Assembly (NCBI GenBank): GCA_018702955.1
Contig: JABJEK010000066.1
Coordinates: forward strand, 1 to 64,000
DNA: 64,000 nucleotides
Direction of reading: 5' to 3'
Origin: Rhodospirillaceae bacterium
GTDB lineage: Bacteria > Pseudomonadota > Alphaproteobacteria > UBA6615
Both the position numbers and the translations under genes were made by a program. Shown piece after piece: positions 1 through 64,000 of the stretch. Positions within the stretch are counted from its first letter, which is position 1. Each line of letters begins with the position of its first letter. The notes beneath the pieces were generated by a model. The model saw nothing but the letters and a program-made list of their open reading frames with translations, was not told the origin of the DNA and made no database searches.

Positions 1-663
1 AAAGAGACATGGGTGAAGGAATTCAACCAGGTCGCGTTGGCCCCGACGGGTGCCGTTGACAACTACATGCTTTGGTCGGGCAAGCCGATTTCCAGCATCA
101 ACCAGGTCAAGGGCCTGAAGGTCGGCGCCGCCGGCCCGAACCTTCCCTGGGTTCTCGCGATTGGCGCTGCCGGTGTGCAGACCAACCTTGCGGATGCCTA
201 TAACAGCCTGAGCACGGGTATCTATGAGGCCATGATCGTGTGGCGCCAGGGTGCGGGTGCTTTCAAGCTCTGTGAGCCGGCACCGTTCGCATACGATGCG
301 ACCCTCGGTGGCGTGAACGGCTTCTCCCTGAACTTCAATAGCGACGTTTGGGCCGGCCTGCCTGCAGAAGTTAAGAAGGCTATGCAGGATTCGACCCAGG
401 CTTGGGTGAACGAGAACGTCAAGCGGGTGAACGACGGTGCAAAATCCGGACTGGCACGTTGCGAGGCGGAATTCGGCACGAAGGTCACCGTGGCGAGCGA
501 TGCCGAGCGTCTTGCTTGGGCCAAGGCACTGCCGCCGTTGGGCAAGCAGTGGGCCGAGGCACGCAATGCCGCTGGTCAGCCGGGGACCGAGATCCTCAAG
601 GCCTGGATGGGCGAGATGCGTGCGGCCAATCAGCCGATCGCGCGCCAGTGGGACCGCGAATAG
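1..663 (+). CDS. TRAP transporter solute-binding subunit (DctP-like), C-terminal part
   Basis: The reading frame is open at the left edge of the window, so the listed GTG at base 13 is an internal valine and not the start. About 220 residues of the C-terminal lobe are visible, with segments typical of periplasmic TRAP binding proteins (a KVGAAG-like stretch, a LSTGIYEAMIVW segment, a C-terminal WAEARNAAGQPG helix). The protein would capture an organic acid in the periplasm and hand it to the DctQM permeases encoded directly downstream. The signal peptide and N-terminal lobe are outside the window. Ligand cannot be read from the fragment. Confidence 0.85.
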   Translation, partial: KETWVKEFNQVALAPTGAVDNYMLWSGKPISSINQVKGLKVGAAGPNLPWVLAIGAAGVQTNLADAYNSLSTGIYEAMIVWRQGAGAFKLCEPAPFAYDATLGGVNGFSLNFNSDVWAGLPAEVKKAMQDSTQAWVNENVKRVNDGAKSGLARCEAEFGTKVTVASDAERLAWAKALPPLGKQWAEARNAAGQPGTEILKAWMGEMRAANQPIARQWDRE

Positions 664-724
664 GCGTTACCTGATCGTCTGTTTGTGAGTTCACACACGA
701 AATAGGGAGGGGAGCTGCCGCAAG

Positions 725-1333
725 GTGGCTCCCCGACTTCCATTGAACGCAACACTTGGATTTCTGGATGTTCTGCGTCGAGGTTTCGACTGGATCGTCC
801 TTGTGAGTAACGCGGTCGCATCGGGCTGGATTTTCGTCCTGATGCTACTGATCACTCTCGATATCACACTACGGTTTGTCTTCAACTCGCCCTTGAGCGG
901 AGTGACAGAGATCGTCGAGATCTCGATCGTCACCATTCTGTATTTGCAGCTGGCGCACACGTTGAAGGTTGGCCGTATCACAAGGTCCGATGCGCTCTAT
1001 GGGCGGATTCTCATGAAATGGCCGGCGGTCGGTAATGTTATGGGAATTCTGTTCCATCTGGCGGGTGTCGGCCTGATGGTTGCCATCGTAATGGGCGGCT
1101 GGCCAAAATGGCTGCAGGCCTATCACGGCGGTCATTTCGTCGGAAATACCGGCGTGTTTACCTTCCCTGAATGGCCCCAGCGCCTTGCACTCGTGGTCGG
1201 TTGCACCCTTCTCGGCATTCAGTTTTTCCTGTCGGTCGTCGACAATCTTCGTGGTTTGTTCGGCAAGCCACCCCTCGAGCATGAGGAGGCGGTCGATGTC
1301 GAAGTGGCCGCCATTGAGGAGTCGAACAAATGA
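725..1333 (+). CDS. TRAP transporter small permease (DctQ-like)
   Basis: A 202-residue protein with four hydrophobic segments, the expected size and topology of the TRAP small membrane subunit. It begins at GTG 725 after a purine-rich GGGAGGGGAG stretch. It follows the binding-protein gene by about 60 nt and its stop overlaps the start of the large permease by 4 nt (ATGA), so the three are one operon. The family partner is the DctM subunit, and together they drive sodium-coupled uptake of organic acids. The C-terminus has an acidic tail (EHEEAVDVEVAAIEE). Confidence 0.88.
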   Translation: MAPRLPLNATLGFLDVLRRGFDWIVLVSNAVASGWIFVLMLLITLDITLRFVFNSPLSGVTEIVEISIVTILYLQLAHTLKVGRITRSDALYGRILMKWPAVGNVMGILFHLAGVGLMVAIVMGGWPKWLQAYHGGHFVGNTGVFTFPEWPQRLALVVGCTLLGIQFFLSVVDNLRGLFGKPPLEHEEAVDVEVAAIEESNK

Positions 1334-2667
1334 CCGGCTTTGAAATTGGCATTATTTCCATCATCGCGATGCTGTTGCTGATCTATATCGGCATGCATGT
1401 CCCCGTCGTCCTCGCCCTGATTTCTTTCGTCGGAGTCTGGGTCATCAAGGGCAACATCAAGATCGCGATCAGTCTGCTCTGGATATCAGCGGCGAAAACC
1501 GTCGCGGATTTCCTGTTTGGCGTCATTCCATTGTTCGTTTTGATGGGTTTGCTCGTCAGTACGGCCGGTATGGGGCGCGATACATACGATATCGCCCAGA
1601 ATGCGCTGCGTCGCGTGCGCGGTGGCCTTGGTATGGCGACGGTGATTGCGAACGCAATCTTCGCCGCGATTACGGGTGTTTCGATCGCCTCGGCGACTGT
1701 GTTCACCCGCATCTCCGTGCCGGAGATGCTGCGTTACGGCTATAAGGGCCGCTTCGCGGTCGGAACCGTGGCCGGTTCATCGGTCCTGGGCATGCTCATT
1801 CCGCCGTCGATCCTGTTGATCATCTTTGCGCTGATTGCCGAAGAATCCGTCGGCGACTTGTTCATCGCCGGCATCGGCCCGGGTATCCTGCTGACCTTCT
1901 CCTTCTGTGTCCTGATCGCGATCATGGCTTATGGCTTCCCGAACATGGTCGCCCAGCCTGGTGCTCTCGATCAGCAGATGGATCAAGAGAAAATGCCTGG
2001 CCGGGAGCTGTTCTCGAAGACCTATCCGATCGTCATCCTGGTGCTGGTCGTCCTCGGCGGTATCTATGCCGGGCTCTACACGCCAACCGAGGCCGGCGCG
2101 GCCGGTGCCTTTGTGGCGTTTCTGTTTGCGCTTGTTCGCAAGCAGATCACGGTCCGAAAGCTTTGGGATGTGCTGGTCGAAACCGGACATATCACGGCGA
2201 CCCTGCTGTTCCTGATCATCGCCGCGAGCATGTACAGCCGCATGCTTGGGATCTCCGGACTGCCGACCGAACTGGGACGCGTGATTGGCGATATGAACGC
2301 CAGCTTCGCGCAGTTGATGATCATGTATGTGATCATCCTGATCATCCTCGGCACGATCATCGATTCGGTTTCGATCATGCTGATCACGGTGCCGTTGTTC
2401 CTGGTGGTGCTGGCACCGTTTGATGTCGACCTGGTCTGGTTCGGCGTCGTGACGGTGATCGCGACGGAAATCGGTCTCCTGACCCCGCCGCTCGGCCTCG
2501 CGGTCTATGTGATCAAATCAACGCTGGTACAGAAGGACATCTCGCTTGCCGATATCTTTATCGGGGCAGCGCCTTTCGCGCTCGTGATGCTGGTCGTCCT
2601 GATCCTGGTGATGATTTTCCCGGAGATTCCGCTGGCGCTCGTGGAGCTCAAGCGATCTCTCCGGTGA
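1330..2667 (+). CDS. TRAP transporter large permease (DctM-like)
   Basis: A 445-residue integral membrane protein with about a dozen hydrophobic segments. It shows TRAP large-subunit signatures such as GVSIASATVFTRI and VLGMLIPPSILLI, and the LGTIIDSVSIMLITVPLF region near residues 335-355. It forms the transport channel with DctQ. Its start overlaps the dctQ stop by 4 nt. A strong intrinsic terminator lies 33 nt after its stop, which marks the operon end. Substrate is unknown; the amidohydrolase next door hints at an aromatic or carboxylic acid but this is inference. Confidence 0.92.
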   Translation: MTGFEIGIISIIAMLLLIYIGMHVPVVLALISFVGVWVIKGNIKIAISLLWISAAKTVADFLFGVIPLFVLMGLLVSTAGMGRDTYDIAQNALRRVRGGLGMATVIANAIFAAITGVSIASATVFTRISVPEMLRYGYKGRFAVGTVAGSSVLGMLIPPSILLIIFALIAEESVGDLFIAGIGPGILLTFSFCVLIAIMAYGFPNMVAQPGALDQQMDQEKMPGRELFSKTYPIVILVLVVLGGIYAGLYTPTEAGAAGAFVAFLFALVRKQITVRKLWDVLVETGHITATLLFLIIAASMYSRMLGISGLPTELGRVIGDMNASFAQLMIMYVIILIILGTIIDSVSIMLITVPLFLVVLAPFDVDLVWFGVVTVIATEIGLLTPPLGLAVYVIKSTLVQKDISLADIFIGAAPFALVMLVVLILVMIFPEIPLALVELKRSLR

Positions 2668-2699
2668 CCAACCACACGGTTCCATCCATGTAAGTTTGA

Positions 2700-2729
2700 G
2701 GGCGGTGGATTTTCCACCGCCCTTTCTCT
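2700..2729 (+). terminator. Intrinsic terminator of the TRAP operon
   Basis: GGGCGGTGGA and TCCACCGCCC form a perfect 10-bp stem with a 3-nt T loop, followed by TTTCTCT. It sits 33 nt downstream of the dctM stop and before the amidohydrolase ribosome binding site. Confidence 0.85.
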
Positions 2730-2796
2730 ATGCGCCAGCGGTGTTAAGCTTTGTGCCAACCGATCAGAGGGTCGGACAAATATCTAGGGGGAAATC

Positions 2797-3822
2797 ATGG
2801 CCACAGACGGCATCGTCGCAATCGATATGCACTGTCACGTCTTCTCGCCATCGGCGAAGACGTTGATGGACAAGCATTATCAGCCCGAAGAAATTCTGAC
2901 GCCCGACCGGGACCCTTATATGTTCTTCGCCCATCCATCATCCATGGCGGTCGATAACGAGAATATCCCGAGCCTTGTACCGAAGATGGTCGACCTCAAG
3001 CCACGCGAAGCGGATATGGACAGCACGCGGGTGGATATCCAGATCGTCAGCCCTGTGCCGATCCAGTTCTACTACTGGACGGATCCCGAGCTCGGGAATG
3101 AGCTCGCGCGGGTCCAGAATGACGATGTGTCGAAACTGGTGGCCGGCAACCCGGACCGCTTCGCCGCGATGGGTACGCTGCCCATGCAGGACGCCGCGGC
3201 ATCGGTGACCGAGATGCGCCGTGCGGTGAAGGAACTCGATATTCGGGCGTTTATTCTATCCACCAACGTGGACGGAGTAGAGCTTTCGGATGAACGCTTC
3301 GACCCGATTTACGCTGAAGCCGTGACGCTCGATGTGCCGTTGTTTCTGCATCCGTTCGGCTTCACGGATGGTGCGCGCCTGCGCCCGTTCTTCATGCACA
3401 ATTGTGTGGGTCAGCCCCTCGAGGAACAAATTGCGATCACGCATCTGATTTTCGGTGGTGTGCTCGACCGGCACCCTGGCCTCAAAATCTGCATCGCCCA
3501 TGGCGGCGGGTACTTCCCGTATTATGCGGGACGGATGGACCATAGCTGGGAGTATCGCCCGGAACTTCGCGAGAAAATCAGCCGACCCCCGAGTGAGTAT
3601 CTGCGTGAGCTATATTACGACACTGTCGTGTTCCGGCCCGACCAGCTCGAGTATCTGGTCGATCTGGTCGGGGTTGAGCGCGTGATGATGGGCACCGACT
3701 ACCCGTTTGATATGCAGGAGTTCGAGCCGGTTTCGTTTGTCGAGAGCGCGACCAAGCTGAGCGCATCCGAGCGCAAGAAGATTCTCGGTGGCAACGCTGC
3801 GGCGATCATGGGAATAGGGTAA
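2797..3822 (+). CDS. ACMSD-like metal-dependent amidohydrolase (amidohydrolase_2 family)
   Basis: A 341-residue TIM-barrel hydrolase or decarboxylase. Visible metal-site motifs are HxH at residues 12-14 (DMHCHVF), a barrel histidine in LFLHPFG near residue 185, a second histidine in CIAHGGG, and the aspartate of MGTDYPFD near residue 300. These match the 2-amino-3-carboxymuconate-6-semialdehyde decarboxylase group, which decarboxylates aromatic or unsaturated acids using a divalent metal. The start has a good GGGGGA ribosome binding site. It is preceded by the TRAP operon and followed 39 nt later by a rhodanese, so it may act on an imported acid. Exact substrate is not determinable. Confidence 0.82.
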   Translation: MATDGIVAIDMHCHVFSPSAKTLMDKHYQPEEILTPDRDPYMFFAHPSSMAVDNENIPSLVPKMVDLKPREADMDSTRVDIQIVSPVPIQFYYWTDPELGNELARVQNDDVSKLVAGNPDRFAAMGTLPMQDAAASVTEMRRAVKELDIRAFILSTNVDGVELSDERFDPIYAEAVTLDVPLFLHPFGFTDGARLRPFFMHNCVGQPLEEQIAITHLIFGGVLDRHPGLKICIAHGGGYFPYYAGRMDHSWEYRPELREKISRPPSEYLRELYYDTVVFRPDQLEYLVDLVGVERVMMGTDYPFDMQEFEPVSFVESATKLSASERKKILGGNAAAIMGIG

Positions 3823-3861
3823 CGCATTGGATGCCGGCTGCGGCTAACCATGGAGAAATCG

Positions 3862-4242
3862 ATGATACTGAAACACGGATTCAAACAGATGCTTGCGGAG
3901 GCAAACGCCGCGATCGAGACTGTTGCGGTCAAGGATGCGATCGCGGTGTTTGGCGAGACGGGTTACACCTTCATCGACATTCGTGAAGGGGTCGAACGAG
4001 ATCAGGGCACTATTCCCGGATCGGCGCATGTTCCGCGCGGTTTTCTGGAGTTTCACGCCGATCCTGAAAGCCCGGCGCACAATCCGGTGTTTTCGAACGG
4101 TGATCGATTTATTCTGTTCTGCGCGTCCGGGGGGCGTTCCGCACTCGCGGCCAAGACGCTGGTTGATATGGGCTTTGAGGATGTATGTCATGTCGCCGGC
4201 GGCATGGCCGCCTGGCGCGAGGCGGATGGACCTATCGACTGA
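3862..4242 (+). CDS. Rhodanese-like domain protein
   Basis: A single rhodanese domain of 126 residues. The active-site loop is CASGGRS, with the catalytic cysteine that would carry a persulfide, and the N-terminal half has the YTFIDIREGVERDQG segment of the fold. I chose ATG 3862 because GGAGAA lies just upstream; the ORF-track start at 3850 places that Shine-Dalgarno inside the gene. It follows the amidohydrolase by 39 nt. Role is probably sulfur transfer or a phosphatase-like activity; the partner is unknown. Confidence 0.85.
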   Translation: MILKHGFKQMLAEANAAIETVAVKDAIAVFGETGYTFIDIREGVERDQGTIPGSAHVPRGFLEFHADPESPAHNPVFSNGDRFILFCASGGRSALAAKTLVDMGFEDVCHVAGGMAAWREADGPID

Positions 4243-4245
4243 TTG

Positions 4246-4668
4246 CTAGTTGTTTCCGAGAAGCGTCCAGGTCGTCTGGATGAGAGCGATCTGTTCGCCC
4301 GTGTCGGCTGATTCCAGGTCTATCCGGCCATAGACCATGCGCTTGCCGCGGCGCAGGACCTCGCCGCGCGCGATGATGTCGGTGTTGTAGGCCGCCGCGA
4401 GGAATGACGTCGTCATGTCTATCGTGGCCATCTTCTGAAATCCGCCTATCGCCGACGAAATCACCACGACCATCGCGGCATCCGCGAAAGACATCAGCGC
4501 CTGGCCTGTTACCAATCCGCCATCGCGGGAAATATGTTCGTGCCACGGCAGACGGACGACCGCACCATTTTCGCTGAGCTCCTCGACGGTCATGCCAAGC
4601 TCGTCGAGCCACGGCGTCATGACCGTATCGAGCACATGCTGGGCGTCGTCGCGGGTAAAGTCGTTCAT
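4246..4668 (-). CDS. PaaI-like hotdog-fold thioesterase
   Basis: About 140 residues starting at MNDFTRDD. The longer ORF start would run into the upstream enoyl-CoA hydratase. The core shows the hotdog helix region GGLVTGQALMSFADAA with the aspartate expected for PaaI/YdiI-type acyl-CoA thioesterases, then the TIDMTTSFL strand. It likely hydrolyses an acyl-CoA made by the neighbouring beta-oxidation-type enzymes. It starts 16 nt after the stop of the enoyl-CoA hydratase on the same strand, so the two are probably co-transcribed. It converges with the rhodanese with a 3-nt gap. Confidence 0.82.
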   Translation of the reverse strand: MNDFTRDDAQHVLDTVMTPWLDELGMTVEELSENGAVVRLPWHEHISRDGGLVTGQALMSFADAAMVVVISSAIGGFQKMATIDMTTSFLAAAYNTDIIARGEVLRRGKRMVYGRIDLESADTGEQIALIQTTWTLLGNN

Positions 4669-4684
4669 GTCGCAGGCGCCAAGG

Positions 4685-5470
4685 CTAGTCGCCCTTGAAT
4701 TCCGGGCGTCGTTTCTCGACGAAGGCCGCCACGCCCTCGGCGAAGTCATCCTTGACGGCGCAGCGCAGGAACGCAGCGTGCTCGGCCGAGAGATGATCGG
4801 CCATGCTCGCGGATTCGAGGCTGTGGTTGATGAGCGCCTTGGTGTTTGCGTACGCGGTCGTGGGGCCCTTGGCGAAGCGCTCAGCCATCTTCGTCACTTC
4901 CGCGTCGAGCTCCTCGGCCGGCACCACGCGGTTGACCATGCCGAGGTCGAGCGCGGTCGCGGCATCGATCGGTTCGCTGAGCATGGCCAACTCCAGCGCC
5001 TTGCGGCGGCCAACGACGCGGGGCAGCAGATACGTGGAGCCACCGTCCGGTATCGTGGCGATACCGATATAGGCCATGGTGAACACGGCATTGTCGGCCG
5101 CGATGCCGATATCCGCATTTAGCGCCATGCCGATGCCCGCACCGGCAACCGGGCCGTGCAGCGCCGCCACGACAGGCATGGGCAGACTGGACAGACCGAG
5201 GACCGCCTTGTGATAGAGGCTGATAAGGTCGTCGATCGTCTCTTCGATGGTGTCGATATTCTCGTGGAAGGTCGCGACGTCTCCGCCCGCCATGAAGCCG
5301 CGGCCGGCCCCCTTCAGAATGACGGCGCGCACGGAATCATCGCCGGCCAGGTCATTGACCGCCGCGTTGAGCTCGAGCGCCATGTCGCGATTAAGCGCGT
5401 TCAGTACTTCGGGTCGGTTCAGCGTGAGGGTGGCGACGGGGCCCTGCTTGTCCAGTAGAATGGTTGGCAT
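4685..5470 (-). CDS. Enoyl-CoA hydratase/isomerase family protein (PaaG-like active site)
   Basis: A 261-residue crotonase-fold protein. The start MPTILLDKQ is preferred over the 321-residue ORF because the extra N-terminus has no family similarity. The oxyanion-hole segments FMAGGDVATF and HGPVAGAGIGMAL are present. At the usual catalytic glutamate positions I see GAGIG and IATIPDGG, so only the PaaG-type aspartate is kept. This favours a double-bond isomerase over a plain hydratase. It is divergent from the SDR at 5566, with a spacer of 95 nt. Confidence 0.83.
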   Translation of the reverse strand: MPTILLDKQGPVATLTLNRPEVLNALNRDMALELNAAVNDLAGDDSVRAVILKGAGRGFMAGGDVATFHENIDTIEETIDDLISLYHKAVLGLSSLPMPVVAALHGPVAGAGIGMALNADIGIAADNAVFTMAYIGIATIPDGGSTYLLPRVVGRRKALELAMLSEPIDAATALDLGMVNRVVPAEELDAEVTKMAERFAKGPTTAYANTKALINHSLESASMADHLSAEHAAFLRCAVKDDFAEGVAAFVEKRRPEFKGD

Positions 5471-5565
5471 TGGTTCGATATCCGGGTGGCGTGAATGGTG
5501 TCTCAAACTTACCGGCGCCACGGCGGTACAGCAATCATCCGCGGCCCGGCGTTGGGGGGAGTAGA

Positions 5566-6336
5566 ATGAGTGATCAGTTTGATCTGACGGGCCAGGTGGC
5601 CTTCGTGACGGGTGCGTCCAGCGGTCTCGGCGCGCATTTCGCCCAAACACTGGCCAGCGCGGGCGCGAAAGTCGTCATTGCGGCGCGTCGCGTTGATCGT
5701 CTGGCGGATCTTGCAACGACAATCGAGAACGACGGTGGCCACGCGCTCCCGGTCGAACTCGACGTGACCGACGCAGAATCCGTGGCGCGTGCCGTAAAGG
5801 TCGCCAGCGAAGAACTCGGCGCGATCACGATCCTGGTGAACAATGCCGGCGTGCCGCCGAAGGCGTTGACCCTCGACATGGACGAAGAAGAATGGGACCG
5901 GGTCGTCGGCACCAACCTCAAGGGCGCCTGGCTGATGGCACGCGAGATCGGTCGCCATATGGTCGATCATGGCAAAGGCGGACGGATCATCAACATCGCT
6001 TCCGTACTCGGCTGGAAGACCGTGGCCAAGGGCATTCAGTCCTATGGGGTCTCGAAGGCGGGACTGGTCAGCATGACGGAGACGATGGCGCTGGAGGTCG
6101 CGCGGCACGGCATCCTGGTGAATGCGATCGCGCCGGGCTACATCCGCACCGAGCTGAACGATGCGTTCCTCGACAGCGACCTGGGACAACGTATTCGAAC
6201 CCGTGTGGCGACCCGTAGATTTGGTGAGCCCGATGATCTGGATGGCGCCTTGCTACTTCTGGCCGGACCCGCCGGCACCTACATCACCGGGTCGGTGATC
6301 GCCGTCGATGGCGGACTGACCCTGTCGACCCTCTAA
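5566..6336 (+). CDS. Short-chain dehydrogenase/reductase (LvaD/FabG-like)
   Basis: A 256-residue classical SDR with the cofactor motif TGASSGLG near residue 14, NNAG, and the catalytic Ser, Tyr and Lys (IASVLGW, then SYGVSK). ATG 5566 follows a GGGGGAG ribosome binding site; the longer ORF is an upstream extension. It is followed at 22 nt by the acyl-CoA dehydrogenase and then the kinase. In the levulinate (Lva) pathway an SDR oxidises the 3-hydroxyacyl-CoA produced by the kinase and dehydrogenase pair, and the same role is inferred here. Confidence 0.85.
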   Translation: MSDQFDLTGQVAFVTGASSGLGAHFAQTLASAGAKVVIAARRVDRLADLATTIENDGGHALPVELDVTDAESVARAVKVASEELGAITILVNNAGVPPKALTLDMDEEEWDRVVGTNLKGAWLMAREIGRHMVDHGKGGRIINIASVLGWKTVAKGIQSYGVSKAGLVSMTETMALEVARHGILVNAIAPGYIRTELNDAFLDSDLGQRIRTRVATRRFGEPDDLDGALLLLAGPAGTYITGSVIAVDGGLTLSTL

Positions 6337-6358
6337 TTGTTAAGACTGGAGACCTGAC

Positions 6359-7558
6359 GTGGATTTTGCACTATCGAGCGAACACGAGGCGCTACGCCTG
6401 AGGGTTCAGAAATTCGTCGCCGATGTCATCATGCCGGTCGAGGCGGACCCGGCGAGTTTCGATGAGCATGAGAACATCGACGAGCCTGTTCTGCAGCAGG
6501 TGCGTGCGAAGGCCAAAGACGCCGGATTGTGGGCGCCGCAGATGCCGACATCGCGCGGCGGTTTGGGCCTGAACACGGTCGGCATGGCGATGTTCTACGA
6601 AGAGGCGGCACGCTCGCGCTTCGGACCGGTGGTTTTCAACTGCGCCGCACCGGACGACGGCAACATGATCCTGCTTGATCGCGTGGCGCGTGAGGACCAG
6701 AAGGACCGGTGGCTGCAGCCGATCATCGACGGCAAGATCCGGTCGTCGATTGTGATGACCGAGCCGGCCCCGGGTTCGGGTTCCGATCCGACCATGATGT
6801 TGACCCGCGCCGAGCGGAGCGGCAACGACAAGTGGGTCATCAGCGGACGGAAATGGTTCATCACCGGCGCTGAGGGCGCAGAGCACTTCATCCTGCTGGC
6901 GCGTACGTCGGATGACAAAAAGGGCGCACTGACCACCTTCCTGTTCCACAAGGATCAGCCGGGCTGGCACATCGTGCGACGCATTCCGATCATGGGGCCC
7001 GAGGAGCATGGCGGGCATTGTGAAGTGGTGTTCGACGGACTGGAGATCGACGACGAGAATCGTCTGATGGAAATCGGTGAGGGCATGAAGTCGGTGCAGA
7101 TCAGGCTGGGTGTCGCACGCCTGACCCACTGCATGCGTTGGCTCGGCATGTCGAAGCGCGCCGTCGAGGAATGTCTCGACTATGTCAAAACCCGCGAGAA
7201 CTTCGGTTCGACCCTGGCCGATCACGAGGGCGTCCAGTGGATGCTCGCGGATGCGGCCATGGATATCGAGATCGGCCGACTCATGACCATGCGCGCTGCC
7301 GCCAAGCTCGACACAGGCGATCAGGCGCGCAAGGAAGTTTCGATGGCCAAGATCTGGGTCTCGGAAATCCTGCACAAGACCATCGCGACGGCGATCCAGC
7401 TGAACGGCGCACGGGGTTACTCCAAGGATTTGCCGCTCGAGTGGATGTACCGCTATGCACCCCAGGCCAAGCTCGTCGATGGCGCGTCGGAGGTCCACAA
7501 GATGGTGGTCGCGCGCAACCTGTTGAATGAGGGCATGGATTTCTGGAGCTGGGATTAG
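6359..7558 (+). CDS. Acyl-CoA dehydrogenase, ACAD11/LvaC-like
   Basis: A 399-residue acyl-CoA dehydrogenase fold with an FAD-contacting MTEPAPGSGSDPT segment and a WFITGAEGA segment. It starts at GTG 6359. The usual catalytic glutamate motif near the C-terminus (EGTxxI in MCAD-type enzymes) is here VDGASEVHK, with Asp at about residue 374. From memory, human ACAD11 ends with a very similar DGPDEVH. It is immediately followed, with a 1-nt overlap, by an APH-type kinase, reproducing as two genes the fused architecture of ACAD10/11. Likely reaction: elimination of phosphate from a 4-phosphoacyl-CoA to give an enoyl-CoA. Confidence 0.85.
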   Translation: MDFALSSEHEALRLRVQKFVADVIMPVEADPASFDEHENIDEPVLQQVRAKAKDAGLWAPQMPTSRGGLGLNTVGMAMFYEEAARSRFGPVVFNCAAPDDGNMILLDRVAREDQKDRWLQPIIDGKIRSSIVMTEPAPGSGSDPTMMLTRAERSGNDKWVISGRKWFITGAEGAEHFILLARTSDDKKGALTTFLFHKDQPGWHIVRRIPIMGPEEHGGHCEVVFDGLEIDDENRLMEIGEGMKSVQIRLGVARLTHCMRWLGMSKRAVEECLDYVKTRENFGSTLADHEGVQWMLADAAMDIEIGRLMTMRAAAKLDTGDQARKEVSMAKIWVSEILHKTIATAIQLNGARGYSKDLPLEWMYRYAPQAKLVDGASEVHKMVVARNLLNEGMDFWSWD

Positions 7559-8553
7559 TGCCTGACGGCCTGAACACGAGGCCAACACCGGCGTTGCCGA
7601 TGCCGGAAATGCCGCTGGCACGGTGGTTCGCTGAACGTCTCGGCGTCACGGATGCCGCGATTGTCACAAGCCGTCTGTTGCCGGGTGGTGCTGTGCAGCA
7701 CAACTGGCGGATCGACCTGAATGTCGACGGTGTGGCGCAGAGCTATGTTTTGCGCGCCGGTCCCGATCTTCCATTGCCCGAGAGTCTTTCAAAGGCGGAT
7801 GAATTCGAAATTCTATGCCGGGTACATGGCGCGGGCGCGCCCGTGGCGGAGCCGCTTTGGTTCTGTGAGGGCGACACACCGTTCTTTATCTCGCGCCTGT
7901 GCAGTGGGGATGCGCGCCGCGAAATTCTGACCGGTCAACTCGACAATGACGCGCTACTGCGTGACTTGGCGGCGGCTTTGGCAGGGATTCATCGGGTGGC
8001 GCCTGATGCACCAGTAAACCCGGCTGTTCCATCGGCACGTATCGACACTCTGGCGGCTTGGCTGGATGGTATCGCTGAACTTTCCGAACCGGTCGACGAA
8101 GGCCTGTCAAACGGGCTCGCCTGGTTGGGCGCACAGGCACCGGACGCGTGCCGGACTACGCTCGTGCACCGTGACTTCCGCACCGGGAACTTCCTTGTCA
8201 ATGACGGGCATCTGGTTGCTGTGCTCGACTGGGAGTTCGCGGGCTGGGGTGACCCGCATGAGGATATCGGCTGGTTCTGTGCCCAATGCTGGCGCGGCGA
8301 TGCTCTGACGCGCGAAGCCGGGGGGCTCGGCGACCGCGACGCGTTCTACGAAGCTTACGTGGCGGCTGGTGGAGACATGCCAGACCTCGTGCGGGTCCGG
8401 TTCTGGGAGGTCTTTGCCCATCTGCGTTGGGCCATCATCGCCCTGCAGCAGGGCGCGCGCGCGCGCGCCGGCGCCCATCCGGCATGGGAGCTTGAAGAGG
8501 CAGAAGCCAGAGTGCCCGGATTATTGCGCACCGTAGCTGAGATGACCCGTTAG
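7558..8553 (+). CDS. APH-family phosphotransferase, probable 4-hydroxyacyl-CoA kinase (LvaA/ACAD10-11 APH-like)
   Basis: A 331-residue aminoglycoside-phosphotransferase-fold kinase. Catalytic loop HRDFRTGNFLV near residue 203 matches the HxDxxxxN Brenner motif, and VLDWEFAGWGD supplies the metal-binding aspartate. Its GTG start overlaps the stop of the acyl-CoA dehydrogenase by 1 nt, indicating translational coupling. APH proteins in this context (LvaA, the ACAD10/11 N-terminal domain) phosphorylate 4-hydroxyacyl-CoA and not antibiotics. The alternative, an unrelated small-molecule kinase, is less likely given the gene order. Confidence 0.82.
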   Translation: MPDGLNTRPTPALPMPEMPLARWFAERLGVTDAAIVTSRLLPGGAVQHNWRIDLNVDGVAQSYVLRAGPDLPLPESLSKADEFEILCRVHGAGAPVAEPLWFCEGDTPFFISRLCSGDARREILTGQLDNDALLRDLAAALAGIHRVAPDAPVNPAVPSARIDTLAAWLDGIAELSEPVDEGLSNGLAWLGAQAPDACRTTLVHRDFRTGNFLVNDGHLVAVLDWEFAGWGDPHEDIGWFCAQCWRGDALTREAGGLGDRDAFYEAYVAAGGDMPDLVRVRFWEVFAHLRWAIIALQQGARARAGAHPAWELEEAEARVPGLLRTVAEMTR

Positions 8554-8559
8554 GGACGG

Positions 8560-9624
8560 TTAAGCGCCTTCCGGCACCACAACCACGCGGCCGATGATGC
8601 GGCCGTCTTCGAGGTCCTGCAGCGTCTCCGTGACCTCCGACATGGGCCGGGAGGCAACGGGGATCGGGTCCACCTTGCCGGCTTTGACCAGCGCCATCAG
8701 CTCGTGCATCTCGCTGAGCGTGCCGACATACGAACCTCGCAGCGCGATGTCCCGGGTCGGCAGTGCCAGCGTCGGGATGTCGATCCGGCCACCATACAGG
8801 CCAACGGCGATGTAGCTGCCACCCCTGCGGATCACGTCGATGCCCAGGCTCGCAGTCTCGGTGTTTGCCACGAAATCCACGACGGCACCCGCACCGGCGG
8901 TGGTGAGTTTGGCTATTTCCGCCCGCGCGTCCTCGCGTAGCGGGTTGATCGTGTGGTCCGCACCCGCTTCGCGCGCGGCGGCAAGTTTCTCTTCATCGAC
9001 ATCGACGACGATCTTCTCGTTGGCGATGAAGTCGGCGGCGATACCGACGCCCGTGAGGCCGACGCCACCAGCGCCGATAATCACGAGTTTATCGTCCGGG
9101 GACATGTCTTTCGCTTTACGGATGGCGCTGTAGGACGTGATCCCGGCACAGGCCAGCGTGCAGGCGTAATGCGGGTCGACCCCCTCGATGTCCACCAGGT
9201 AGCGCGAATGGGGAATGACAACATGATCGGCGTAGCCGCCGGGCCGGCGCACGCCCAGCGGGGCGGTGTTGGCGCAATCATTCTCGCGGCCTTCGTTGCA
9301 CCGCGCGCAGTCGCCGCAGCCCAGCCACGGAAAGATCAGATAGGTCTGGCCGATCTGTACGTCATTGCCGGCATCGGGGCCGAGTGCGACCACTTCGCCC
9401 ACGGGCTCATGGCCCATGGTGAACGGCAAATCAATGTTGCGGTCTTCCAGGGTCATCTTTGTGCCGTCGCCCAGATCGTAATAGCCGTGCCAGAAGTGCA
9501 GGTCCGAATGACACACGCCGCAGGCGGTGATCCTGAGCAACACTTCGCTGCCCTGGGGCTCGGGGGTCGCGCTCTCGACCATTTCGAGGGGCTGGTTGGC
9601 GGCGACGAGCTGATAGCTTTTCAT
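8560..9624 (-). CDS. Zinc-dependent alcohol dehydrogenase (MDR family)
   Basis: A 354-residue medium-chain dehydrogenase. Catalytic zinc ligands are suggested by CGVCHSDLHFWH and GHEPVGE, the structural zinc lobe by GCGDCARCNEGRENDC, and the NAD(P) site by GAGGVGLTG. It starts after an AGGGAAGA ribosome binding site and is the third gene of a minus-strand set after the esterase and the hydratase. It probably interconverts an alcohol and an aldehyde or ketone released by those enzymes. The stop lies 6 nt from the convergent kinase. Confidence 0.88.
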   Translation of the reverse strand: MKSYQLVAANQPLEMVESATPEPQGSEVLLRITACGVCHSDLHFWHGYYDLGDGTKMTLEDRNIDLPFTMGHEPVGEVVALGPDAGNDVQIGQTYLIFPWLGCGDCARCNEGRENDCANTAPLGVRRPGGYADHVVIPHSRYLVDIEGVDPHYACTLACAGITSYSAIRKAKDMSPDDKLVIIGAGGVGLTGVGIAADFIANEKIVVDVDEEKLAAAREAGADHTINPLREDARAEIAKLTTAGAGAVVDFVANTETASLGIDVIRRGGSYIAVGLYGGRIDIPTLALPTRDIALRGSYVGTLSEMHELMALVKAGKVDPIPVASRPMSEVTETLQDLEDGRIIGRVVVVPEGA

Positions 9625-9660
9625 GGAACGTATCTTCCCTGTGTTCTGTGCGGCTTGGAG

Positions 9661-10455
9661 CTACGCGAAACTAATGGATACCGAGCCCAGGCCCGGAATG
9701 GAATGATCGATGCGGTCACCCTGTGAGACCCAATGGGTCGCGATAACCGAGCCGAGCGTCACGAATTCGCCGGCTTCCAGGTGGCGACCGCGCTCGGCCA
9801 GGCGATTGGCCAGCCAGGCGAGGGCCTCGAGCGGATGACCCATGATGAGTGACCCGAGACCGGTCCCGAGCAATTCACCGTTCAACAGGATGGTGCCCTC
9901 GGCGGTTGCGAGGTCGAGGCCGTGCCAGTCCGCGACCGGGTCGCCGAGCACGACGGCCGCGTTAAAGAAATTGTCGGCGGCCATGGTGGGAGTGTCGAGT
10001 TCCCGATAGTTGCGGTAACGCGCTTCGACCAGCTCGATGGAGATCATCGCGGCACCCACCGCATCGCGGACGCTGTCCCGCGTGTAAGGACCGCCTTCGG
10101 CGGGCATATCCACTGAGAGAGTCACGGCGATTTCGGTCTCGACGCCGGGGTTCACGAAATTCGCAAAAACGAGGTCCGCGTGATTGTGGTGCACCGTCGT
10201 GTCGAAGACTTCACCGTAGGACGGTTCGTGGATATTCATATAAGCCTGCATCACGGGCGTGGTGCAGCCGATCTTGTAGCCGACCAGATTTCCAAGTCCG
10301 CGTTCGCCGAGGATGACATTGTGACGTTCCTGCACCGCGTAGGCATCGTCCAGATCCTGCGGCCTGTATTCAGCCGGGAGCGAGTCGAGTTTCGTCCGGT
10401 TCAATCTGTTCTCGGCAATCACTGTGGCAGCCTGGTTTATCGCGGTGAGGTCCAT
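9661..10455 (-). CDS. 2-keto-4-pentenoate hydratase-like protein (MhpD family)
   Basis: A 264-residue member of the fumarylacetoacetase/MhpD fold. The pattern YKIGCTTPVMQ, then the metal-site glutamates in GVETEIAV, is typical of 2-hydroxypenta-2,4-dienoate hydratases and related decarboxylases, which act at the end of aromatic meta-cleavage. It begins 6 nt after the stop of the esterase gene, so the two are coupled, and the alcohol dehydrogenase follows 36 nt later. No aldolase or acylating aldehyde dehydrogenase is adjacent, so the pathway is incomplete here. Confidence 0.82.
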   Translation of the reverse strand: MDLTAINQAATVIAENRLNRTKLDSLPAEYRPQDLDDAYAVQERHNVILGERGLGNLVGYKIGCTTPVMQAYMNIHEPSYGEVFDTTVHHNHADLVFANFVNPGVETEIAVTLSVDMPAEGGPYTRDSVRDAVGAAMISIELVEARYRNYRELDTPTMAADNFFNAAVVLGDPVADWHGLDLATAEGTILLNGELLGTGLGSLIMGHPLEALAWLANRLAERGRHLEAGEFVTLGSVIATHWVSQGDRIDHSIPGLGSVSISFA

Positions 10456-10461
10456 GATCTT

Positions 10462-11409
10462 CTAGTTCCTGACTAAAAATGCGCGTTGCAGCGCGTCGAT
10501 GGAGAGATTGAGGGCCTCTTTGGAGGCATCGATAAGTTTTCCATAGTGCCAGTAGCCGTGGATCATCCCGGCCATGCAGCTGTATTCGACAGCCACGCCC
10601 GCCGCCGCGAGCCGTTCGCCGTACCGTTTGCCGTCGTCGCGCAAGGGGTCGAATTCCGCCGTGACGATCTGTGTGAATGGCAATCCGCTCAGGTCACTTT
10701 CCTTGTGCGGCGACAGCATGATGTCGTCAGTCGCGGTCACGCCGGGCGCATAGCAGTCGTAATACCAGGCCATCTGATCGCGGGTCAGAAAGTAGTCTTC
10801 GTCGAGAAACGCGTAGGACGGCAAGTCCTGTTCGAAGAACATATCGGTCACGGGATAGACGAGAATTTGCGCACATAATGCCGGGCCGCCGGCCGCGCGC
10901 GCCCGCAATGCCAGGCCGGCCGCCAGGTTTCCACCCGCGCTTTCGCCGCCCACGGCAATTCGCGTTGGATCGCCGCCGAGTGCCGTGGCGTTCTTGTGCA
11001 CCCATTGCAGGGCCGCCCAGCAGTCGTCGGGCGCGGCCGGGTAGGGATGTTCGGGTGCCAGCCGGTAGTCCACAGAAACAACAATGCAGGGCACGTCCCG
11101 GCAGATCAGTCGGCATTGCGGGTCCCGGCTTTCGATGCTGCCGATGACGAACCCGCCACCATGAATGAACATGAAGATGGGAAGCGGACCAGTATCGGTT
11201 TTCGGCGAGTAGATGCGCAGGCGGATTTCACCGTTTGCACCCGGAATTTGTCGATCATCCACATTGCCGACCGGTGCGGGGTCGAAATTTCGCGGAACAA
11301 TAAACCGGTCATACGCCGCGCGTGCGTCCGCCGGCGGCATGTCCTTGAGCGGTGTCGGCGCCTGGTTGAGCAGGTCGAGGACCGCTTGCGCTTGCGGGTG
11401 CAGCGTCAT
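10462..11409 (-). CDS. HSL-family alpha/beta hydrolase (esterase)
   Basis: About 315 residues from MTLHPQAQAV; the 440-residue ORF carries a spurious N-terminus antisense to the hydantoinase gene. It has the hormone-sensitive-lipase HGGG oxyanion motif (FIHGGGFVIG), nucleophile GESAGG, aspartate in EFDPLRDDG and histidine in MIHGYWHYG. These enzymes hydrolyse short-chain esters or lactones. It is the promoter-proximal gene of the minus-strand trio and is divergent from hyuA, with a 181-nt spacer. An AGGGAT ribosome binding site precedes the chosen start. Confidence 0.9.
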   Translation of the reverse strand: MTLHPQAQAVLDLLNQAPTPLKDMPPADARAAYDRFIVPRNFDPAPVGNVDDRQIPGANGEIRLRIYSPKTDTGPLPIFMFIHGGGFVIGSIESRDPQCRLICRDVPCIVVSVDYRLAPEHPYPAAPDDCWAALQWVHKNATALGGDPTRIAVGGESAGGNLAAGLALRARAAGGPALCAQILVYPVTDMFFEQDLPSYAFLDEDYFLTRDQMAWYYDCYAPGVTATDDIMLSPHKESDLSGLPFTQIVTAEFDPLRDDGKRYGERLAAAGVAVEYSCMAGMIHGYWHYGKLIDASKEALNLSIDALQRAFLVRN

Positions 11410-11590
11410 TTTCAATCCCTGTTGAGCCGAACTTGAGTGTCGACTTCGTGTGCCAGAAGCATCCGACGCCGCCCCGGGGGCGTCAACCGGTATCAAAGGG
11501 TTTTCTCGTCCATTTTCAGGGTCGGAGACCCTATGATCATGGGCTCTGGAATGCTTCAATCCGGGCGTATTTGATTGAGGGAATGAACTG

Positions 11591-13651
11591 ATGCGGTTTG
11601 CTTGCGACACCGGGGGCACGTTCACGGATCTGATCGTTGAGGAGGATGACGGCGCGCTGTCCATGTACAAGGCGTCGACGACCCCGGCCGATCCGGTGCA
11701 AGGCGTGCTCGACGCCCTGACACTTGCCGCCGCGGACCGGGATATTCCGCTGGGTGACCTGTTGGCCCGTGGCGAGATGCTCATTCACGGCACCACCCAC
11801 GCCATCAACGCGATCATTACCGGCAACACGGCCCGGACGGCCTTCCTGACGACGTCGGGGCACCCGGACATTCTGGTGTTGCGCGAAGGTGGGCGGATCG
11901 AGCCCTTCAACTTCGTGGCACCCTATCCAGAGCCCTATATCCCGCGCGGTCTGACATTCGAGGTGCCGGAGCGCGTGAACAGTGCGGGTGAAGCACACAC
12001 GCCGCTCGATGAATCCGCCACCGTGGAGATCATTGGTAAACTCAAGGCGGCCGATGTCGAAGCTGTCGCGGTTTGTTTCCTCTGGTCGATCTCCAACCCT
12101 TCCCATGAGTTGCGCGTGGGCGAATTGCTGGAAGCGCACTTACCGGGTATTCCCTATACGCTCTCGCATCAGATCAACCCGGCCTTGCGCGAGTATCGGC
12201 GCGCGTCGGCGACGGCGATCGATGCCTCCCTGAAACCGCTCATGGGCAAGTATCTCGGCGGGCTGACCGAACGGCTCACGGCGGCCGGATTTAAGGGACG
12301 CACGCTGGTCCTGACCTCGCAGGGTGGCATGCTCGACGCGTCCGATCTGGCGCGGAAGCCGATCCATGCCATCAACTCCGGGCCTTCCATGGCGCCGATC
12401 GCGGGCCGTAATTACGCGGATATCGATTCAGCTTCGCCGAACGTCATCATCGCGGATACCGGCGGCACGACCTATGACGTCAGCCTGGTGCGCGACGGGC
12501 GCATTCCGCTGACCAAGGAAACCTGGATTGGACAGCCGTTCCGGGGCCATATGACCGGGTTCCCCTCGATCGACATCAAGAGCGTCGGCGCCGGTGGTGG
12601 TTCCATCGCCTGGGTTGATGCGGGCGGGCTGCTGCATGTCGGGCCACAGAGCGCGGGTGCCGTGCCCGGGCCGGTCTGCTATGGCGCAGGCGGCACCGAG
12701 CCCACGGTAACGGATGCCTGCGTGACGCTGGGTTATCTCGACCCGGGTTATTTCCTCGGCGGGACCATGGATCTGGATGCGGCGGGTGCACGCAAAGCGG
12801 TCGAAGACCATGTGGCAACGCCGCTGGGCCTTTCGGTCGAGGAGGCGGCGGCATCGATCCTCAGCGTTGCGACCGAGAATATGGTCCAGGCGATCTCGGA
12901 TATTACCGTCGACCAGGGGATCGATCCGGCGGATGCGGTGCTGATCGGAGGCGGTGGTGCTGCCGGCCTTAATTCCATCTATATCGCCCGTCGGCTGGGT
13001 TGCCCCACGCTGCTGATCCCGGAAACCGGCGCGGGCCTGAGCGCCGCCGGCGCGCTGATGACCGATCTGACGAACGAGTATCGCGCGACTTTCTTCACGA
13101 CATCGGATGCGTTCGACCGGAGCGGAGTCAACCGCACGCTTAACGGGTTGCGCGCCGAAGCTCAGGCTTTCATCGATGGGCCCGGTTCGAACGCGGTGTC
13201 GTCGCAAATCGAATTCGCGGTCGAGGCACGCTACGCCTCCCAGGTCTGGGAGATCGAGGTGCCGCTGCCGATCGATCAGTTCAGCGACGACCAACAGCTC
13301 GACGCTCTGAATGAGGCGTTTCATGCGATGCATGAGCGGATTTTTGCGATCCGTGACCCGGGCTCGGTCATCGAGTATGTCGGCTGGACTGTGACGGCGC
13401 GGTGCGGGTTGCGTGAAGGAGGCCCCGGCCGGCTCGGTGTGGGCAAGGGACACGAGGTCTCCGGCACCCGGCGGGTGTATTTCGCCGGTGACGGGGCGGT
13501 CGATGCAGCGGTACATGATTTCGAGACGATGGCGGCGGGCCAGCAGTTTCAGGGACCTGCTATCATCGAATCACCCTTCACGACAGTCATCGCCGACGGT
13601 GCCACGAGTTTCGAACGCACGGCGTCCGGTAGCCTCTTGATGCGGCCATAG
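11591..13651 (+). CDS. hyuA: Hydantoinase/oxoprolinase subunit A (HyuA-like)
   Basis: A 686-residue protein with the ASKHA ATP-binding phosphate motifs DTGGTFTDL at residue 5 and ADTGGTTYDVSLV near residue 292, and the characteristic FPSIDIKSVGAGGGS segment. Family members use ATP to open lactam or hydantoin rings (N-methylhydantoinase, 5-oxoprolinase) or take part in carboxylation. It is followed 16 nt later by the B subunit, the usual paired arrangement. Substrate is not predictable from sequence alone. Confidence 0.92.
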   Translation: MRFACDTGGTFTDLIVEEDDGALSMYKASTTPADPVQGVLDALTLAAADRDIPLGDLLARGEMLIHGTTHAINAIITGNTARTAFLTTSGHPDILVLREGGRIEPFNFVAPYPEPYIPRGLTFEVPERVNSAGEAHTPLDESATVEIIGKLKAADVEAVAVCFLWSISNPSHELRVGELLEAHLPGIPYTLSHQINPALREYRRASATAIDASLKPLMGKYLGGLTERLTAAGFKGRTLVLTSQGGMLDASDLARKPIHAINSGPSMAPIAGRNYADIDSASPNVIIADTGGTTYDVSLVRDGRIPLTKETWIGQPFRGHMTGFPSIDIKSVGAGGGSIAWVDAGGLLHVGPQSAGAVPGPVCYGAGGTEPTVTDACVTLGYLDPGYFLGGTMDLDAAGARKAVEDHVATPLGLSVEEAAASILSVATENMVQAISDITVDQGIDPADAVLIGGGGAAGLNSIYIARRLGCPTLLIPETGAGLSAAGALMTDLTNEYRATFFTTSDAFDRSGVNRTLNGLRAEAQAFIDGPGSNAVSSQIEFAVEARYASQVWEIEVPLPIDQFSDDQQLDALNEAFHAMHERIFAIRDPGSVIEYVGWTVTARCGLREGGPGRLGVGKGHEVSGTRRVYFAGDGAVDAAVHDFETMAAGQQFQGPAIIESPFTTVIADGATSFERTASGSLLMRP

Positions 13652-13667
13652 GAACAGGGTTGAAGCC

Positions 13668-15425
13668 ATGACAGACAAGCAACTCGACGGCGCACAGCTC
13701 GCCATTCTGGCCAACCGGTTCGAGGGTGTTTCCTCGAAGATGGGCAACACATTGCTGCGCACCGGGCGATCAGGCGTGCTCAACCGGGCGAAGGACTTCT
13801 CCTGCTGCATTTTGACCGCGGATTGCGATCTGCTGGCCGTTGCCGAAAGCCTGCCGATCCACGTGCTGTCCGGCCCGGATATCATGGCGCGCTCCATGAA
13901 GGAGTTTCACCCCGAGCTGAAGAAGGGCGACGCGTTCCTGCACAATTCGCCCTATCACGGTTGCTCTCATCCCGCAGACCACACCATCATCATGCCGGTG
14001 ATCGACGATGACGGGGTCCATCATTTTACGGTGCTGGCCAAGGCCCATCAGGCCGATATCGGCAACTCGATCCCCACGACCTATCACGGTACGGCGCGCG
14101 ACGTTTACGAAGAGGGCGCGCTGATCTTCCCGGCGGTCCAGGTGCTCAAGGACTATGAGACCATCGAGGATATCGTGCGGATGTGCCAGCTGCGCATCCG
14201 GGTGCCGGAACAGTGGCATGGTGATTTTCTGGCGATGCTCGGCTCTGCCTTGATCGGCGAGCGGGAACTCCTGGCCCTGGGCAAGGAAGTCGGCTGGGAT
14301 ACGCTGCATGCCTTCACGGGGCAGTGGTTCGAATATTCCGAGAAGCGCATGGCCGATGCCATCGGCGATGTCCCGAAGGGGCAGGCCTCGGCCCAGTCGA
14401 CCCATGACGCCATACCGGGCACGCCGGAGGAGGGCATCACCGTCACCTCGAATGTGACCGTAGATCCTGACGCCGGCCGGATCGTGGTTGATCTGCGTGA
14501 CAATGCGGACCAGATGAACTGCGGTCTCAATGTCTCGGAATCCTGCACCCGCACGGCCGCCTATATCGGCGTGTTCAACTCGATCGATCACACGGTGCCG
14601 AAGAATGCGGGTTCATTGCGCCGGATCGAGCTTCACCTGAAAGACGCCGGCGTGGTCGGCATTCCGCAGCATCCCATCAGCTGTTCGGCTTCCACCACCA
14701 ATCTCGCGGACCGTATTGTGTCGGCGACCCAGCGCGCGATGGCGGAAATGGGCGACGGGTTTGGCATGGGCGAGGTGGGTTGCTTCTGCCCACCCTCGAC
14801 GGCGGTGGTCTCGGGCACGGACCCGCGCAACGGCAAGCCCTACGTGAACCAGCTGTTCCTCGGGCACACGGCGGGTGCCGGAGCACCCCATCAGGATGCC
14901 TGGCTGACCATGCTTCATGTCGGCAATGGCGGCATGTGTTTCATCGATTCCGTCGAGCTGGATGAGGTCTACACGCCGATTCATGTTCATACCCGCCGCC
15001 TGATCCCCGACAGCGAGGGGGCCGGGCGTCACCGTGGCGCACCGGGGATCGAAGTGGAGTACGGGCCGGTCGACTGCCGGATGGAAGCGGGCTTCGTGCA
15101 TGATGGGAATATCCACGTGCCCCAGGGCGCGCGCGCCGGACTGCCCGCCGCGCGGTCGAACCAGTTCAAGGCGAACCGGAACAAGGAGCTCGAAACACTC
15201 GAGCAATGTTCGATTGTCTGGATCGAGGACGGCGAGACCCTTGTCTCGATCGCACAGGGCGGCGGCGGGTATGGTGATCCCCGGACCCGCGATCCGGACC
15301 GGGTGCTGCATGATGTGCGCGAAGGGATCGTCAGCCGGGCGCGGGCGGAAAAGGTTTATGGCGTGGCCATCGCGGATAATATGTCTGTCGATGTCGCGCG
15401 GACAACGGAACTGCGATCGGCGTAA
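13668..15425 (+). CDS. hyuB: Hydantoinase B/oxoprolinase subunit (HyuB-like)
   Basis: A 585-residue HyuB with the family features LAIRxxxV-like N-terminus (AILANRFEGVSSKMGNTLLR), HNSPYHGCSHPAD near residue 100 and the C-terminal GGGGYGDP signature. It forms the hydrolytic complex with HyuA, directly upstream. An SDR follows at 38 nt and an MFS transporter after that, suggesting an uptake-and-degradation operon for a cyclic amide or related compound. Confidence 0.92.
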   Translation: MTDKQLDGAQLAILANRFEGVSSKMGNTLLRTGRSGVLNRAKDFSCCILTADCDLLAVAESLPIHVLSGPDIMARSMKEFHPELKKGDAFLHNSPYHGCSHPADHTIIMPVIDDDGVHHFTVLAKAHQADIGNSIPTTYHGTARDVYEEGALIFPAVQVLKDYETIEDIVRMCQLRIRVPEQWHGDFLAMLGSALIGERELLALGKEVGWDTLHAFTGQWFEYSEKRMADAIGDVPKGQASAQSTHDAIPGTPEEGITVTSNVTVDPDAGRIVVDLRDNADQMNCGLNVSESCTRTAAYIGVFNSIDHTVPKNAGSLRRIELHLKDAGVVGIPQHPISCSASTTNLADRIVSATQRAMAEMGDGFGMGEVGCFCPPSTAVVSGTDPRNGKPYVNQLFLGHTAGAGAPHQDAWLTMLHVGNGGMCFIDSVELDEVYTPIHVHTRRLIPDSEGAGRHRGAPGIEVEYGPVDCRMEAGFVHDGNIHVPQGARAGLPAARSNQFKANRNKELETLEQCSIVWIEDGETLVSIAQGGGGYGDPRTRDPDRVLHDVREGIVSRARAEKVYGVAIADNMSVDVARTTELRSA

Positions 15426-15463
15426 ACGCCGGTCCTAAAATTCAAGCAAGAGGGAGAGTTTCA

Positions 15464-16225
15464 ATGCGTTTGAAAGACAAGGTAGCGATCGTCACGGGTG
15501 GTTCGGTCGGCATCGGCGCGGCGATCGCCAAGCGCTACGCCGCAGAGGGTGCAACCGTCGCCACGGTGTACAAGAGCAACGATGAGGGGGCAGCCGGGAT
15601 CATCAAGGAGATCACGGATGCCGGGGGCAAGGGCAAGGCGTTCAAGTCCGACGTGTCCGATGTTGCCAAAATCGAGCAGCTGATCGCCGATGTGATCGCC
15701 GAGTTCGGCCGGGTCGATATCCTTGTGAACAACGCCGGCGTATTCCGCACCGTGCCTGTGATGGAGACGACCGAGGAAATCTGGGATGAGCAGCTCGATC
15801 TCAACCTCAAGGGCTATTTCTTCATGGTGAAGACCCTCGTGCCGCATTTTCGCGAGAATGGCGGCGGCAAGGTGGTCAACATCTCGTCGATCGCCGGCAC
15901 CGGTGCGTTCCCGAACTGCCCGGGCTATTGCGCGTCGAAAGGCGGGGTCGTGAACATGACCCGCGCGCTCGCCGCCGAACTCGGCAAGGAGAAGATCAAC
16001 GTCAATTCCATCGCGCCGGGCAACGTCGCGACACCGCTGAACGCCCATCTGCGCGGTCCCGGGAACGAGGAATATATGCAGTTGATGAAGACTTTCACGC
16101 CGACGGGCATCGATTTTATCGATCCCGAAGACATGACCGGTACGGCCGTATTCCTGGCGACGGAGGATGCGCGCATGATCCACGGCGAGACGATCATCGT
16201 CGATGCCGGCTGGTCGGTCTGGTAG
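15464..16225 (+). CDS. Short-chain dehydrogenase/reductase
   Basis: A 253-residue classical SDR: TGGSVGIG cofactor loop at residue 12, NNAG near residue 90, catalytic serine in NISSIAG and YCASK. It starts after GAGGGAGAG. It lies between hydantoinase B and the MFS transporter in the same direction and probably oxidises a hydroxyl group of the hydantoinase product. The catalytic set is complete, so it should be active. Confidence 0.88.
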   Translation: MRLKDKVAIVTGGSVGIGAAIAKRYAAEGATVATVYKSNDEGAAGIIKEITDAGGKGKAFKSDVSDVAKIEQLIADVIAEFGRVDILVNNAGVFRTVPVMETTEEIWDEQLDLNLKGYFFMVKTLVPHFRENGGGKVVNISSIAGTGAFPNCPGYCASKGGVVNMTRALAAELGKEKINVNSIAPGNVATPLNAHLRGPGNEEYMQLMKTFTPTGIDFIDPEDMTGTAVFLATEDARMIHGETIIVDAGWSVW

Positions 16226-16236
16226 GCGGAAGAAAC

Positions 16237-17439
16237 TTGGCCGACCGCGAGAATGTCCATTTTCTGCTTCTGAATATCGGGCATTTCCTGACGCATCTGT
16301 TCATGCTGATTTTCGCGACCGCGGCGGCGCTGACGCTGTCGCGTGACTGGGGCATGAGCTATGGCGAGCTGATCGCCTTCGCGACCCCTGGGTTCGTCGC
16401 CTATGCGGTGTTTACTCTGCCGGCCGGCTGGCTTGCCGACCGATGGAGCCGGGAAGGGATGATGGCGGTCTTCTTTCTGGGGATCGGCGCCGCGTCGGCT
16501 GTTACGGCGCTGGCCGAAACGCCGGTGCAGATGGCGGTTGGCTTGTTTGCCATCGGCATGTTCGCGGCGATCTACCATCCGGTGGGGATCGCGCTCGTGA
16601 TTCACGGGCGACAGCGCACCGGTGTGCCGATTGCCATCAACGGTATCTTCGGGAACCTGGGGGTGGCGGCGGCGGCCCTGATCACCGCGCTGTTCATCGA
16701 CCATGCGGGTTGGCGGTCTGCCTTTGTCTGGCCGGGCCTGTTTTCAATGGCGATGGGTGGTGTGTATCTGTTCGTGGTTGCGGGCCGGAGCCATGAGGGG
16801 CACCAACAGGCAAAGCCGACCTCGGCAGGTGGGGCCGGGCAGATGCTGTTCGATCGCGCCACGATGATCCGCGTGCTGGTGATCGTGTTCCTGACATCAT
16901 CGATGGGCGGGTTGGTCTTTCAAAGCACGACGTTCACCCTGCCCAAGGTCTTCGATGAGCAACTGGGTGACATAGCCGTGTCCGCGTCGGATGTCGGCTG
17001 GTTTGCGTTCCTGGTCTTGTCGATCGCCGCGGTGGGGCAGCTTGTCGTTGGCTACCTGGTTGATCGGGTCCCGGTTCGCCGGGTGTTCATGATCGTTGCG
17101 GCGCTGCAGGCGTCCCTGTTTGCGCTCATGCCGGGCCTCACGGGCTGGCAGGCCCTCATCGTGGCCATCGCCTTCATGTTCGCGGTATTCGGCCAGATTC
17201 CGATCAATGACGTCCTGATCGGGCGGGTGACCCATAGCGAATGGCGTTCGCGGGTCTTCGCGCTGCGCTACATGATCAATTTCTCGATCATCGCGTCATC
17301 GGTGCCGTTGATCGCCTGGATTCACAGCAACTGGGGGTTCGACACCCTGTTCGTGCTGCTCGCCGTCACGGCGGCATGCATTCTGGCGGCGGTGTCATTG
17401 CTGCCCGTGCTGCGGTTTTCCACGGCCCCTGCCGAATAG
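16237..17439 (+). CDS. MFS transporter
   Basis: About 400 residues with twelve hydrophobic segments and a typical MFS loop between segments 2 and 3 (GWLADRWSREGMM). The ORF track opens far upstream inside the SDR. I chose TTG 16237, which follows GGCGGAAG at a good spacing and sits 11 nt after the SDR stop. This gives the N-terminus ADRENVHFLLLNIGHFLTHLF. It likely imports or exports the compound handled by the hydantoinase operon. It converges with the nitroreductase, leaving a 6-nt gap. Confidence 0.85.
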   Translation: MADRENVHFLLLNIGHFLTHLFMLIFATAAALTLSRDWGMSYGELIAFATPGFVAYAVFTLPAGWLADRWSREGMMAVFFLGIGAASAVTALAETPVQMAVGLFAIGMFAAIYHPVGIALVIHGRQRTGVPIAINGIFGNLGVAAAALITALFIDHAGWRSAFVWPGLFSMAMGGVYLFVVAGRSHEGHQQAKPTSAGGAGQMLFDRATMIRVLVIVFLTSSMGGLVFQSTTFTLPKVFDEQLGDIAVSASDVGWFAFLVLSIAAVGQLVVGYLVDRVPVRRVFMIVAALQASLFALMPGLTGWQALIVAIAFMFAVFGQIPINDVLIGRVTHSEWRSRVFALRYMINFSIIASSVPLIAWIHSNWGFDTLFVLLAVTAACILAAVSLLPVLRFSTAPAE

Positions 17440-17445
17440 AGCGAA

Positions 17446-18282
17446 CTAGCTCAGGTTGAAGCCCTTCTTGCGGACATAGGCGCCGAAATCGGTGCGTTGG
17501 GGTTCGTTGTACTGGCGCGCCTTGTCCTCAGACCATGTGTAGGGATCGCGGGTGCCGAACCGGTCGGGGTCGCGCTGCGACCCGTAGGGGCGGAGTTCGG
17601 CGCGCCGTGCGTCATAGGCCTTGATCGCGCCCCACTGAGCCTCTTCGTTGTAGCTGTCGGTGTGGACGGTCGCCGCGAGCGGCAGGCGAAGGTTCACGCG
17701 CGGTGGTCGGCCCGGCCAGCCCAGCGTCATGCCGGCGACGGGGAACACCCAGTCCGGCAGGCCCAGCAATTCGTTGACCGTCTCCAGATGGTCTCGAATG
17801 GTGCTGATGGGGCAGGTGCCAAGGCCGGCCGCGTCGGCGGCCAGCACGAAGGCGGACAGCGCGATTCCGGCGTCCACGGCGGCGTTGAAGAAGGCATCGA
17901 GATGGTCATTCTCGAACGGATGACCGTGGCGCTCGTGAATCTGGCGCAGGCGGCGGTTGTTGCCGCAGAAGACGAGGAATACCGGCGCGTCGGCGATCCA
18001 GGGGCTGCCCGGGAAGAGCGCGTTGATCGTGGCGCGTTTGTCCGGGTCATTCACGATGATGATGTCACGCTGCTGCAGGTCGCTCTTGGTCGGCGAAGAA
18101 AGCGCGAGCGCGCAGAGTTGCTGCACCATGCCTGAGCTCAGCGGTGTGTCGGTGTAACTGCGGCAGGATTGGTGGCTGGCGATGGATTGCCAGAGACCGG
18201 CTTCCGGGGCGTCAGGGATATTCTGCGGCGCGTCGTTGAAACGAAGCAGCAGCAGCTCGTCGATGTCTGGTGCGTCGGCCAT
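17446..18282 (-). CDS. Nitroreductase family flavoprotein
   Basis: A 278-residue FMN-dependent nitroreductase. The FMN phosphate motif SHQSCRSYTDTPL near residue 37 and SSPTKSDLQQRD near residue 63 match the family. The C-terminal LGWPGRPPRVNLRLPL is a common nitroreductase ending. The extended C-terminal tail (about 60 residues) may be a membrane-free cap. It reduces nitro, enone or quinone groups with NAD(P)H. It follows the acyl-CoA synthetase in the same direction with a 53-nt spacer. Confidence 0.87.
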   Translation of the reverse strand: MADAPDIDELLLLRFNDAPQNIPDAPEAGLWQSIASHQSCRSYTDTPLSSGMVQQLCALALSSPTKSDLQQRDIIIVNDPDKRATINALFPGSPWIADAPVFLVFCGNNRRLRQIHERHGHPFENDHLDAFFNAAVDAGIALSAFVLAADAAGLGTCPISTIRDHLETVNELLGLPDWVFPVAGMTLGWPGRPPRVNLRLPLAATVHTDSYNEEAQWGAIKAYDARRAELRPYGSQRDPDRFGTRDPYTWSEDKARQYNEPQRTDFGAYVRKKGFNLS

Positions 18283-18335
18283 GGTCGGTCGTCTTTCCGT
18301 GGTGTCTCTTCATGCCTGTGACGGCATGGAAGCTT

Positions 18336-19958
18336 TCAAGCTTCCGGGAGCTGATGATCACCGAACTGCGCGCGAAGTTCGGTCTTGAGGATTTTGCCCG
18401 TCGCACCCAGCGGTAGTGCGTCGATGTAGACCGTATCGTCCGGCAGGCACCATTTCGCCAGCTTGTCGCTCAGGAATGCCGTCATTTCGGCATGGCTCGG
18501 TGTTTTGCCTTCTGCGGGTACGATAACCAGGAGGGGGCGCTCGTCCCATTTCGGGTGTGGAATGCCGATGACGGCGGCCTGGGCCACGTCCGGATGGCCC
18601 ATGGCGAGATTTTCGATCTCGATGGAACTGATCCATTCGCCACCCGATTTGATGACGTCTTTTGACCGGTCCGTGATCTCCATATAGCCCTCGGGGTCGA
18701 TGGTGGCGACATCGCCCGTCGCGAACCAGCCTTCGGCGTCATGGGCCTCGGATTCTTCCATCTTGAAATAGTTATCGATGACCCAGGGGCCGCGGACCTG
18801 CAAGTCGCCAAATGCCTTGCCATCATGCGGGAGCGGCTTGCCGGCATCATCTGTGATCCGCATCTCGACCCCGAACACCGGCCGGCCCTGCTTGGCCTGC
18901 AGGCGCAGCCGTTTGGTTTCGTCGGTCATCGACGGTTTGGGAATGGAGATTGCGCCCAGGGGGCTTGTCTCGGTCATGCCCCAGGCATGACGAACCTCCA
19001 CGCCATAATCGTCCTGAAACTCGCGGATCATCGATTCCGGGCATGCGGACCCGCCGATCACCGTACGTTTGAGGGACGGCGCGTTGGACGAGGTCTCGCG
19101 CCAGTGCGCGAGCAACATCAGCCAGATTGTCGGCACGCCGGCTGCAAGTGTGACGCCTTCATTGACCAGCAATTCGTGAATACTGGCGCCATCGAGCTTC
19201 GGTCCGGGAAACACCAGCTTGGCGCCCACCATGGTCGCGCCATAGGGAATGCCCCAGGCGTTGACGTGGAACATCGGGACCACCGGCAGGATCACTTCGC
19301 TTTCGCCCATATGCAGTACATCCGGCAGCGCCGAGGCGTAGGCATGGATCATGGTCGACCGGTGGCTGAACAGCGCACCCTTCGGGTTGCCGGTCGTGCC
19401 TGACGTGTAACAGAGGGATGAGGCCGTCTTCTCGTCGAATTCCGGCCAGGTCAGATCGTCGGAATGACCCTCGATCAGTTCCTCATAGCAATAGACGTTC
19501 GACAGACCTGTCTCCGGCATGTGTTCGCGATCGGTCATGACGATCACGCCCTTCAGTCCGCGCAGCTCGTCGGCCACGTTCTCGATCAGGGAGACGAGAT
19601 TCAGATCGACGAAGACGAAAGAGTCTTCGGCATGGTTCATGATGTAGGTGAGCTGGCTCGAGTGCAGGCGAGGGTTGAGCGTATGGGTGACGGCGCCGAT
19701 TCCCGACACCGCGTAGTAGATTTCGAAATGCCGATGGGTATTCCAGGCCATGGTGGCGATCCGGTCGCCGAGTTTGACGTCGAGCGCCTGCAGCGCTTTG
19801 GCGAGCTGGCGGGCCCGCTTATGGGCGTCCCGGTAGGTGTAGCGGTGGATCGGGCCTTCAACTGTGCGGGTCACGATCTCGCGGTCACCGGATGTGAAAT
19901 CGGCATGCTGCAGCAGGCTCGAAATCAGCAGCGGCTTGTCCATGATTCGTCCAAGCAT
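18336..19958 (-). CDS. AMP-forming acyl-CoA synthetase
   Basis: A 540-residue ANL-superfamily ligase. P-loop [11 protein letters not shown] near residue 190, the A5-type GMTETSPLG, the A7 hinge [18 protein letters not shown] and the A10 lysine region [10 protein letters not shown] are all present, so it should form acyl-adenylate and then acyl-CoA. A GGAGG motif precedes the ATG at 19958. It probably activates a medium-chain or aromatic acid for the CoA-dependent enzymes in this region. The alpha/beta hydrolase upstream is in the same orientation with an 89-nt spacer. Confidence 0.92.
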
Positions 19959-20047
19959 GGACGGTCCTCCCCTTAAACCCGATGTTGGTCACCGGTTCGT
20001 TTGCGAAGTATCAACCGGCTTGGGGGCCGGCTCAAGGGGCCATGCGT

Positions 20048-20848
20048 CTAGTGTGTGACCCGTCGCAGAAAGTCGAGACAGATCTCCGCGAAGCCATCGG
20101 GGTCCTCCATCAGCGCCACATGCCCCGTCCCCTCGAGGATTTTGAGCTCAGAACCCGGAATCTGCGCGTGAATCTCGGCCGAGAGATGCGGAGATGCGAT
20201 TAGGTCGAGATCGGAACAGGTTACGAGCGTCGGGACGTTGATGGTTGGCAAGCGGTCGTAGGTATCCCCGACGATGCAGGCCTCAAGCTGGCCAACCCAG
20301 CCTGCGTTGACCGGTGATTTTTCCAGCAGGAACTGGCGGTGGGCATCCATCTCCCCCACATGGGCGTCGTAATAGGCGCTGGCGTGCAGCGCCAGCATGC
20401 TGATCTCGGCCAGCGCCACCCGCTGGTCGTGCTCGGCCAGATAGAGGCGGGTCTCCTGGAATTTCTTGAGCCGCGCGCCGTTCCGGGTCCAGCTGTGGTG
20501 GATTCCGAGACTGAGGACACGTTCGGGGTGATTCAACGCGAGTTCCTGGGAGATATGACCGCCCATGGAAAAACCCATCACATGGGCCTGATCGATACCG
20601 GCGCTGTCGAGGACATGAGCCGCGTCATCGGCCATGTCGGCCAGGCTGTAGCCGCGCTCGGGCACGCTGGACGCGCCGACACCACGGTTGTCGAACACGA
20701 TGGTGCGAAAAGAGGGTGCGAAGTGCGGAATCTGGCCCGCCCAGAAGCCCAGATCGTGCCCCGTGCCGCTCACAAGGATCAGGGGCGGTCCGTCCCCGTG
20801 AATCTCGTAATTGATCTCAACGCCTTCGCGCGGCGGGGTCATGGGCAT
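20048..20848 (-). CDS. Alpha/beta hydrolase (enol-lactonase/esterase type)
   Basis: A 266-residue alpha/beta hydrolase. The oxyanion region LVSGTGHDLGFW, nucleophile elbow GFSMGGH (Ser), the acid in CSDLDLIA and the final histidine GTGHVAL form a complete triad. Overall form resembles 3-oxoadipate enol-lactonase and meta-cleavage hydrolases. A GGAG motif precedes the ATG. It is upstream of the acyl-CoA synthetase and may release the acid which that enzyme activates. Confidence 0.85.
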   Translation of the reverse strand: MPMTPPREGVEINYEIHGDGPPLILVSGTGHDLGFWAGQIPHFAPSFRTIVFDNRGVGASSVPERGYSLADMADDAAHVLDSAGIDQAHVMGFSMGGHISQELALNHPERVLSLGIHHSWTRNGARLKKFQETRLYLAEHDQRVALAEISMLALHASAYYDAHVGEMDAHRQFLLEKSPVNAGWVGQLEACIVGDTYDRLPTINVPTLVTCSDLDLIASPHLSAEIHAQIPGSELKILEGTGHVALMEDPDGFAEICLDFLRRVTH

Positions 20849-20920
20849 GGAAGAACTCCGGAAATGTTGTTCCGGTCAGCATGACCATGCCCGAGTGAGC
20901 GTTCAAGGGCGCGGGAACGG

Positions 20921-20950
20921 AAAACCGCCCCGGGTGAGTACCCGGAGCGG
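20921..20950 (-). terminator. Probable intrinsic terminator of the small membrane protein gene
   Basis: CCGCCCCGGGT, GAGT loop, ACCCGGAGCGG form an 11-bp stem with one mismatch. Reading on the minus strand it is followed by TTTT (AAAA at 20921-20924). A second 9-bp hairpin (20976-20999, CGGGTCTGC / GCAGACCCG) lies between it and the gene stop. Confidence 0.65.
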
Positions 20951-21013
20951 CTCCAAAATCATCAAATGTCACCTTCGGGTCTGCGTAGCAGCAGACCCGG
21001 AGGCTGAAGCCCT

Positions 21014-21253
21014 CTAACCCGGAGTTCTTTTCGCAAACAGCCAGAGAATGATCGCAACCGCGATCAGTCCGACCACACCGTTGTCGCCAAGTGTCTGGAT
21101 CAAGCTGATCAGCTCACTCACGACGCCGCCGAAGAACGGCAATTCACCGGTGGTAAGGATATCCAGCACAATCGCGAGGGCGATCAGCAGGAGGCCAAGC
21201 TCGGTAACCTGGCCTATCCACTTTTTGACTTTATCCATCATATTTTCGGGCAT
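21014..21253 (-). CDS. Small membrane protein of unknown function
   Basis: A 79-residue protein with two hydrophobic segments (about residues 17-31 and 60-74) joined by a short loop containing GELPFFGGVVSEL. The N-terminus is a charged MDKVKKWIGQ helix. AAGGGG precedes the ATG with good spacing, and two hairpins including a probable terminator follow, so this looks like a genuine single-gene unit. I do not recognise a family. Its upstream side is the AT-rich spacer. Confidence 0.6.
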   Translation of the reverse strand: MPENMMDKVKKWIGQVTELGLLLIALAIVLDILTTGELPFFGGVVSELISLIQTLGDNGVVGLIAVAIILWLFAKRTPG

Positions 21254-21783
21254 GTAGTCCCCTTCTGGGTTATCTCAGACCTATAAGCCTTCGGACCACG
21301 ACATTTTGTGGGCCGCAGGAAGTATCCCACAACATGTTCGAATTCTGTCAAGAAGACGAATACAGTGAAGCTTACAATCACTAAGTAAAAAAATAGTAAT
21401 ATATTCCCGCATTGCCCGAAATATATGTAAACAGTAGAATTAAAGTGCATATATTCCCGTATTTTCGGCATAATAATGGACACTAATACATATATTATTC
21501 TTTGTTGCGTTCTTATTATTGTGTTTTATTTCCAGAATTTGGGTGAGGCGACCAACGCTTGGAACTGCCGCAGAATTAAGCAGACCATGACGACCCGTCA
21601 TATCGATTGGGGTTCGGGTCGAGTAGGGGCAGATTTTTCAGGTCTATCGGGTGCCTGGTGCCCACAAAGTGAACTCGAAGGCGACTGGCGGTTGCAATAC
21701 CCGGCCCGTCAACGCTACATCTCGGCCCTATTGTTTTCCCAGCCGTCGGCATGCGGAAGACCCCGGAAGAAGAGGTAGAACGC
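21254..21783. other. Non-coding AT-rich spacer
   Basis: About 530 nt without a convincing gene. The portion 21340-21540 is strikingly AT-rich compared with the surrounding DNA. It contains a duplicated ATATATTCCCG motif and an ATATATT/AATATAT inverted repeat. The two small ORFs here (21238-21483 minus, 21476-21778 plus) have no ribosome binding site or recognisable domain. It presumably carries the promoters of the small membrane protein and of the flavin reductase. Confidence 0.6.
21399..21459. repeat. Direct repeat ATATATTCCCG, 50 nt apart
   Basis: ATATATTCCCG occurs at 21399-21409 and again at 21449-21459, each followed by C/T-ATT. The first copy also forms an inverted repeat with AATATAT at 21420-21426. 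They lie in the AT-rich spacer and could be paired binding sites for a regulator of either flanking gene. Confidence 0.5.
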
Positions 21784-22284
21784 ATGCCGGAAGCATCCTT
21801 CGACAGTCGCGAGTTTCGCAACGCATTGGGCAATTTCGCGACCGGTGTCACGATCATTACGGCCAAGGGCGAAAACGGAGAACAGGTCGGGGTAACCGCC
21901 AGCTCCTTCAATTCGGTATCGCTCGATCCGCCGCTCATTCTCTGGAGCCTCGACCGAAGTTCAGCAAGCCTGCAGGTTATCGAGGCGGCGAGCCACTTCT
22001 GTGTGCACATTCTGAGTGACACCCAGGGCGACGAATGCATGGCGTTCGCGAAAACCGGTACCGACAAGTTTGCCGATCTCGAATGCGAAGAGGGTCTGGG
22101 CGGCGCGCCGCTCATCGAAGGTTGCCTGGCGCGCTTTGAATGCAGAAACGTTGTGCATCACGACGGGGGAGATCACGAGATCATCGTCGGCGAAGTCGAA
22201 CGTTTCGAAGTACAGGACGGCAAGCCGCTGGTTTTCTTCCGCGGCAAGTTGAGCAATCTCGCCCCGCACGCCGGCGACGCCTGA
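21784..22284 (+). CDS. Flavin reductase-like domain protein
   Basis: About 166 residues of the split-barrel FMN-binding flavin reductase family, with the hallmark GNFATGVTIITA near residue 15 and GVTASSFNSVSLDPPLILW. These supply reduced flavin to two-component monooxygenases. ATG 21784 follows AGAGGTAGAAC; the ORF-track start at 21751 is less well placed. No obvious partner monooxygenase is adjacent; the FAD monooxygenase at 45-46.7 kb is a single-component type. Confidence 0.85.
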   Translation: MPEASFDSREFRNALGNFATGVTIITAKGENGEQVGVTASSFNSVSLDPPLILWSLDRSSASLQVIEAASHFCVHILSDTQGDECMAFAKTGTDKFADLECEEGLGGAPLIEGCLARFECRNVVHHDGGDHEIIVGEVERFEVQDGKPLVFFRGKLSNLAPHAGDA

Positions 22285-22408
22285 ATATGCGTGCTGTCGG
22301 CTTGCTTGGAGTCCCCCTGTTTCCAATACCCGGCTATAATCAACGAGCACATCCGCACAGTCGGATGCCTGAACAGAGGCGCTTGCGCCCATGGAGGAGA
22401 ATTCGGTC

Positions 22409-23908
22409 ATGAATACCTTGGACCACTGGATTAACGGAGCGGCTTCTGCCGGTACATCCGATCGTATGGGCCCCGTGTTCAATCCGGCGACGGGCGAGCA
22501 GGTGGCACAGGTGCATCTGGCGAGCGGCGCGGATGTCGATACCGCCGTTGCAGCGGCGAAGGCCGCACTACCCGAATGGTCTGCGACGCCCCCCCTGCGG
22601 CGCGCCCGGATCATGTTCCGCTTCAACGAGCTGATCCTGGAGCACACCGACGAGTTGGCCGAGTTGATCACCCTCGAACACGGTAAAACGATCGATGACG
22701 CCAAGGGCGACATCCTGCGTGGCCGCGAGGTCGTGGAATATGCATGCGGTATTCCGCATCTTCTGCGCGGCGACTTTACCGAGGATGTCGGGACCGGCGT
22801 GGACGCCTATTCAATCCGCCAGGCAGTGGGTGTTTGCACGGGGATTACACCGTTCAATTTCCCGGCGATGATTCCTCTCTGGATGTTCCCGCTGTCGATT
22901 GCCTGTGGCAACACCTTCATTCTCAAGCCGTCGGAGCGTGATCCGTCATGCCCCTTCCGGCTTGTTGAGCTGGCGCATGAAGCCGGCGTCCCCGAAGGGG
23001 TCATCAACATGGTCAACGGCGACAAGGAAGCCGTCGACGCGCTCCTGACCCATGCCGATGTCGACGCCGTTTCCTTCGTCGGTTCGACCCCGGTGGCCTC
23101 CTACATTTATGCCACGGCCGCCGAGCACGGAAAGCGCGTCCAGGCGCTCGGTGGTGCGAAGAACCATATGGTGGTGATGCCCGATGCGGACATCGAACAG
23201 GCAAGCGACGCGCTCATTGGCGCAGGTTACGGATCTGCGGGGCAGCGTTGCATGGCGGTCTCCGTCGCGGTTGCAGTTGGCGATGACACGGCTGATGCCC
23301 TGGTAAACACGCTGACGCCCAAGATCGAAGAGTTGAAGATCGGCCCGGGGAATGCCGACGATATCGAAATGGGGCCGGTTGTCACCAAGCAGGCCCATGA
23401 TCGCATCCTGAACCTGATCGACCAGGGTGTGGCCGACGGTGCGACCCTCGCGGTCGATGGCCGCGGCCTCAAACTTCAGGGTTACGAGAATGGCTACTTC
23501 ATGGGTGGCACCTTGTTTGACCATGTGACCGAGGACATGAGCATCTACACCGAAGAGGTCTTTGGACCCGTTCTGGCGGTTGTGCGCGCGAAAGACTACG
23601 AGACCGCGCTCGACATGGTGAACCGCAATGAGTACGGCAACGGCACCGCGATCTTCACCAAGGACGGAGATGCCGCACGCGACTTCACCGACCGGGTGCA
23701 GATCGGCATGGTCGGCGTGAATGTGCCGATCCCGGTGCCGGTCGCGTATCACAGCTTCGGTGGCTGGAAACGCTCTCTGTTCGGTGACACGCACATGCAC
23801 GGCATGGAGGGCGTCCGCTTTTATACGCGGCTCAAGGCGGTCACATCGCGCTGGCCCAAGTCAGGTGTGCGTGAAGGTCACAGCCTCACCATGCCGACAA
23901 TGCAGTGA
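22409..23908 (+). CDS. mmsA: CoA-acylating methylmalonate-semialdehyde dehydrogenase
   Basis: A 499-residue aldehyde dehydrogenase of the MmsA group. Catalytic cysteine in GSAGQRCMAV near residue 280. The position of the general-base glutamate of ordinary ALDHs reads QALGGAKNH, as expected for MmsA, which lacks that glutamate. It oxidatively decarboxylates (methyl)malonate semialdehyde to acetyl- or propionyl-CoA in valine, inositol or beta-alanine catabolism. The start at 22409 follows GGAGGAGA. Its stop overlaps the start of the ABC ATPase by 4 nt. Confidence 0.9.
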   Translation: MNTLDHWINGAASAGTSDRMGPVFNPATGEQVAQVHLASGADVDTAVAAAKAALPEWSATPPLRRARIMFRFNELILEHTDELAELITLEHGKTIDDAKGDILRGREVVEYACGIPHLLRGDFTEDVGTGVDAYSIRQAVGVCTGITPFNFPAMIPLWMFPLSIACGNTFILKPSERDPSCPFRLVELAHEAGVPEGVINMVNGDKEAVDALLTHADVDAVSFVGSTPVASYIYATAAEHGKRVQALGGAKNHMVVMPDADIEQASDALIGAGYGSAGQRCMAVSVAVAVGDDTADALVNTLTPKIEELKIGPGNADDIEMGPVVTKQAHDRILNLIDQGVADGATLAVDGRGLKLQGYENGYFMGGTLFDHVTEDMSIYTEEVFGPVLAVVRAKDYETALDMVNRNEYGNGTAIFTKDGDAARDFTDRVQIGMVGVNVPIPVPVAYHSFGGWKRSLFGDTHMHGMEGVRFYTRLKAVTSRWPKSGVREGHSLTMPTMQ

Positions 23909-24690
23909 CCGCGGACGGCGACACGTCAAAAATTCGCCTCGCCGGGGTGACGCGCAGCTTTGATGGGCTGCGCGCGCTCGATGCGGTGGATATCCAGTTG
24001 GAGCCGCGGCAATCGCTCGTTTTGATTGGTGGTTCGGGCAGCGGTAAATCCCTGCTGCTCAAATGCATTCTCGGGCTGATCGCACCGGACGCGGGTTCCA
24101 TCGAAGTCGATGGTGTCGAGACGGTGGGCATGCCGGAAAGTCAGCGCATGGAATGGATGCGTCGCTTCGGCGTTCTGTTCCAGCGCCAGGGGCTGTTTGA
24201 CAGTCTGACCGTCTGGGAGAATGTTTCCTTCCGGCTGTTGCAGAAGAGCGGCACGTCGAGGCACGACGCGCGCGAGATCGCGATTGAAAAGCTGAAGCAG
24301 GTGGGACTGCCGGCAGATACGGCGGACCTGTCGCCGGCCGAACTCTCGGGCGGCATGCAAAAACGCACAGGCCTGGCGCGCGCCATTGCGACAGATCCCG
24401 AGATTTTGTTCCTCGACGAGCCGACAGCGGGCCTCGATCCGATCATGAGCAATATCATCAGCGATCTGATCAACGACCGGGTTGATGACCTGGGTGCGAG
24501 TGCGATCTCGATCGTCAGTGATCTGGCAGTTGTGCGAAGGATCGCCGACACCGTGGTGATGCTGCATGAGGGCCGCGTGGTGTGGAGCGGAACTGTGGCT
24601 GAACTCGATGAGACGGACAACGCCTATGTGCGCCAGTTCGTAAGCCAGTCGATAGAAGGCCCGATCCGGATGCCGGCGCTTGCCGGCTAG
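23905..24690 (+). CDS. ABC transporter ATP-binding protein, MlaF-like
   Basis: A 261-residue ATPase with Walker A GGSGSGKS near residue 42, the Mla-type signature ELSGGMQKRTGLARA and Walker B ILFLDEPTAGLDPIMS. The LSGGMQKR form is typical of MlaF, which powers phospholipid or sterol-type lipid transport with MlaE and an MCE protein. It starts at GTG 23905 inside the mmsA stop (GTGA). No permease or MCE gene is next to it, which is unusual. It converges with the sugar kinase. Confidence 0.87.
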   Translation: MTADGDTSKIRLAGVTRSFDGLRALDAVDIQLEPRQSLVLIGGSGSGKSLLLKCILGLIAPDAGSIEVDGVETVGMPESQRMEWMRRFGVLFQRQGLFDSLTVWENVSFRLLQKSGTSRHDAREIAIEKLKQVGLPADTADLSPAELSGGMQKRTGLARAIATDPEILFLDEPTAGLDPIMSNIISDLINDRVDDLGASAISIVSDLAVVRRIADTVVMLHEGRVVWSGTVAELDETDNAYVRQFVSQSIEGPIRMPALAG

Positions 24691-24696
24691 CGTTGC

Positions 24697-25605
24697 CTAG
24701 TCGGGTTCTACGTCGTCCAGAAGTTCCCAGATCTCCGCGCGACATGGGATGGCGCCACGGCCACCGGGTTTTGAGCTTTTAAGGCCTGCCGCTGCATTGG
24801 CGAACCGGGCTGCCAAATCCAGATCCTTTTCCTCGCCGATGGCGAGCGCGAACGCCCCCAGGAACACATCCCGGGCGCCGAGCTTGTCGATGACCGGCAA
24901 ATCGAGCGCAGCAACGCTTTGCATATGGCCGTCCTCGTTGAGCCAGCTGAACCCATCCCATCCGGCGGTGACACCGACACGAGCCTCGGTCGTCGCGGCA
25001 ACGGCTTCGAGGGCGGTTCGCACATCTGGTGTCCCTGAATACTGCAGCAGCCCGGCGTGCGAGAAGACCACATGGCTGGCCATCTCGATCAGTTCACGGG
25101 GTACCGGGTCTGGACCCGCTTCGCCGTCCAGGATGGCGGGAACTCGGTGATCGTACGCGTTCTGGAGCGCGGGCATCGCTGCTTCGGGCCAGCGCGGGTC
25201 AACCAGAATGGCGCTTGTGTCCTCGATTCTGCCGAACGGGAGCCAGCTCGCGTCCGCATCGAGGTCGCGCCCGGCAAAGATGGTTTCGTGCCGTTCACCG
25301 TTGGCGCTGGTGAGGATCGACGTGACGGGTGACTGGGCGCCCGCGACCAAGCGCACATGCTCGGTCTGAACCCCATGTCGTTTAAGGCCGTCGAGAATCT
25401 GCAGGCCTGTCTCATCGTCGCCAAGCCGTCCCCAGAAAGTGGAGAAACCGCCCAGACGAACCACCGCAACGCTCGCGGTGGCTGCGGTTCCGCCGCCGTA
25501 CTGATTGAAGTCTTGTGCGAACGCGAGATCACCCCCGGTCAGTTCGAAATCGCCCTCGAACACGTGATCGAGGAGCGCGATGCCGACACAGGTGACCTCA
25601 GCCAT
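24697..25605 (-). CDS. PfkB-family carbohydrate kinase, YihV-like
   Basis: A 302-residue ribokinase-fold protein with GGGTAATASVAVVRLGG near residue 37, WGRLGDDETG and a C-terminal catalytic motif LGARDVF, where the usual GAGD is GARD. From memory its closest named relative is E. coli YihV (sulfofructose kinase), which shares the GGGxAATAxVAxxRLG, VDxRW and PGGRxxIP blocks. It starts 9 nt after the soeC stop on the same strand and is probably the last gene of the sulfur operon. Whether it acts on a sulfonated sugar is inference; a general ketohexose or nucleoside kinase is the alternative. Confidence 0.8.
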   Translation of the reverse strand: MAEVTCVGIALLDHVFEGDFELTGGDLAFAQDFNQYGGGTAATASVAVVRLGGFSTFWGRLGDDETGLQILDGLKRHGVQTEHVRLVAGAQSPVTSILTSANGERHETIFAGRDLDADASWLPFGRIEDTSAILVDPRWPEAAMPALQNAYDHRVPAILDGEAGPDPVPRELIEMASHVVFSHAGLLQYSGTPDVRTALEAVAATTEARVGVTAGWDGFSWLNEDGHMQSVAALDLPVIDKLGARDVFLGAFALAIGEEKDLDLAARFANAAAGLKSSKPGGRGAIPCRAEIWELLDDVEPD

Positions 25606-25614
25606 ATCCTGTCC

Positions 25615-26562
25615 CTAGACCTCTGAGGCGCCGTAATAGAGTGAGGCGGCATGGCGCGCTTCGGCAAAAAACAGCCAGCGCTCGATCAGGATTCCCATCG
25701 CCGCGAATATCAGCGCGACGATGGACGCTGCCGTGGCGAACGGGGCCGGCAGGAGGCCTGCGATGACCAGGGCAAGTGCGGTGGCAACGCCGCCGACGAC
25801 GAGCGCGATCTTGCGCAGCCGTGCGGCATGTTTGCGGGCGATCGTGTAGCCCATCTCACGCATGACGTAATTCTCGCTGCTGTGTGGAGATTCCAGCAGC
25901 CGGACCGTGCCGATCGCGCCCAGGCCCGTTGCCGATTCCGCCGTTGCGACGGGCTTTGCATTATCAATCTGGCGCCAATAGGCGATTTTCAGCATCCATG
26001 CCGCAAGTGTGATCACGGCTGCACACCAGGCGATAAGACCGGGCGTGGGCCAAAACAGCGACGCGATGGCGATCAGAAGGACGGCGCCCGTGGACATGGC
26101 GAAGGCGATGTACAGCGGCACGACCAGCGGTGTTGACCAGCGCGGGATGGCGCGGAGGCTCGCATAGATCATGCCCGTACAGCCCACCGTGACGAGAGAT
26201 AGCATCGCGGCGATCAGGCCGGCCCAAATCCAGACGGGGCCGTAGGCGCTAAAGAACAACGATCCAACGGCGAAAATCAAAATCGGCACGTAGGTCACAA
26301 GGGCTGCAACGCCTTCACGGGAAAGCCAGGACGATCGCCATTGGCTCAGCGCGCGCCAGGCCCGCTCGGGATGTCCCAGGTGAAAAGTCGACGAGAGCAA
26401 ACCCGCTGTTATCAGGGCCAACGACACGATAATCACGGACGCGCCGAGGGCCGGGGTCAGGGGAACGATGCCGAGCAGTGCGAGCACCACGAGCCAAACA
26501 ATGGCGCCATAGCCGGCGCCGGATGCAGTGGTGAAAAAAATGACGGAATAGGCGGGGTTCAT
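25615..26562 (-). CDS. soeC: DmsC/SoeC-like membrane anchor subunit of a molybdopterin oxidoreductase
   Basis: A 315-residue protein with eight to nine hydrophobic helices, the size of DmsC-family quinone-reactive anchors. The N-terminus MNPAYSVIFFTTASGAGYG and HLGHPERAWRALSQWRSSWLSREG are family hallmarks. It holds the catalytic and iron-sulfur subunits at the cytoplasmic membrane and passes electrons to the quinone pool. It follows soeB after 20 nt. The name SoeC depends on the SoeA assignment of the catalytic subunit. Confidence 0.85.
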   Translation of the reverse strand: MNPAYSVIFFTTASGAGYGAIVWLVVLALLGIVPLTPALGASVIIVSLALITAGLLSSTFHLGHPERAWRALSQWRSSWLSREGVAALVTYVPILIFAVGSLFFSAYGPVWIWAGLIAAMLSLVTVGCTGMIYASLRAIPRWSTPLVVPLYIAFAMSTGAVLLIAIASLFWPTPGLIAWCAAVITLAAWMLKIAYWRQIDNAKPVATAESATGLGAIGTVRLLESPHSSENYVMREMGYTIARKHAARLRKIALVVGGVATALALVIAGLLPAPFATAASIVALIFAAMGILIERWLFFAEARHAASLYYGASEV

Positions 26563-26582
26563 GTCACTCGTGGTGGCTCTGG

Positions 26583-27332
26583 TTAGCGGGTGAGCATGCG
26601 ATCAACCCAATTGAGGAAATCGCTGCCGGTGTCGGTCGATGCGGGGATGGTTTCGGGGGGTGGCGCGGGCGTCTCGAGATCATGGCGCGTCGATGCGCGG
26701 GGCGGCAGGTACTTGTTCACGGGCTGCATGCCCATTTCGGGCATCAGATCATAGCCGCCACGTTCTGCGACGAGTTGGCTGACGTCGGAGTTCGGATCAC
26801 CGAGATCGCCGAAATGACGCGCGGAGGCCGGGCAGGTCGAAACACAGGCCGGCAACCGGTCTTCAGGCGGCAGGTGCTGGTTCTCTATTCGGTCGATGCA
26901 GAGGGTGCATTTCTTCATCACACCGTCGGCATAATCATACTCGCGCGCGCCGTAAGGGCAGGCCCAGGAACAGAGCTTGCAACCAATGCAGGTGTCGGCG
27001 TTCACCAGGACAATACCGTCGCCCTCGCGCTTGTAGGATGCGCCGGTGGGACACACGGTGACGCAGGCGGGTTCCTCGCAATGCAGGCAACTGCGCGGGA
27101 AGTGAACGGTTCGTCCGCTGTCCCCGTCGCCGGCCTCGAAGCTGTGAACCCGATTGAACCAGACGCCATGCGGATCTGCGCCATACGGCTCTTCATCCGT
27201 CAGGGGTGCGGAATGTCCGCCCGTGTTCCATTCCTTGCAGTTCACAGCACATGCGTGGCAACCGACGCAGATATCCAGGTCGATAACCAGGCCGAGCTTT
27301 CGGCCGTCTGTGGCGGTGGGAAGACTGGTCAT
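26583..27332 (-). CDS. soeB: Four-cluster ferredoxin subunit of the SoeABC-type complex
   Basis: A 249-residue DmsB/SoeB-like protein. Four cysteine clusters are visible: CVGCHACAVNC near residue 22, CLHCEEPACVTVCP, CIGCKLCSWACP, and CTLCIDR with a later CVSTCP. It should carry four [4Fe-4S] centres linking the molybdenum site to the anchor. Its start overlaps the catalytic-subunit stop by 4 nt. No signal peptide is seen, so the complex faces the cytoplasm, as known for SoeABC. Confidence 0.9.
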   Translation of the reverse strand: MTSLPTATDGRKLGLVIDLDICVGCHACAVNCKEWNTGGHSAPLTDEEPYGADPHGVWFNRVHSFEAGDGDSGRTVHFPRSCLHCEEPACVTVCPTGASYKREGDGIVLVNADTCIGCKLCSWACPYGAREYDYADGVMKKCTLCIDRIENQHLPPEDRLPACVSTCPASARHFGDLGDPNSDVSQLVAERGGYDLMPEMGMQPVNKYLPPRASTRHDLETPAPPPETIPASTDTGSDFLNWVDRMLTR

Positions 27333-30277
27333 GTGTCTTCTCCGCCGCGGCTACGCCGCCAGTTTGACGCGGGTAAAAAGCGCGCGCCGAACCGCAGTCG
27401 TTCGGCGGCCTTACCGACACCCGGTGCGCGCGGTGCGATACCGCTGTCCGAGGGGTCGTTCGCGAGGGCCTTGTCGCTTCCGTCGTCCTTGACGACCCGC
27501 ACCCGCAGATCGAACCAGGCCGCCTGACCCGTGATCGGGTCGGTGTTCCCGAAGCGATACCCGTCCTTCGGTGGCAAAAGATCGGTGATGAGATGGTTGA
27601 GCAGGAAGCCCTTGTTTGATTCCGGCGCGTCGGGTGACAGGTTCCAGGCGCCGCGCTTCTTGCCGATCGCGTTCCACGTCCAGACCGTGTTGCCGTTGAC
27701 CCCTTCCATCAACGCGATCCTGGCCTTGATGCTGCCATAGGGGCTCTCGACCCGGACCCCATCGCCATCGGCGAGACCCTGATCCTCAGCCGTGCTGCGA
27801 TTCATATAAAGCTTGTTCCAGCCGTGGATCTGGCGGAGCCAGGCATTCTGCGACCCCCACGAGTGATACATCGCCATTGGGCGCTGGGTCAGCGCATGGA
27901 TGGGGAAATCCTCAAGATCTGTATGCGATTCCTCGAAAGGCGCGTACCAGATGGGAAGTGGATCGAATGTCTCGGCGATGCGATCGCGGTACCGGACGGG
28001 CGGCACAACATTGCCAAACCCCTGACCGGCGAGTTTGAAGCGTTGCAAGGGCTCGCTGTAGAGCTGCAGCACGATCGGGTCCGCAGACGCAATCCAGCCC
28101 ATCTTCGCGGCCTTGTCGAGATAGGCGCGGTTGCTGTGCTTGTAGTAGCGCTCGTCCGGCGCGAATTCTTCACTCCAGAAACAGCCATTCTCGATATAGC
28201 GCTCAAGCTGGTTGTCGTTGGGCGCACCATTGCCATGGGATGATCCGTCCTCGCCCCGCCAGCCGGCCAGTGGGCCGATGCCCGGTGCGCGCTCGTGATG
28301 AACGAGATAGTCGGCATAACCGCCCGGGTATTTCGGGGCGCCCGTGTCTGTCGTGAATGCGGGGAGGCCGAGCCGGGCGCCCAGCTCGATCAACACGTCC
28401 TGAAATGGCCGCACATTGCGATCGGGTGCGATCACCGGTTGGCGGATGGCGTCGGCAGGCCCATCGGCGCTGCAGATCGGCCTGTCGAGCATGCTGACGC
28501 AGTCCCAGCGCTCCAGATAGGTGGTGTCGGGTAGTATCAGGTCGGCATAGGCGATCATTTCCGACTGAAAGGCGTCGGAATAGATGATCTTCGGGATCTT
28601 GTACTCGCCGGTTTCCGGGTCGGTATCGGTGAGCATTTCGATGGTTTCGGTAGTGTTCATCGACGAATTCCAGCTCATGTTCGCCATGAACATGAACAGG
28701 ACATCGATCGGGTACGGGTCGCCCGCCCAGGCATTGCGGATGACCATATGCATCATGCCGTGGGCCGCCAGCGGGGCGTCCCAGGAATATGCCTTGTCGA
28801 TCCGGAGCGCCTCGCCCTGATCATCAATCAGCAGGTCTTCGGGGCTGGTGATGAATCCCAATGGCGGTCCGGCCATCGGCGTGCCCGGCGCGACCTGATG
28901 CGGCTTGCCGGCCGGCTTGGGGCCTGGCGGGGCCGGGCGGGGGAAGGGCGGCTTGTAGCGGAAGCCGCCGGGGCAATCGATACTTCCCAGCAGCATCTGC
29001 AGCAAATGGATCGCCCGGCAGGTCTGGAAACCATTCGAGTGGGCGGAAATTCCGCGCATCGCATGCATCGAGACCGGCCGACCGATGATCTTGTCGTGCT
29101 TGCGTCCGGCCCAGTCGGTCCATTCCACGTCGAGCGAGATTTCCTGTTCGAACGCGGCATGGGCCAGTTCGGCGGCGATCCGGCGTATCCGGTCGGCATC
29201 AATGCCGGTCTGCTCGGCGACGGCGTCCGGGCTGTAGGCTTCGTCGAGATACCGGTCGAGCACGAGCTGGAACGCGGGCACTGCCTCGGCGTCCGATCCA
29301 CCATCGCCGGGTGCTGCTTCGTGCAGGGGAAAGCGCCCGCGCATGGCGGGTGATATGTCGATGCGGGCGGCATCGACGAGCTGATCGGTGTTGCGGTCAT
29401 ATGCCAGCGGTTTGCCGTCACGGCCGCGGACGAACAGACCGTCATCCGCCGTTCCCGGCGCGCGGCGTACGAGCCAATGAGAATTTGTGTATCGGGCCAG
29501 GAAATCGAGATCGACATTGCCGGTGCGAATGAGTTCATGGATCAGGGCCATGACCAGCAAGCCGTCCGTGCCGGGGCGGATGCCGACCCATTCGTCGGCG
29601 ATGGCGGAATAACCGGTGCGTACGGGATTTACCGAGACGAACTTCGCGTCACCCTTGGTTTTGAGTTTGCCCAGTCCCATCTTGATCGGGTTTGAATCAT
29701 GATCTTCAGCGACGCCGAACATCATGAAATATTTTGTGTTTTCCCAATCCGGCTCACCGAACTCCCAGAACGATCCGCCGATCGTGTAGATGCCGGCCGC
29801 CGCCATGTTGACGGAGCAGAACCCGCCATGGGCGGCGTGGTTGGGGGTGCCGAACTGGCTGGCCCAGAATCCGGTTAGAGACTGGCTCTGGTCGCGGCCG
29901 GTAAAGAAGGCGAGTTTGCGCGGGTCCCGACGGCGAATATCACCGAGCCATTCGGTCGCCGTGTCGAGGGCCTCTTCCCAGCTTATGGGTTCGAATTCGC
30001 CCGACCCGCGTGGTCCGACCCGGCGTAATGGCTGGGACAGGCGCGCCGGCGAATAGTGTTGCATGATGCCGGCCGACCCCTTGGCACACAGTACGCCCTT
30101 GTTGATCGGGTGATCACGGTTGCCCTCGATATAGCGGATCGCACCGTCTTTCAGATGGACCTTGATGCCGCATCGGCAGGCGCACATGTAGCAGGTGGTG
30201 GTTTTCACCTCGTCGGAAACGACGGGTGATTGATCGACCTTCTCGTAACGGTCGTCCGGGCGAATATCGTCGGGCAT
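27329..30277 (-). CDS. soeA: Molybdopterin oxidoreductase catalytic subunit, probable sulfite dehydrogenase SoeA
   Basis: A 982-residue DMSO-reductase-family enzyme. An N-terminal [4Fe-4S] motif CYMCACRC plus a fourth cysteine in NKGVLCAKGSAG is followed by the molybdopterin domains; a candidate Mo-ligating cysteine lies in HGGFCSVNMA near residue 150. The start lacks a Tat signal. The N-terminal blocks closely match what I recall of SoeA from Allochromatium and Ruegeria, the cytoplasmic sulfite:quinone oxidoreductase. Polysulfide, thiosulfate or tetrathionate reductase is the alternative. The sulfite exporter, rhodanese and sulfur regulator in the same operon favour sulfite. Confidence 0.85.
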   Translation of the reverse strand: MPDDIRPDDRYEKVDQSPVVSDEVKTTTCYMCACRCGIKVHLKDGAIRYIEGNRDHPINKGVLCAKGSAGIMQHYSPARLSQPLRRVGPRGSGEFEPISWEEALDTATEWLGDIRRRDPRKLAFFTGRDQSQSLTGFWASQFGTPNHAAHGGFCSVNMAAAGIYTIGGSFWEFGEPDWENTKYFMMFGVAEDHDSNPIKMGLGKLKTKGDAKFVSVNPVRTGYSAIADEWVGIRPGTDGLLVMALIHELIRTGNVDLDFLARYTNSHWLVRRAPGTADDGLFVRGRDGKPLAYDRNTDQLVDAARIDISPAMRGRFPLHEAAPGDGGSDAEAVPAFQLVLDRYLDEAYSPDAVAEQTGIDADRIRRIAAELAHAAFEQEISLDVEWTDWAGRKHDKIIGRPVSMHAMRGISAHSNGFQTCRAIHLLQMLLGSIDCPGGFRYKPPFPRPAPPGPKPAGKPHQVAPGTPMAGPPLGFITSPEDLLIDDQGEALRIDKAYSWDAPLAAHGMMHMVIRNAWAGDPYPIDVLFMFMANMSWNSSMNTTETIEMLTDTDPETGEYKIPKIIYSDAFQSEMIAYADLILPDTTYLERWDCVSMLDRPICSADGPADAIRQPVIAPDRNVRPFQDVLIELGARLGLPAFTTDTGAPKYPGGYADYLVHHERAPGIGPLAGWRGEDGSSHGNGAPNDNQLERYIENGCFWSEEFAPDERYYKHSNRAYLDKAAKMGWIASADPIVLQLYSEPLQRFKLAGQGFGNVVPPVRYRDRIAETFDPLPIWYAPFEESHTDLEDFPIHALTQRPMAMYHSWGSQNAWLRQIHGWNKLYMNRSTAEDQGLADGDGVRVESPYGSIKARIALMEGVNGNTVWTWNAIGKKRGAWNLSPDAPESNKGFLLNHLITDLLPPKDGYRFGNTDPITGQAAWFDLRVRVVKDDGSDKALANDPSDSGIAPRAPGVGKAAERLRFGARFLPASNWRRSRGGEDT

Positions 30278-30287
30278 AAGGGAAATA

Positions 30288-30812
30288 CTAGACCAGGGTA
30301 TCGATTTGCTCGTCGGTCAGCCCGCCGGGGATGATGGTGACGGGGATGCGAAGCTGGCCAATTGCCTTTTTGGTGAGATGGTTGATCAAAGGGCCGGGAC
30401 CACGCCGGCCGGTCGAGGCCGCGAGCACGAGAATGCGAATATCCTTGTCCTCCTGAACCAGCTCGACAACGGAGGATTTGGTCTCGCCCTCACGCAGATA
30501 CAAAATTGGCATGCTGCCATACAAGCGCAGGACTTCGGCGGCGTGCTCCTGGAGCAATTGTTCGGCTTCTTCGCGGGCTTCGACCTGCATCAGATTCCCG
30601 ACCGCCGCCCAGTGCTGGAAATCGGCCCCGCGAATGACACGGACAAGGCCGACACGCCCGCCGGTGCGCCGCGCGCGCAAGCTCGCCCAGCGCAGGGCGA
30701 CCCGCATTTCCGGCGAATTGTCGACAACCACGAGAAAAATGGCGGCCCGCTCTCCGGTGGACCTGTCGCTTTCCTGCGGGTGATTGGTGGCGGGCGAATC
30801 GGACATGACCAT
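30288..30812 (-). CDS. Universal stress protein (UspA family)
   Basis: About 174 residues. The UspA fold is indicated by FLVVVDNSPEMRVALRWA at the N-terminus and the C-terminal NHLTKKAIGQLRIPVTIIPGG. The nucleotide-binding G-x2-G-x9-G pattern is only partly met. ATG 30812 overlaps the TIGR02186 gene stop by one base, and a second ATG at 30806 is also possible. soeA starts 10 nt after its stop. Similar Usp genes accompany sulfite exporters in alphaproteobacteria; the specific role is unknown. Confidence 0.8.
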   Translation of the reverse strand: MVMSDSPATNHPQESDRSTGERAAIFLVVVDNSPEMRVALRWASLRARRTGGRVGLVRVIRGADFQHWAAVGNLMQVEAREEAEQLLQEHAAEVLRLYGSMPILYLREGETKSSVVELVQEDKDIRILVLAASTGRRGPGPLINHLTKKAIGQLRIPVTIIPGGLTDEQIDTLV

Positions 30813-31603
30813 CAAACCTTACGGAACACGAAGCCGGCGAACCAGCCGGCAATCAGCGCGATAATAACGGCAATCAGCCCATAGAGTGGTGCCTGCTCGA
30901 ACGCGAACTCGGTTACCTTCGCTTCGAACCCGACCTTTCGGACCTGCAGCAGGGATTCGGAACGATCCGCAATCGCGCCGTCCTGGACCAGATAAACCGT
31001 CACGTTGTAGTCCCCGGTCGGAACGTTCACCGGGAGCGCGACCCGGGTGCGAAACAGTCGGCTGCCGCGAAAACCGACCTCCTGCAGTCCTGTGGAGTAG
31101 AGGCTGCTGCGCTGTTTGTTGCGGATCAACGCCGAGCGGAAAGCCTCTTCCTGATCCAGGGACAGGAGGAAATGCGGGTTGAACGCAATGTGGTCCGTGC
31201 CGATTTGGTTGGCATCGAGGACGGGCAGGGGCAGAAGGTCTTCGAGCGGCGCAGAAGCGGCGACATGATAAAATCCGGGCGCATCGTCGAAGACCAGTTC
31301 GGAGGCATTCACCCAGATTCCGGCCACGCGTTCCTTGCGGCGAACGATCACCTGGCTGTTGGGTGCACGTACCACCACGATGACATCGCCGTTGCCTTCC
31401 GTGGCACCAAACAGAAGTACGTCGGCGCCCTTGAAGCCGGTGCTGATGCCGATAAGGTCCTGGCTCAGATCGATTGCGAGCGCGTCGTCGCGTGCGGCAT
31501 CGGCGGGGATTTGCAGCAACACCAGGGCAGCTGCGACGGTGATCGCCGCGCGCAGGGAGCCAAATATGCGCAGTGGGTCGAGAATGCGTCGCAGCTCGCT
31601 CAT
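30812..31603 (-). CDS. TIGR02186 / Alph_Pro_TM family membrane protein
   Basis: A 263-residue protein with an N-terminal signal or anchor (ITVAAALVLLQIPADAA), a long extracytoplasmic beta-rich domain and a C-terminal hydrophobic helix (APLYGLIAVIIALIAGWFAGFVFRK). This is the layout of the alphaproteobacterial Alph_Pro_TM family, usually found beside TauE/SafE sulfite exporters, as here. Function is unknown; the arrangement suggests a periplasmic partner of the exporter. It overlaps the exporter stop by 4 nt and the Usp start by 1 nt. Confidence 0.8.
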   Translation of the reverse strand: MSELRRILDPLRIFGSLRAAITVAAALVLLQIPADAARDDALAIDLSQDLIGISTGFKGADVLLFGATEGNGDVIVVVRAPNSQVIVRRKERVAGIWVNASELVFDDAPGFYHVAASAPLEDLLPLPVLDANQIGTDHIAFNPHFLLSLDQEEAFRSALIRNKQRSSLYSTGLQEVGFRGSRLFRTRVALPVNVPTGDYNVTVYLVQDGAIADRSESLLQVRKVGFEAKVTEFAFEQAPLYGLIAVIIALIAGWFAGFVFRKV

Positions 31604-32526
31604 AGGCCGAACCCGGGCGTTTCACTAATCGAGTAGATGTCTTCCGGTGTGGAGACCAGATCGAATCCGATTTTGGCGCAGACCCCAAGCACCATGAGCG
31701 CCAGGAGACCGCGCAGCTCCTCGCCCCGCAGGCGGCCGCTCACCTTGGTCCCCAGCTGCGCGCCGATCACGGCGCCGGTGAGCAACAGCAGCGCGAGCAC
31801 CACATCGACGGTCTGGTTGTTGATCGCCTGGAGGAAGGTGACGTTCGCCGTGACAAAGATAATCTGGAACAGCGATGTTCCGACAACGACGGCAGTCGGC
31901 ATGCCCAGGATATAAATCATGGCGGGGACCATCAGGAACCCGCCGCCGACGCCCATGATGGCGGCGAGGATGCCGACGAAGAATCCGATTCCCAGCGGCA
32001 GCAACGCGCTGATGTAGAGCCGCGAACGCCGGAAGCGCATTTTGAACGGGAGGCCGTGGAGCCAGGTGTGCTGGTGCAGCTTGCCGCGCGTGGCGGTGCC
32101 GGTGCGACTGCGGAAAATCGCACGCGCACTCTCAAACAGCATCAGAAACCCGACAATCCCGAGAAACAGGACATAGCTGAGCTGGACCAACAGATCGACC
32201 TGGCCGATGTCCCGCAGAAATGTGAAGATTCCGACGCCGAAACTGGATCCGGCGAAACCGCCGACGGTCAGGACGGCACCCATCTTGAAGTCGACATTGC
32301 GCCGTCGCATATGGGCGAGCACGCCCGAGACGGAAGCCGCGACGATCTGGTTGGCCTCGGTCGCCACGGCGACCGCGGGCGTGATCCCGATGAAGATCAG
32401 TAGCGGCGTCATCAGGAAGCCACCGCCAACGCCGAACAACCCGGACAGGAACCCCACGCCGCCACCCATCAGGAGGATGAGGAAGACGTCGACCGACATT
32501 TCGGCGATGGGAAGATATATCGTCAT
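31600..32526 (-). CDS. TSUP/TauE-SafE family sulfite or sulfonate exporter
   Basis: A 308-residue membrane protein with about eight helices and two TSUP repeats, shown by GGGVGFLSGLFGVGGGFLMTP at the N-terminus and GIGFFVGILAAIMGVGGGF in the second half. TSUP proteins move sulfite, sulfonates or similar anions. In an operon with SoeABC it would remove cytoplasmic sulfite that is not oxidised. It overlaps the TIGR02186 gene by 4 nt. Confidence 0.9.
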   Translation of the reverse strand: MTIYLPIAEMSVDVFLILLMGGGVGFLSGLFGVGGGFLMTPLLIFIGITPAVAVATEANQIVAASVSGVLAHMRRRNVDFKMGAVLTVGGFAGSSFGVGIFTFLRDIGQVDLLVQLSYVLFLGIVGFLMLFESARAIFRSRTGTATRGKLHQHTWLHGLPFKMRFRRSRLYISALLPLGIGFFVGILAAIMGVGGGFLMVPAMIYILGMPTAVVVGTSLFQIIFVTANVTFLQAINNQTVDVVLALLLLTGAVIGAQLGTKVSGRLRGEELRGLLALMVLGVCAKIGFDLVSTPEDIYSISETPGFGL

Positions 32527-32585
32527 TTTGTCCGTACGTGATCGATTGGGCTTCTGTTGGCCCGGTTATTATTCTCGGGCCTGGA

Positions 32586-32927
32586 TCAGCCTGTCTCGAC
32601 TGGAAAGTCTGCCGACATCCAGTCCAGGATGCCGCCAGCCATTCGATAGATTGTCCCCGAATATCCTTCAGCGACGAGTTGGTCTGCAGCGATGCCGCAG
32701 CGCTGGCCGCTGCGGCAATGCAGGATCAGGTCCTGGCCGTCGGCCGGCGTGATTTGGGAGCTGTTGAAATTCGAAAGCGGGACCAGTTGCGCGCCGGCAA
32801 TTCGCATCTGGGCGTTCTCGTGGGGTTCGCGCACATCCACGACATAGGCGGTGCCACCTGCGATGCGCTCACGAACGTCGTTCGCCGTGAGCATAATCAC
32901 CTGGGGTCCCGTTGGGTTTTCAGACAT
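32586..32927 (-). CDS. Single-domain rhodanese (sulfurtransferase)
   Basis: A 113-residue rhodanese domain with the active loop HCRSGQRCG, whose first cysteine carries the persulfide, and the common C-terminal MAGGILDW. It is the second gene of the putative sulfur operon, starting 29 nt after the ArsR stop and lying 59 nt before the exporter. It probably moves sulfane sulfur between low-molecular-weight persulfides, TusA and the oxidation pathway. Confidence 0.9.
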   Translation of the reverse strand: MSENPTGPQVIMLTANDVRERIAGGTAYVVDVREPHENAQMRIAGAQLVPLSNFNSSQITPADGQDLILHCRSGQRCGIAADQLVAEGYSGTIYRMAGGILDWMSADFPVETG

Positions 32928-32956
32928 TAACTGCGCATCCTTTGATCATCTGCCCG

Positions 32957-33298
32957 TCATTCTCGCCGCGCAATGTCGGCGTCGGCGCAGTAGAGATCGT
33001 AGAGTGTGCCGAGCACAGAATGCGCCTCATCGCTTGAGATCGAATAGAATATGGTCTGGGCATCCCGGCGCGTTGCGACGAGATGTTCGCGACGAAGCCT
33101 TGCGAGATGTTGGGAGAGCGCGGACTGGCTTAGCCCGACCAACGGCTCGAGTTCGCCGACGGACTTTTCGCCCTGGCTCAAATGGCACATGATCAGCAGC
33201 CGGCGTTCGTTCGCCAACGACTTGAGCAGGCGGCTTGCCTGACCTGCCTTTTCTTGAAGTGCCACGGGGTCCATTGGCGGGTCCATTCTGGAGTCCAT
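32957..33298 (-). CDS. ArsR-family repressor, SqrR/BigR-like persulfide sensor
   Basis: A 113-residue winged-helix repressor beginning MDSRMDPP; the 182-residue ORF extends upstream across the promoter. The HTH is visible at about residues 46-70 (LVGLSQSALSQHLARLR). Its only two cysteines are C38 (LLIMCHL) and C104 (LYCADAD), 66 residues apart. That is the same spacing as C41/C107 in SqrR and the matching pair in BigR, which form a polysulfide bridge and release DNA. Typical ArsR metal sites (CxC in the recognition helix) are absent. It heads the sulfur operon and is divergent from tusA. Downstream ATGs at residues 5 and 9 are alternative starts. Confidence 0.85.
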   Translation of the reverse strand: MDSRMDPPMDPVALQEKAGQASRLLKSLANERRLLIMCHLSQGEKSVGELEPLVGLSQSALSQHLARLRREHLVATRRDAQTIFYSISSDEAHSVLGTLYDLYCADADIARRE

Positions 33299-33304
33299 TG
33301 GATT

Positions 33305-33334
33305 AGTGTATTCGTATATTAGAAAACCGGTCAA
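33305..33334 (-). promoter_or_regulatory. Candidate sigma70-type promoter of the sulfur operon with embedded palindrome
   Basis: On the minus strand TTGACC (33334-33329) and TACACT (33310-33305) are separated by 18 nt. Between them lies ATTC-N8-GAAA (33310-33325, plus-strand reading), close to the ATTC-N8-GAAT site I recall for SqrR. The predicted transcription start falls at or next to the ATG at 33298, so the mRNA may be leaderless. Confidence 0.55.
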
Positions 33335-33340
33335 TGCGAA

Positions 33341-33595
33341 GTGATGAGAGAAATGCAATTCGACGACGAACAGACACTCGACACCAGCGGGCTTAAATGT
33401 CCGCTCCCCGTCCTGAAGGCAAAAAAGGTGCTCAAATCGATGACGTCGGGTGCGACGCTGCGGGTGATCGCGACCGATCCCGGATCGGTTCGGGACTTTG
33501 CGCATTTCTGTGATGCCACGGGTGATTCACTGCTGGAATCGAGCGCCGACGACGGGGTCTTCACCTTCCGGATATGCAAGGCAGGCGACGCATGA
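33341..33595 (+). CDS. tusA: TusA/SirA-family sulfur carrier
   Basis: An 84-residue TusA fold with the defining CPxP motif in [12 protein letters not shown] near residue 20; the cysteine accepts sulfane sulfur from a rhodanese or desulfurase. Start is GTG 33341, ATG 33344 or ATG 33353; the region offers no clear ribosome binding site. It is divergent from the SqrR-like repressor and its stop overlaps mtnA by 4 nt. Its role is probably sulfur trafficking for the same module, possibly for tRNA thiolation or molybdoenzyme maturation. Confidence 0.88.
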
Positions 33596-34695
33596 AGATC
33601 GATGGGCAACCGTACCGCACGATCTGGTTGGCCGAGGATGGGTGGTCGGTCGAAATCATCGACCAGACAAAGCTGCCGCACCGGTTTGAAGTAGAAAGCT
33701 TGTGCTCACTCGATGATGCAGCCCACGCGATTCGCGCGATGCTCGTGCGCGGCGCGCCTCTGATCGGTGCGACGGCCGCTTATGGGATGGCACTGGCGAT
33801 GCGCGATGACAGTTCCGATGTCGGACTCGAGCATGCGTATGACGTGTTGATGGCGACCCGTCCGACGGCGGTGAACTTGCGCTGGGCGCTCGACGACATG
33901 CGGATGCGTCTGCAAGACCAGCCGCGTGATGTCCGCGTCGAACGGGCCTACGCGCGCGCCGCAGAGGTGTGTGACGAGGATGTGGCGATCTGTAGCGCGA
34001 TCGGCGACCACGGCCTGGCGCTTATCCGTGCGGCCTATGAGGCGTCGCCGGGAGATGCGCCCGTGAATATTCTGACTCACTGCAACGCCGGCTGGCTCGC
34101 GACCGTTGATTGGGGCACGGCGCTGGCGCCCATCTACAAGGCGCATGATCTGGGTATCCCCGTGCATGTGTGGGCCGATGAAACCCGCCCACGCAACCAG
34201 GGCGCGGCACTCACCGCGTGGGAACTGGGGCGGCATGGCGTTTCGCATGCGGTGGTGGCGGACAATGCGGGCGGTCACATGATGCAGCATGGTCTTGTGG
34301 ATCTCTGCATCACCGGCACCGACCGCACGGCGGCGTCGGGCGATGTGGCGAACAAGATCGGCACCTATCTCAAGGCGCTGGCGGCCCATGATAATGGGGT
34401 GCCGTTTTATGTTGCCCTGCCGTCACCGACGATAGATTGGACGCTCACCGACGGGGTGCGCGATATTCCGATCGAGCAGCGCGATCAGGAAGAAGTAACG
34501 CATATTTCGGGCAAGTCTGCGTCGGGCGATATCGTGTCGGTCCAGCTCACGCCGGACGGCACACCGGCGGCCAACCCCGCCTTCGATGTGACACCGGCCA
34601 GGCTTGTGACGGGCCTGATCACCGAGCGCGGGGTTTGCCCCGCCAGCGCAATGGGGCTGGCGGAGCTGTTCCCGGAATTAGCCGAGGCGTCCTAA
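33592..34695 (+). CDS. mtnA: Methylthioribose-1-phosphate isomerase
   Basis: A 367-residue MtnA/eIF2B-fold isomerase with [14 protein letters not shown] near residue 52, the catalytic-cysteine block [12 protein letters not shown] near residue 160, the catalytic-aspartate block [20 protein letters not shown] near residue 240, and [10 protein letters not shown]. It converts 5-methylthioribose-1-phosphate to methylthioribulose-1-phosphate in methionine salvage. Its ATG overlaps the tusA stop (ATGA). No other salvage gene (mtnK, mtnB, mtnD, mtnP) is in the window. Confidence 0.93.
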
Positions 34696-34704
34696 CGGGT
34701 TGTC

Positions 34705-35013
34705 TTAGCGGGGCGTTGCGTCGCCGCCGTCCACGATAACGAGCTCGTTCTGTGCAATTCCCGGCACCCGGCGATACTTGGCGGCTTCGACATATTCGGG
34801 TGAATTGAAACAGGCCTCGGCGTCGGCCAGCGAATCAAATTCGATTACCACGAAGCGTTCATAGGGGGTCTCGCCCTCGAGGACCTTGTTCTCGCCGCCG
34901 CGGGCCATGACCCGACCGTTGTACTTTTCCATGATGGCAGGGATGTGGTCGGTGTATTTTTTGTACTCAACGGGATCGTTGATGGTCGAACGTGCGAGCC
35001 AGTAGGCGGGCAT
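34705..35013 (-). CDS. DUF1330 family protein
   Basis: A 102-residue protein of the dimeric alpha/beta-barrel DUF1330 family, recognised by MPAYWLARSTINDPVEYKKY, YNGRVMARGG and FVVIEFDSLADAEACFNSPEY. Function is unknown; the fold resembles small ABM monooxygenase-like or EthD-like domains. It converges with mtnA (9-nt gap) and starts 33 nt after the cytochrome c stop, so it may be in the same transcript. Confidence 0.87.
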   Translation of the reverse strand: MPAYWLARSTINDPVEYKKYTDHIPAIMEKYNGRVMARGGENKVLEGETPYERFVVIEFDSLADAEACFNSPEYVEAAKYRRVPGIAQNELVIVDGGDATPR

Positions 35014-35046
35014 GGTTACTCTCCAGTGTCTTGGTGATTGTGCGGT

Positions 35047-35910
35047 TTAACGCGCGTCGGCAATCGGCGGCAAGGAAGACAAATACGTCGCGATGGCCTG
35101 TAAGTCATCCGCTGTCAGCTTGCTCGTACTCTCTTGGACGACGTCTGTCATGGCGCCACCCACAAAATCGCTGTCCGGTGTTATGCCAATCTCCAGGAAC
35201 GAAACGATGTCGTCTTCACTCCAGTCGCCGATGCCACCCGGGCCGGGCGTGATGTTCGGGACAGCGTCGCCGTCGGGACCATTCGAGTTGCCGGCGAGGG
35301 GGCGATCGGAATCCACCACACCCAGAATATTTCGTGGCGTGTGGCATTCGCCGCAATGGCCGGGGCCGTTGACGATATAGGCACCGCGGTTCCAGGTGTC
35401 GCTCTGGTCAGGGTCCGGCACGAACGGATCATCGTTAAAGAACATCAGCTGCCAGCCGATCATGCTGGCACGCACGCCGAAGGGAAATGGCAGATCGTGA
35501 TCGGGTACGGGGTTTCGCACCGCCGGGACGCTATCCAGATATGCCTTCAGATCGAGCATGTCCTGGCGGGTCATGCGCGTGTAGGAGGTGTAGGGGAAGG
35601 TCGGGTAGTAGCGACCGCCGTCGGGTGATTTCCCCTCACGCAGCGCACGAACGAAGTCCTCGTCACTCCAGTTGCCGATTCCCGTCTCGGGGTCGGGTGT
35701 AATGTTGGGGGTAAAGAATGACCCGAAATCGGTTTTGAGTTCGCGGCCGCCGGCGAGGAACGCGCCGTCCTTCGGGACCGTGTGGCATGCGACACACCCG
35801 GCCATGGCGAGAACGTATTCGCCGCGTGCGGCATCACCGGTCTGTGCGAGCGCGGGAGCCGAACTTATGAGGCCAATCAGAATCGGTAATGTCTTGATCA
35901 TCGTTTTCAT
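35047..35910 (-). CDS. Periplasmic diheme cytochrome c
   Basis: A 287-residue exported protein with a signal peptide (MKTMIKTLPILIGLISSAPALAQ). Two heme c sites are visible, GCVACHTVP near residue 35 and GHCGECHTPRN near residue 185. Repeats of the form FTPNITPDPETGIGNWSDEDF are typical of the cytochrome subunit of alcohol, aldehyde or nicotinate dehydrogenases. It should take electrons from a periplasmic dehydrogenase, but none is adjacent; the GMC enzyme at 52.6 kb is a remote candidate. Confidence 0.9.
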   Translation of the reverse strand: MKTMIKTLPILIGLISSAPALAQTGDAARGEYVLAMAGCVACHTVPKDGAFLAGGRELKTDFGSFFTPNITPDPETGIGNWSDEDFVRALREGKSPDGGRYYPTFPYTSYTRMTRQDMLDLKAYLDSVPAVRNPVPDHDLPFPFGVRASMIGWQLMFFNDDPFVPDPDQSDTWNRGAYIVNGPGHCGECHTPRNILGVVDSDRPLAGNSNGPDGDAVPNITPGPGGIGDWSEDDIVSFLEIGITPDSDFVGGAMTDVVQESTSKLTADDLQAIATYLSSLPPIADAR

Positions 35911-35924
35911 GCGCCGATCCTAGC

Positions 35925-35955
35925 AAAAAAAATCGCCCGGAACTGCCGGGCGATT
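35925..35955 (-). terminator. Intrinsic terminator of the cytochrome c' gene
   Basis: AATCGCCCGG, AACTG loop, CCGGGCGATT form a perfect 10-bp stem, followed on the minus strand by a T tract (A run at 35925-35932). It lies 24 nt downstream of the cytochrome c' stop and isolates it from the diheme cytochrome gene. Confidence 0.88.
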
Positions 35956-35979
35956 TCTCATCAGATTTTGTGGGAGCCC

Positions 35980-36447
35980 TCAGACTTTGGGACCCCGGTA
36001 AGCCTTGTGGCAAGCGCCACAGGTGGCGCCGATCTTGCCGACGACGGCCTTCGGATCCGAGCCGAGCTTGCCAGCTCCGGCGTCCGCAGCAACCGAATCC
36101 GCGGCGGCCTTCAACGCATTGGCTTTGGCCGTGAAGTCGGCGAAGTTTGTCCAGATCTCGGCTTTCGAGCGGTTTGCGCCCGGCTTACCGTCCTTGAAAA
36201 GCGCGGGAATCTCAGCAGCAGTCGCGCTGATCTTCGCTGCGGCGGCCTGCGCTGCCGACGCGTCGCCGCCAGCGACAGCGCCGCCGAGAGCCTTCATTGC
36301 GCCGCCCATCGACTTCATCGCGGCGTTACGATCGCCATGATCATCTGCCGATACATTGTTGCTGCCGACTGTGCCGAACGCGACGGCGAGGGCGAGGGCT
36401 GCACCGGCAAAAAGGCCGACTTTGGAAAACTTACGAACGGTGAACAT
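35980..36447 (-). CDS. Cytochrome c'/c556-type heme protein
   Basis: A 155-residue exported protein: N-terminal signal segment (KVGLFAGAALALAVAFGTVG) and a four-helix-bundle body rich in alanine. The single heme motif CGACHKAYRG is very near the C-terminus, as in cytochromes c' and c556. Such proteins bind NO or act as small electron carriers in the periplasm. A strong terminator follows, so it is transcribed alone. The 234-nt divergent spacer towards the DUF1223 gene holds its promoter. Confidence 0.9.
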   Translation of the reverse strand: MFTVRKFSKVGLFAGAALALAVAFGTVGSNNVSADDHGDRNAAMKSMGGAMKALGGAVAGGDASAAQAAAAKISATAAEIPALFKDGKPGANRSKAEIWTNFADFTAKANALKAAADSVAADAGAGKLGSDPKAVVGKIGATCGACHKAYRGPKV

Positions 36448-36681
36448 ATATATCTCCCAGTTCCCATAAACGTGACGCCGTCACCCGGTTGCGGACCGTA
36501 ACAGCAATGCCACGAGACCGCGTAAGCCACTGGATTACCACTGTAAACAGGGTGCGATCACGCGAACGTGAACGAAAATGCCGAAACTGACTCAATCTTG
36601 TGTGAGGGAGGGAATAAACCTCCGCCGAGGCTGTTAACGTGCATGTGTGTTCGACATCCTCAACACGGTAGGAGAGACGAT

Positions 36682-37446
36682 ATGAGAGCAATTCGAGTCG
36701 CAGTCGGGGGGCTGGTTTTGGCCGGTGCATTGCATGCGCACGGGCCGGCAGTTGCCGAGGATGACCCGCTCACGGTGGTCGAATTGTTCACGTCGCAGAG
36801 TTGCTATTCCTGCCCGCCGGCCGAGGCCTATCTCGGTGAATTGTCCGATGAAAAGAACATCCTCGCGCTGGAGTATCACGTCGATTACTGGGATACGCTG
36901 AACTATGGCCGCCACGGGCGGTGGAAGGACGCGTTCTCGACGCCGGAAATGACCCAGCGGCAGCGTGACTACAATGCAGAGATTCGCAACACGCGCAGCG
37001 TCTACACCCCGCAAATGGTGGTTGATGGCCGTACCGAAGCTGTCGGTTCTCGCCGCCGCGCAGTGCAAAACCTGATTTCCAAGGCCCGTGCCGACGATCA
37101 GCCTCGTGTCGCCGTTGACGTATCTGCTGCCGCGAATGGTGGGGTTACGGTCTCAGTCGGTGAAGTTGACGATACGCATGCCGACGTCTGGCTGGTGACA
37201 TTCATCCGGGAAGTGACGACGCAGGTGGTGCGTGGCGAGAACCACGGTAAGACGCTGACGAGCCACAATATCGTTCGCAATGTGCGTCACATCGGTGAAT
37301 GGGATGGCAAGACAACGTCCATCGACGTATCTGATCTCACGCTTGAGGAGGGTCAAAGCTGTGCGATCCTTGTTCAGGACGGCAAAGTCGGTCCGGTCCT
37401 CGGGGCGGCTTATTGCCCGGCGGGTGTCGGCGGCGCGGCGTCCTAG
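36682..37446 (+). CDS. DUF1223 family exported thioredoxin-fold protein
   Basis: About 254 residues from MRAIRVAVGG, after a GGAGAGACGAT ribosome binding site; the ORF-track start is 38 codons too early. It has an N-terminal signal peptide (VGGLVLAGALHAHGPAVAE), then VVELFTSQSCYSCPPAEAYL with a CxxC pair typical of DUF1223, and VYTPQMVVDGR. Probably a periplasmic protein of unknown redox or chaperone role. It converges with the GDP-fucose synthase gene. Confidence 0.88.
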   Translation: MRAIRVAVGGLVLAGALHAHGPAVAEDDPLTVVELFTSQSCYSCPPAEAYLGELSDEKNILALEYHVDYWDTLNYGRHGRWKDAFSTPEMTQRQRDYNAEIRNTRSVYTPQMVVDGRTEAVGSRRRAVQNLISKARADDQPRVAVDVSAAANGGVTVSVGEVDDTHADVWLVTFIREVTTQVVRGENHGKTLTSHNIVRNVRHIGEWDGKTTSIDVSDLTLEEGQSCAILVQDGKVGPVLGAAYCPAGVGGAAS

Positions 37447-37454
37447 CCGGCCAA

Positions 37455-38420
37455 TTAGCGGGCGAGATTGTCGGCGCTGAGGGTTCGCAGATTGTCGGCG
37501 TTCTCCAGGTACCACGCATAGGTGCGCTCGACCCCCTCGCGCAGGCTTACCTTCGACCGCCAGCCGAGTTCGGTTAGACGCGTCACATCGACCAGTTTGC
37601 GCGGCGTGCCATCCGGGCGTGAGGTGTCGTATTCGAATGACCCGCCATACCCGACCACGTCCGCGACGAGTGTCGCGAAGTCGGCGATCGAAATATCCTC
37701 GCCGGTCCCGATATTGACGAACGGTTCATCGGAATAATTGTTCATCAGATAGACGCAGGCGTCGGCCATGTCGTCGGCGAACATGATTTCGCGTTTGGGC
37801 GTGCCCGTGCCCCAGATCGTGACCTTCTCTGCATTCGACAGTTTTGCCTCATGCATCCGCCGGATCATTGCCGGGGCCATATGGGAGGTCTCGTAGTCGA
37901 AATTGTCGCCGATCCCGAACAGATTTGTCGGTTGCACGCTGATCGCATCGAATCCGTATTGCCGGCGATAGGCCTGGCACATCTTGATTCCGGCGATCTT
38001 GGCGACCGCGTACCACTGGTTGGTTTCCTCCAGCGGCCCGGTCAGCATGTAGTCTTCCTTCATGGGCTGGGGCGCGTCGCGGGGCATGATGCAGGTCGAC
38101 CCGAGAAACAGCAGTTTCTTCGCACCCGCGCGATAGGCGGTGTCGATGAGGTTCGTCTGGATATTCAGATTGCCGGCAATGAAGTCAGCCGGATACATAT
38201 CGTTCGCCAGGATTCCACCGACGATGGCGGCGGCGTCGAGTACATATTCCGGGCGTTCCTTATCGAAGAAATCCCGCACGGCCGTCTGTTCGGTCAGGTC
38301 GAGCTCCGTGCTTGTCCGGGTCACGATGTTGTCGTGGCCCTGGGCACTGAGCTGCCGAACCAGCGCCTGGCCGACCAGCCCGCGGTGTCCCGCGACGTAT
38401 ATCTTGGCGTCCTGTTCCAT
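37455..38420 (-). CDS. fcl: GDP-L-fucose synthase
   Basis: A 321-residue extended SDR with the NADP motif VAGHRGLVGQAL at residue 9, catalytic Ser in LFLGSTCIMP near residue 105 and the Tyr-x3-Lys motif in WYAVAKIAG near residue 136. The AAIVGGI and RREIMFADDM-like segments fit GDP-4-keto-6-deoxymannose epimerase/reductase. It makes GDP-L-fucose for surface polysaccharide. GDP-mannose dehydratase (gmd), the usual neighbour, is absent here. It lies 23 nt downstream of the BadI-like gene on the same strand. Confidence 0.9.
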   Translation of the reverse strand: MEQDAKIYVAGHRGLVGQALVRQLSAQGHDNIVTRTSTELDLTEQTAVRDFFDKERPEYVLDAAAIVGGILANDMYPADFIAGNLNIQTNLIDTAYRAGAKKLLFLGSTCIMPRDAPQPMKEDYMLTGPLEETNQWYAVAKIAGIKMCQAYRRQYGFDAISVQPTNLFGIGDNFDYETSHMAPAMIRRMHEAKLSNAEKVTIWGTGTPKREIMFADDMADACVYLMNNYSDEPFVNIGTGEDISIADFATLVADVVGYGGSFEYDTSRPDGTPRKLVDVTRLTELGWRSKVSLREGVERTYAWYLENADNLRTLSADNLAR

Positions 38421-38443
38421 GTTCCCGTTCGCTTGGTGTGCGG

Positions 38444-39238
38444 CTATTTAACGTACTTCCGGAACTCCGGCTTGCGCCGTTCCTGAAACGCCCGGCCGCC
38501 CTCCTTGGATTCCTCGCTGGCGTAATACAACTTCAGGGCCTCAAAGCCCAACGCGCCAATACCCTTGATATGATCGGTGTCCGCGTTGAAGGAGCGTTTG
38601 GCAATCGCGAGTGCGGTCGGGCTCCGGTCCATCAGGTCGGCGCACCAGCGGTCCACCTCGGCGTCCAGATCCTTGTCCGGTACGACCGCGTTCGCCAGTC
38701 CCATCTCAAGCGCTTCGCGCGCGGTGTATTGTCGGCACATGTACCAGATTTCGCGCGCCTTCTTCTCGCCGACCACCCGTGACAGGTAGGCGGTGCCGAA
38801 GCCGGGGTCGACCGAGCCCATGCTCGGCCCGACCTGGCCGAAAATGGCGCTTTCTCCAGCGATGGTCATATCGCACACCGTCGCGATCACATTGCCGCCG
38901 CCGATGGCGTACCCGCGAACCTTGGCAATCACCGGCTTGGGCACATCGCGGATCAGGCCTTGCAACTCCTCGATCGGGATGCCGGTGGTACCCCGGCGGC
39001 TGCCATAGCCTTCTGTGGCCTTGTTCTCGACCGACTGGTCGCCGCCCGACGAGAACGCGCGATCACCAGCACCCGTGATCACCACGACGCCGACCGACTT
39101 GTCCCAGCCGGCGTCCTGCAACGCTTCGATCATTTCCTCGATCGTGTGGCCGCTGAATGCGTTGAGTTTATCGGGCCGGTTGATCGTGATGGTCGCGACG
39201 CCATCGCGGGTGTCATACAATATGTCGTCATAGCTCAT
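38444..39238 (-). CDS. 2-ketocyclohexanecarboxyl-CoA hydrolase-like (BadI/MenB group)
   Basis: A 264-residue crotonase-fold enzyme from MSYDDILYD. The segments GDRAFSSGGDQS, RDVPKPVIAKVRGYAIGGGN, FGQVGPSMGSVDPGFG and EIWYMCRQY match BadI from Rhodopseudomonas almost block for block as I recall it. BadI hydrolytically opens the ring of 2-ketocyclohexane-1-carboxyl-CoA. MenB (naphthoate synthase) shares the fold and the GSxDxG aspartate and is the main alternative, but no menaquinone genes are nearby. The ORF-track start (residue 1 at 39265) is probably 9 codons too long. Confidence 0.8.
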   Translation of the reverse strand: MSYDDILYDTRDGVATITINRPDKLNAFSGHTIEEMIEALQDAGWDKSVGVVVITGAGDRAFSSGGDQSVENKATEGYGSRRGTTGIPIEELQGLIRDVPKPVIAKVRGYAIGGGNVIATVCDMTIAGESAIFGQVGPSMGSVDPGFGTAYLSRVVGEKKAREIWYMCRQYTAREALEMGLANAVVPDKDLDAEVDRWCADLMDRSPTALAIAKRSFNADTDHIKGIGALGFEALKLYYASEESKEGGRAFQERRKPEFRKYVK

Positions 39239-39345
39239 GGTTTTGCTCCCCATCATTGCGCACAATCATAGCCGCAACGGTTGATTGTCGCCCATTTGGT
39301 TATAATTGAGTTGGTGTCGCGCAGCACATGCCTGGAGAGAACCGA

Positions 39346-39729
39346 ATGCCCAAAAAGTCCGATAAACGTCCACCGGTTGCGGTAGGTCATGTCTCGCTGC
39401 ATGTGAAAGACGTGCCGCAGGCGAGCGAGTTCATGCAGGTGCTGGGTCTGCGCGCCGTATTTGAAGCCCCGAAATTTGCCGTTCTGGAGCTGCGCGGCGG
39501 TACCCACCTGATCCTCAACCAGTCGCGCAGAAAGATTAAGCCGGGCGAGGTTGCGCCCGTCGACCTGATGGTCGACGACGTCAAGGCCATGCGTGACTAC
39601 TGCATGAAGCAGAAACTCAAGCCATCGAAAATCACGTCCGGCTCCGTGCACAGCTCATTCTATGTACCTGGTCCCGACGGCTGGTCGATCAAGATCACAT
39701 CGTCTCACACATCTGGCCGCCCGGTCTGA
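39346..39729 (+). CDS. VOC/glyoxalase superfamily protein
   Basis: A 127-residue single vicinal-oxygen-chelate domain: VAVGHVSLHVKDVPQASEFMQVLG at the N-terminus, VPGPDGWSIKIT at the C-terminus. ATG 39346 follows GGAGAG at proper spacing. A metal histidine is visible in GHVSLHV, but the usual C-terminal glutamate strand reads IKITSS, so the metal site may be incomplete. Function could be an isomerase, a dioxygenase-like enzyme or a binding protein. Divergent from the BadI-like gene. Confidence 0.8.
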   Translation: MPKKSDKRPPVAVGHVSLHVKDVPQASEFMQVLGLRAVFEAPKFAVLELRGGTHLILNQSRRKIKPGEVAPVDLMVDDVKAMRDYCMKQKLKPSKITSGSVHSSFYVPGPDGWSIKITSSHTSGRPV

Positions 39730-39835
39730 TCCGCCGGGCGCCGCGTCGGTCACAAGCCTCGTGATCGAATGCGCCCTTATGGAAGAATGCGCGAGCGGCT
39801 AGTTTCCTTGGCATTCAAGGGACAGGAGTGCGGTT

Positions 39836-40558
39836 TTGCCTGATCGTTTCGGACCCCGCGGTGTCGTGGCTGTCGTGATTCCGGTGCAGAATTCAAACAT
39901 GCAACCGGAATACGAACTGATGCGCCCCGAGGGTATCAGCCATCAGATGTACCGGTTCGATATCTCGGATCATGGCAAAGTGCCGGAAGCGGTGCTGCGC
40001 GTCGTTCCCGACACGCTGTTGTGCTGGCCCGATGTGATTATCGGTGGCAATTCGCTGGAGATGCGTGACTGGTCGGATGCGCAGCAGGTGGCGTATCGGG
40101 CTGCCTTCGAAGAGCGTGCCAATGGTGTGCCGGTGGTCCTCGCGACCGATGCCACGGTCGCGGCGTTGAAGACGATTGGAGCCAAGCGGGTCGGCGTGCT
40201 TTCGCCCATGTCGTCCGAACACTCCAAAGGCGCCAAAAACTATTACGAAGCGCAGGGTTTCGAGATGCCCCACGACACCTCGCTGATGGTCAGGAAATCC
40301 GAGGACATCATCAACATGACGGCCGATGACGCGATCGCCGCGTTCGAGCGAATCGACATGGATGACGTGGACACACTCCTCCATATCGGCGGTGCGCTCG
40401 GTATCGTGTCCCACATCGAGGCCATCGAAACCCGTTTCGGCAAACCGCTCGTCTCCGTCAACGCCGCCACTTACTGGTATGCACTTCGCAAGATCGGGGT
40501 GAATGATCCGATGCCCGGTTTCGGGCAGCTTCTGGCGCACACAGACGTCGCCGAATAA
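39836..40558 (+). CDS. Asp/Glu racemase-fold (maleate isomerase/arylmalonate decarboxylase-like) protein, copy 1
   Basis: A 240-residue protein starting at TTG 39836 after AGGAG. The fold is suggested by the conserved pattern VVLATDATVAALKTIGAKRVGVLSP and FGKPLVSVNAATYWYALRKIGV. In the active family two catalytic cysteines occur, in CTS and CTN motifs; here the matching positions read GGNS (residues 70-73) and IGGALG (184-189). The only cysteine is C63 in LLCWPDV. It is the first of a tandem pair with 40589-41311. Confidence 0.78.
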   Translation: MPDRFGPRGVVAVVIPVQNSNMQPEYELMRPEGISHQMYRFDISDHGKVPEAVLRVVPDTLLCWPDVIIGGNSLEMRDWSDAQQVAYRAAFEERANGVPVVLATDATVAALKTIGAKRVGVLSPMSSEHSKGAKNYYEAQGFEMPHDTSLMVRKSEDIINMTADDAIAAFERIDMDDVDTLLHIGGALGIVSHIEAIETRFGKPLVSVNAATYWYALRKIGVNDPMPGFGQLLAHTDVAE

Positions 40559-40588
40559 GCCATTCCCACTTCATAGAAAGTTACTGTC

Positions 40589-41311
40589 ATGCCCGATCGT
40601 TTCGGACCCCGCGGCGTCGTCGCCGTTCTTATCCCCGTTCAGAATTCCAACATGCAGCCCGAGTACGAGATGATGCGCCCCGAGGGCGTCAGCAATCAGA
40701 TGTACCGGTTCAACATCACCAGCCCCGATACCGTGGGCGAGGCGGTGCTCGACGTGGTGCCGCAAACGCTGAAATGCTGGCCGGATATGATTGTCGGCGG
40801 CAACTCGCTCGAGATGCGTGACTGGTCGGTCGAAAAGCAGGCCTGGTATACGGGCGAGTTCGCCAAACGGGCCGGGGACAAGCCCTTCGTGCTGGCGACC
40901 GACGCGGTCATCGCCGCACTGCACACGGTCGGTGCGAAACGTTTCGGGATGATGTCACCCCTGTCGGTCGAGAATTCTCAAAGTGCCGTGGATTACTACA
41001 CGGCTCTCGGTTTCGATGTCGCATTGGCGACCGCGCTCCTGGTGGACAAGCCCGAGAACGCCGTGAATGTCCCCATGGAGCGGGTGATTGAAGCCTTCGA
41101 GGAGGTTGACGGCCCCGATATCGACACGCTGCTGCATGTCGGTGGGTCGCTCGGCATCGTGCCGCTGATCGCCGAATTGGAGGACCGTTTCAAGAAGCCC
41201 GTTATCTCGGTCAATCAGGCGACCTACTGGTACGCGCTGCGCAGGATGGGCATCACCGATCCCATTCCCGGGTTCGGTGAGCTCATGCTGAAGGCCGACA
41301 TCGTCGATTAA
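40589..41311 (+). CDS. Asp/Glu racemase-fold protein, copy 2
   Basis: A 240-residue paralogue of the preceding gene, well over half identical and with no length difference. The first 30 residues are nearly the same. It also has Gly at both canonical cysteine positions (VGGNS and VGGSLG) and a single C63 in LKCWPDM. ATG start; 30-nt spacer to copy 1. The pair may form a heteromer. Reaction is unknown; it should not be called a racemase. Confidence 0.78.
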   Translation: MPDRFGPRGVVAVLIPVQNSNMQPEYEMMRPEGVSNQMYRFNITSPDTVGEAVLDVVPQTLKCWPDMIVGGNSLEMRDWSVEKQAWYTGEFAKRAGDKPFVLATDAVIAALHTVGAKRFGMMSPLSVENSQSAVDYYTALGFDVALATALLVDKPENAVNVPMERVIEAFEEVDGPDIDTLLHVGGSLGIVPLIAELEDRFKKPVISVNQATYWYALRRMGITDPIPGFGELMLKADIVD

Positions 41312-41331
41312 CCGACGCGTCGCCGCCCGGC

Positions 41332-41916
41332 TTACTCGGCGGCGACGCGGTCGGCCATGCGGAATCCGACCTTGTCCAGGGCGGCGAGCGTGTCCTCGCC
41401 GAATTTCTCGGTGATCTCCTGGCCGACATGCGGGTGGTACACAACCTCGTCTTTGACGTCGCCCTCGACGGACTGGATCATCACCAGCAGGCGCGCGGTT
41501 TCGTCGGAGATGTTGTTGAAGTCGCGATACACGCCGGCCGGTACGGAGATGAAGTCCAGCGGCTCCAATTCGATTGAGTTCTCGCCGTTCTCTCCCCAGG
41601 AAATGCGGAACTTCCCGTTCAGGCAGAAGAAATTCTCGACCGTGTGGGAATGGCTGTGTAGCCCCGGGTTGTTGCCCGGCGGGCACTCGGCGATGGTCAC
41701 GGTGAGACCGTTCATACCCTTGACCGGTGCAACCTTGGAGCGGCCTTCCCAGCCCTCCGGTGACATGATCGGATAGACCGACTTTGCCGAGACGATCTCG
41801 ACCGCTTCGGCCGGAATACCGGTGCCTTCCATGATCGACTGCTTGTACGGCTTGAGGTCCTTGAACCGGGCGATGCGGTTGGACATGTCCGGGTTGTTGA
41901 GGTCGACCGTTTTCAT
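41332..41916 (-). CDS. Cupin-domain protein
   Basis: A 194-residue single cupin. Motif 1 is GLHSHSHTVENFFCLNGKF, with two histidines and a glutamate. Motif 2 reads PAGVYRDFNN, in which the expected metal histidine is replaced by arginine. It could still bind a metal through the remaining ligands or serve as a sugar or acid isomerase or a binding protein. It starts after GGAG and converges with the racemase-like pair, and may act on the same compound. Confidence 0.82.
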   Translation of the reverse strand: MKTVDLNNPDMSNRIARFKDLKPYKQSIMEGTGIPAEAVEIVSAKSVYPIMSPEGWEGRSKVAPVKGMNGLTVTIAECPPGNNPGLHSHSHTVENFFCLNGKFRISWGENGENSIELEPLDFISVPAGVYRDFNNISDETARLLVMIQSVEGDVKDEVVYHPHVGQEITEKFGEDTLAALDKVGFRMADRVAAE

Positions 41917-41987
41917 TGCGCTTCTCCATCCCTTTTGTTGCCGAAATTCTAACGCAACCCGTGGGCGACGGGAAAGTGCCAGCCGGG

Positions 41988-42704
41988 TCAGGCCTTTTCT
42001 TCGCGTGTGAAGAGCCGTTCCATCAATTCCGGCAATGGTGGTGCCGAGCGGCCGGGAATGCCGATTTCCTGGCCGTCCTGTGTGAGGGTCGACAGCATGG
42101 AAATAGCGAGTTCACCAAGGAAGTTTTCGTCCGCTTCGCCGCGCTGGCACACGAACAGTCGTGCGTTCCGGTCGCCATTCGATATCGCGCCATATTCGGT
42201 GACCGGCCCGAAAACGCGCATCATGAAAACACAAGTCGTCGAGGCATAAGAAACGAACGCGGCCTTGGTCTTGTCGTCGAGAGCCACCACACGCGCGTCA
42301 TCGAGGTCGACACCTCGGGCGGCAAACGCGAGATTGAAAACGCTGCGGAAATCAGCCTCGAACATTTCGGACGCAAAGAAATTATCGTGCAGACGTTCGT
42401 AGAACATCGTCACGAGGGGGCCGCGGGGCAAATTGCTGGGGTGACGCCAGGATTCCTGGAGGCGGTCGGGAAGTTCATTGCGGAGCATGGCGAATGCGCC
42501 TGCATTTCGGCTGCCGCGAAATTCGCTGTCATCCGGTGCGATCACATGCCAGTTGGATGCACCCAGTTCCTCCCCGTCGACGCTCCTGTTTTCCTGCGCC
42601 GCCCCCGTACCGACACCCAGCAGGATCGCGACAGAGATGGCGCAACCACAGACAATAATCGGCAATATTTTTATGCGGGTGGCGCGTGTCGTCTGCTGTC
42701 TCAT
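41988..42704 (-). CDS. Exported or membrane-anchored protein of unknown function
   Basis: A 238-residue protein with an N-terminal hydrophobic segment (ILPIIVCGCAISVAILLGVGTGAAQ) that is a signal peptide or anchor. A mixed alpha/beta body follows with cysteines in STTCVFMM and LFVCQRG that might pair in the periplasm. No domain recognised. The ribosome binding site is weak. It is divergent from the SnoaL-like gene with a 156-nt spacer. Confidence 0.6.
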   Translation of the reverse strand: MRQQTTRATRIKILPIIVCGCAISVAILLGVGTGAAQENRSVDGEELGASNWHVIAPDDSEFRGSRNAGAFAMLRNELPDRLQESWRHPSNLPRGPLVTMFYERLHDNFFASEMFEADFRSVFNLAFAARGVDLDDARVVALDDKTKAAFVSYASTTCVFMMRVFGPVTEYGAISNGDRNARLFVCQRGEADENFLGELAISMLSTLTQDGQEIGIPGRSAPPLPELMERLFTREEKA

Positions 42705-42860
42705 CGCGGCAGTTTGACGTTAGCACGGAGCACAGGCAATGCGGGCTGCACAGCTGCTTCGGGCGACGAATTCGAACGACGAAATCGCGAGAGTTGGTGG
42801 CATCAATTCGCGGCGATACGGTACTATTGTGTATGAACAGGCATAAATCAGGGGGACATT

Positions 42861-43298
42861 ATGCAGACTATCAAACGAATTCTTGCCGCTTCGGTCATTG
42901 CCGTTGCTTTCATGACCGCGCCGCTCGGGTCGGCCTGGGCTGGTGGTGATGAAACCACGAAGAGGATCGTCGAGCATCATCTCGCGGCATTCGGTGCCGG
43001 CGACATGGCAGAAGTCATGGCGGACTATTCCGATACATCCGTGATCTTGACTCAGGGGGGTGCCGTTCGTGGCAAGGACGCGATACAGGGTCTGTTCGCC
43101 GGACTCTTTGCGGAGTTTGCGAAACCGGGCGCGAGTTTCAACCTTCAGAAATTCGAAGTTGACGACGACATCGGTTACATCGTTTGGAACGCCGAAACAG
43201 CGGACAATGTCTACGAACTCGGTACGGACACGTATCTGATCCGGAACGGGAAGATCGAGATCCAGACGCTGGCCGTGCAGGTCAAGCCTAAGAAGTAA
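42861..43298 (+). CDS. Exported SnoaL/NTF2-like (DUF4440-type) protein
   Basis: A 145-residue protein with a signal peptide (ILAASVIAVAFMTAPLGSAWA) followed by an NTF2-like domain: IVEHHLAAFGAGDMAEVMADYSD and an IRNGKIEIQTLAVQV C-terminus. Such domains bind or convert small hydrophobic molecules or act as structural subunits. Good GGGGGGA ribosome binding site. A long hairpin begins 6 nt after its stop. Confidence 0.8.
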   Translation: MQTIKRILAASVIAVAFMTAPLGSAWAGGDETTKRIVEHHLAAFGAGDMAEVMADYSDTSVILTQGGAVRGKDAIQGLFAGLFAEFAKPGASFNLQKFEVDDDIGYIVWNAETADNVYELGTDTYLIRNGKIEIQTLAVQVKPKK

Positions 43299-43304
43299 CT
43301 CTAT

Positions 43305-43345
43305 CGGTCACGGGCGCGCTGTGGCACACAGTCCGCCCGTGACCG
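43305..43345. repeat. Long inverted repeat (rod-like hairpin) between two genes
   Basis: CGGTCACGGGCG (43305-43316) and CGCCCGTGACCG (43334-43345) form a perfect 12-bp stem. The enclosed 17 nt fold again as CTGTG-GCA-CACAG. There is no T tract on either strand, so it is not a classical terminator. It ends 5 nt before the next ORF. Confidence 0.75.
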
Positions 43346-43350
43346 CATGA

Positions 43351-43620
43351 GTGTCGATGATGCCTGATTTCTACAGCCCTGATCTGGGTATGAACCCCGA
43401 CGATCCGTTTGCGAGAGATGCTGACGGCAAGCTCGTACGTCGCGGTTACTGGCTCGATCTGGGCGATCGTTCGTTCGTCATGGCGATGACCCAAGGGGTC
43501 GGCGCCAACCTCACCAACGAGCACAAGCGCGCACATCTGGACGATGTCGGGCGCACACACCTGGTAGACCAGGTGTGTGTTCAGGAAATTCTCCCTCCCG
43601 AGCCCGAAGTCGAGGCTTAA
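43351..43620 (+). CDS. Small hypothetical protein
   Basis: Up to 89 residues from GTG 43351, or 86 from ATG 43360. It is acidic and soluble, with a motif-like YSPDLGMNPDDPFARDADGKLVRR and an acidic end EILPPEPEVEA. I do not recognise a family. The start is shadowed by the hairpin at 43305-43345 and a 26-nt palindrome lies within its last 25 codons. It converges with the NIPSNAP gene. Confidence 0.5.
   Translation: MSMMPDFYSPDLGMNPDDPFARDADGKLVRRGYWLDLGDRSFVMAMTQGVGANLTNEHKRAHLDDVGRTHLVDQVCVQEILPPEPEVEA
43554..43579. repeat. Perfect 26-nt palindrome inside the small ORF
   Basis: CACACACCTGGT-AG-ACCAGGTGTGTG: 12-nt arms with only two central bases. The short centre suits a dimeric-protein binding site better than an RNA hairpin, although a cruciform or a hairpin with fewer pairs is possible. 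It lies near the 3' end of the ORF at 43351-43620. Confidence 0.8.
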
Positions 43621-43640
43621 ACGTCGACTATTTCACCTGT

Positions 43641-44276
43641 CTATTTCAGGGGTGAGAAGTTCGCCGGGAAGAGCATCGTCGAGTGCATTTCCTCGAGATC
43701 CGGACGCCCGGCGGCGGCAAATTCCTGCCAGGCGGCTTCCTGCGCGATCCCGTTGCGCGCTTCCATGCGCTGCTTGAGGCTCTCATAGGCCCACAGGTGG
43801 CAGACCTCGTTCGGATTCGGACCCTCGGTGATCCACGCGCAGACATTCTTTGAATATTTCTCGCGGACCGGCATCACGTCGATGAAGCGCTTCATCCATC
43901 CGGCGGCCTTGCCGGGTTTCAGGCGGTAATTGCGGAACTCGTAGAAGTTCCCTTCGGTTTTCGGGGCCACCAGATCCTTGGCCGGGTTCAGGAACCGCGT
44001 TGTCTGGTTGACCAGCAACGGGCGCAGCGTCGGGACATATTTCGTCGTCCAGTCTTCATTCTTGGCGAGCTCGGCACGCAGGCGTGCGCGTTCCTCGAAG
44101 CTGTCATACCGCCACAGGTGCATGACCTGATTCAGGGGGCCGATTTCCGTGAACCAGTAGCCCTCCAGAACGCCGTAGTCGTTGCCGCGTGCCTTGCGGC
44201 CGACCTCTTCGTTGACCTTGAGAATGTCGGGCACGGCGCCGGCGCTGGCGGTATAGGTGCGCAGTTCATGAAGCAT
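43641..44276 (-). CDS. NIPSNAP family protein (two domains)
   Basis: A 211-residue protein made of two NIPSNAP-type ferredoxin-like repeats, MLHELRTYTASAGAVPDIL and YEFRNYRLKPGKAAGWM, each followed by a HLWRY or HLWAY motif. Function of the family is not settled; bacterial members often lie in catabolic clusters. Good GGGGGAAG ribosome binding site. It converges with the small ORF at 43351. Confidence 0.88.
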   Translation of the reverse strand: MLHELRTYTASAGAVPDILKVNEEVGRKARGNDYGVLEGYWFTEIGPLNQVMHLWRYDSFEERARLRAELAKNEDWTTKYVPTLRPLLVNQTTRFLNPAKDLVAPKTEGNFYEFRNYRLKPGKAAGWMKRFIDVMPVREKYSKNVCAWITEGPNPNEVCHLWAYESLKQRMEARNGIAQEAAWQEFAAAGRPDLEEMHSTMLFPANFSPLK

Positions 44277-44378
44277 GTTTCTTCCCCCTTGGAACGTATA
44301 GTTATTTGCCGCGTAGCCTGATGTGCGGTTGCTTGCAAAGCAAGGGGCTTGGTGCTGTTTTCTGGCTCGAAAGGACGA

Positions 44379-44939
44379 TCAATCTATCGGCCAGACGGTG
44401 GGTGGAAGCGGATCGGTCCGGTGAATGTGACCGCCGTCAGCCTGCGCCAGGATGTCTTCGGCGGCCTTGGCCGTATCACCGTCCGTGGCGCGCACCCAGC
44501 AGATGATTCCGCCATCGCCGGCACTCTGTTCCAGGCGGTGCCGCCATTGCTGGTCGCTGATCCGTTCCAGGAACCCGCCGATACTTTCTTCGGTTTCCTC
44601 GGCTGCGCCGGTCGAAACGCCGATGGGGCCGCCGACGACGAAGGCAGCGGCTGCCGTACCGACTTGCGCCACGATCGCCAGGCTATCGCTCAGAAATCCG
44701 ATGACGTCGTCGAGCGTCTCGTGTGACGCGAGGCTCTCGCGGGGGGTGTCCATTCGATCCGTGAGTTCCTCGACACTCGGGATCGTGCCGAAATGATCGA
44801 GAAGTGACTGGTGGTTGCCGAGGATGCTGATGTCGGTCGCGCGAAAACCGCCCGCGACGAGTTCTTCCAGCGCGGTCGAGAAAGTCTCCACGTCGCCGAA
44901 CACGCCGACAACGAGGCATTCCTGAGGCTGATCCGTCAT
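44379..44939 (-). CDS. Protein of unknown function with YflT/DUF1269-like N-terminus
   Basis: About 186 residues from MTDQPQECLVVGVFGD. It begins with a compact alpha/beta unit (VVGVFGDVETFSTALEELVAGGF) similar to general-stress 17M/YflT domains. A glycine-rich, mildly hydrophobic stretch follows near residues 95-115 (IVAQVGTAAAAFVVGGPIGV) that could insert into a membrane, then a C-terminal alpha/beta unit ending WVRATDGDTAKAAEDIL. Role unknown. The ORF-track start is 15 codons earlier. Confidence 0.65.
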   Translation of the reverse strand: MTDQPQECLVVGVFGDVETFSTALEELVAGGFRATDISILGNHQSLLDHFGTIPSVEELTDRMDTPRESLASHETLDDVIGFLSDSLAIVAQVGTAAAAFVVGGPIGVSTGAAEETEESIGGFLERISDQQWRHRLEQSAGDGGIICWVRATDGDTAKAAEDILAQADGGHIHRTDPLPPTVWPID

Positions 44940-45012
44940 GATGTCATGCTCCAATTGCTGGATGGTGTGTCGTGAAACTGGCATGGAATGCCAACTGATC
45001 GGATGATCGAGA

Positions 45013-46656
45013 TCAAGCCCCGGTCACCCGGGTCCAGAGCCGATCAGGGTTGTCGGGCATCTCGTTGCCACGCCAGGCGATATGGTGATCGGGGCGTAGC
45101 AATACCAAATTGGCACCATACGCATCGCGCACCTGCGTCTCGGCGATGTCGACCACCTCATGGGGAATATTCCGCGCCTGTGCGGCATCAGTCAATGCAC
45201 CGGCATCGGGTGAATTTTCCGAAAGGCGCAAGAGCGTGAAGTGCGCGCCGAACCTGTCGAACAACGCGTCATCCGGTCCGAGCCAGATATGCGGTGCGCG
45301 TCCGCCCGGGACCGCGCTCGGGACATATTCGAAGGGTGAATCCGCCGGTGCCGCCGTGCCGTCGCCCACGATGAGGTTTGATTCGTCGTAACGGGCACCG
45401 AGCTGGATGCCGAGCGATCGGAATTCCTCGGTAAAGGTCGCGAGATGTGCACCAATGCGTTCGCGTTCGGCCGCGCCCGCCGGCGTGTCGTCTTCGAGGT
45501 TGGGAGGGATTTCGAGCCCGGCAACGGCGCTGGCGAACTGATGGGACATGCTGGTGTTGCGGATCCCGATGGGGCGGCGTTCGGCCTCATAGGTATCCAG
45601 GAGGGCCGGGGGCGCCCAGCCGTGGACCACGGCCGCGAGTTTCCAGCCGAGATTGGCCGCGTCGTCGACGCCTGTGTTCATACCGAACCCGCCCGTGGGC
45701 GTGAACAGATGGACGGAGTCACCGGCCATGAGTACGCGCCCCTCCTGGTACCGGTCGGCGACGAGCGCCAAACCGGCCATCCAGGATTTGACCGACAACA
45801 CCTCGACGGGAATGTCCTGGCCAACGGTCCGAAGAAAAGCGGCTGCGGCATCGACGGTCGTTTCGTCTTCATCCGGCGGCATTCGGGTGAGGACGACGTA
45901 CTTGCCCTTCGCGTCGAGGGTCGCGACGCTCGCACGGTCGTCTTCGTTGATTGTCCAGTAATGCCAGCCCGGCGGAAAGTTCATGATGTCTGCCAGCGCT
46001 GGTGCGTCCACATAGGTGGACAGCATGCGCCCGCGCATGAAGGTCTCGTCTTCGCCGCCCTTGCCCGCATAGCCGATCCCGAGCGCCTGGCGCACCGTCG
46101 AACGGGCGCCGTCGCAGCCGATCATCCAGTCACAGGCGATTTTCAGAACAACACCGTCAGCGACACGCTCGACGATGGCCGCTACACCCTCTGCATTCTG
46201 TTCGTAGCTGACCAACCGGTGGCCGAAGCGCACATCGACCGATGGCAGTGCATCGATCCGCGCTCTGAGAATCGGCTCGATGTAGAAAAAGTTCGCCCGA
46301 TGGATCGGTTCCGGTGTTTGGGCCGTCTGTGCTGGGTCGCTGAGTTTCTCCGCCGTCGATGGCATCGGCAGCCGCGCAAGCTCCCAGCCCGCAAAGCGAG
46401 TTGCATAGACAACGTCGCTCGCGTGGTCGGTGGGCAGGCCCGCCGCGCGTATTTCCTTGGACAATCCGAGCCGACGATAATGCTCCATGGTTCGCGAATT
46501 CAGGGAGTTGCCCTGGGGGTGTTCGGCGGTGGTTGGGCCGTCGCTGATGATTATGCAGGGCACGTCCCGGCTGCCCAGCTCCACGGCGAGTGACAACCCC
46601 ACCATGCCGGCGCCCACGATGAGGACAGGCGTCTCTGAATTGGTGTCGGCGCTCAA
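45013..46656 (-). CDS. FAD-dependent aromatic monooxygenase (TfdB/PheA-like)
   Basis: About 547 residues of a group A flavoprotein hydroxylase. The FAD GxGxxG motif is VGAGMVGLSLA near residue 14, the DG motif CDGARSTVRQALG, and the second FAD motif MAGDSVHLFTPTGGFGMNTG. A thioredoxin-like C-terminal tail is present, as in phenol hydroxylases. I prefer TTG 46656 because AGGGTG lies upstream and the Rossmann motif then sits at the usual distance; the ORF-track GTG at 46713 lacks a ribosome binding site. It probably hydroxylates a phenolic or heteroaromatic acid. Confidence 0.87.
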   Translation of the reverse strand: MSADTNSETPVLIVGAGMVGLSLAVELGSRDVPCIIISDGPTTAEHPQGNSLNSRTMEHYRRLGLSKEIRAAGLPTDHASDVVYATRFAGWELARLPMPSTAEKLSDPAQTAQTPEPIHRANFFYIEPILRARIDALPSVDVRFGHRLVSYEQNAEGVAAIVERVADGVVLKIACDWMIGCDGARSTVRQALGIGYAGKGGEDETFMRGRMLSTYVDAPALADIMNFPPGWHYWTINEDDRASVATLDAKGKYVVLTRMPPDEDETTVDAAAAFLRTVGQDIPVEVLSVKSWMAGLALVADRYQEGRVLMAGDSVHLFTPTGGFGMNTGVDDAANLGWKLAAVVHGWAPPALLDTYEAERRPIGIRNTSMSHQFASAVAGLEIPPNLEDDTPAGAAERERIGAHLATFTEEFRSLGIQLGARYDESNLIVGDGTAAPADSPFEYVPSAVPGGRAPHIWLGPDDALFDRFGAHFTLLRLSENSPDAGALTDAAQARNIPHEVVDIAETQVRDAYGANLVLLRPDHHIAWRGNEMPDNPDRLWTRVTGA

Positions 46657-46806
46657 AATATCACCCTGTGCTGGCGTTACCGGTCCGCGAAAATGGCCGG
46701 ATTTACTCTTCACGACGCAGACGTGCCGTGTACGGTCTCAATATAGAGCTTTGAAACCGGCTCATGAACCGGTGAAAATTAGCGTGCCTTATTCTGGGAG
46801 GGGACG

Positions 46807-47244
46807 ATGGATCTGGAATTTTTCATTCACGTGTCGTTGGTGGGTGTGCTCGCGACGTATCTGCATCTTGTCGGCGCATTGTGGGCGGACCGTTACGGCT
46901 TGCCGCGCATCGACCTGCCACGGGGTATGACCCAGCTCACCTTCGGAGATTCGTTCGAAGGGCCCGCGCCCTATGGCTGGGGAATCGCGGTCATCCACGT
47001 AAATGGAATCGCCTTTGCGCTTCTCTACGCCACCGTCATCGCCCAGTACCTGCCGGGTGAGCCTTACATCAAGGGACTGATTTTCGGCGGTATCCTTTAT
47101 ATCGGGGCGATGCTGATTTTCGTGCCGTTCTTCCTGAAAGACGGCTTCTTCGGGTCCAAGGGACACCCCATGGGCTGGCTCACCGCGCTGATCATCCATC
47201 TGATCTACGGTTTGATCGTCGGCTGGCTGTCGCCGATACTGTAA
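46807..47244 (+). CDS. Small polytopic membrane protein, tandem copy 1
   Basis: A 145-residue protein with four hydrophobic helices. The central loop carries a conserved motif RGMTQLTFGDSFEGPAPYGW and a second loop FFLKDGFFGSKGHPMGW. AGGAGG-type ribosome binding site (GGGAGGGGACG). I do not recognise a family; the strongly conserved loops suggest a binding or catalytic function at one membrane face. Divergent from the FAD monooxygenase, with a paralogue directly downstream. Confidence 0.75.
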   Translation: MDLEFFIHVSLVGVLATYLHLVGALWADRYGLPRIDLPRGMTQLTFGDSFEGPAPYGWGIAVIHVNGIAFALLYATVIAQYLPGEPYIKGLIFGGILYIGAMLIFVPFFLKDGFFGSKGHPMGWLTALIIHLIYGLIVGWLSPIL

Positions 47245-47254
47245 TTCATCAACC

Positions 47255-47290
47255 CTCTGCCGATGCGGATCAGTACCGCATGCGGTAGAG
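47255..47290. repeat. Imperfect inverted repeat with embedded ACCGCATGCGGT palindrome
   Basis: Between the two tandem membrane-protein genes, CTCTGCCGATGCGG and CCGCATGCGGTAGAG can fold on each other, and ACCGCATGCGGT (47275-47286) is a perfect 12-nt palindrome. It may attenuate read-through from copy 1 or bind a regulator of copy 2. Confidence 0.5.
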
Positions 47291-47318
47291 TGGGTGAAGA
47301 TAATTGGGGGGTGGTGAG

Positions 47319-47762
47319 ATGGATCTGGAATTTTTTATTCACGTGTCGCTGGTCGGAATTCTCGCGACCTACATGCTGATCGTCTCGGCGCTCTGGGCCG
47401 AGCGTTTCGGCCTGCCGCGGATCGATCTGCCGCGCGGGATGACACAGCTCACTTTCGGAGATTCGTTCGAGGGTCCGGCCCCCTACGGCTGGGGCATCTT
47501 CATCATTATGATGAACGGCATCGCCTTTGCGTTCCTCTATGCGACCGTCTTCGCCCAGTATTTACCGGGTGAATTGTGGGTGCGCGGCATTATCTATGCC
47601 GTCATTCTCTATTTTGGCGCGATGCTGATATTCGTGCCGTTCTTTCTGAAAGACGGCTTCTTCGGCATGAAGGGGCACAAGATGGGATGGCTCACATCCC
47701 TGATCCTGCACCTGTGGTACGGGCTGATCCTGGGCTGGTTGTCGCCGGTCCTCGCGGTATAG
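47319..47762 (+). CDS. Small polytopic membrane protein, tandem copy 2
   Basis: A 147-residue paralogue of 46807-47244 with the same four helices and the same loops (RGMTQLTFGDSFEGPAPYGW and FFLKDGFFGMKGHKMGW). I estimate about three quarters identity by eye. Start at ATG 47319 after GGGGGGTGGTGAG; the ORF-track start is 5 codons earlier. The main difference is in helix 2 (IFIIMMNGIAF instead of IAVIHVNGIAF). Function unknown. Confidence 0.75.
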   Translation: MDLEFFIHVSLVGILATYMLIVSALWAERFGLPRIDLPRGMTQLTFGDSFEGPAPYGWGIFIIMMNGIAFAFLYATVFAQYLPGELWVRGIIYAVILYFGAMLIFVPFFLKDGFFGMKGHKMGWLTSLILHLWYGLILGWLSPVLAV

Positions 47763-47787
47763 CGGCGCTAGCCCAGCAGCCGTCCGG

Positions 47788-48822
47788 CTAGAACGAGAAC
47801 CTGCTCTCTTCCGGCGTCGGCGGCTCCGGCTGCGATTTCCCCAGTTCGTCCAGATAGTTCTGATTCACATACCAGTCGCGATAGTCGAGGAAACGCACCG
47901 GCTTGTACTTCGGCGGGTTGTCCGGGCTGACGCAGGTCGGCATCGGGTCCGCGAGCGTGTCCCAGGACGGGCTAAAGAAGAAGGCCAGCGAATAGCGGTC
48001 GGTCTTCGGTGGGATCACCCGGTGGGGGGTCGCCATGAACCGGCCATTGGTCCAGCGGTTCAGGAACTCGCCCGTGTTGACGATGATCGCGCCTTCGATC
48101 GTGTTGGCCGGCAGCCAGCGCCCCGATTGGGTCTGAATCTGCAGGCCCGGCGTGTCGGTCACCGGCAGCAGCGTGATGAAACCATGGTCGCGATGAGGCG
48201 CGATCCCGAATTGGTTTTCCTCGCTCTCGACGGCCGGATAATGCTGGTTGCGGGTCGTCCAGAGCGGGTCATCGAACATGCCGTCGAAATAATCGGCGGG
48301 CAGGTCGAGCGCGCGGGCATAGAGCGGCAGGAGCGCGTGTCCCAGCGTCTCCATTGCGCCGTAATATTCGAGCATCTCGGCTTTCCAGCCGGGCAGGAGC
48401 GCCTCGTCGGGCCACTGGTTTGGGCCGAAATAGGGGACGAGGTTTGCCTCGACCCCCGGATGGTCGGCGGGGCGCTCGCGCACGATACGCAGCATCTCGT
48501 TGAGGTCCGGCTTTGTGTTCTCGTTGACGGTCGACGAGACATAGATCGTCGATCCCGGTGGGATGTAATTCTCGTGCTTGCGTTTCTCGGCGTCGGGCAG
48601 GTCGAAGAAACGGACCAGATTGTCGTGGGTTCGCTTGATCAGCGGGCGCGGCACGTTGTGATTGATAGCGAAGTAGAACCCGACATCTTCCTGTGCGTGG
48701 CGCAGCTCGGCGGCAAGCTGTTCCAGCGCGCCGTCTTCGCCGGCCAGATAAGGGCCGAAATCGAGGATGGGAATTTCCTCATCGGCAAACTCTTCGGGAA
48801 TGACAGTTTCTGCGTTCGACAT
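47788..48822 (-). CDS. Isopenicillin N synthase-like 2OG/Fe(II) oxygenase, copy A
   Basis: A 344-residue non-heme iron dioxygenase with a DIOX_N-type N-terminus (EEIPILDFGPYLAG) and the jelly-roll facial triad HRDHGF near residue 205 with a distal histidine in MATPHRV. Arg for 2-oxoglutarate lies in DRYSLAFF. Members hydroxylate, desaturate or cyclise diverse small molecules. A paralogue lies at 58438-59463. It converges with the second small membrane protein gene. Confidence 0.88.
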   Translation of the reverse strand: MSNAETVIPEEFADEEIPILDFGPYLAGEDGALEQLAAELRHAQEDVGFYFAINHNVPRPLIKRTHDNLVRFFDLPDAEKRKHENYIPPGSTIYVSSTVNENTKPDLNEMLRIVRERPADHPGVEANLVPYFGPNQWPDEALLPGWKAEMLEYYGAMETLGHALLPLYARALDLPADYFDGMFDDPLWTTRNQHYPAVESEENQFGIAPHRDHGFITLLPVTDTPGLQIQTQSGRWLPANTIEGAIIVNTGEFLNRWTNGRFMATPHRVIPPKTDRYSLAFFFSPSWDTLADPMPTCVSPDNPPKYKPVRFLDYRDWYVNQNYLDELGKSQPEPPTPEESRFSF

Positions 48823-48931
48823 GTCGTGCCTCGTTCATTTTGGCGAACTTCTGGCGCAATGTTAGCCCAGATTCTGAAACCGACAAGCTCAGCGTTTCTG
48901 CGGCTCAGAATGTGAGCGTACCGAAGACAGG

Positions 48932-50668
48932 CTAATCGGGCCGTATCCCGCGTGCTGCTTCGACCGCGAGCGGGGAATACATTGCCTGGCGCATGCTCTC
49001 TGACTTGTCGATGATCACGTCGATGACCGCCGGTTTATCCTGGGCCAGGCCTGCGTGGATGGCGGCTGCGATATCGTCAGGGCTCTCGACCCGTTCGGCC
49101 CAGGCGCCGCAGGCGCGCGCGATACCCGCATAGTCGGTGTCGGGAAAATCATTGCCGTGGGACTGGTTGCCCATGCCCTCGGCCGTCATGCCGAGGCGCG
49201 AATTGTTCATCACCACATAGACCGGATTGGCATCGTACTGGGCGGCCGTCAGCAGCACATGCATCTGCATCGCGAATCCGCCGTCGCTGCAGATGCCAAT
49301 CGCCGGTCGCGCCGGATCGAGAATCTTGGCGCACAGGGTGGCGGGCAGCGACCAGCTAACCCCGCCCAGCCCGCCGGATCCGAAATAGCTGTTGGGACGC
49401 CGGGTCTGGAAGAAATGGTTCATCCAGTGGCGGTTGCTACCGGCGTCGGTGCAGACGATGGCCTCGGTGGGCACGGCCGCGTGGATCTCCGCAACGAGAC
49501 GCTGGGGCGCGATCGGCATGTTGGCCGAGGCGAGCATCGGGTCGGCGAAGAATTTGCGCGCGGCCTTCAGGTCGACCAGCGCCTTGCGTCGGGCCGCAAT
49601 CGTTGACGCGTCGAGCCGGCCGTCGAGGCCTGAAAGCATGAGTGTAAGGGTCTCGTTGGCATCGCCGACAAGTGCCACTTCGGCCGGAATGGTCCAGGAC
49701 GCGTTGCGCGCTTCAATATCGATTTGGACGATCCGCTGGCGGTTCGGGTCGAACATATCCGGATGCTCGAAACAGGTGTCCTGGGGTTTCAAGCGACTGC
49801 CGACGACGAGAACCGTGTCTGCCATGCCGACAATCTCGTTGGCGAGCGGCAGGCCGGTATAGCCCATTGGGCCGGCGGCCATATCATGGATCTCGGCGAT
49901 GGCACCCTTGCCGAGGACCGTCGTCACCACGGGCGCGCCCAGCAAGTCAGCCATGGCGGCCAAAGATTCGAACGCCTTGGAGATGCGCACGCCGTTACCC
50001 GCGACGATCACGGGGGCCTTCGCCGCTAGCAGCACCTCGAGCGCGGCGTTAATGGCAGCGGTTGGGGGCACCGACAGGCTGGTGTTCAAAAGACGATTGG
50101 TGTCGTGGATCTCCGGCAGCGCGTTCTCGGCGACGGGGTCGCGTAACGTGTTGGCGCGGAACAGACAGGCCGTGGGGCCGGGGCGCCCTGTGGTGGCGTG
50201 CTTCAGCGCGAGTTGCACACTCATCACGGCTTCGCGTGCGGTGTGCGCGACGGCCGTGTATTTGGTCGAGGACCGGAAGATACCCGCCAGGTCGAACGAA
50301 CCATAGTGACCGGCGCCCGATTGAATAGGTCCGTGCATGACGAACTCGTTATGGTCCGACAGCTCGGTCAGCACGACCATGGGGGACGAGGCGAGGAATG
50401 CCTCGATCACGCCGAACATGCCTGTCGATCCGGTGAAGCCGCCCTGGCCGGCGAAGACGCCGGGCTTGCCGGTCAGCTTGCCGTACATGTCGGCCATGCA
50501 GGACGCGGTCTGTTCGTCACGGGGCACGATCGCCTGGATCTTGTCCTGGCGATCATGGAGTGCGCGATAGATGTCCATTGTCGCGCCGCCAGGCAGGCCG
50601 AAGAAATGTTCGGTCCCGGCCTCGATCAGGCAATCGACGATCCGCTCTGCAGCGACCTGCTCGCTCAT
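48932..50668 (-). CDS. Thiamine-diphosphate-dependent enzyme (acetolactate synthase/benzoylformate decarboxylase-like)
   Basis: A 578-residue three-domain ThDP enzyme from MSEQVAAERIV. The N-terminal PYR domain has EHFFGLPGGATMDIYRAL and the activating region PRDEQTASCMADMYG; the C-terminal PP domain has the GICSDGGFAMQ...NNSRLGM metal-binding pattern. The long ORF adds about 98 unrelated residues. Role is probably decarboxylation of a 2-keto acid or carboligation. GGGGAG ribosome binding site. It is divergent from the FAH-family gene. Confidence 0.87.
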   Translation of the reverse strand: MSEQVAAERIVDCLIEAGTEHFFGLPGGATMDIYRALHDRQDKIQAIVPRDEQTASCMADMYGKLTGKPGVFAGQGGFTGSTGMFGVIEAFLASSPMVVLTELSDHNEFVMHGPIQSGAGHYGSFDLAGIFRSSTKYTAVAHTAREAVMSVQLALKHATTGRPGPTACLFRANTLRDPVAENALPEIHDTNRLLNTSLSVPPTAAINAALEVLLAAKAPVIVAGNGVRISKAFESLAAMADLLGAPVVTTVLGKGAIAEIHDMAAGPMGYTGLPLANEIVGMADTVLVVGSRLKPQDTCFEHPDMFDPNRQRIVQIDIEARNASWTIPAEVALVGDANETLTLMLSGLDGRLDASTIAARRKALVDLKAARKFFADPMLASANMPIAPQRLVAEIHAAVPTEAIVCTDAGSNRHWMNHFFQTRRPNSYFGSGGLGGVSWSLPATLCAKILDPARPAIGICSDGGFAMQMHVLLTAAQYDANPVYVVMNNSRLGMTAEGMGNQSHGNDFPDTDYAGIARACGAWAERVESPDDIAAAIHAGLAQDKPAVIDVIIDKSESMRQAMYSPLAVEAARGIRPD

Positions 50669-50811
50669 ATCACGCTCCCCACACAAACACGTTGAAGAGG
50701 AGCGTAGCGAAGTTTGCGCACCGGGCAAGGCTGGTCGGAATGCCTCTGGTACTCGAAAATCCAACCTGTTCGCGCTATCACATTGGTTCGGATCAAGACG
50801 GAGTATGAGAC

Positions 50812-51582
50812 GTGAGCAATTGGGTGCGGTTTGAGATGGATGGCGCGGCGGGCTTCGGCACGCTCGACGGGGATGGCATCGCGGTGCATGACGGCGATAT
50901 GTTCGCCAGCGCGACGGCAACGGGAGAGATGGTTGCGCTGGATGCGGTGGCGCTGCTGACACCCTGTGTGCCGGGCAAGTTCATTGCACTGTGGAACAAC
51001 TCGCGATCCGCTGCTGAAAAGCAGGAGCTGGAGCAGCCGGAATACCCGCTCTTCTTCCTCAAGCCCTCGACAACCTATCTCGCGCCCAGCGGCGTCATCC
51101 GCAAGCCGGCCGCATATGACGGCCGAGTGATCTACGAGGCCGAATTAGGCATCGTCATTGGCAAGCACGTGAGCAACGTGGATGAAGCCGCCGCCGCCGC
51201 CGCAATCTTCGGATACACCTGTGTCAACGACGTCACGGCGATGCAATTGCTCAACGCAGACCCGAGTTTCCCCCAATGGGCACGCGCGAAAGGCTTCGAC
51301 ACGTTCGGCGCATTCGGCCCCGCGATTGTGACCGATACGGATATCTCCGGCAGCGCGATCCGGGCCGAGCTCAACGGTCGTGAGCGGCAAAACTATCCGG
51401 TGGCCGATCTGTTCATGCAGCCCGCCGAGATCGTCGCCAAACTGTCCCAGTCGATGACCCTGGAACCGGGCGACCTCATCGCCTGCGGCACCGGGCCGGG
51501 CGCGCTACCCATGAAGCCGGGGGCGACCATCGACGTCATCATCGACGGCATCGGCACTCTGTCGAACTCCTATGAGGATTGA
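50812..51582 (+). CDS. Fumarylacetoacetate hydrolase family protein
   Basis: A 256-residue FAH-fold enzyme with the metal-binding ExE pair in YEAELGIVIGKH near residue 105 and NDVTAMQLL. C-terminal GDLIACGTGPGALPMKPG resembles the family. Such proteins hydrolyse acylpyruvates or isomerise/decarboxylate meta-cleavage products. GTG start after GGAG. It lies 3 nt before the CMD-like gene, so the two are one unit. Confidence 0.85.
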   Translation: MSNWVRFEMDGAAGFGTLDGDGIAVHDGDMFASATATGEMVALDAVALLTPCVPGKFIALWNNSRSAAEKQELEQPEYPLFFLKPSTTYLAPSGVIRKPAAYDGRVIYEAELGIVIGKHVSNVDEAAAAAAIFGYTCVNDVTAMQLLNADPSFPQWARAKGFDTFGAFGPAIVTDTDISGSAIRAELNGRERQNYPVADLFMQPAEIVAKLSQSMTLEPGDLIACGTGPGALPMKPGATIDVIIDGIGTLSNSYED

Positions 51583-51585
51583 CCG

Positions 51586-52134
51586 GTGAAGGTACGTTTT
51601 CCGCCGTTTGACCCCGACAACCTCCCGGCTGACGCACGGGCCGTGTACGACCGGATCATGACCGAGCGCGGCTACGTTCCGGGGCCTTACCAATTCTGGC
51701 TGGCCTCGCCCGGTTTTGCCGACAGGATCGAGCCGGTCGAGGAGTTCCTGCGCCACGGGGTATCTCTGGAAGAGCGGCTGGTGGAAGTCGCCGTTCTCGT
51801 CGTCGCCAAGCATTGGCGCGCGCAGTATGTCTGGACGTCCCACGGGCCGGCAGCCGAGAAGGCCGGTGTGGCGCCCGCCATCGTCGAGGCAATCCGTATG
51901 GGCGACACGCCCGTATTCAAACTGGATGACGAGGCGGTCTGTTACCGATTCTGCACGGACATGATTGCCGGGCGGGAAGCCGATGACACGCTCTGGGCCG
52001 AGGCGCAGGCCGTGTTCGGTGAGACCGGCGTCACCGAACTGCTGGGCCTGCTTGGGCTCTACACATCGGTCTGCCTGACCATGGTCGGCTACCGTATGCC
52101 CACCAAGAACGGCGAGCCGGAACCCTTGCCCTAG
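51586..52134 (+). CDS. Carboxymuconolactone decarboxylase-family (AhpD-like) protein
   Basis: A 182-residue all-helical protein with the CMD/AhpD core: LEERLVEVAVLVVAKHWRAQYVWTSHGPAAEKAG. The CxxC of true AhpD peroxidases is absent, and a histidine lies in WTSHGPAA, so it is nearer the decarboxylase or unknown branch. GTG start; coupled to the FAH gene (3-nt gap). It probably acts on the same ring-cleavage product, but this is inference. Confidence 0.82.
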   Translation: MKVRFPPFDPDNLPADARAVYDRIMTERGYVPGPYQFWLASPGFADRIEPVEEFLRHGVSLEERLVEVAVLVVAKHWRAQYVWTSHGPAAEKAGVAPAIVEAIRMGDTPVFKLDDEAVCYRFCTDMIAGREADDTLWAEAQAVFGETGVTELLGLLGLYTSVCLTMVGYRMPTKNGEPEPLP

Positions 52135-52146
52135 TGCGGGACTGAC

Positions 52147-52554
52147 TTAGCCGTCAACCACCGCTGTCACGTCGATTTCCACAAGCGCGCCTTCGAGGAG
52201 CAACGCCGTCACGCCGACGCAAGTGCTGGAAGCCGACTTGTCGTCGCCGTAGAAATCCATCATAGCCTTCATGATCGTCGGCCGGTCGCTGGGCTTGAGG
52301 TCGACAATGAAGACCCGCTGGCGGACGATGTCCGCCGGGGTCGCGTCGGCCAGCTCCAGCGCGCGTCGGATGGTGTCATAGACATAGGCCATCTGCGCGC
52401 CGAGGTCGCCGGGGCCGACCAGCTCGCCCTCGATGGTGCCGGCGACGAGCCCGGATAGATGGACCGTCTTGCCGCCCTCGCTGGTGACCAGGTTCGTGAA
52501 GTGGGGCTTGTTCCAGAGAAATTCCGGGCGAATGCGTTCGATCGTTGCGGGCAT
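52147..52554 (-). CDS. RidA/YjgF-family protein without the imine-hydrolase arginine
   Basis: About 135 residues from MPATIERIRP; the 385-residue ORF runs antisense through the GMC gene. It has the RidA core (VHLSGLVAG, GAQMAYVYDTIRRAL, VDLKP, VEIDVTAVV). The arginine that RidA uses on imines (PARS-type motif) is here SSTCVGV, so it is unlikely to be a classical 2-aminoacrylate deaminase. GGAG ribosome binding site. It converges with the CMD-like gene. Confidence 0.85.
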   Translation of the reverse strand: MPATIERIRPEFLWNKPHFTNLVTSEGGKTVHLSGLVAGTIEGELVGPGDLGAQMAYVYDTIRRALELADATPADIVRQRVFIVDLKPSDRPTIMKAMMDFYGDDKSASSTCVGVTALLLEGALVEIDVTAVVDG

Positions 52555-52656
52555 GTGAGACTCCGTGATGAATTCCGTAGTGTCGAGAGAATGGCTTAGA
52601 ATATACCCCACCTTTTCGATGCGAGGCAGTGGGGCAGGCACCGAACGGAATATGTC

Positions 52657-54252
52657 ATGACCTATGATTACATCATTGTCGGTGCCGGAAGTGCCGGCTG
52701 CGTGCTGGCGAACCGGTTGTCGGAATCCGGGCAACACAATGTCCTCCTGCTGGAGGCGGGCGGGCGCGACACCAGCCCGTGGATTCATATCCCTCTGGGC
52801 TATGGCAAGCACTTCACCGATCCGAAGGTGAACTGGCTGTATTCGAACGAGCCTGACCCGGCGGTGGCGGACCGGCGGATTCCTAATCCACGCGGCAAGG
52901 TTCTCGGCGGTTCCAGTTCGATCAACGGGCTCGTTTATGTCCGTGGGCAACGCGAGGACTACGATCTTTGGCGCTAGCTCGGCAATGAAGGCTGGAGCTT
53001 TGATGACGTGTTGCCGTTCTTTCGAAAATCGGAAGATCAGGAGCGCGGCGAGAGCGAGTATCACGGTGCCGGCGGGCCGCTCGGCGTGTCGGATACCCGT
53101 ACACGCCATCCGCTTAGCGATGCCTTTATCGAATCTGCTGTCACCTGCGGTTACCAGCGCACCGATGATTTCAACGGCCCGCAGCATGAGGGTTTCGGCT
53201 ACATGCAGCTGACCGCGCGGAAAGGGCTGCGTTCCAGTACGGCCGTGGCGTTCCTCCGCCCTGCACAAAACCGGAAGAACCTGACGATCGTGACGGAAGC
53301 CCATGCGACGCGGGTGCTGTTCGAGGGCCGCCGCGCGACGGGTGTGGAGTATGAACGCGGGGGCGAGACGATCGTCGCACAGGCGCGCGGCGAGGTGATC
53401 CTTTCCGGCGGGGCGATCAACTCACCGCAGCTCCTGCAACTGTCCGGGGTCGGTCCGGCGCAGCACCTGCGCGATATCGGTGTCGATGTCGTGGCCGATA
53501 TGCCGGATGTTGGCAACAACCTTCAGGATCATTTCAACATCCGGCTGGTCTACCGGTGTAATCAGCCGATCACGCTAAACGATGCGGTGCGGCACCCCCT
53601 GCGCGGCGCGCGTGAAGTGATGAATTATGCACTGCGCCGTCGGGGTTTCTTCGCCATGGGGGCATCGGTGGCGGCCGGTTTCTTCCGGACCGATCCCGCA
53701 CTTGCCACGCCGGACATACAGATCGGGATTACCCTGTTCAGCGCCGAGAAGATCGGCCAGGGGTTGCATCGGTTTCCGGGTATTTCCCTGATCGTGCGGC
53801 TCCTGCGGCCCGAGAGCCAGGGCTCCGTCATGGCCCGCTCGGCAGACCCATATGAGGCGCCGGCGATCCGCCCGAACTTCCTGCACGCGGTGCGCGACGG
53901 AGAGACCATTGCGCGGGGCTGCCAGATGTCGCGCGAGATTGCAGGCGCGCGTCCGCTCGCGGACTTTATCGAGTCCGAGCATATCCCGGGCGAGGCGGTC
54001 GTCTCCGACGCCGACATGCTCGAATATCTGCGCCACAACGGTGCGACCAGCTTCCACCCGGTCGGTACCTGCCGCATGGGCCCTGACGAGCGCGCGGTTG
54101 TCGATGCGAGGCTGCGTGTGCGGGGTTTCGAGGGGCTGCGGGTGGCCGACGCGTCGATCATGCCGAAGATCGTCTCCGGCAACACCAATGCGCCGACGAT
54201 CATGATCGGCGAGAAGGCATCGGCGATGATCCTCGAGGACGCGCGCGGCTAA
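52657..54252 (+). pseudogene. GMC oxidoreductase interrupted by one in-frame TAG
   Basis: Two ORFs in the same frame (52657-52977 and 53008-54252) together form one full-length glucose-methanol-choline flavoenzyme of about 530 residues. The N-terminus has the FAD motif [16 protein letters not shown] and [14 protein letters not shown]; the C-terminus has the catalytic SFHPVGTCRMG and NTNAPTIMIGEKA. The break is TAG at 52975-52977 in YDLWR*LGNEGWSFDDVLPFF, where relatives have glutamine or a similar residue (CAG to TAG, one base). Everything downstream is intact and fits choline/alcohol dehydrogenases. It is a recent nonsense mutation, a sequencing error or a suppressed stop. Confidence 0.85.
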
Positions 54253-54267
54253 CCTGCACACGCGGTG

Positions 54268-55311
54268 TCAGCGGATCATTTCCTGGCGCAGCAGTTCCAG
54301 ATTGTAGGTGTCGGGTGAAATTTCACCGGCGTGTATGCGCCGGGTGATCTCGACGATGGCGTCGTTCATCGGCGATCCGCAGCCATTGGCGCGGCATTCG
54401 TCCGCCACCATCCCGTTGATCATATCGACTTCGCTGTAGCGGCCCTTCATATGATCCTGCAGCACGGTGTTGATCGCGGTCGGCCCGACATCGGCGACGA
54501 TCTTGTCGAGCAGCGTTTCGAGCAAATTGTTGGTGTTCTCCACCTCTTCCGGCTTGAGGCCGTAGACGGGAACCGGCTTGTAACCAAGGAATTGTCCGGC
54601 TGCCAACGCCTCCTCGCCGGACTTGAGGCACACGGCCCGCGCCGTGGCGGCGTATTCGGGGCCATTGTCCTGGAACAGCTGGGCGTTCGTCGCGTTGCAG
54701 ATCGCCTTGATGCCCATCGACATCGTGTTGGTGATGAGCTTCATCCATTTGGCCGAAATGACGTCCTCGCTGATGTCCACCCGACCGGCATGGGCAAGCA
54801 ATTCCGCGACTTCCTCGACGCGGTCTGCGTGGGCCGGGTCGAATGCACCGACGCCGAACCAGGTGCGCGCGGTCTCTGTGTTGCGCTTGATCTCGGCCGG
54901 ATCGAACAGTTGCGAGGACAATTCGACCACGCAGCCCACAGTGCGTTCCGGCCCGACGATCTCCGCGATCATCTCCGCAGTCATGCAGTTCTGAACCGCC
55001 ACGAGCAGCCCGTCCTCGGCCAGGTAGGGGCGGATGAACTCGGTCAGCCAGCGCGAATCGTAGGCCTTCGCCGTCAGCAGAACGATGTCGAAGGGCTCGG
55101 TCAGTGTGGCGACGTCGCAAAGGTGGATCGCGTTGACCGGCGTGGTGGTCGTCCCGTCCCGGGTCTCGATGGTGACGCCGTTCGCCCGCATGGCTTCTAC
55201 ATGGGCGGGCCAATGGTCGATCATCGTCACATCGAGGCCGGCCGCGGTCAGGTCGGCGCCGATACAGCTCCCGTTGGCGCCAGTCGAGAGGACGGCGATA
55301 CGTTTGTTCAT
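54268..55311 (-). CDS. 2-dehydropantoate 2-reductase family protein (PanE/ApbA-like)
   Basis: A 347-residue protein from MNKRIAVLST. The NADP motif is STGANGSCIGADL, and ketopantoate-reductase domains follow: VLLTAKAYDS, then AKWMKLITNTM near residue 195 with the lysine of the family's catalytic helix. Because the N-terminal glycine motif is atypical and the C-terminus is long, it may reduce another 2-keto acid. It begins 25 nt after the MetE-like gene, same strand. Confidence 0.82.
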   Translation of the reverse strand: MNKRIAVLSTGANGSCIGADLTAAGLDVTMIDHWPAHVEAMRANGVTIETRDGTTTTPVNAIHLCDVATLTEPFDIVLLTAKAYDSRWLTEFIRPYLAEDGLLVAVQNCMTAEMIAEIVGPERTVGCVVELSSQLFDPAEIKRNTETARTWFGVGAFDPAHADRVEEVAELLAHAGRVDISEDVISAKWMKLITNTMSMGIKAICNATNAQLFQDNGPEYAATARAVCLKSGEEALAAGQFLGYKPVPVYGLKPEEVENTNNLLETLLDKIVADVGPTAINTVLQDHMKGRYSEVDMINGMVADECRANGCGSPMNDAIVEITRRIHAGEISPDTYNLELLRQEMIR

Positions 55312-55336
55312 AGCGATCGAGCCTTGGTCGGAGTTG

Positions 55337-56491
55337 TTACCAGAGACGTTCCGTGGCCATACGCGCACCCTCGGCCATGGCGCGGAACTTGCCCAAAACA
55401 ACCGATGGAAACACGCCCTTGCGGCCGGCATAGGTGCCAAATCCGCAGTCGCTGCCGGCCAGCACCCGCTCGCGCCCGACGATATCGGCATACTGGCAAA
55501 TCCGCTGAGCGATCAGTTGCGGGTGTTCCACGAAGTTGCTGGTTGAATCGATCACGCCGGGGATGAGCACCTTATCGTCGGGAACCCCGGCGTCCTTGAG
55601 GTCTTCCCACTCATGCGCGTGGCGCGGATTGGCGCCCTCGAACAGGATCCCTTGCGGTCGCGCTTTCGCCAGCACCCCGAGGAGCTTTTTCAACGGGATG
55701 TCGTGGGTGTGGGGCCCCGGATAATTCAGCCAGCAGATATGCATCCGCATGGCTTCGGGCGGGATGTCGCTGGTCGCCGCGTTGAGGGCCTCGACGCTCT
55801 TCTCCGCATCGGCCAGGAACTCGGCCTCGTCCATCGCCTGATAGTCGGTGTGGCGCGCGCCGGCCAGATCGGGGCAATCGAGTTGCAGGACGATGCCGGC
55901 CTCGTGGATCGCGTTGTATTCCGGGCGCATCGCCTCGATTAGATCCTCGCGATAGGCGTCACGATCCGGGTAGTAGCGGTTGGGCACGTAGGTCGACAGG
56001 CAACCCGGCGAGACCGTGTTCATGAAGATGTCGGTCGGCTCGGCCGCGCTGGCCGCCGCCTTCAGGTTCGCGATGTCCCGGTCGAGTGGGCCATGGTCGG
56101 CATAGGACACCGGCCCTTCGCACACGGTCGCCTTCATAAGCTCGGTGCCGCCGTTGCCGAACGCCTCCTTCATTTCCGGAAAGTCGTTGAAGTCAGCGGG
56201 TGCCGGCCGGCCCGGTACGCCGGTACCGTCGGTCGCCTCGAGTCCGGCCAGACGGTGGCGGGCATAGACGTGATACGAGATTTTGCTCATCTCGCCGTCA
56301 CATGCGACGTCGATGCCGGCCTCGACCTGATCGGCCACCACGTTCTTGACCGCCTCGGCCGTGCGGGCATGCAGCGCCGCGACATCGACCGCTTCTCCGC
56401 GGTCTTCCATGCGAAGCAGCTCGAGCAGGTCCTCGGGGCGCGGCAGGCTGCCAACATGTGTCGTGAGAATTCGATCGGTGCTGAGTTTCAT
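55337..56491 (-). CDS. MetE C-terminal-like cobalamin-independent methyltransferase
   Basis: A 384-residue protein corresponding to the catalytic C-terminal barrel of MetE only. The zinc site is complete: HxC in MHICWLNYPG near residue 250, glutamate in ILFEGANPRH, and cysteine in GSDCGFGT near residue 350. Entry motif TTHVGSLPRP is present. Short MetE forms transfer methyl groups between a small donor and a thiol, as in archaeal core-MetE or alkyl-thiol methyltransferases. AAGGA ribosome binding site. In operon with the PanE-like gene. Confidence 0.85.
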   Translation of the reverse strand: MKLSTDRILTTHVGSLPRPEDLLELLRMEDRGEAVDVAALHARTAEAVKNVVADQVEAGIDVACDGEMSKISYHVYARHRLAGLEATDGTGVPGRPAPADFNDFPEMKEAFGNGGTELMKATVCEGPVSYADHGPLDRDIANLKAAASAAEPTDIFMNTVSPGCLSTYVPNRYYPDRDAYREDLIEAMRPEYNAIHEAGIVLQLDCPDLAGARHTDYQAMDEAEFLADAEKSVEALNAATSDIPPEAMRMHICWLNYPGPHTHDIPLKKLLGVLAKARPQGILFEGANPRHAHEWEDLKDAGVPDDKVLIPGVIDSTSNFVEHPQLIAQRICQYADIVGRERVLAGSDCGFGTYAGRKGVFPSVVLGKFRAMAEGARMATERLW

Positions 56492-56650
56492 TGTGTTTGT
56501 TCCTTGGGACTATCCGGTGGTCGGCGACATGCCCAGTGTCGCGGCATATGAGTGCGTGCGCAAGACAAGGTCGATCGAGCAAGATACTGGATTGCCGCCA
56601 AATTCAATCCCGGTTTGTTGTTCTTCGTGGGCCCGGATAGGATGCCGACC

Positions 56651-58393
56651 ATGGAACGTCGCCTTGCCGCAATTCTCGCCGCCGATATGGTGGGATTCAG
56701 CCGTCAGATGCAGGAAGACGAGGTCCGTACTCTCGAGAATCTCAACCTTGTCCGTACCATGATCGTGGACCCGGAAGTCGCCACTCACCGGGGTCGCATA
56801 TTCAAGAATACGGGCGATGGGTTTTTGGCGGAATTTGCCAGTGCCGTTGATGCGCTCAACTGCGCGCGCGCCATCCAGGAGGCGATTGGCCTGCACAACC
56901 AGCCGGAAATACCCGGTGAGCAGGTGGTCTTCCGGATGGGTATGAACATCGGCGATATCATCCTGGAAAATGACGACGTATTTGGCGATGGCGTGAATAT
57001 CGCGGCACGGCTGGAGCCGCTCGCACCGCCCGGGGGTATCGTTGTCGCGGATACGGTCCACGACCAGCTCTGGAACAAGGCCGATTTCGGGTTCGAGCCA
57101 CTCGGGAGCAAACAGCTCAAGAACATCACCGATCCTGTCGAAGTCTATCTCGTCGTGGCGGAGCAGGCTGCCGAGCCTCGTCGCAACCGGCCCCTTGCGG
57201 CTGCGTCGTCGAAGGAAGACGTTCCGGTTCTGGCGATTTTGCCGTTCGAGAATATGAGTGCAGACGCGGATCAGGAATTCCTGGCCGATGGCCTCGCCGA
57301 AGACCTCATCTCCAGCCTATCGCAGATCGGCCATCTCGCCGTGTCGCCACGCAGTTCCGCCTTCACTTTCAAGGGCCGGGCGGCGACGGTGGAGGAGATC
57401 GGCCAGGAACTCGGGGCGCGGTATATCGTGACCGGCAGCCTGCGCAAATCTGCCGATCGGATTCGTGTGTCCGTGCAGCTCGCCGATGCGCAAACTGGCA
57501 ACCACATGTGGTCGAACCGGTATGACCGCATGCTCGACGATATTTTCGCGGTCCAGGACGAGATTACCCTCACCGTGGCCACCGCGCTCCAGGTCAAGTT
57601 GACCGAAGGCGAGCAGGCCTTGCTGCGCTATACGTCGACGAACAATGTCGAGGCCTGGACGCAGTTCATCCGCGGTCTCAGCCATTTCCGGACCGTGAAT
57701 GCGGAGTCTTATCGTCACGCTCGCGCCTGCTTCGAGCGGGCCCGGGAGCATGATCCCGATTCCGCGCAGATCGTCGCCATGCTGGCCTGCACCCTCGCGA
57801 TCGAAGGGCGATTCCACTGGGGCGCGGACCGCGACGACACGTTGCAACAGGCGAAAGAATTTGCAGACCAGGCGTTAAGAATCGATCCGAAGAACGCTGA
57901 TGCTTGGGCAGCGCTGGGTTACTGGCATATGGCGTATATGCGGTTGGAGGAATCGGTCGCCGCCTATGGCCGGGCCGCTGATCTTGAACCCGAACATGCG
58001 GACCTTCGGGCGTTGTATGCGCTGGCTCTTACTTTTGCGGAACGCCCGGAAGAGGCGATCCGCGAAGTGCGGTCGGCCATCCGGCTGAACCCGCTAGGCC
58101 CCGGTTGGTATTTCGGAATTCTGGGCCACGCGTTTCGGTATGCCGGCCGATACGACGAGGCGCTCGCGGTTTTATCGGATTATAACGACCGGAGCACCGG
58201 CTTCGGCCTCGTCGATATGGTCCTGACCTGTGCCGACATGGGAGACATGGAAAGCGCGCGGACCCACGGCGTGAACCTCCTTGCAGCCCGCCCCGAATTC
58301 ACCGTGGATAATTGGGCGCTGACCCAGAACTGTCTGGACCCTGACCGGCTGGCGCGCGACCGGGCCAGCCTTGTGGGCGCCGGCCTGCCTTGA
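56651..58393 (+). CDS. Class III adenylate/guanylate cyclase with TolB-like and TPR regions
   Basis: About 580 residues from MERRLAAILAAD. The cyclase domain keeps both metal aspartates (ILAADMVGFS, NTGDGFLAEF), the substrate-choice lysine (IFKNTGD) and the catalytic Asn/Arg pair (VNIAARLEPLA), so it should be active. A middle segment (ILPFENMSADADQEFLADGLAEDLI) is TolB/FlgO-like and is followed by about six TPR-like helices (GRAADLEPEHADLRALYAL). No membrane helix or HAMP is seen, so signal input is probably protein-protein contact. ATG 56642 is an alternative start. Confidence 0.88.
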   Translation: MERRLAAILAADMVGFSRQMQEDEVRTLENLNLVRTMIVDPEVATHRGRIFKNTGDGFLAEFASAVDALNCARAIQEAIGLHNQPEIPGEQVVFRMGMNIGDIILENDDVFGDGVNIAARLEPLAPPGGIVVADTVHDQLWNKADFGFEPLGSKQLKNITDPVEVYLVVAEQAAEPRRNRPLAAASSKEDVPVLAILPFENMSADADQEFLADGLAEDLISSLSQIGHLAVSPRSSAFTFKGRAATVEEIGQELGARYIVTGSLRKSADRIRVSVQLADAQTGNHMWSNRYDRMLDDIFAVQDEITLTVATALQVKLTEGEQALLRYTSTNNVEAWTQFIRGLSHFRTVNAESYRHARACFERAREHDPDSAQIVAMLACTLAIEGRFHWGADRDDTLQQAKEFADQALRIDPKNADAWAALGYWHMAYMRLEESVAAYGRAADLEPEHADLRALYALALTFAERPEEAIREVRSAIRLNPLGPGWYFGILGHAFRYAGRYDEALAVLSDYNDRSTGFGLVDMVLTCADMGDMESARTHGVNLLAARPEFTVDNWALTQNCLDPDRLARDRASLVGAGLP

Positions 58394-58437
58394 TCGCATA
58401 GTCGGAACTGCGACCGCGCTGGGAGCCGTTCTTTCGG

Positions 58438-59463
58438 CTACTTGTTCTTGTTGTACACGCCGAACGTGTTGCTCATGTACCAGCCGAACCATTCCCGATA
58501 GGTCTGGACGGGGTATTTGGGCGGGTTGTCCGGCGTGGTGCATGTCGCCAGCGTTTCGTTGCGCGCCTCGAAGTCCGGATTGACGAATACGGGGATGGCA
58601 TAGCGGTCGTTTTCCAGAGGCGGCACCACCCGGTGGGTGGTGGCCCGGAAGCGGTCATTCGTCCAGCGAGTCGCGAACTGGCCGAGATTTAAGACCATCG
58701 CGTCGTCCGGCATCACCGGCCAGAACCAGTTTCCGTCTTCATCCAGGACCTGCAGGCCTTCTTCCTCGGCAGGGGGCAGGAAGGTCATGAAGCCGGTATC
58801 GCGATGCGCGTGGATGCCCATTTCGGCATCCTGATGTTCGGGCAGGGGCGGATAGGTGGCATTGCGGAAGTAAGTGTAGGGGGTGACGAAGTGTGGCGCG
58901 AAATAGTCCGCGGGCAGTTCGAGCGACAGGGCCCATATGGGCAGCAGCTTCTTGCCGAGATCCGTCACCGAATCCATGTAGGCGAGGGTCGTTTCGCGAA
59001 ATCCGGGGACAGTATCTTCGGGCAGCCACTGATTTGGGCCGTAGAACTGAGTGTCGGCGATGACCTGGGGATGGTCGGCCGGATATTGGGTGGCGGTGAA
59101 AATCGCCTGGGTGATCGACGGCTTGCGGTTGTCTTCCATCTCGCCGGTCTCGAGATAGTCCGTGCGGATACCCATATAGCCGCGATGGTCAGTGTTCAGC
59201 GGGACGGTCTGTTTCAAATCTTCCGGCAGATCATGGAACTGCTTGGCCGCGGCGAACATGGCGGCGATCAGCTCCTGGGGAACACCGTGATTGACGATGC
59301 ACATGAAGCCGATCGTCTCCCACACCTCGCGCCACTGATCCGCGAGTTTTGCCGGTGCATCGGGGTCGCCGGCGATGACATCGGCGACGTCGATAACCGG
59401 TAGTTCGCGGCGGGGCACGTCGCGAGCGGTGCGGCTGGCAGCGGATTGGGTGATGATGTTCAT
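58438..59463 (-). CDS. Isopenicillin N synthase-like 2OG/Fe(II) oxygenase, copy B
   Basis: A 341-residue non-heme iron oxygenase with the DIOX_N-like segment LPVIDVADVIAG, facial triad HAHRDTGFMTFLP near residue 217 and distal histidine in RATTHRV, and arginine in NDRYAIPVF. It shares family, length and motif order with the oxygenase at 47788-48822, including the C-terminal CTTPDNPPKYPVQTYREW block. Substrate unknown. It converges with the cyclase gene (44-nt gap). Confidence 0.88.
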   Translation of the reverse strand: MNIITQSAASRTARDVPRRELPVIDVADVIAGDPDAPAKLADQWREVWETIGFMCIVNHGVPQELIAAMFAAAKQFHDLPEDLKQTVPLNTDHRGYMGIRTDYLETGEMEDNRKPSITQAIFTATQYPADHPQVIADTQFYGPNQWLPEDTVPGFRETTLAYMDSVTDLGKKLLPIWALSLELPADYFAPHFVTPYTYFRNATYPPLPEHQDAEMGIHAHRDTGFMTFLPPAEEEGLQVLDEDGNWFWPVMPDDAMVLNLGQFATRWTNDRFRATTHRVVPPLENDRYAIPVFVNPDFEARNETLATCTTPDNPPKYPVQTYREWFGWYMSNTFGVYNKNK

Positions 59464-59568
59464 GTCGCTCTCCCCATTGTCAGGTTATCGGCCGACCAGT
59501 GCCGATAACGTCATGACCTTATGAGGAGAAAGAAGACGAGTCCACGCCGCGCAGGCTTTGCCAATCCG

Positions 59569-60591
59569 TCAGGCGTCAGGCGGCTCCGCGTACCACGGCT
59601 CCGTTCGAGCCGGCTGCAGGATGATCTTGCCCGTCACCACACCCTCGTCGATCAGTTTATGCGCCTCGACAGCCGAGCTAAGTGGCAGCTCGGCGAAGAT
59701 TGCCGGTTTGATCCGGCCGTCCTGGATCATCGCCATGAGCAGGGCGAAATGCTCGCCTGAAACCTCTGGTTGATGATCATAGGCGTGGACGGAGAAGAGG
59801 CGGACCGCCGGGCTGCGCGCAAATCGATCGCGCTGGGCGCGGAATACCGTGTCGGGTGGATAGCCGTCGATGAGGCCATACATGACCAGCATTCCAACGG
59901 GGGCCAGCAGGTCGAGGTGACCGGCAAAACCCGCGCCGGCCACCGGATCAATAAACAGGTCGACGCCGCGGCCATCGGTGATTTCCATGATCCGGTCGGT
60001 CAGGTCCTCGCTGCCGGTTTCGATCACATGATCCGCGCCTTGAGCGGCCACGAACGCTGCCTTGGAGGGGCTGCGCGCCAGGCCGATCGTCGTCGCGTCC
60101 GCGGCGTTCGCCAGTTGCAAAAGCGCGCTGCCGACCCCGCCCGCTGCTCCGACGATTGCCACGGTGTCACCGGCGCGCAGCCGCGCGGCCGCATGGAGAA
60201 TGCACCAGGCAACCCGGTAGTTTTGCAGGCAGCTCACGGCGGCAAGGTCGATCCCGTCGGGACACGGGAACACCCAATCTGCGTCGATGGCCAGATATTC
60301 CGCATAACAGCTTCGGTTCTGGATCGCGGACGCGAAGACCGGGTCGCCTTCGTGCAGCCCGGTTACGCCAGCACCCAGGGCGGCGATGGTGCCGCTCATC
60401 TCGAGCCCCGGAATGGTGGGTAGGTCCGGCATCCACGGATAACGGCCCGTGCGCACCAGCTGGTCGGGAATGCCCGTGCCAATCGAATGGGCCTCGACGA
60501 GGACCTGTCCCGGCCCCGGCTCGGGTGTCGGCACGTCATCAAGCTGCAGGACCTCAGGGCCGCCAGTGGAATGCAGTCGGATCGCTTTCAT
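59569..60591 (-). CDS. MDR-family zinc-independent oxidoreductase (quinone oxidoreductase-like)
   Basis: A 340-residue medium-chain reductase: MKAIRLHSTGGPEVLQLDDVPTP N-terminus, GLEMSGTIAALG, and NADP-binding VAIVGAAGGVGSALLQLA near residue 145. No zinc-lobe cysteine cluster is visible. It probably reduces a quinone or enone with NADPH. CAGGA ribosome binding site. First in a rightward list of three MDR genes on the minus strand; the next gene upstream ends 72 nt away. Confidence 0.86.
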   Translation of the reverse strand: MKAIRLHSTGGPEVLQLDDVPTPEPGPGQVLVEAHSIGTGIPDQLVRTGRYPWMPDLPTIPGLEMSGTIAALGAGVTGLHEGDPVFASAIQNRSCYAEYLAIDADWVFPCPDGIDLAAVSCLQNYRVAWCILHAAARLRAGDTVAIVGAAGGVGSALLQLANAADATTIGLARSPSKAAFVAAQGADHVIETGSEDLTDRIMEITDGRGVDLFIDPVAGAGFAGHLDLLAPVGMLVMYGLIDGYPPDTVFRAQRDRFARSPAVRLFSVHAYDHQPEVSGEHFALLMAMIQDGRIKPAIFAELPLSSAVEAHKLIDEGVVTGKIILQPARTEPWYAEPPDA

Positions 60592-60663
60592 GTTTCGATT
60601 TCCTGGTTGCGTATTCCCGGTTTTGCTTGCCGATCATATCCGATTGCCGACACCAGGTCGTAG

Positions 60664-61677
60664 CTAGTCGACGTGGACAAGAAGTTTGCCGTTGTTCCGG
60701 CCCTCGTACAGCATCTTGATCGCGCCGGGGGCGGCATCTGCGCCGTCGAGGATATGTTCATTGCGCGCCAGTTTTCCTTCGCGCACCCAGCCCGCGAGAT
60801 GTTCGATGGCCTCGCCAAACCGCGGCTTGTAGTCGAGGATGAGAAGGCCCTGCATGCGCGCCCGTGCCACCATCAACTGGCGATGCACGCGCGGGCCGAC
60901 CGGCAATGGGTCCCAGTCGGTGATAGCGACGGTGCCGCAGATCGTGATCCGCGCGCCGATCGCCAGCTGGGTCATGACCGCATCGGTGATCGGGCCGCTC
61001 GTGTTGTCGAAGTAGCAATCGATGCCGTCCGGGCAGGCTGCCTTGAGTGCGCCGGTCACGTCTTCGGCGCGATAGTTGATTGCCACGTCGTATCCCAGGC
61101 TGTTTGTGCAAAGCGCTGCCTTCTCGGCGCTTCCCGTGATCCCGACTGTCCGGCAGCCCATGATCTTGGCGATCTGGCCCACCGCCGAGCCGACGGCTCC
61201 CGCGGCCGTCGAGACCACGACGGTCTCGCCTGCCTTCGGTTCACAGCCGTCCGTTAGTCCGAAATAGGCGGTGACGCCGTTCAGCCCGAGCACGCCCAGC
61301 GCGAGCGAGACGGGCAGGTCCGTCTCCTCGACCTTGCGGTCGACGTTGCTGCCGTCGCTCACCGCATAGCGCTGCCAGCCAAACATGCCCGATACGACCT
61401 CGCCCTCGGCATAGTCGGCGTGTCGGGACGCAACGACCGTCCCGACCGCGAAGGAGCGCATGACGGCGCCGATCTCGACCGGCGGCAGATAGTTCGGCGC
61501 GTCATTCACCCAGCCGCGCATGGCAGGGTCGACCGACCAATACTCTGTCTTCACCAGGAACTCACCGTCCGCGATCTCGGGCACATCGGCGTCTTCGACG
61601 GTGAAGTGATCCGCCTCCGGTACGCCCTTCGGACGGCTGGACAGAAGGACACGTCGGTTCGTTAGCTGCGAGCTCAT
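60664..61677 (-). CDS. MDR-family NADP-dependent reductase (leukotriene B4 12-hydroxydehydrogenase/CurA-like)
   Basis: A 337-residue MDR protein from MSSQLTNRRVLLSSRPKG, with YWSVDPAMRGWVNDAPNY near residue 47 and NADP motif VVVSTAAGAVGSAVGQIAK near residue 148. The DWDPLPVGPRVHRQL and FGEAIEHLAGWVREGKL segments typify the alkenal/one reductase group (CurA, PTGR1), which reduces alpha,beta-unsaturated carbonyls. It follows the MDR gene at 61702 with a 24-nt gap. Confidence 0.88.
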   Translation of the reverse strand: MSSQLTNRRVLLSSRPKGVPEADHFTVEDADVPEIADGEFLVKTEYWSVDPAMRGWVNDAPNYLPPVEIGAVMRSFAVGTVVASRHADYAEGEVVSGMFGWQRYAVSDGSNVDRKVEETDLPVSLALGVLGLNGVTAYFGLTDGCEPKAGETVVVSTAAGAVGSAVGQIAKIMGCRTVGITGSAEKAALCTNSLGYDVAINYRAEDVTGALKAACPDGIDCYFDNTSGPITDAVMTQLAIGARITICGTVAITDWDPLPVGPRVHRQLMVARARMQGLLILDYKPRFGEAIEHLAGWVREGKLARNEHILDGADAAPGAIKMLYEGRNNGKLLVHVD

Positions 61678-61701
61678 TGCTGGGTTTCCATTCGCACGGT
61701 G

Positions 61702-62691
61702 TTAGGCGTTGATCGTCAGCATGATGCGACCGAAATGCAAGTTCGCTTTGGCCCGTTCCAGTGCGGCCGGGGCCTCCGAGATATCGAACGTGCTATCGAT
61801 CGGCATCTTGAACTTGCCCGCGTCCAGCGCGTCCCACAGATCCGCGCGCGCGCGCCGGAAGACCTCGGCATGCTCCTCGAGGGACCGCGTGCGGCCGGTC
61901 GTGCCGATATAGGTGAGGCGGCGCTCGGCGTGCGTGTTGAAGTCGAACTCCGCGACCTCGCCACCCAGCCGCCCGACATTGATGATCCGCCCATGGACCT
62001 TCGTCGCCGCCATGTTCTGGTTCGCGGCATAGCCGGAGATCTGGTCAATGATCAGATCGACGCCCTTGCCGTCCGTCGCCTCAAGCACCTGATCGACCCA
62101 GCCCGGGTCGCTCGAATCCAGCGCCAGGTCCGCGCCGAACTCGGCGAGCCGCGCCCGGCGTTCGGGGTTGGTCGATGTACCGATCACGAGGCTGGCGCCG
62201 AGATGTTCGCCGAACTGCATGCCCATGATGCCCACGCCGGTGCTACCGCCCTGGATCAGGATCGACTGGCCGGATTTGAATTCACCGTTGGTGACGATGG
62301 CATCGTGCATGGTCAGGAAGGCCGAAGAAATCGTGCCACCCTGGATGAGATCCATATGGTCGGGCACGGGCAGGGTCCGGCGATAGTCGGAGACGGCATA
62401 CTCGGCCCAGCCTCCCGCACCGACGCCCATCACACGGTCGCCGACCGCGATCCCGCTCGTTTCCGAACCCACTTCGACGACCTCACCGCAGAACGCCGCA
62501 CCCATGACCTTTGCCGCGCCGCCAACATGCCCGTAATTTTTGCCCTGCGTGGTCAGCAGGTCCGACCGGTTCACGCTGCAGCTGGCGACCTTGATGATGA
62601 CTTGCGTCGGCTTCATCTCGGGCCGGTCGACCTCGGCCAGTTGGACGCCATTCTCTGCCAGGACGACGGCCTGCATCTTGTTGTCGGACAT
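61702..62691 (-). CDS. MDR-family zinc-binding dehydrogenase
   Basis: A 329-residue MDR enzyme from MSDNKMQAVVLAENG. NADP segment SILIQGGSTGVGIMGMQFG near residue 138; DRVMGVGAGGWAEYAV upstream. No complete zinc lobe. It is the promoter-proximal gene of the three-MDR set and is divergent from the LysR regulator, which therefore probably controls the set. CAGGAAAG ribosome binding site. Confidence 0.87.
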   Translation of the reverse strand: MSDNKMQAVVLAENGVQLAEVDRPEMKPTQVIIKVASCSVNRSDLLTTQGKNYGHVGGAAKVMGAAFCGEVVEVGSETSGIAVGDRVMGVGAGGWAEYAVSDYRRTLPVPDHMDLIQGGTISSAFLTMHDAIVTNGEFKSGQSILIQGGSTGVGIMGMQFGEHLGASLVIGTSTNPERRARLAEFGADLALDSSDPGWVDQVLEATDGKGVDLIIDQISGYAANQNMAATKVHGRIINVGRLGGEVAEFDFNTHAERRLTYIGTTGRTRSLEEHAEVFRRARADLWDALDAGKFKMPIDSTFDISEAPAALERAKANLHFGRIMLTINA

Positions 62692-62740
62692 GTTCTGCCT
62701 TTCCTGCGGGCTTTCTCGTTCGTGAGGAGAGGGCCCATCT

Positions 62741-62771
62741 AACGAAGTTCAATTGTTTTGAAACGAAGTGC
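62741..62771. promoter_or_regulatory. Candidate LysR operator in the divergent spacer
   Basis: Near-identical direct repeats AACGAAGTTC (62741-62750) and AACGAAGTGC (62762-62771) are exactly 21 nt apart, two helical turns. Between them TTCAA-N5-TTGAA forms an inverted repeat. They sit in the 177-nt spacer between the LysR gene and the MDR operon, the usual place for such a site. Confidence 0.5.
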
Positions 62772-62868
62772 GATTCTTCATCCTGGGCCCATCTTTGCAA
62801 GTCATACGGCCCAGTGACAAACGAGATATATTGAGATTTCACACAAGATTATTTAATCTGAAAAAGCG

Positions 62869-63801
62869 ATGTACGATCTGCCCCCGCTTAACGGATTGCG
62901 TGCTTTTGAGGCCGCTGCCCGGAACCTCAGCTTCGCGAAAGCCGCAGAGGAACTACACGTCACGCCCGCAGCAGTGAGCTATCAGGTCCGCGCACTCGAA
63001 ACCAAGCTCGGGGTGAAGCTGTTCCGCCGCCTGAACCGCGCGGTCGTCCTGACGGATGCCGGAGCTCAGATGTTTCCCGGGGTGCGTAGCAGTTTCGAGG
63101 GGCTCCACCGCACGGTCGCGCGTGTGGGGTCTGTGGCGCGGTCGGATCGGGTCGTGACCGCGACAATATCGCCGCACATGGCCGCCAAGTGGCTGGTGCC
63201 AAGGCTGACGAGTTTCATTGAGCGACACCCCGATATTGATCTGCGCATCGCAGCGAGCAACACGGTCGTCGACCTGGACACCGACAGGGCCGACGTCGCG
63301 ATCCGTTACAATCTGGGGAACAATGCCGGGTTGGTCGCCGAAAAATTGATGGACGAGGCGGTAACGCCGATGTGCGTCCCGGAGCTTCTCGACGGATCAC
63401 ACCCGATACGCATACCCGCCGACTTGCGTCATCACACGCTCATCCATGACGACACGTTATCGCGTCACTGGCCCGATGCTCCCGCCTGGTCGAAATGGCT
63501 GACACTGGCGCACCAGCCTCTGCGCGATGAGGACGCGGGACTACACTTCGATCATTCCGACCATTGCATGGACGCAGCACTTATGGGGTCCGGCGTCATG
63601 CTGGGCCGGCGCGCGATGGCCAGCCGCGACATCGAGTTGGGCCGGCTCGTCGCACCGTTTGAGTTGGATTTGCCGTTCGAGGGCGGGATCTACAGCGTGA
63701 CGACGCAGGAAAAGGCGTCGAACCCGGACGTCGCCGCATTCCGTGACTGGCTGCGCGAAGAGGCGGCTGCCATGCGGATGGGCCTGCCGCCGGGGGCGTA
63801 G
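62869..63801 (+). CDS. LysR-family transcriptional regulator (GcvA-like)
   Basis: A 310-residue LysR protein. The N-terminal winged HTH reads LRAFEAAARNLSFAKAAEEL then HVTPAAVSYQVRALE, the GcvA-branch form, followed by a periplasmic-binding-like effector domain. It is divergent from the three MDR genes and probably regulates them and itself. The effector is unknown. Its stop is 9 nt from the convergent amidohydrolase fragment at the right edge. Confidence 0.9.
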   Translation: MYDLPPLNGLRAFEAAARNLSFAKAAEELHVTPAAVSYQVRALETKLGVKLFRRLNRAVVLTDAGAQMFPGVRSSFEGLHRTVARVGSVARSDRVVTATISPHMAAKWLVPRLTSFIERHPDIDLRIAASNTVVDLDTDRADVAIRYNLGNNAGLVAEKLMDEAVTPMCVPELLDGSHPIRIPADLRHHTLIHDDTLSRHWPDAPAWSKWLTLAHQPLRDEDAGLHFDHSDHCMDAALMGSGVMLGRRAMASRDIELGRLVAPFELDLPFEGGIYSVTTQEKASNPDVAAFRDWLREEAAAMRMGLPPGA

Positions 63802-63810
63802 GCGCCAGTC

Positions 63811-64000
63811 TCAGGTCAGGCGGTAGAACGCCGCGGCGGTGTCGTGGAAGAACGCGCGTTGCTCGGCCGCCGTGCGGTCCGCCAATGCGGCACGGCACAG
63901 GGCCACCACCTCGTCATAGCTGAGCATCAGTTTCTCGACCGGGAAATTGCTTCCGAAAAAGCAGCGCCCAGCTCCGAACATGTCGATCAGCGCGTTGTAT
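63811..64000 (-). CDS. Amidohydrolase_2 family protein, C-terminal fragment
   Basis: A minus-strand reading frame that is open at the right edge and ends at a TGA (63811-63813). It reads YNALIDMFGAGRCFFGSNFP then VEKLMLSYDEVV and ends FFHDTAAAFYRLT. The FGSNFPVEK motif carries the C-terminal metal region of COG3618-type TIM-barrel lactonases (fuconolactonase, 2-pyrone-4,6-dicarboxylate lactonase group). The ORF track omits it because its start is outside the window. Confidence 0.72.
   Translation of the reverse strand, partial: YNALIDMFGAGRCFFGSNFPVEKLMLSYDEVVALCRAALADRTAAEQRAFFHDTAAAFYRLT

Follow-up and report, generated by a model that had tools for sequence, protein, structure and literature searches.

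The window is a stretch of 64,000 nucleotides from a Rhodospirillaceae bacterium (contig JABJEK010000066.1 of assembly GCA_018702955.1). It contains two adjacent genes, 30 bp apart, that encode paralogous proteins of 240 residues. The two proteins, which we call copy A and copy B, are 60% identical in a gap-free alignment, and each has just one cysteine (C63, within CWPD in both). The features of the locus are:

39328..39729, + strand: VOC/glyoxalase-like gene, the upstream syntenic neighbour (weak Pfam match; retained in relatives without the pair)
39824-39828, + strand: AGGAG motif ahead of the start of copy A
39836..40558, + strand: copy A (P0001), 240 amino acids, TTG start; cysteine-less protein of the AMDase/maleate isomerase fold
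40022..40024 (copy A) and 40775-40777 (copy B), + strand: codon for C63, the sole cysteine of each protein
40043..40063 (copy A) and 40796-40816 (copy B), + strand: site 1 region, in copy A G70-G71-N72-S73-L74-E75-M76 (G-C-T-S in canonical relatives)
40382..40399 (copy A) and 41135-41152 (copy B), + strand: site 2 region, in copy A H183-I184-G185-G186-A187-L188 (cysteine at 185 in canonical relatives)
40589..41311, + strand: copy B (P0002), paralogue of copy A, 240 amino acids, ATG start; the more conserved copy
41332..41916, - strand: Cupin_2 gene, the convergent syntenic neighbour (retained without the pair in four genomes)

The start codon of copy A is weak or unusual. In the window's genus it is TTG (39836-39838 in the window) or GTG, and other genomes have ATT (G004), ATA (G008, contig C2, about 1158655) or ATG (G007); L019 at 1501 is a further case. 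Copy B always starts with ATG. Nonetheless, the N-terminal residues of copy A are conserved. The neighbouring cupin (41332-41916) is one of 10 members of its family in the window's genome, and its second motif (PAGVYRDFNN) has an arginine in place of the usual last metal-binding histidine of cupins. We rejected a phage origin for the locus: no phage record matched, and two genera share the locus in synteny.

The initial annotation, made from the sequence alone, had aligned both proteins with maleate isomerases and arylmalonate decarboxylases (AMDases), and it had proposed structure prediction as a check. Both the family search and the predicted structure agree with that assignment. The copies score 52.7 and 47.9 bits against Pfam's Amdase family (PF17645; cut-off 25.9), and an AlphaFold2 model built from a 36-sequence alignment has a pLDDT of 93.0 and a pTM of 0.91. 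The model's best matches in the PDB, as found by Foldseek, are 4IX1, the maleate isomerases 2XED, 2XEC, and 4FQ7, 2DGD, and arylmalonate decarboxylases (TM 0.68-0.85); the TM scores against glutamate, hydantoin, and allantoin racemases are about 0.5-0.6. As modeled, both copies have the two-domain Asp/Glu racemase fold and lie in its AMDase/maleate isomerase/EutA branch. Among NCBIfam's models, EutA (TIGR02990) has the top score (78.8 and 75.3 bits; cut-off 318), followed by AMDase (NF052327; 51.7 and 46.2 bits; cut-off 225), so both scores are far under the equivalog cut-offs. (A search with the NF052327 profile across 299 genomes of the phylum gave no match, and the controls gave no match either.)

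The cysteines are regarded as the catalytic machinery of this fold. Maleate cis-trans isomerase, for example, has two catalytic cysteines, of which one is a nucleophile and the other is an acid. We examined these sites across 123 distinct homologues, which were extracted and aligned with MAFFT; trees were built by a quick method. (Because the homologues were collected with the window protein as the query, the proportions of the different kinds are not frequencies in nature.) The canonical kind comprises 32 sequences that have cysteine at both sites, including L094, which is an EutA above the NCBIfam cut-off. The window's own subfamily (subfamily F) has 42 sequences, none of which has cysteine at either site (0/42). 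A sister group (group S) has 40 sequences, also without cysteine at either site. The remaining nine homologues have one cysteine or none, and they include L001, a third homologue from the window's own genome. The site 1 sequence of L001 (G000:C47:23955-24641) is FCLT, and its site 2 sequence is PGGNMPC. Neither catalytic column seems to hold a cysteine in this protein, which groups with L111, L114, and L115 in a small clade of their own.

At site 2, the alignment register is unambiguous. Canonical relatives have [FL]-[IVL]-S-C-[TG]-[ADS]-L, versus L-H-[VI]-G-G-[AS]-L in the window pair, and G185 of the pair occupies the column that holds cysteine in 32 of 32 canonical relatives. At site 1, the register is uncertain by one residue: MAFFT places N72 under the catalytic cysteine, and a shift by one residue would place G71 there instead, which would match MGTS in AMDase. 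Neither residue is a cysteine. The initial annotation had read these motifs as GGNS and GGALG/GGSLG and had claimed that the catalytic cysteines are missing from both sites of both copies. Its motif readings are correct, and correcting for gaps did not bring a cysteine into either site. It had also suggested a search for homologues with the CWPD plus GGNS signature; in the 42-member subfamily, C63 is present in 42/42 and N72 in 39/42.

Besides lacking the cysteines, subfamily F has conserved residues. H183, G185, and E75 are found in all 42 members and D105 in 41 of the 42. Three of these are gains relative to the canonical kind, which has I, V, or L instead of H183, mostly G or A instead of E75, and T, G, or Q instead of D105. 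N209, W214, P124, R218, and, in part, N19 are common to subfamily F and the canonical members. Group S has Q183 and G185 in 40/40 and C63 in 28/40. Subfamily F and group S together form one clade (82 of the 123 rows; SH-aLRT 100) with no cysteine at either site in any of the 82, and this grouping is recovered again from an alignment stripped of the two motif regions and of six long-branch rows. Since the two groups cluster and all of their members lack the cysteines, the double loss is ancient and shared, and is not particular to this pair. The pair belongs with this clade, which includes the indigoidine-cluster protein IgiC, by its placement in the tree, its G185, a polar residue (H or Q) at 183, and the absence of a site 1 cysteine. 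Among Alphaproteobacteria, members of this clade are common, and a genome often has several copies.

We then compared the pair to known systems. AMDase holds its substrate's carboxylate with T75, S76, and Y126 and takes its proton from C188, and AMDases also adjoin TTT transporters (PMC4996985). The pair resembles AMDase in its fold, its Pfam family, the lack of a site 1 cysteine (G74 in AMDase), and the frequent TTT transporter neighbours of its relatives. However, the proton donor C188 (ILLSCGGL) is replaced by G185 in both copies and in 42/42 members, and the dioxyanion hole of T75, S76, and Y126 is replaced by N72-S73 (or S73-L74) and M125. (Across subfamily F, the position of Y126 is methionine or leucine.) Maleate cis-trans isomerases (2XED, 4FQ7) share the fold and are the best sequence matches in the PDB, but they have cysteine at both sites and the pair has neither. 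EutA, from ectoine utilisation, is the closest NCBIfam model by score, but L094 retains both cysteines (SCTS and SCTA), and the pair is below the EutA cut-off and outside the EutA clade. No ectoine genes were found among the neighbours of the pair that we examined. The top Foldseek match, 4IX1 (the uncharacterised OPAG_01669 from Rhodococcus), also lacks the cysteines (VGQVGTPFSF and IIMSGAAV). It has methionine at the 183 position, though, and is just 21-22% identical.

IgiC, known from Leisingera and Vogesella, is in the same cysteine-less clade. It differs from the pair in that it belongs to the sister group, has glutamine at 183, retains TPY, and has another gene context. In Leisingera caerulea, the gene order around the group S gene L100 is TetR, NAD(P)-oxidoreductase, the S gene, NRPS, tautomerase, and MFS. 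This matches the published igiR-B-C-D-F-E set, so L100 is very probably IgiC, and it is annotated as "arylmalonate decarboxylase." According to a later paper (PMC12826045), earlier work had tied the production of indigoidine to igiB and igiC. PGAP gives the same label to cysteine-less proteins without C188 on several PLSDB plasmids (NZ_CP081093.1, NC_017957.2, NZ_CP140001.1, NZ_CP061179.1, and NZ_CP015091.1). Sequence searches turned up no member of the clade that has been solved or characterised, and a search of the literature for cysteine-less members of the fold family found nothing specific.

We also examined the gene context of the relatives. (Neighbouring genes were called by a simple ORF picker.) In five genomes (L047, L054, L062, L063, and L064), the F gene lies directly after TctB-TctA-TctC, about 50 bp past TctC in the case of L064. 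Near these F genes are AEC and DASS carriers, along with hydroxyacid and other dehydrogenases (Gfo/Idh/MocA, tartronate-semialdehyde-reductase-like, and of the ureidoglycolate/sulfolactate type). Other F genes (L039, L041, and L057) are near genes for aldehyde dehydrogenases and indolepyruvate-oxidoreductase-like proteins. As for group S, an isochorismatase-fold hydrolase is near the gene at 8 of 25 loci (two from Tistrella), and some loci have TRAP or ABC transporters, FAD monooxygenases, CoA transferase, HMG-CoA lyase, or TPP enzymes. (Such hydrolases are found repeatedly near L101, L102, L104, L151-L154, and L162, in some cases together with genes for an FAD monooxygenase or an alpha/beta hydrolase.) By analogy, this context is reminiscent of N-heterocycle catabolism, and a pathway of the pyridine/nicotinate type may be a lead, but only a lead. 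In six genomes (G377:C31, G207:C34, G308:C13, G216:C127, G088:C4, and G034:C49), no more than about 3 kb separates an S gene from a canonical, cysteine-bearing paralogue, which suggests that the two act in the same pathway.

We propose that the pair are cytosolic, cysteine-independent enzymes of small-carboxylate metabolism, with a pocket rebuilt around His183, Glu75, and Asp105. We give this proposal an even chance of being right. It involves three inferences: that the proteins are enzymes (because of the operon context, the invariant gained polar residues, and IgiC), that their substrates are carboxylates (because relatives sit in TctBAC transporter operons), and which residues do the acid-base work. 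Non-canonical chemistry is plausible. The carboxylate substrate would lie between the two domains. N19 (P-x-Q-N), N209, and two loops, one at site 1 (G71-N72-S73) and the other at G185-G186, would hold it there. In the AlphaFold2 model, the strand running toward the lost second cysteine terminates at H183, and E75 is in a short helix past the site 1 loop. As H183 is two residues before the lost cysteine, the two positions share a face of that strand. The reaction could be that of a lyase, a hydratase, or an isomerase and would need no cofactor, with His183 as the general acid/base and Glu75 and/or Asp105 assisting it; each copy would work alone. The genes around the pair in the window (VOC, cupin, enoyl-CoA hydratase, and NIPSNAP) do not spell out a clear pathway. 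This counts against the proposal, as do the replacement of AMDase's Y126 and the loss or damage of the locus in several close relatives.

The main alternative is that the proteins are pseudoenzymes in which the fold and the pocket were kept for binding a small carboxylate, so that they would serve as a sensor, a carrier, or a regulator of a pathway. Both known catalytic residues are absent while the pocket loops are invariant, and, on sequence grounds, invariance by itself would fit a binder as well as a catalyst. Also, the six genomes with an S gene within about 3 kb of a canonical paralogue have the arrangement expected for a regulator and its enzyme. But most F genes do not adjoin a canonical paralogue, the His, Glu, and Asp residues that were gained do not vary and carry charge, and in operons the clade is represented by one enzyme-like gene that immediately follows transporter genes. 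We consider a pseudoenzyme unlikely, but it deserves to be taken seriously. In contrast, it is very improbable that these are ordinary AMDases or maleate isomerases whose catalytic cysteine was misaligned or is provided by C63. The names from Pfam and PGAP favor an ordinary enzyme, and, as the initial annotation pointed out, C63 is conserved in both copies (and is invariant in subfamily F). But the emphasis on C63 was probably misplaced. This lone cysteine is not close in sequence to either site: in the AlphaFold2 model it ends the helix 46-63, ahead of the strand 67-70 whose far end bears site 1. It is also replaced in 12 of 40 sister members. Its position and its replacement rule it out as a relocated catalytic cysteine, and its role is probably structural. 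Furthermore, in NozR, a relative with this fold, mutating either cysteine abolished activity (PMC10156859).

The remaining alternatives concern the locus itself, which is lost or broken in several close relatives. G003 has copy B only. In G008, copy B has an in-frame TAA, and in G007, copy A is frameshifted and copy B has a TAG. (Both of these genomes are MAGs, so single-base errors are possible.) At the syntenic site, G005 has no match to the pair and G006 has a remnant of about 35 residues; in G018, about 18 bp separates the VOC gene from the cupin gene, and no gene lies in between; and G019 lacks both the pair and the VOC gene. These seven genomes might suggest decaying pseudogenes of an ordinary family member, but both frames are open in the window, and the same site residues are retained across the whole clade. 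Between orthologues within a genus, dN/dS (NG86) ranges from 0.086 to 0.147 for copy A and from 0.040 to 0.061 for copy B. Copy A evolves about twice as fast, but both ratios are well below 1, so purifying selection maintains both copies. On this ground we rejected decay, which we consider extremely improbable, and the result upholds the initial annotation's argument for selection. The other suggestion in that annotation, a heteromer of the two copies, perhaps with the neighbouring cupin, did not hold up. Both copies are under selection, and the tandem arrangement, 30 bp apart, is retained in several genomes from two genera. (As genera g1 and g3 both carry both copies, the duplication predates their split.) However, only 5 of the 32 loci from a search of genome contigs have a tandem pair (L034, L035, L038, L043, and L046), and at the majority of the remaining loci a single F gene occurs in an unrelated context. 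Because single genes predominate, G003 has only copy B, and a copy is broken in G007 and G008, the subfamily as a whole cannot depend on a heteromer. Similarly, a cupin orthologue (83-93% identical) is kept at the same locus in G005, G006, G018, and G019, none of which has an intact pair. We rejected both partnerships, as obligate ones, on synteny, and an obligate heteromer seems quite improbable. Given these losses, the function is dispensable; the pair is accessory and is not tied to the cupin.

Overall, the pair belongs to a large, misannotated, cysteine-free clade of a known fold family. Because the clade lacks the cysteines, the name "arylmalonate decarboxylase" cannot be right on mechanism. 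The clade as a whole might be an unrecognised class of enzymes, in which the cysteine pair gave way to an acid-base site of His (or Gln) and Glu/Asp and which catalyzes a carboxylate reaction other than racemisation, AMDase-type decarboxylation, or maleate isomerisation. This broader idea is possible but tentative. Knowing the reaction of IgiC or of a TctBAC-linked member would reveal how a well-studied fold functions without thiols, and would correct many annotations.
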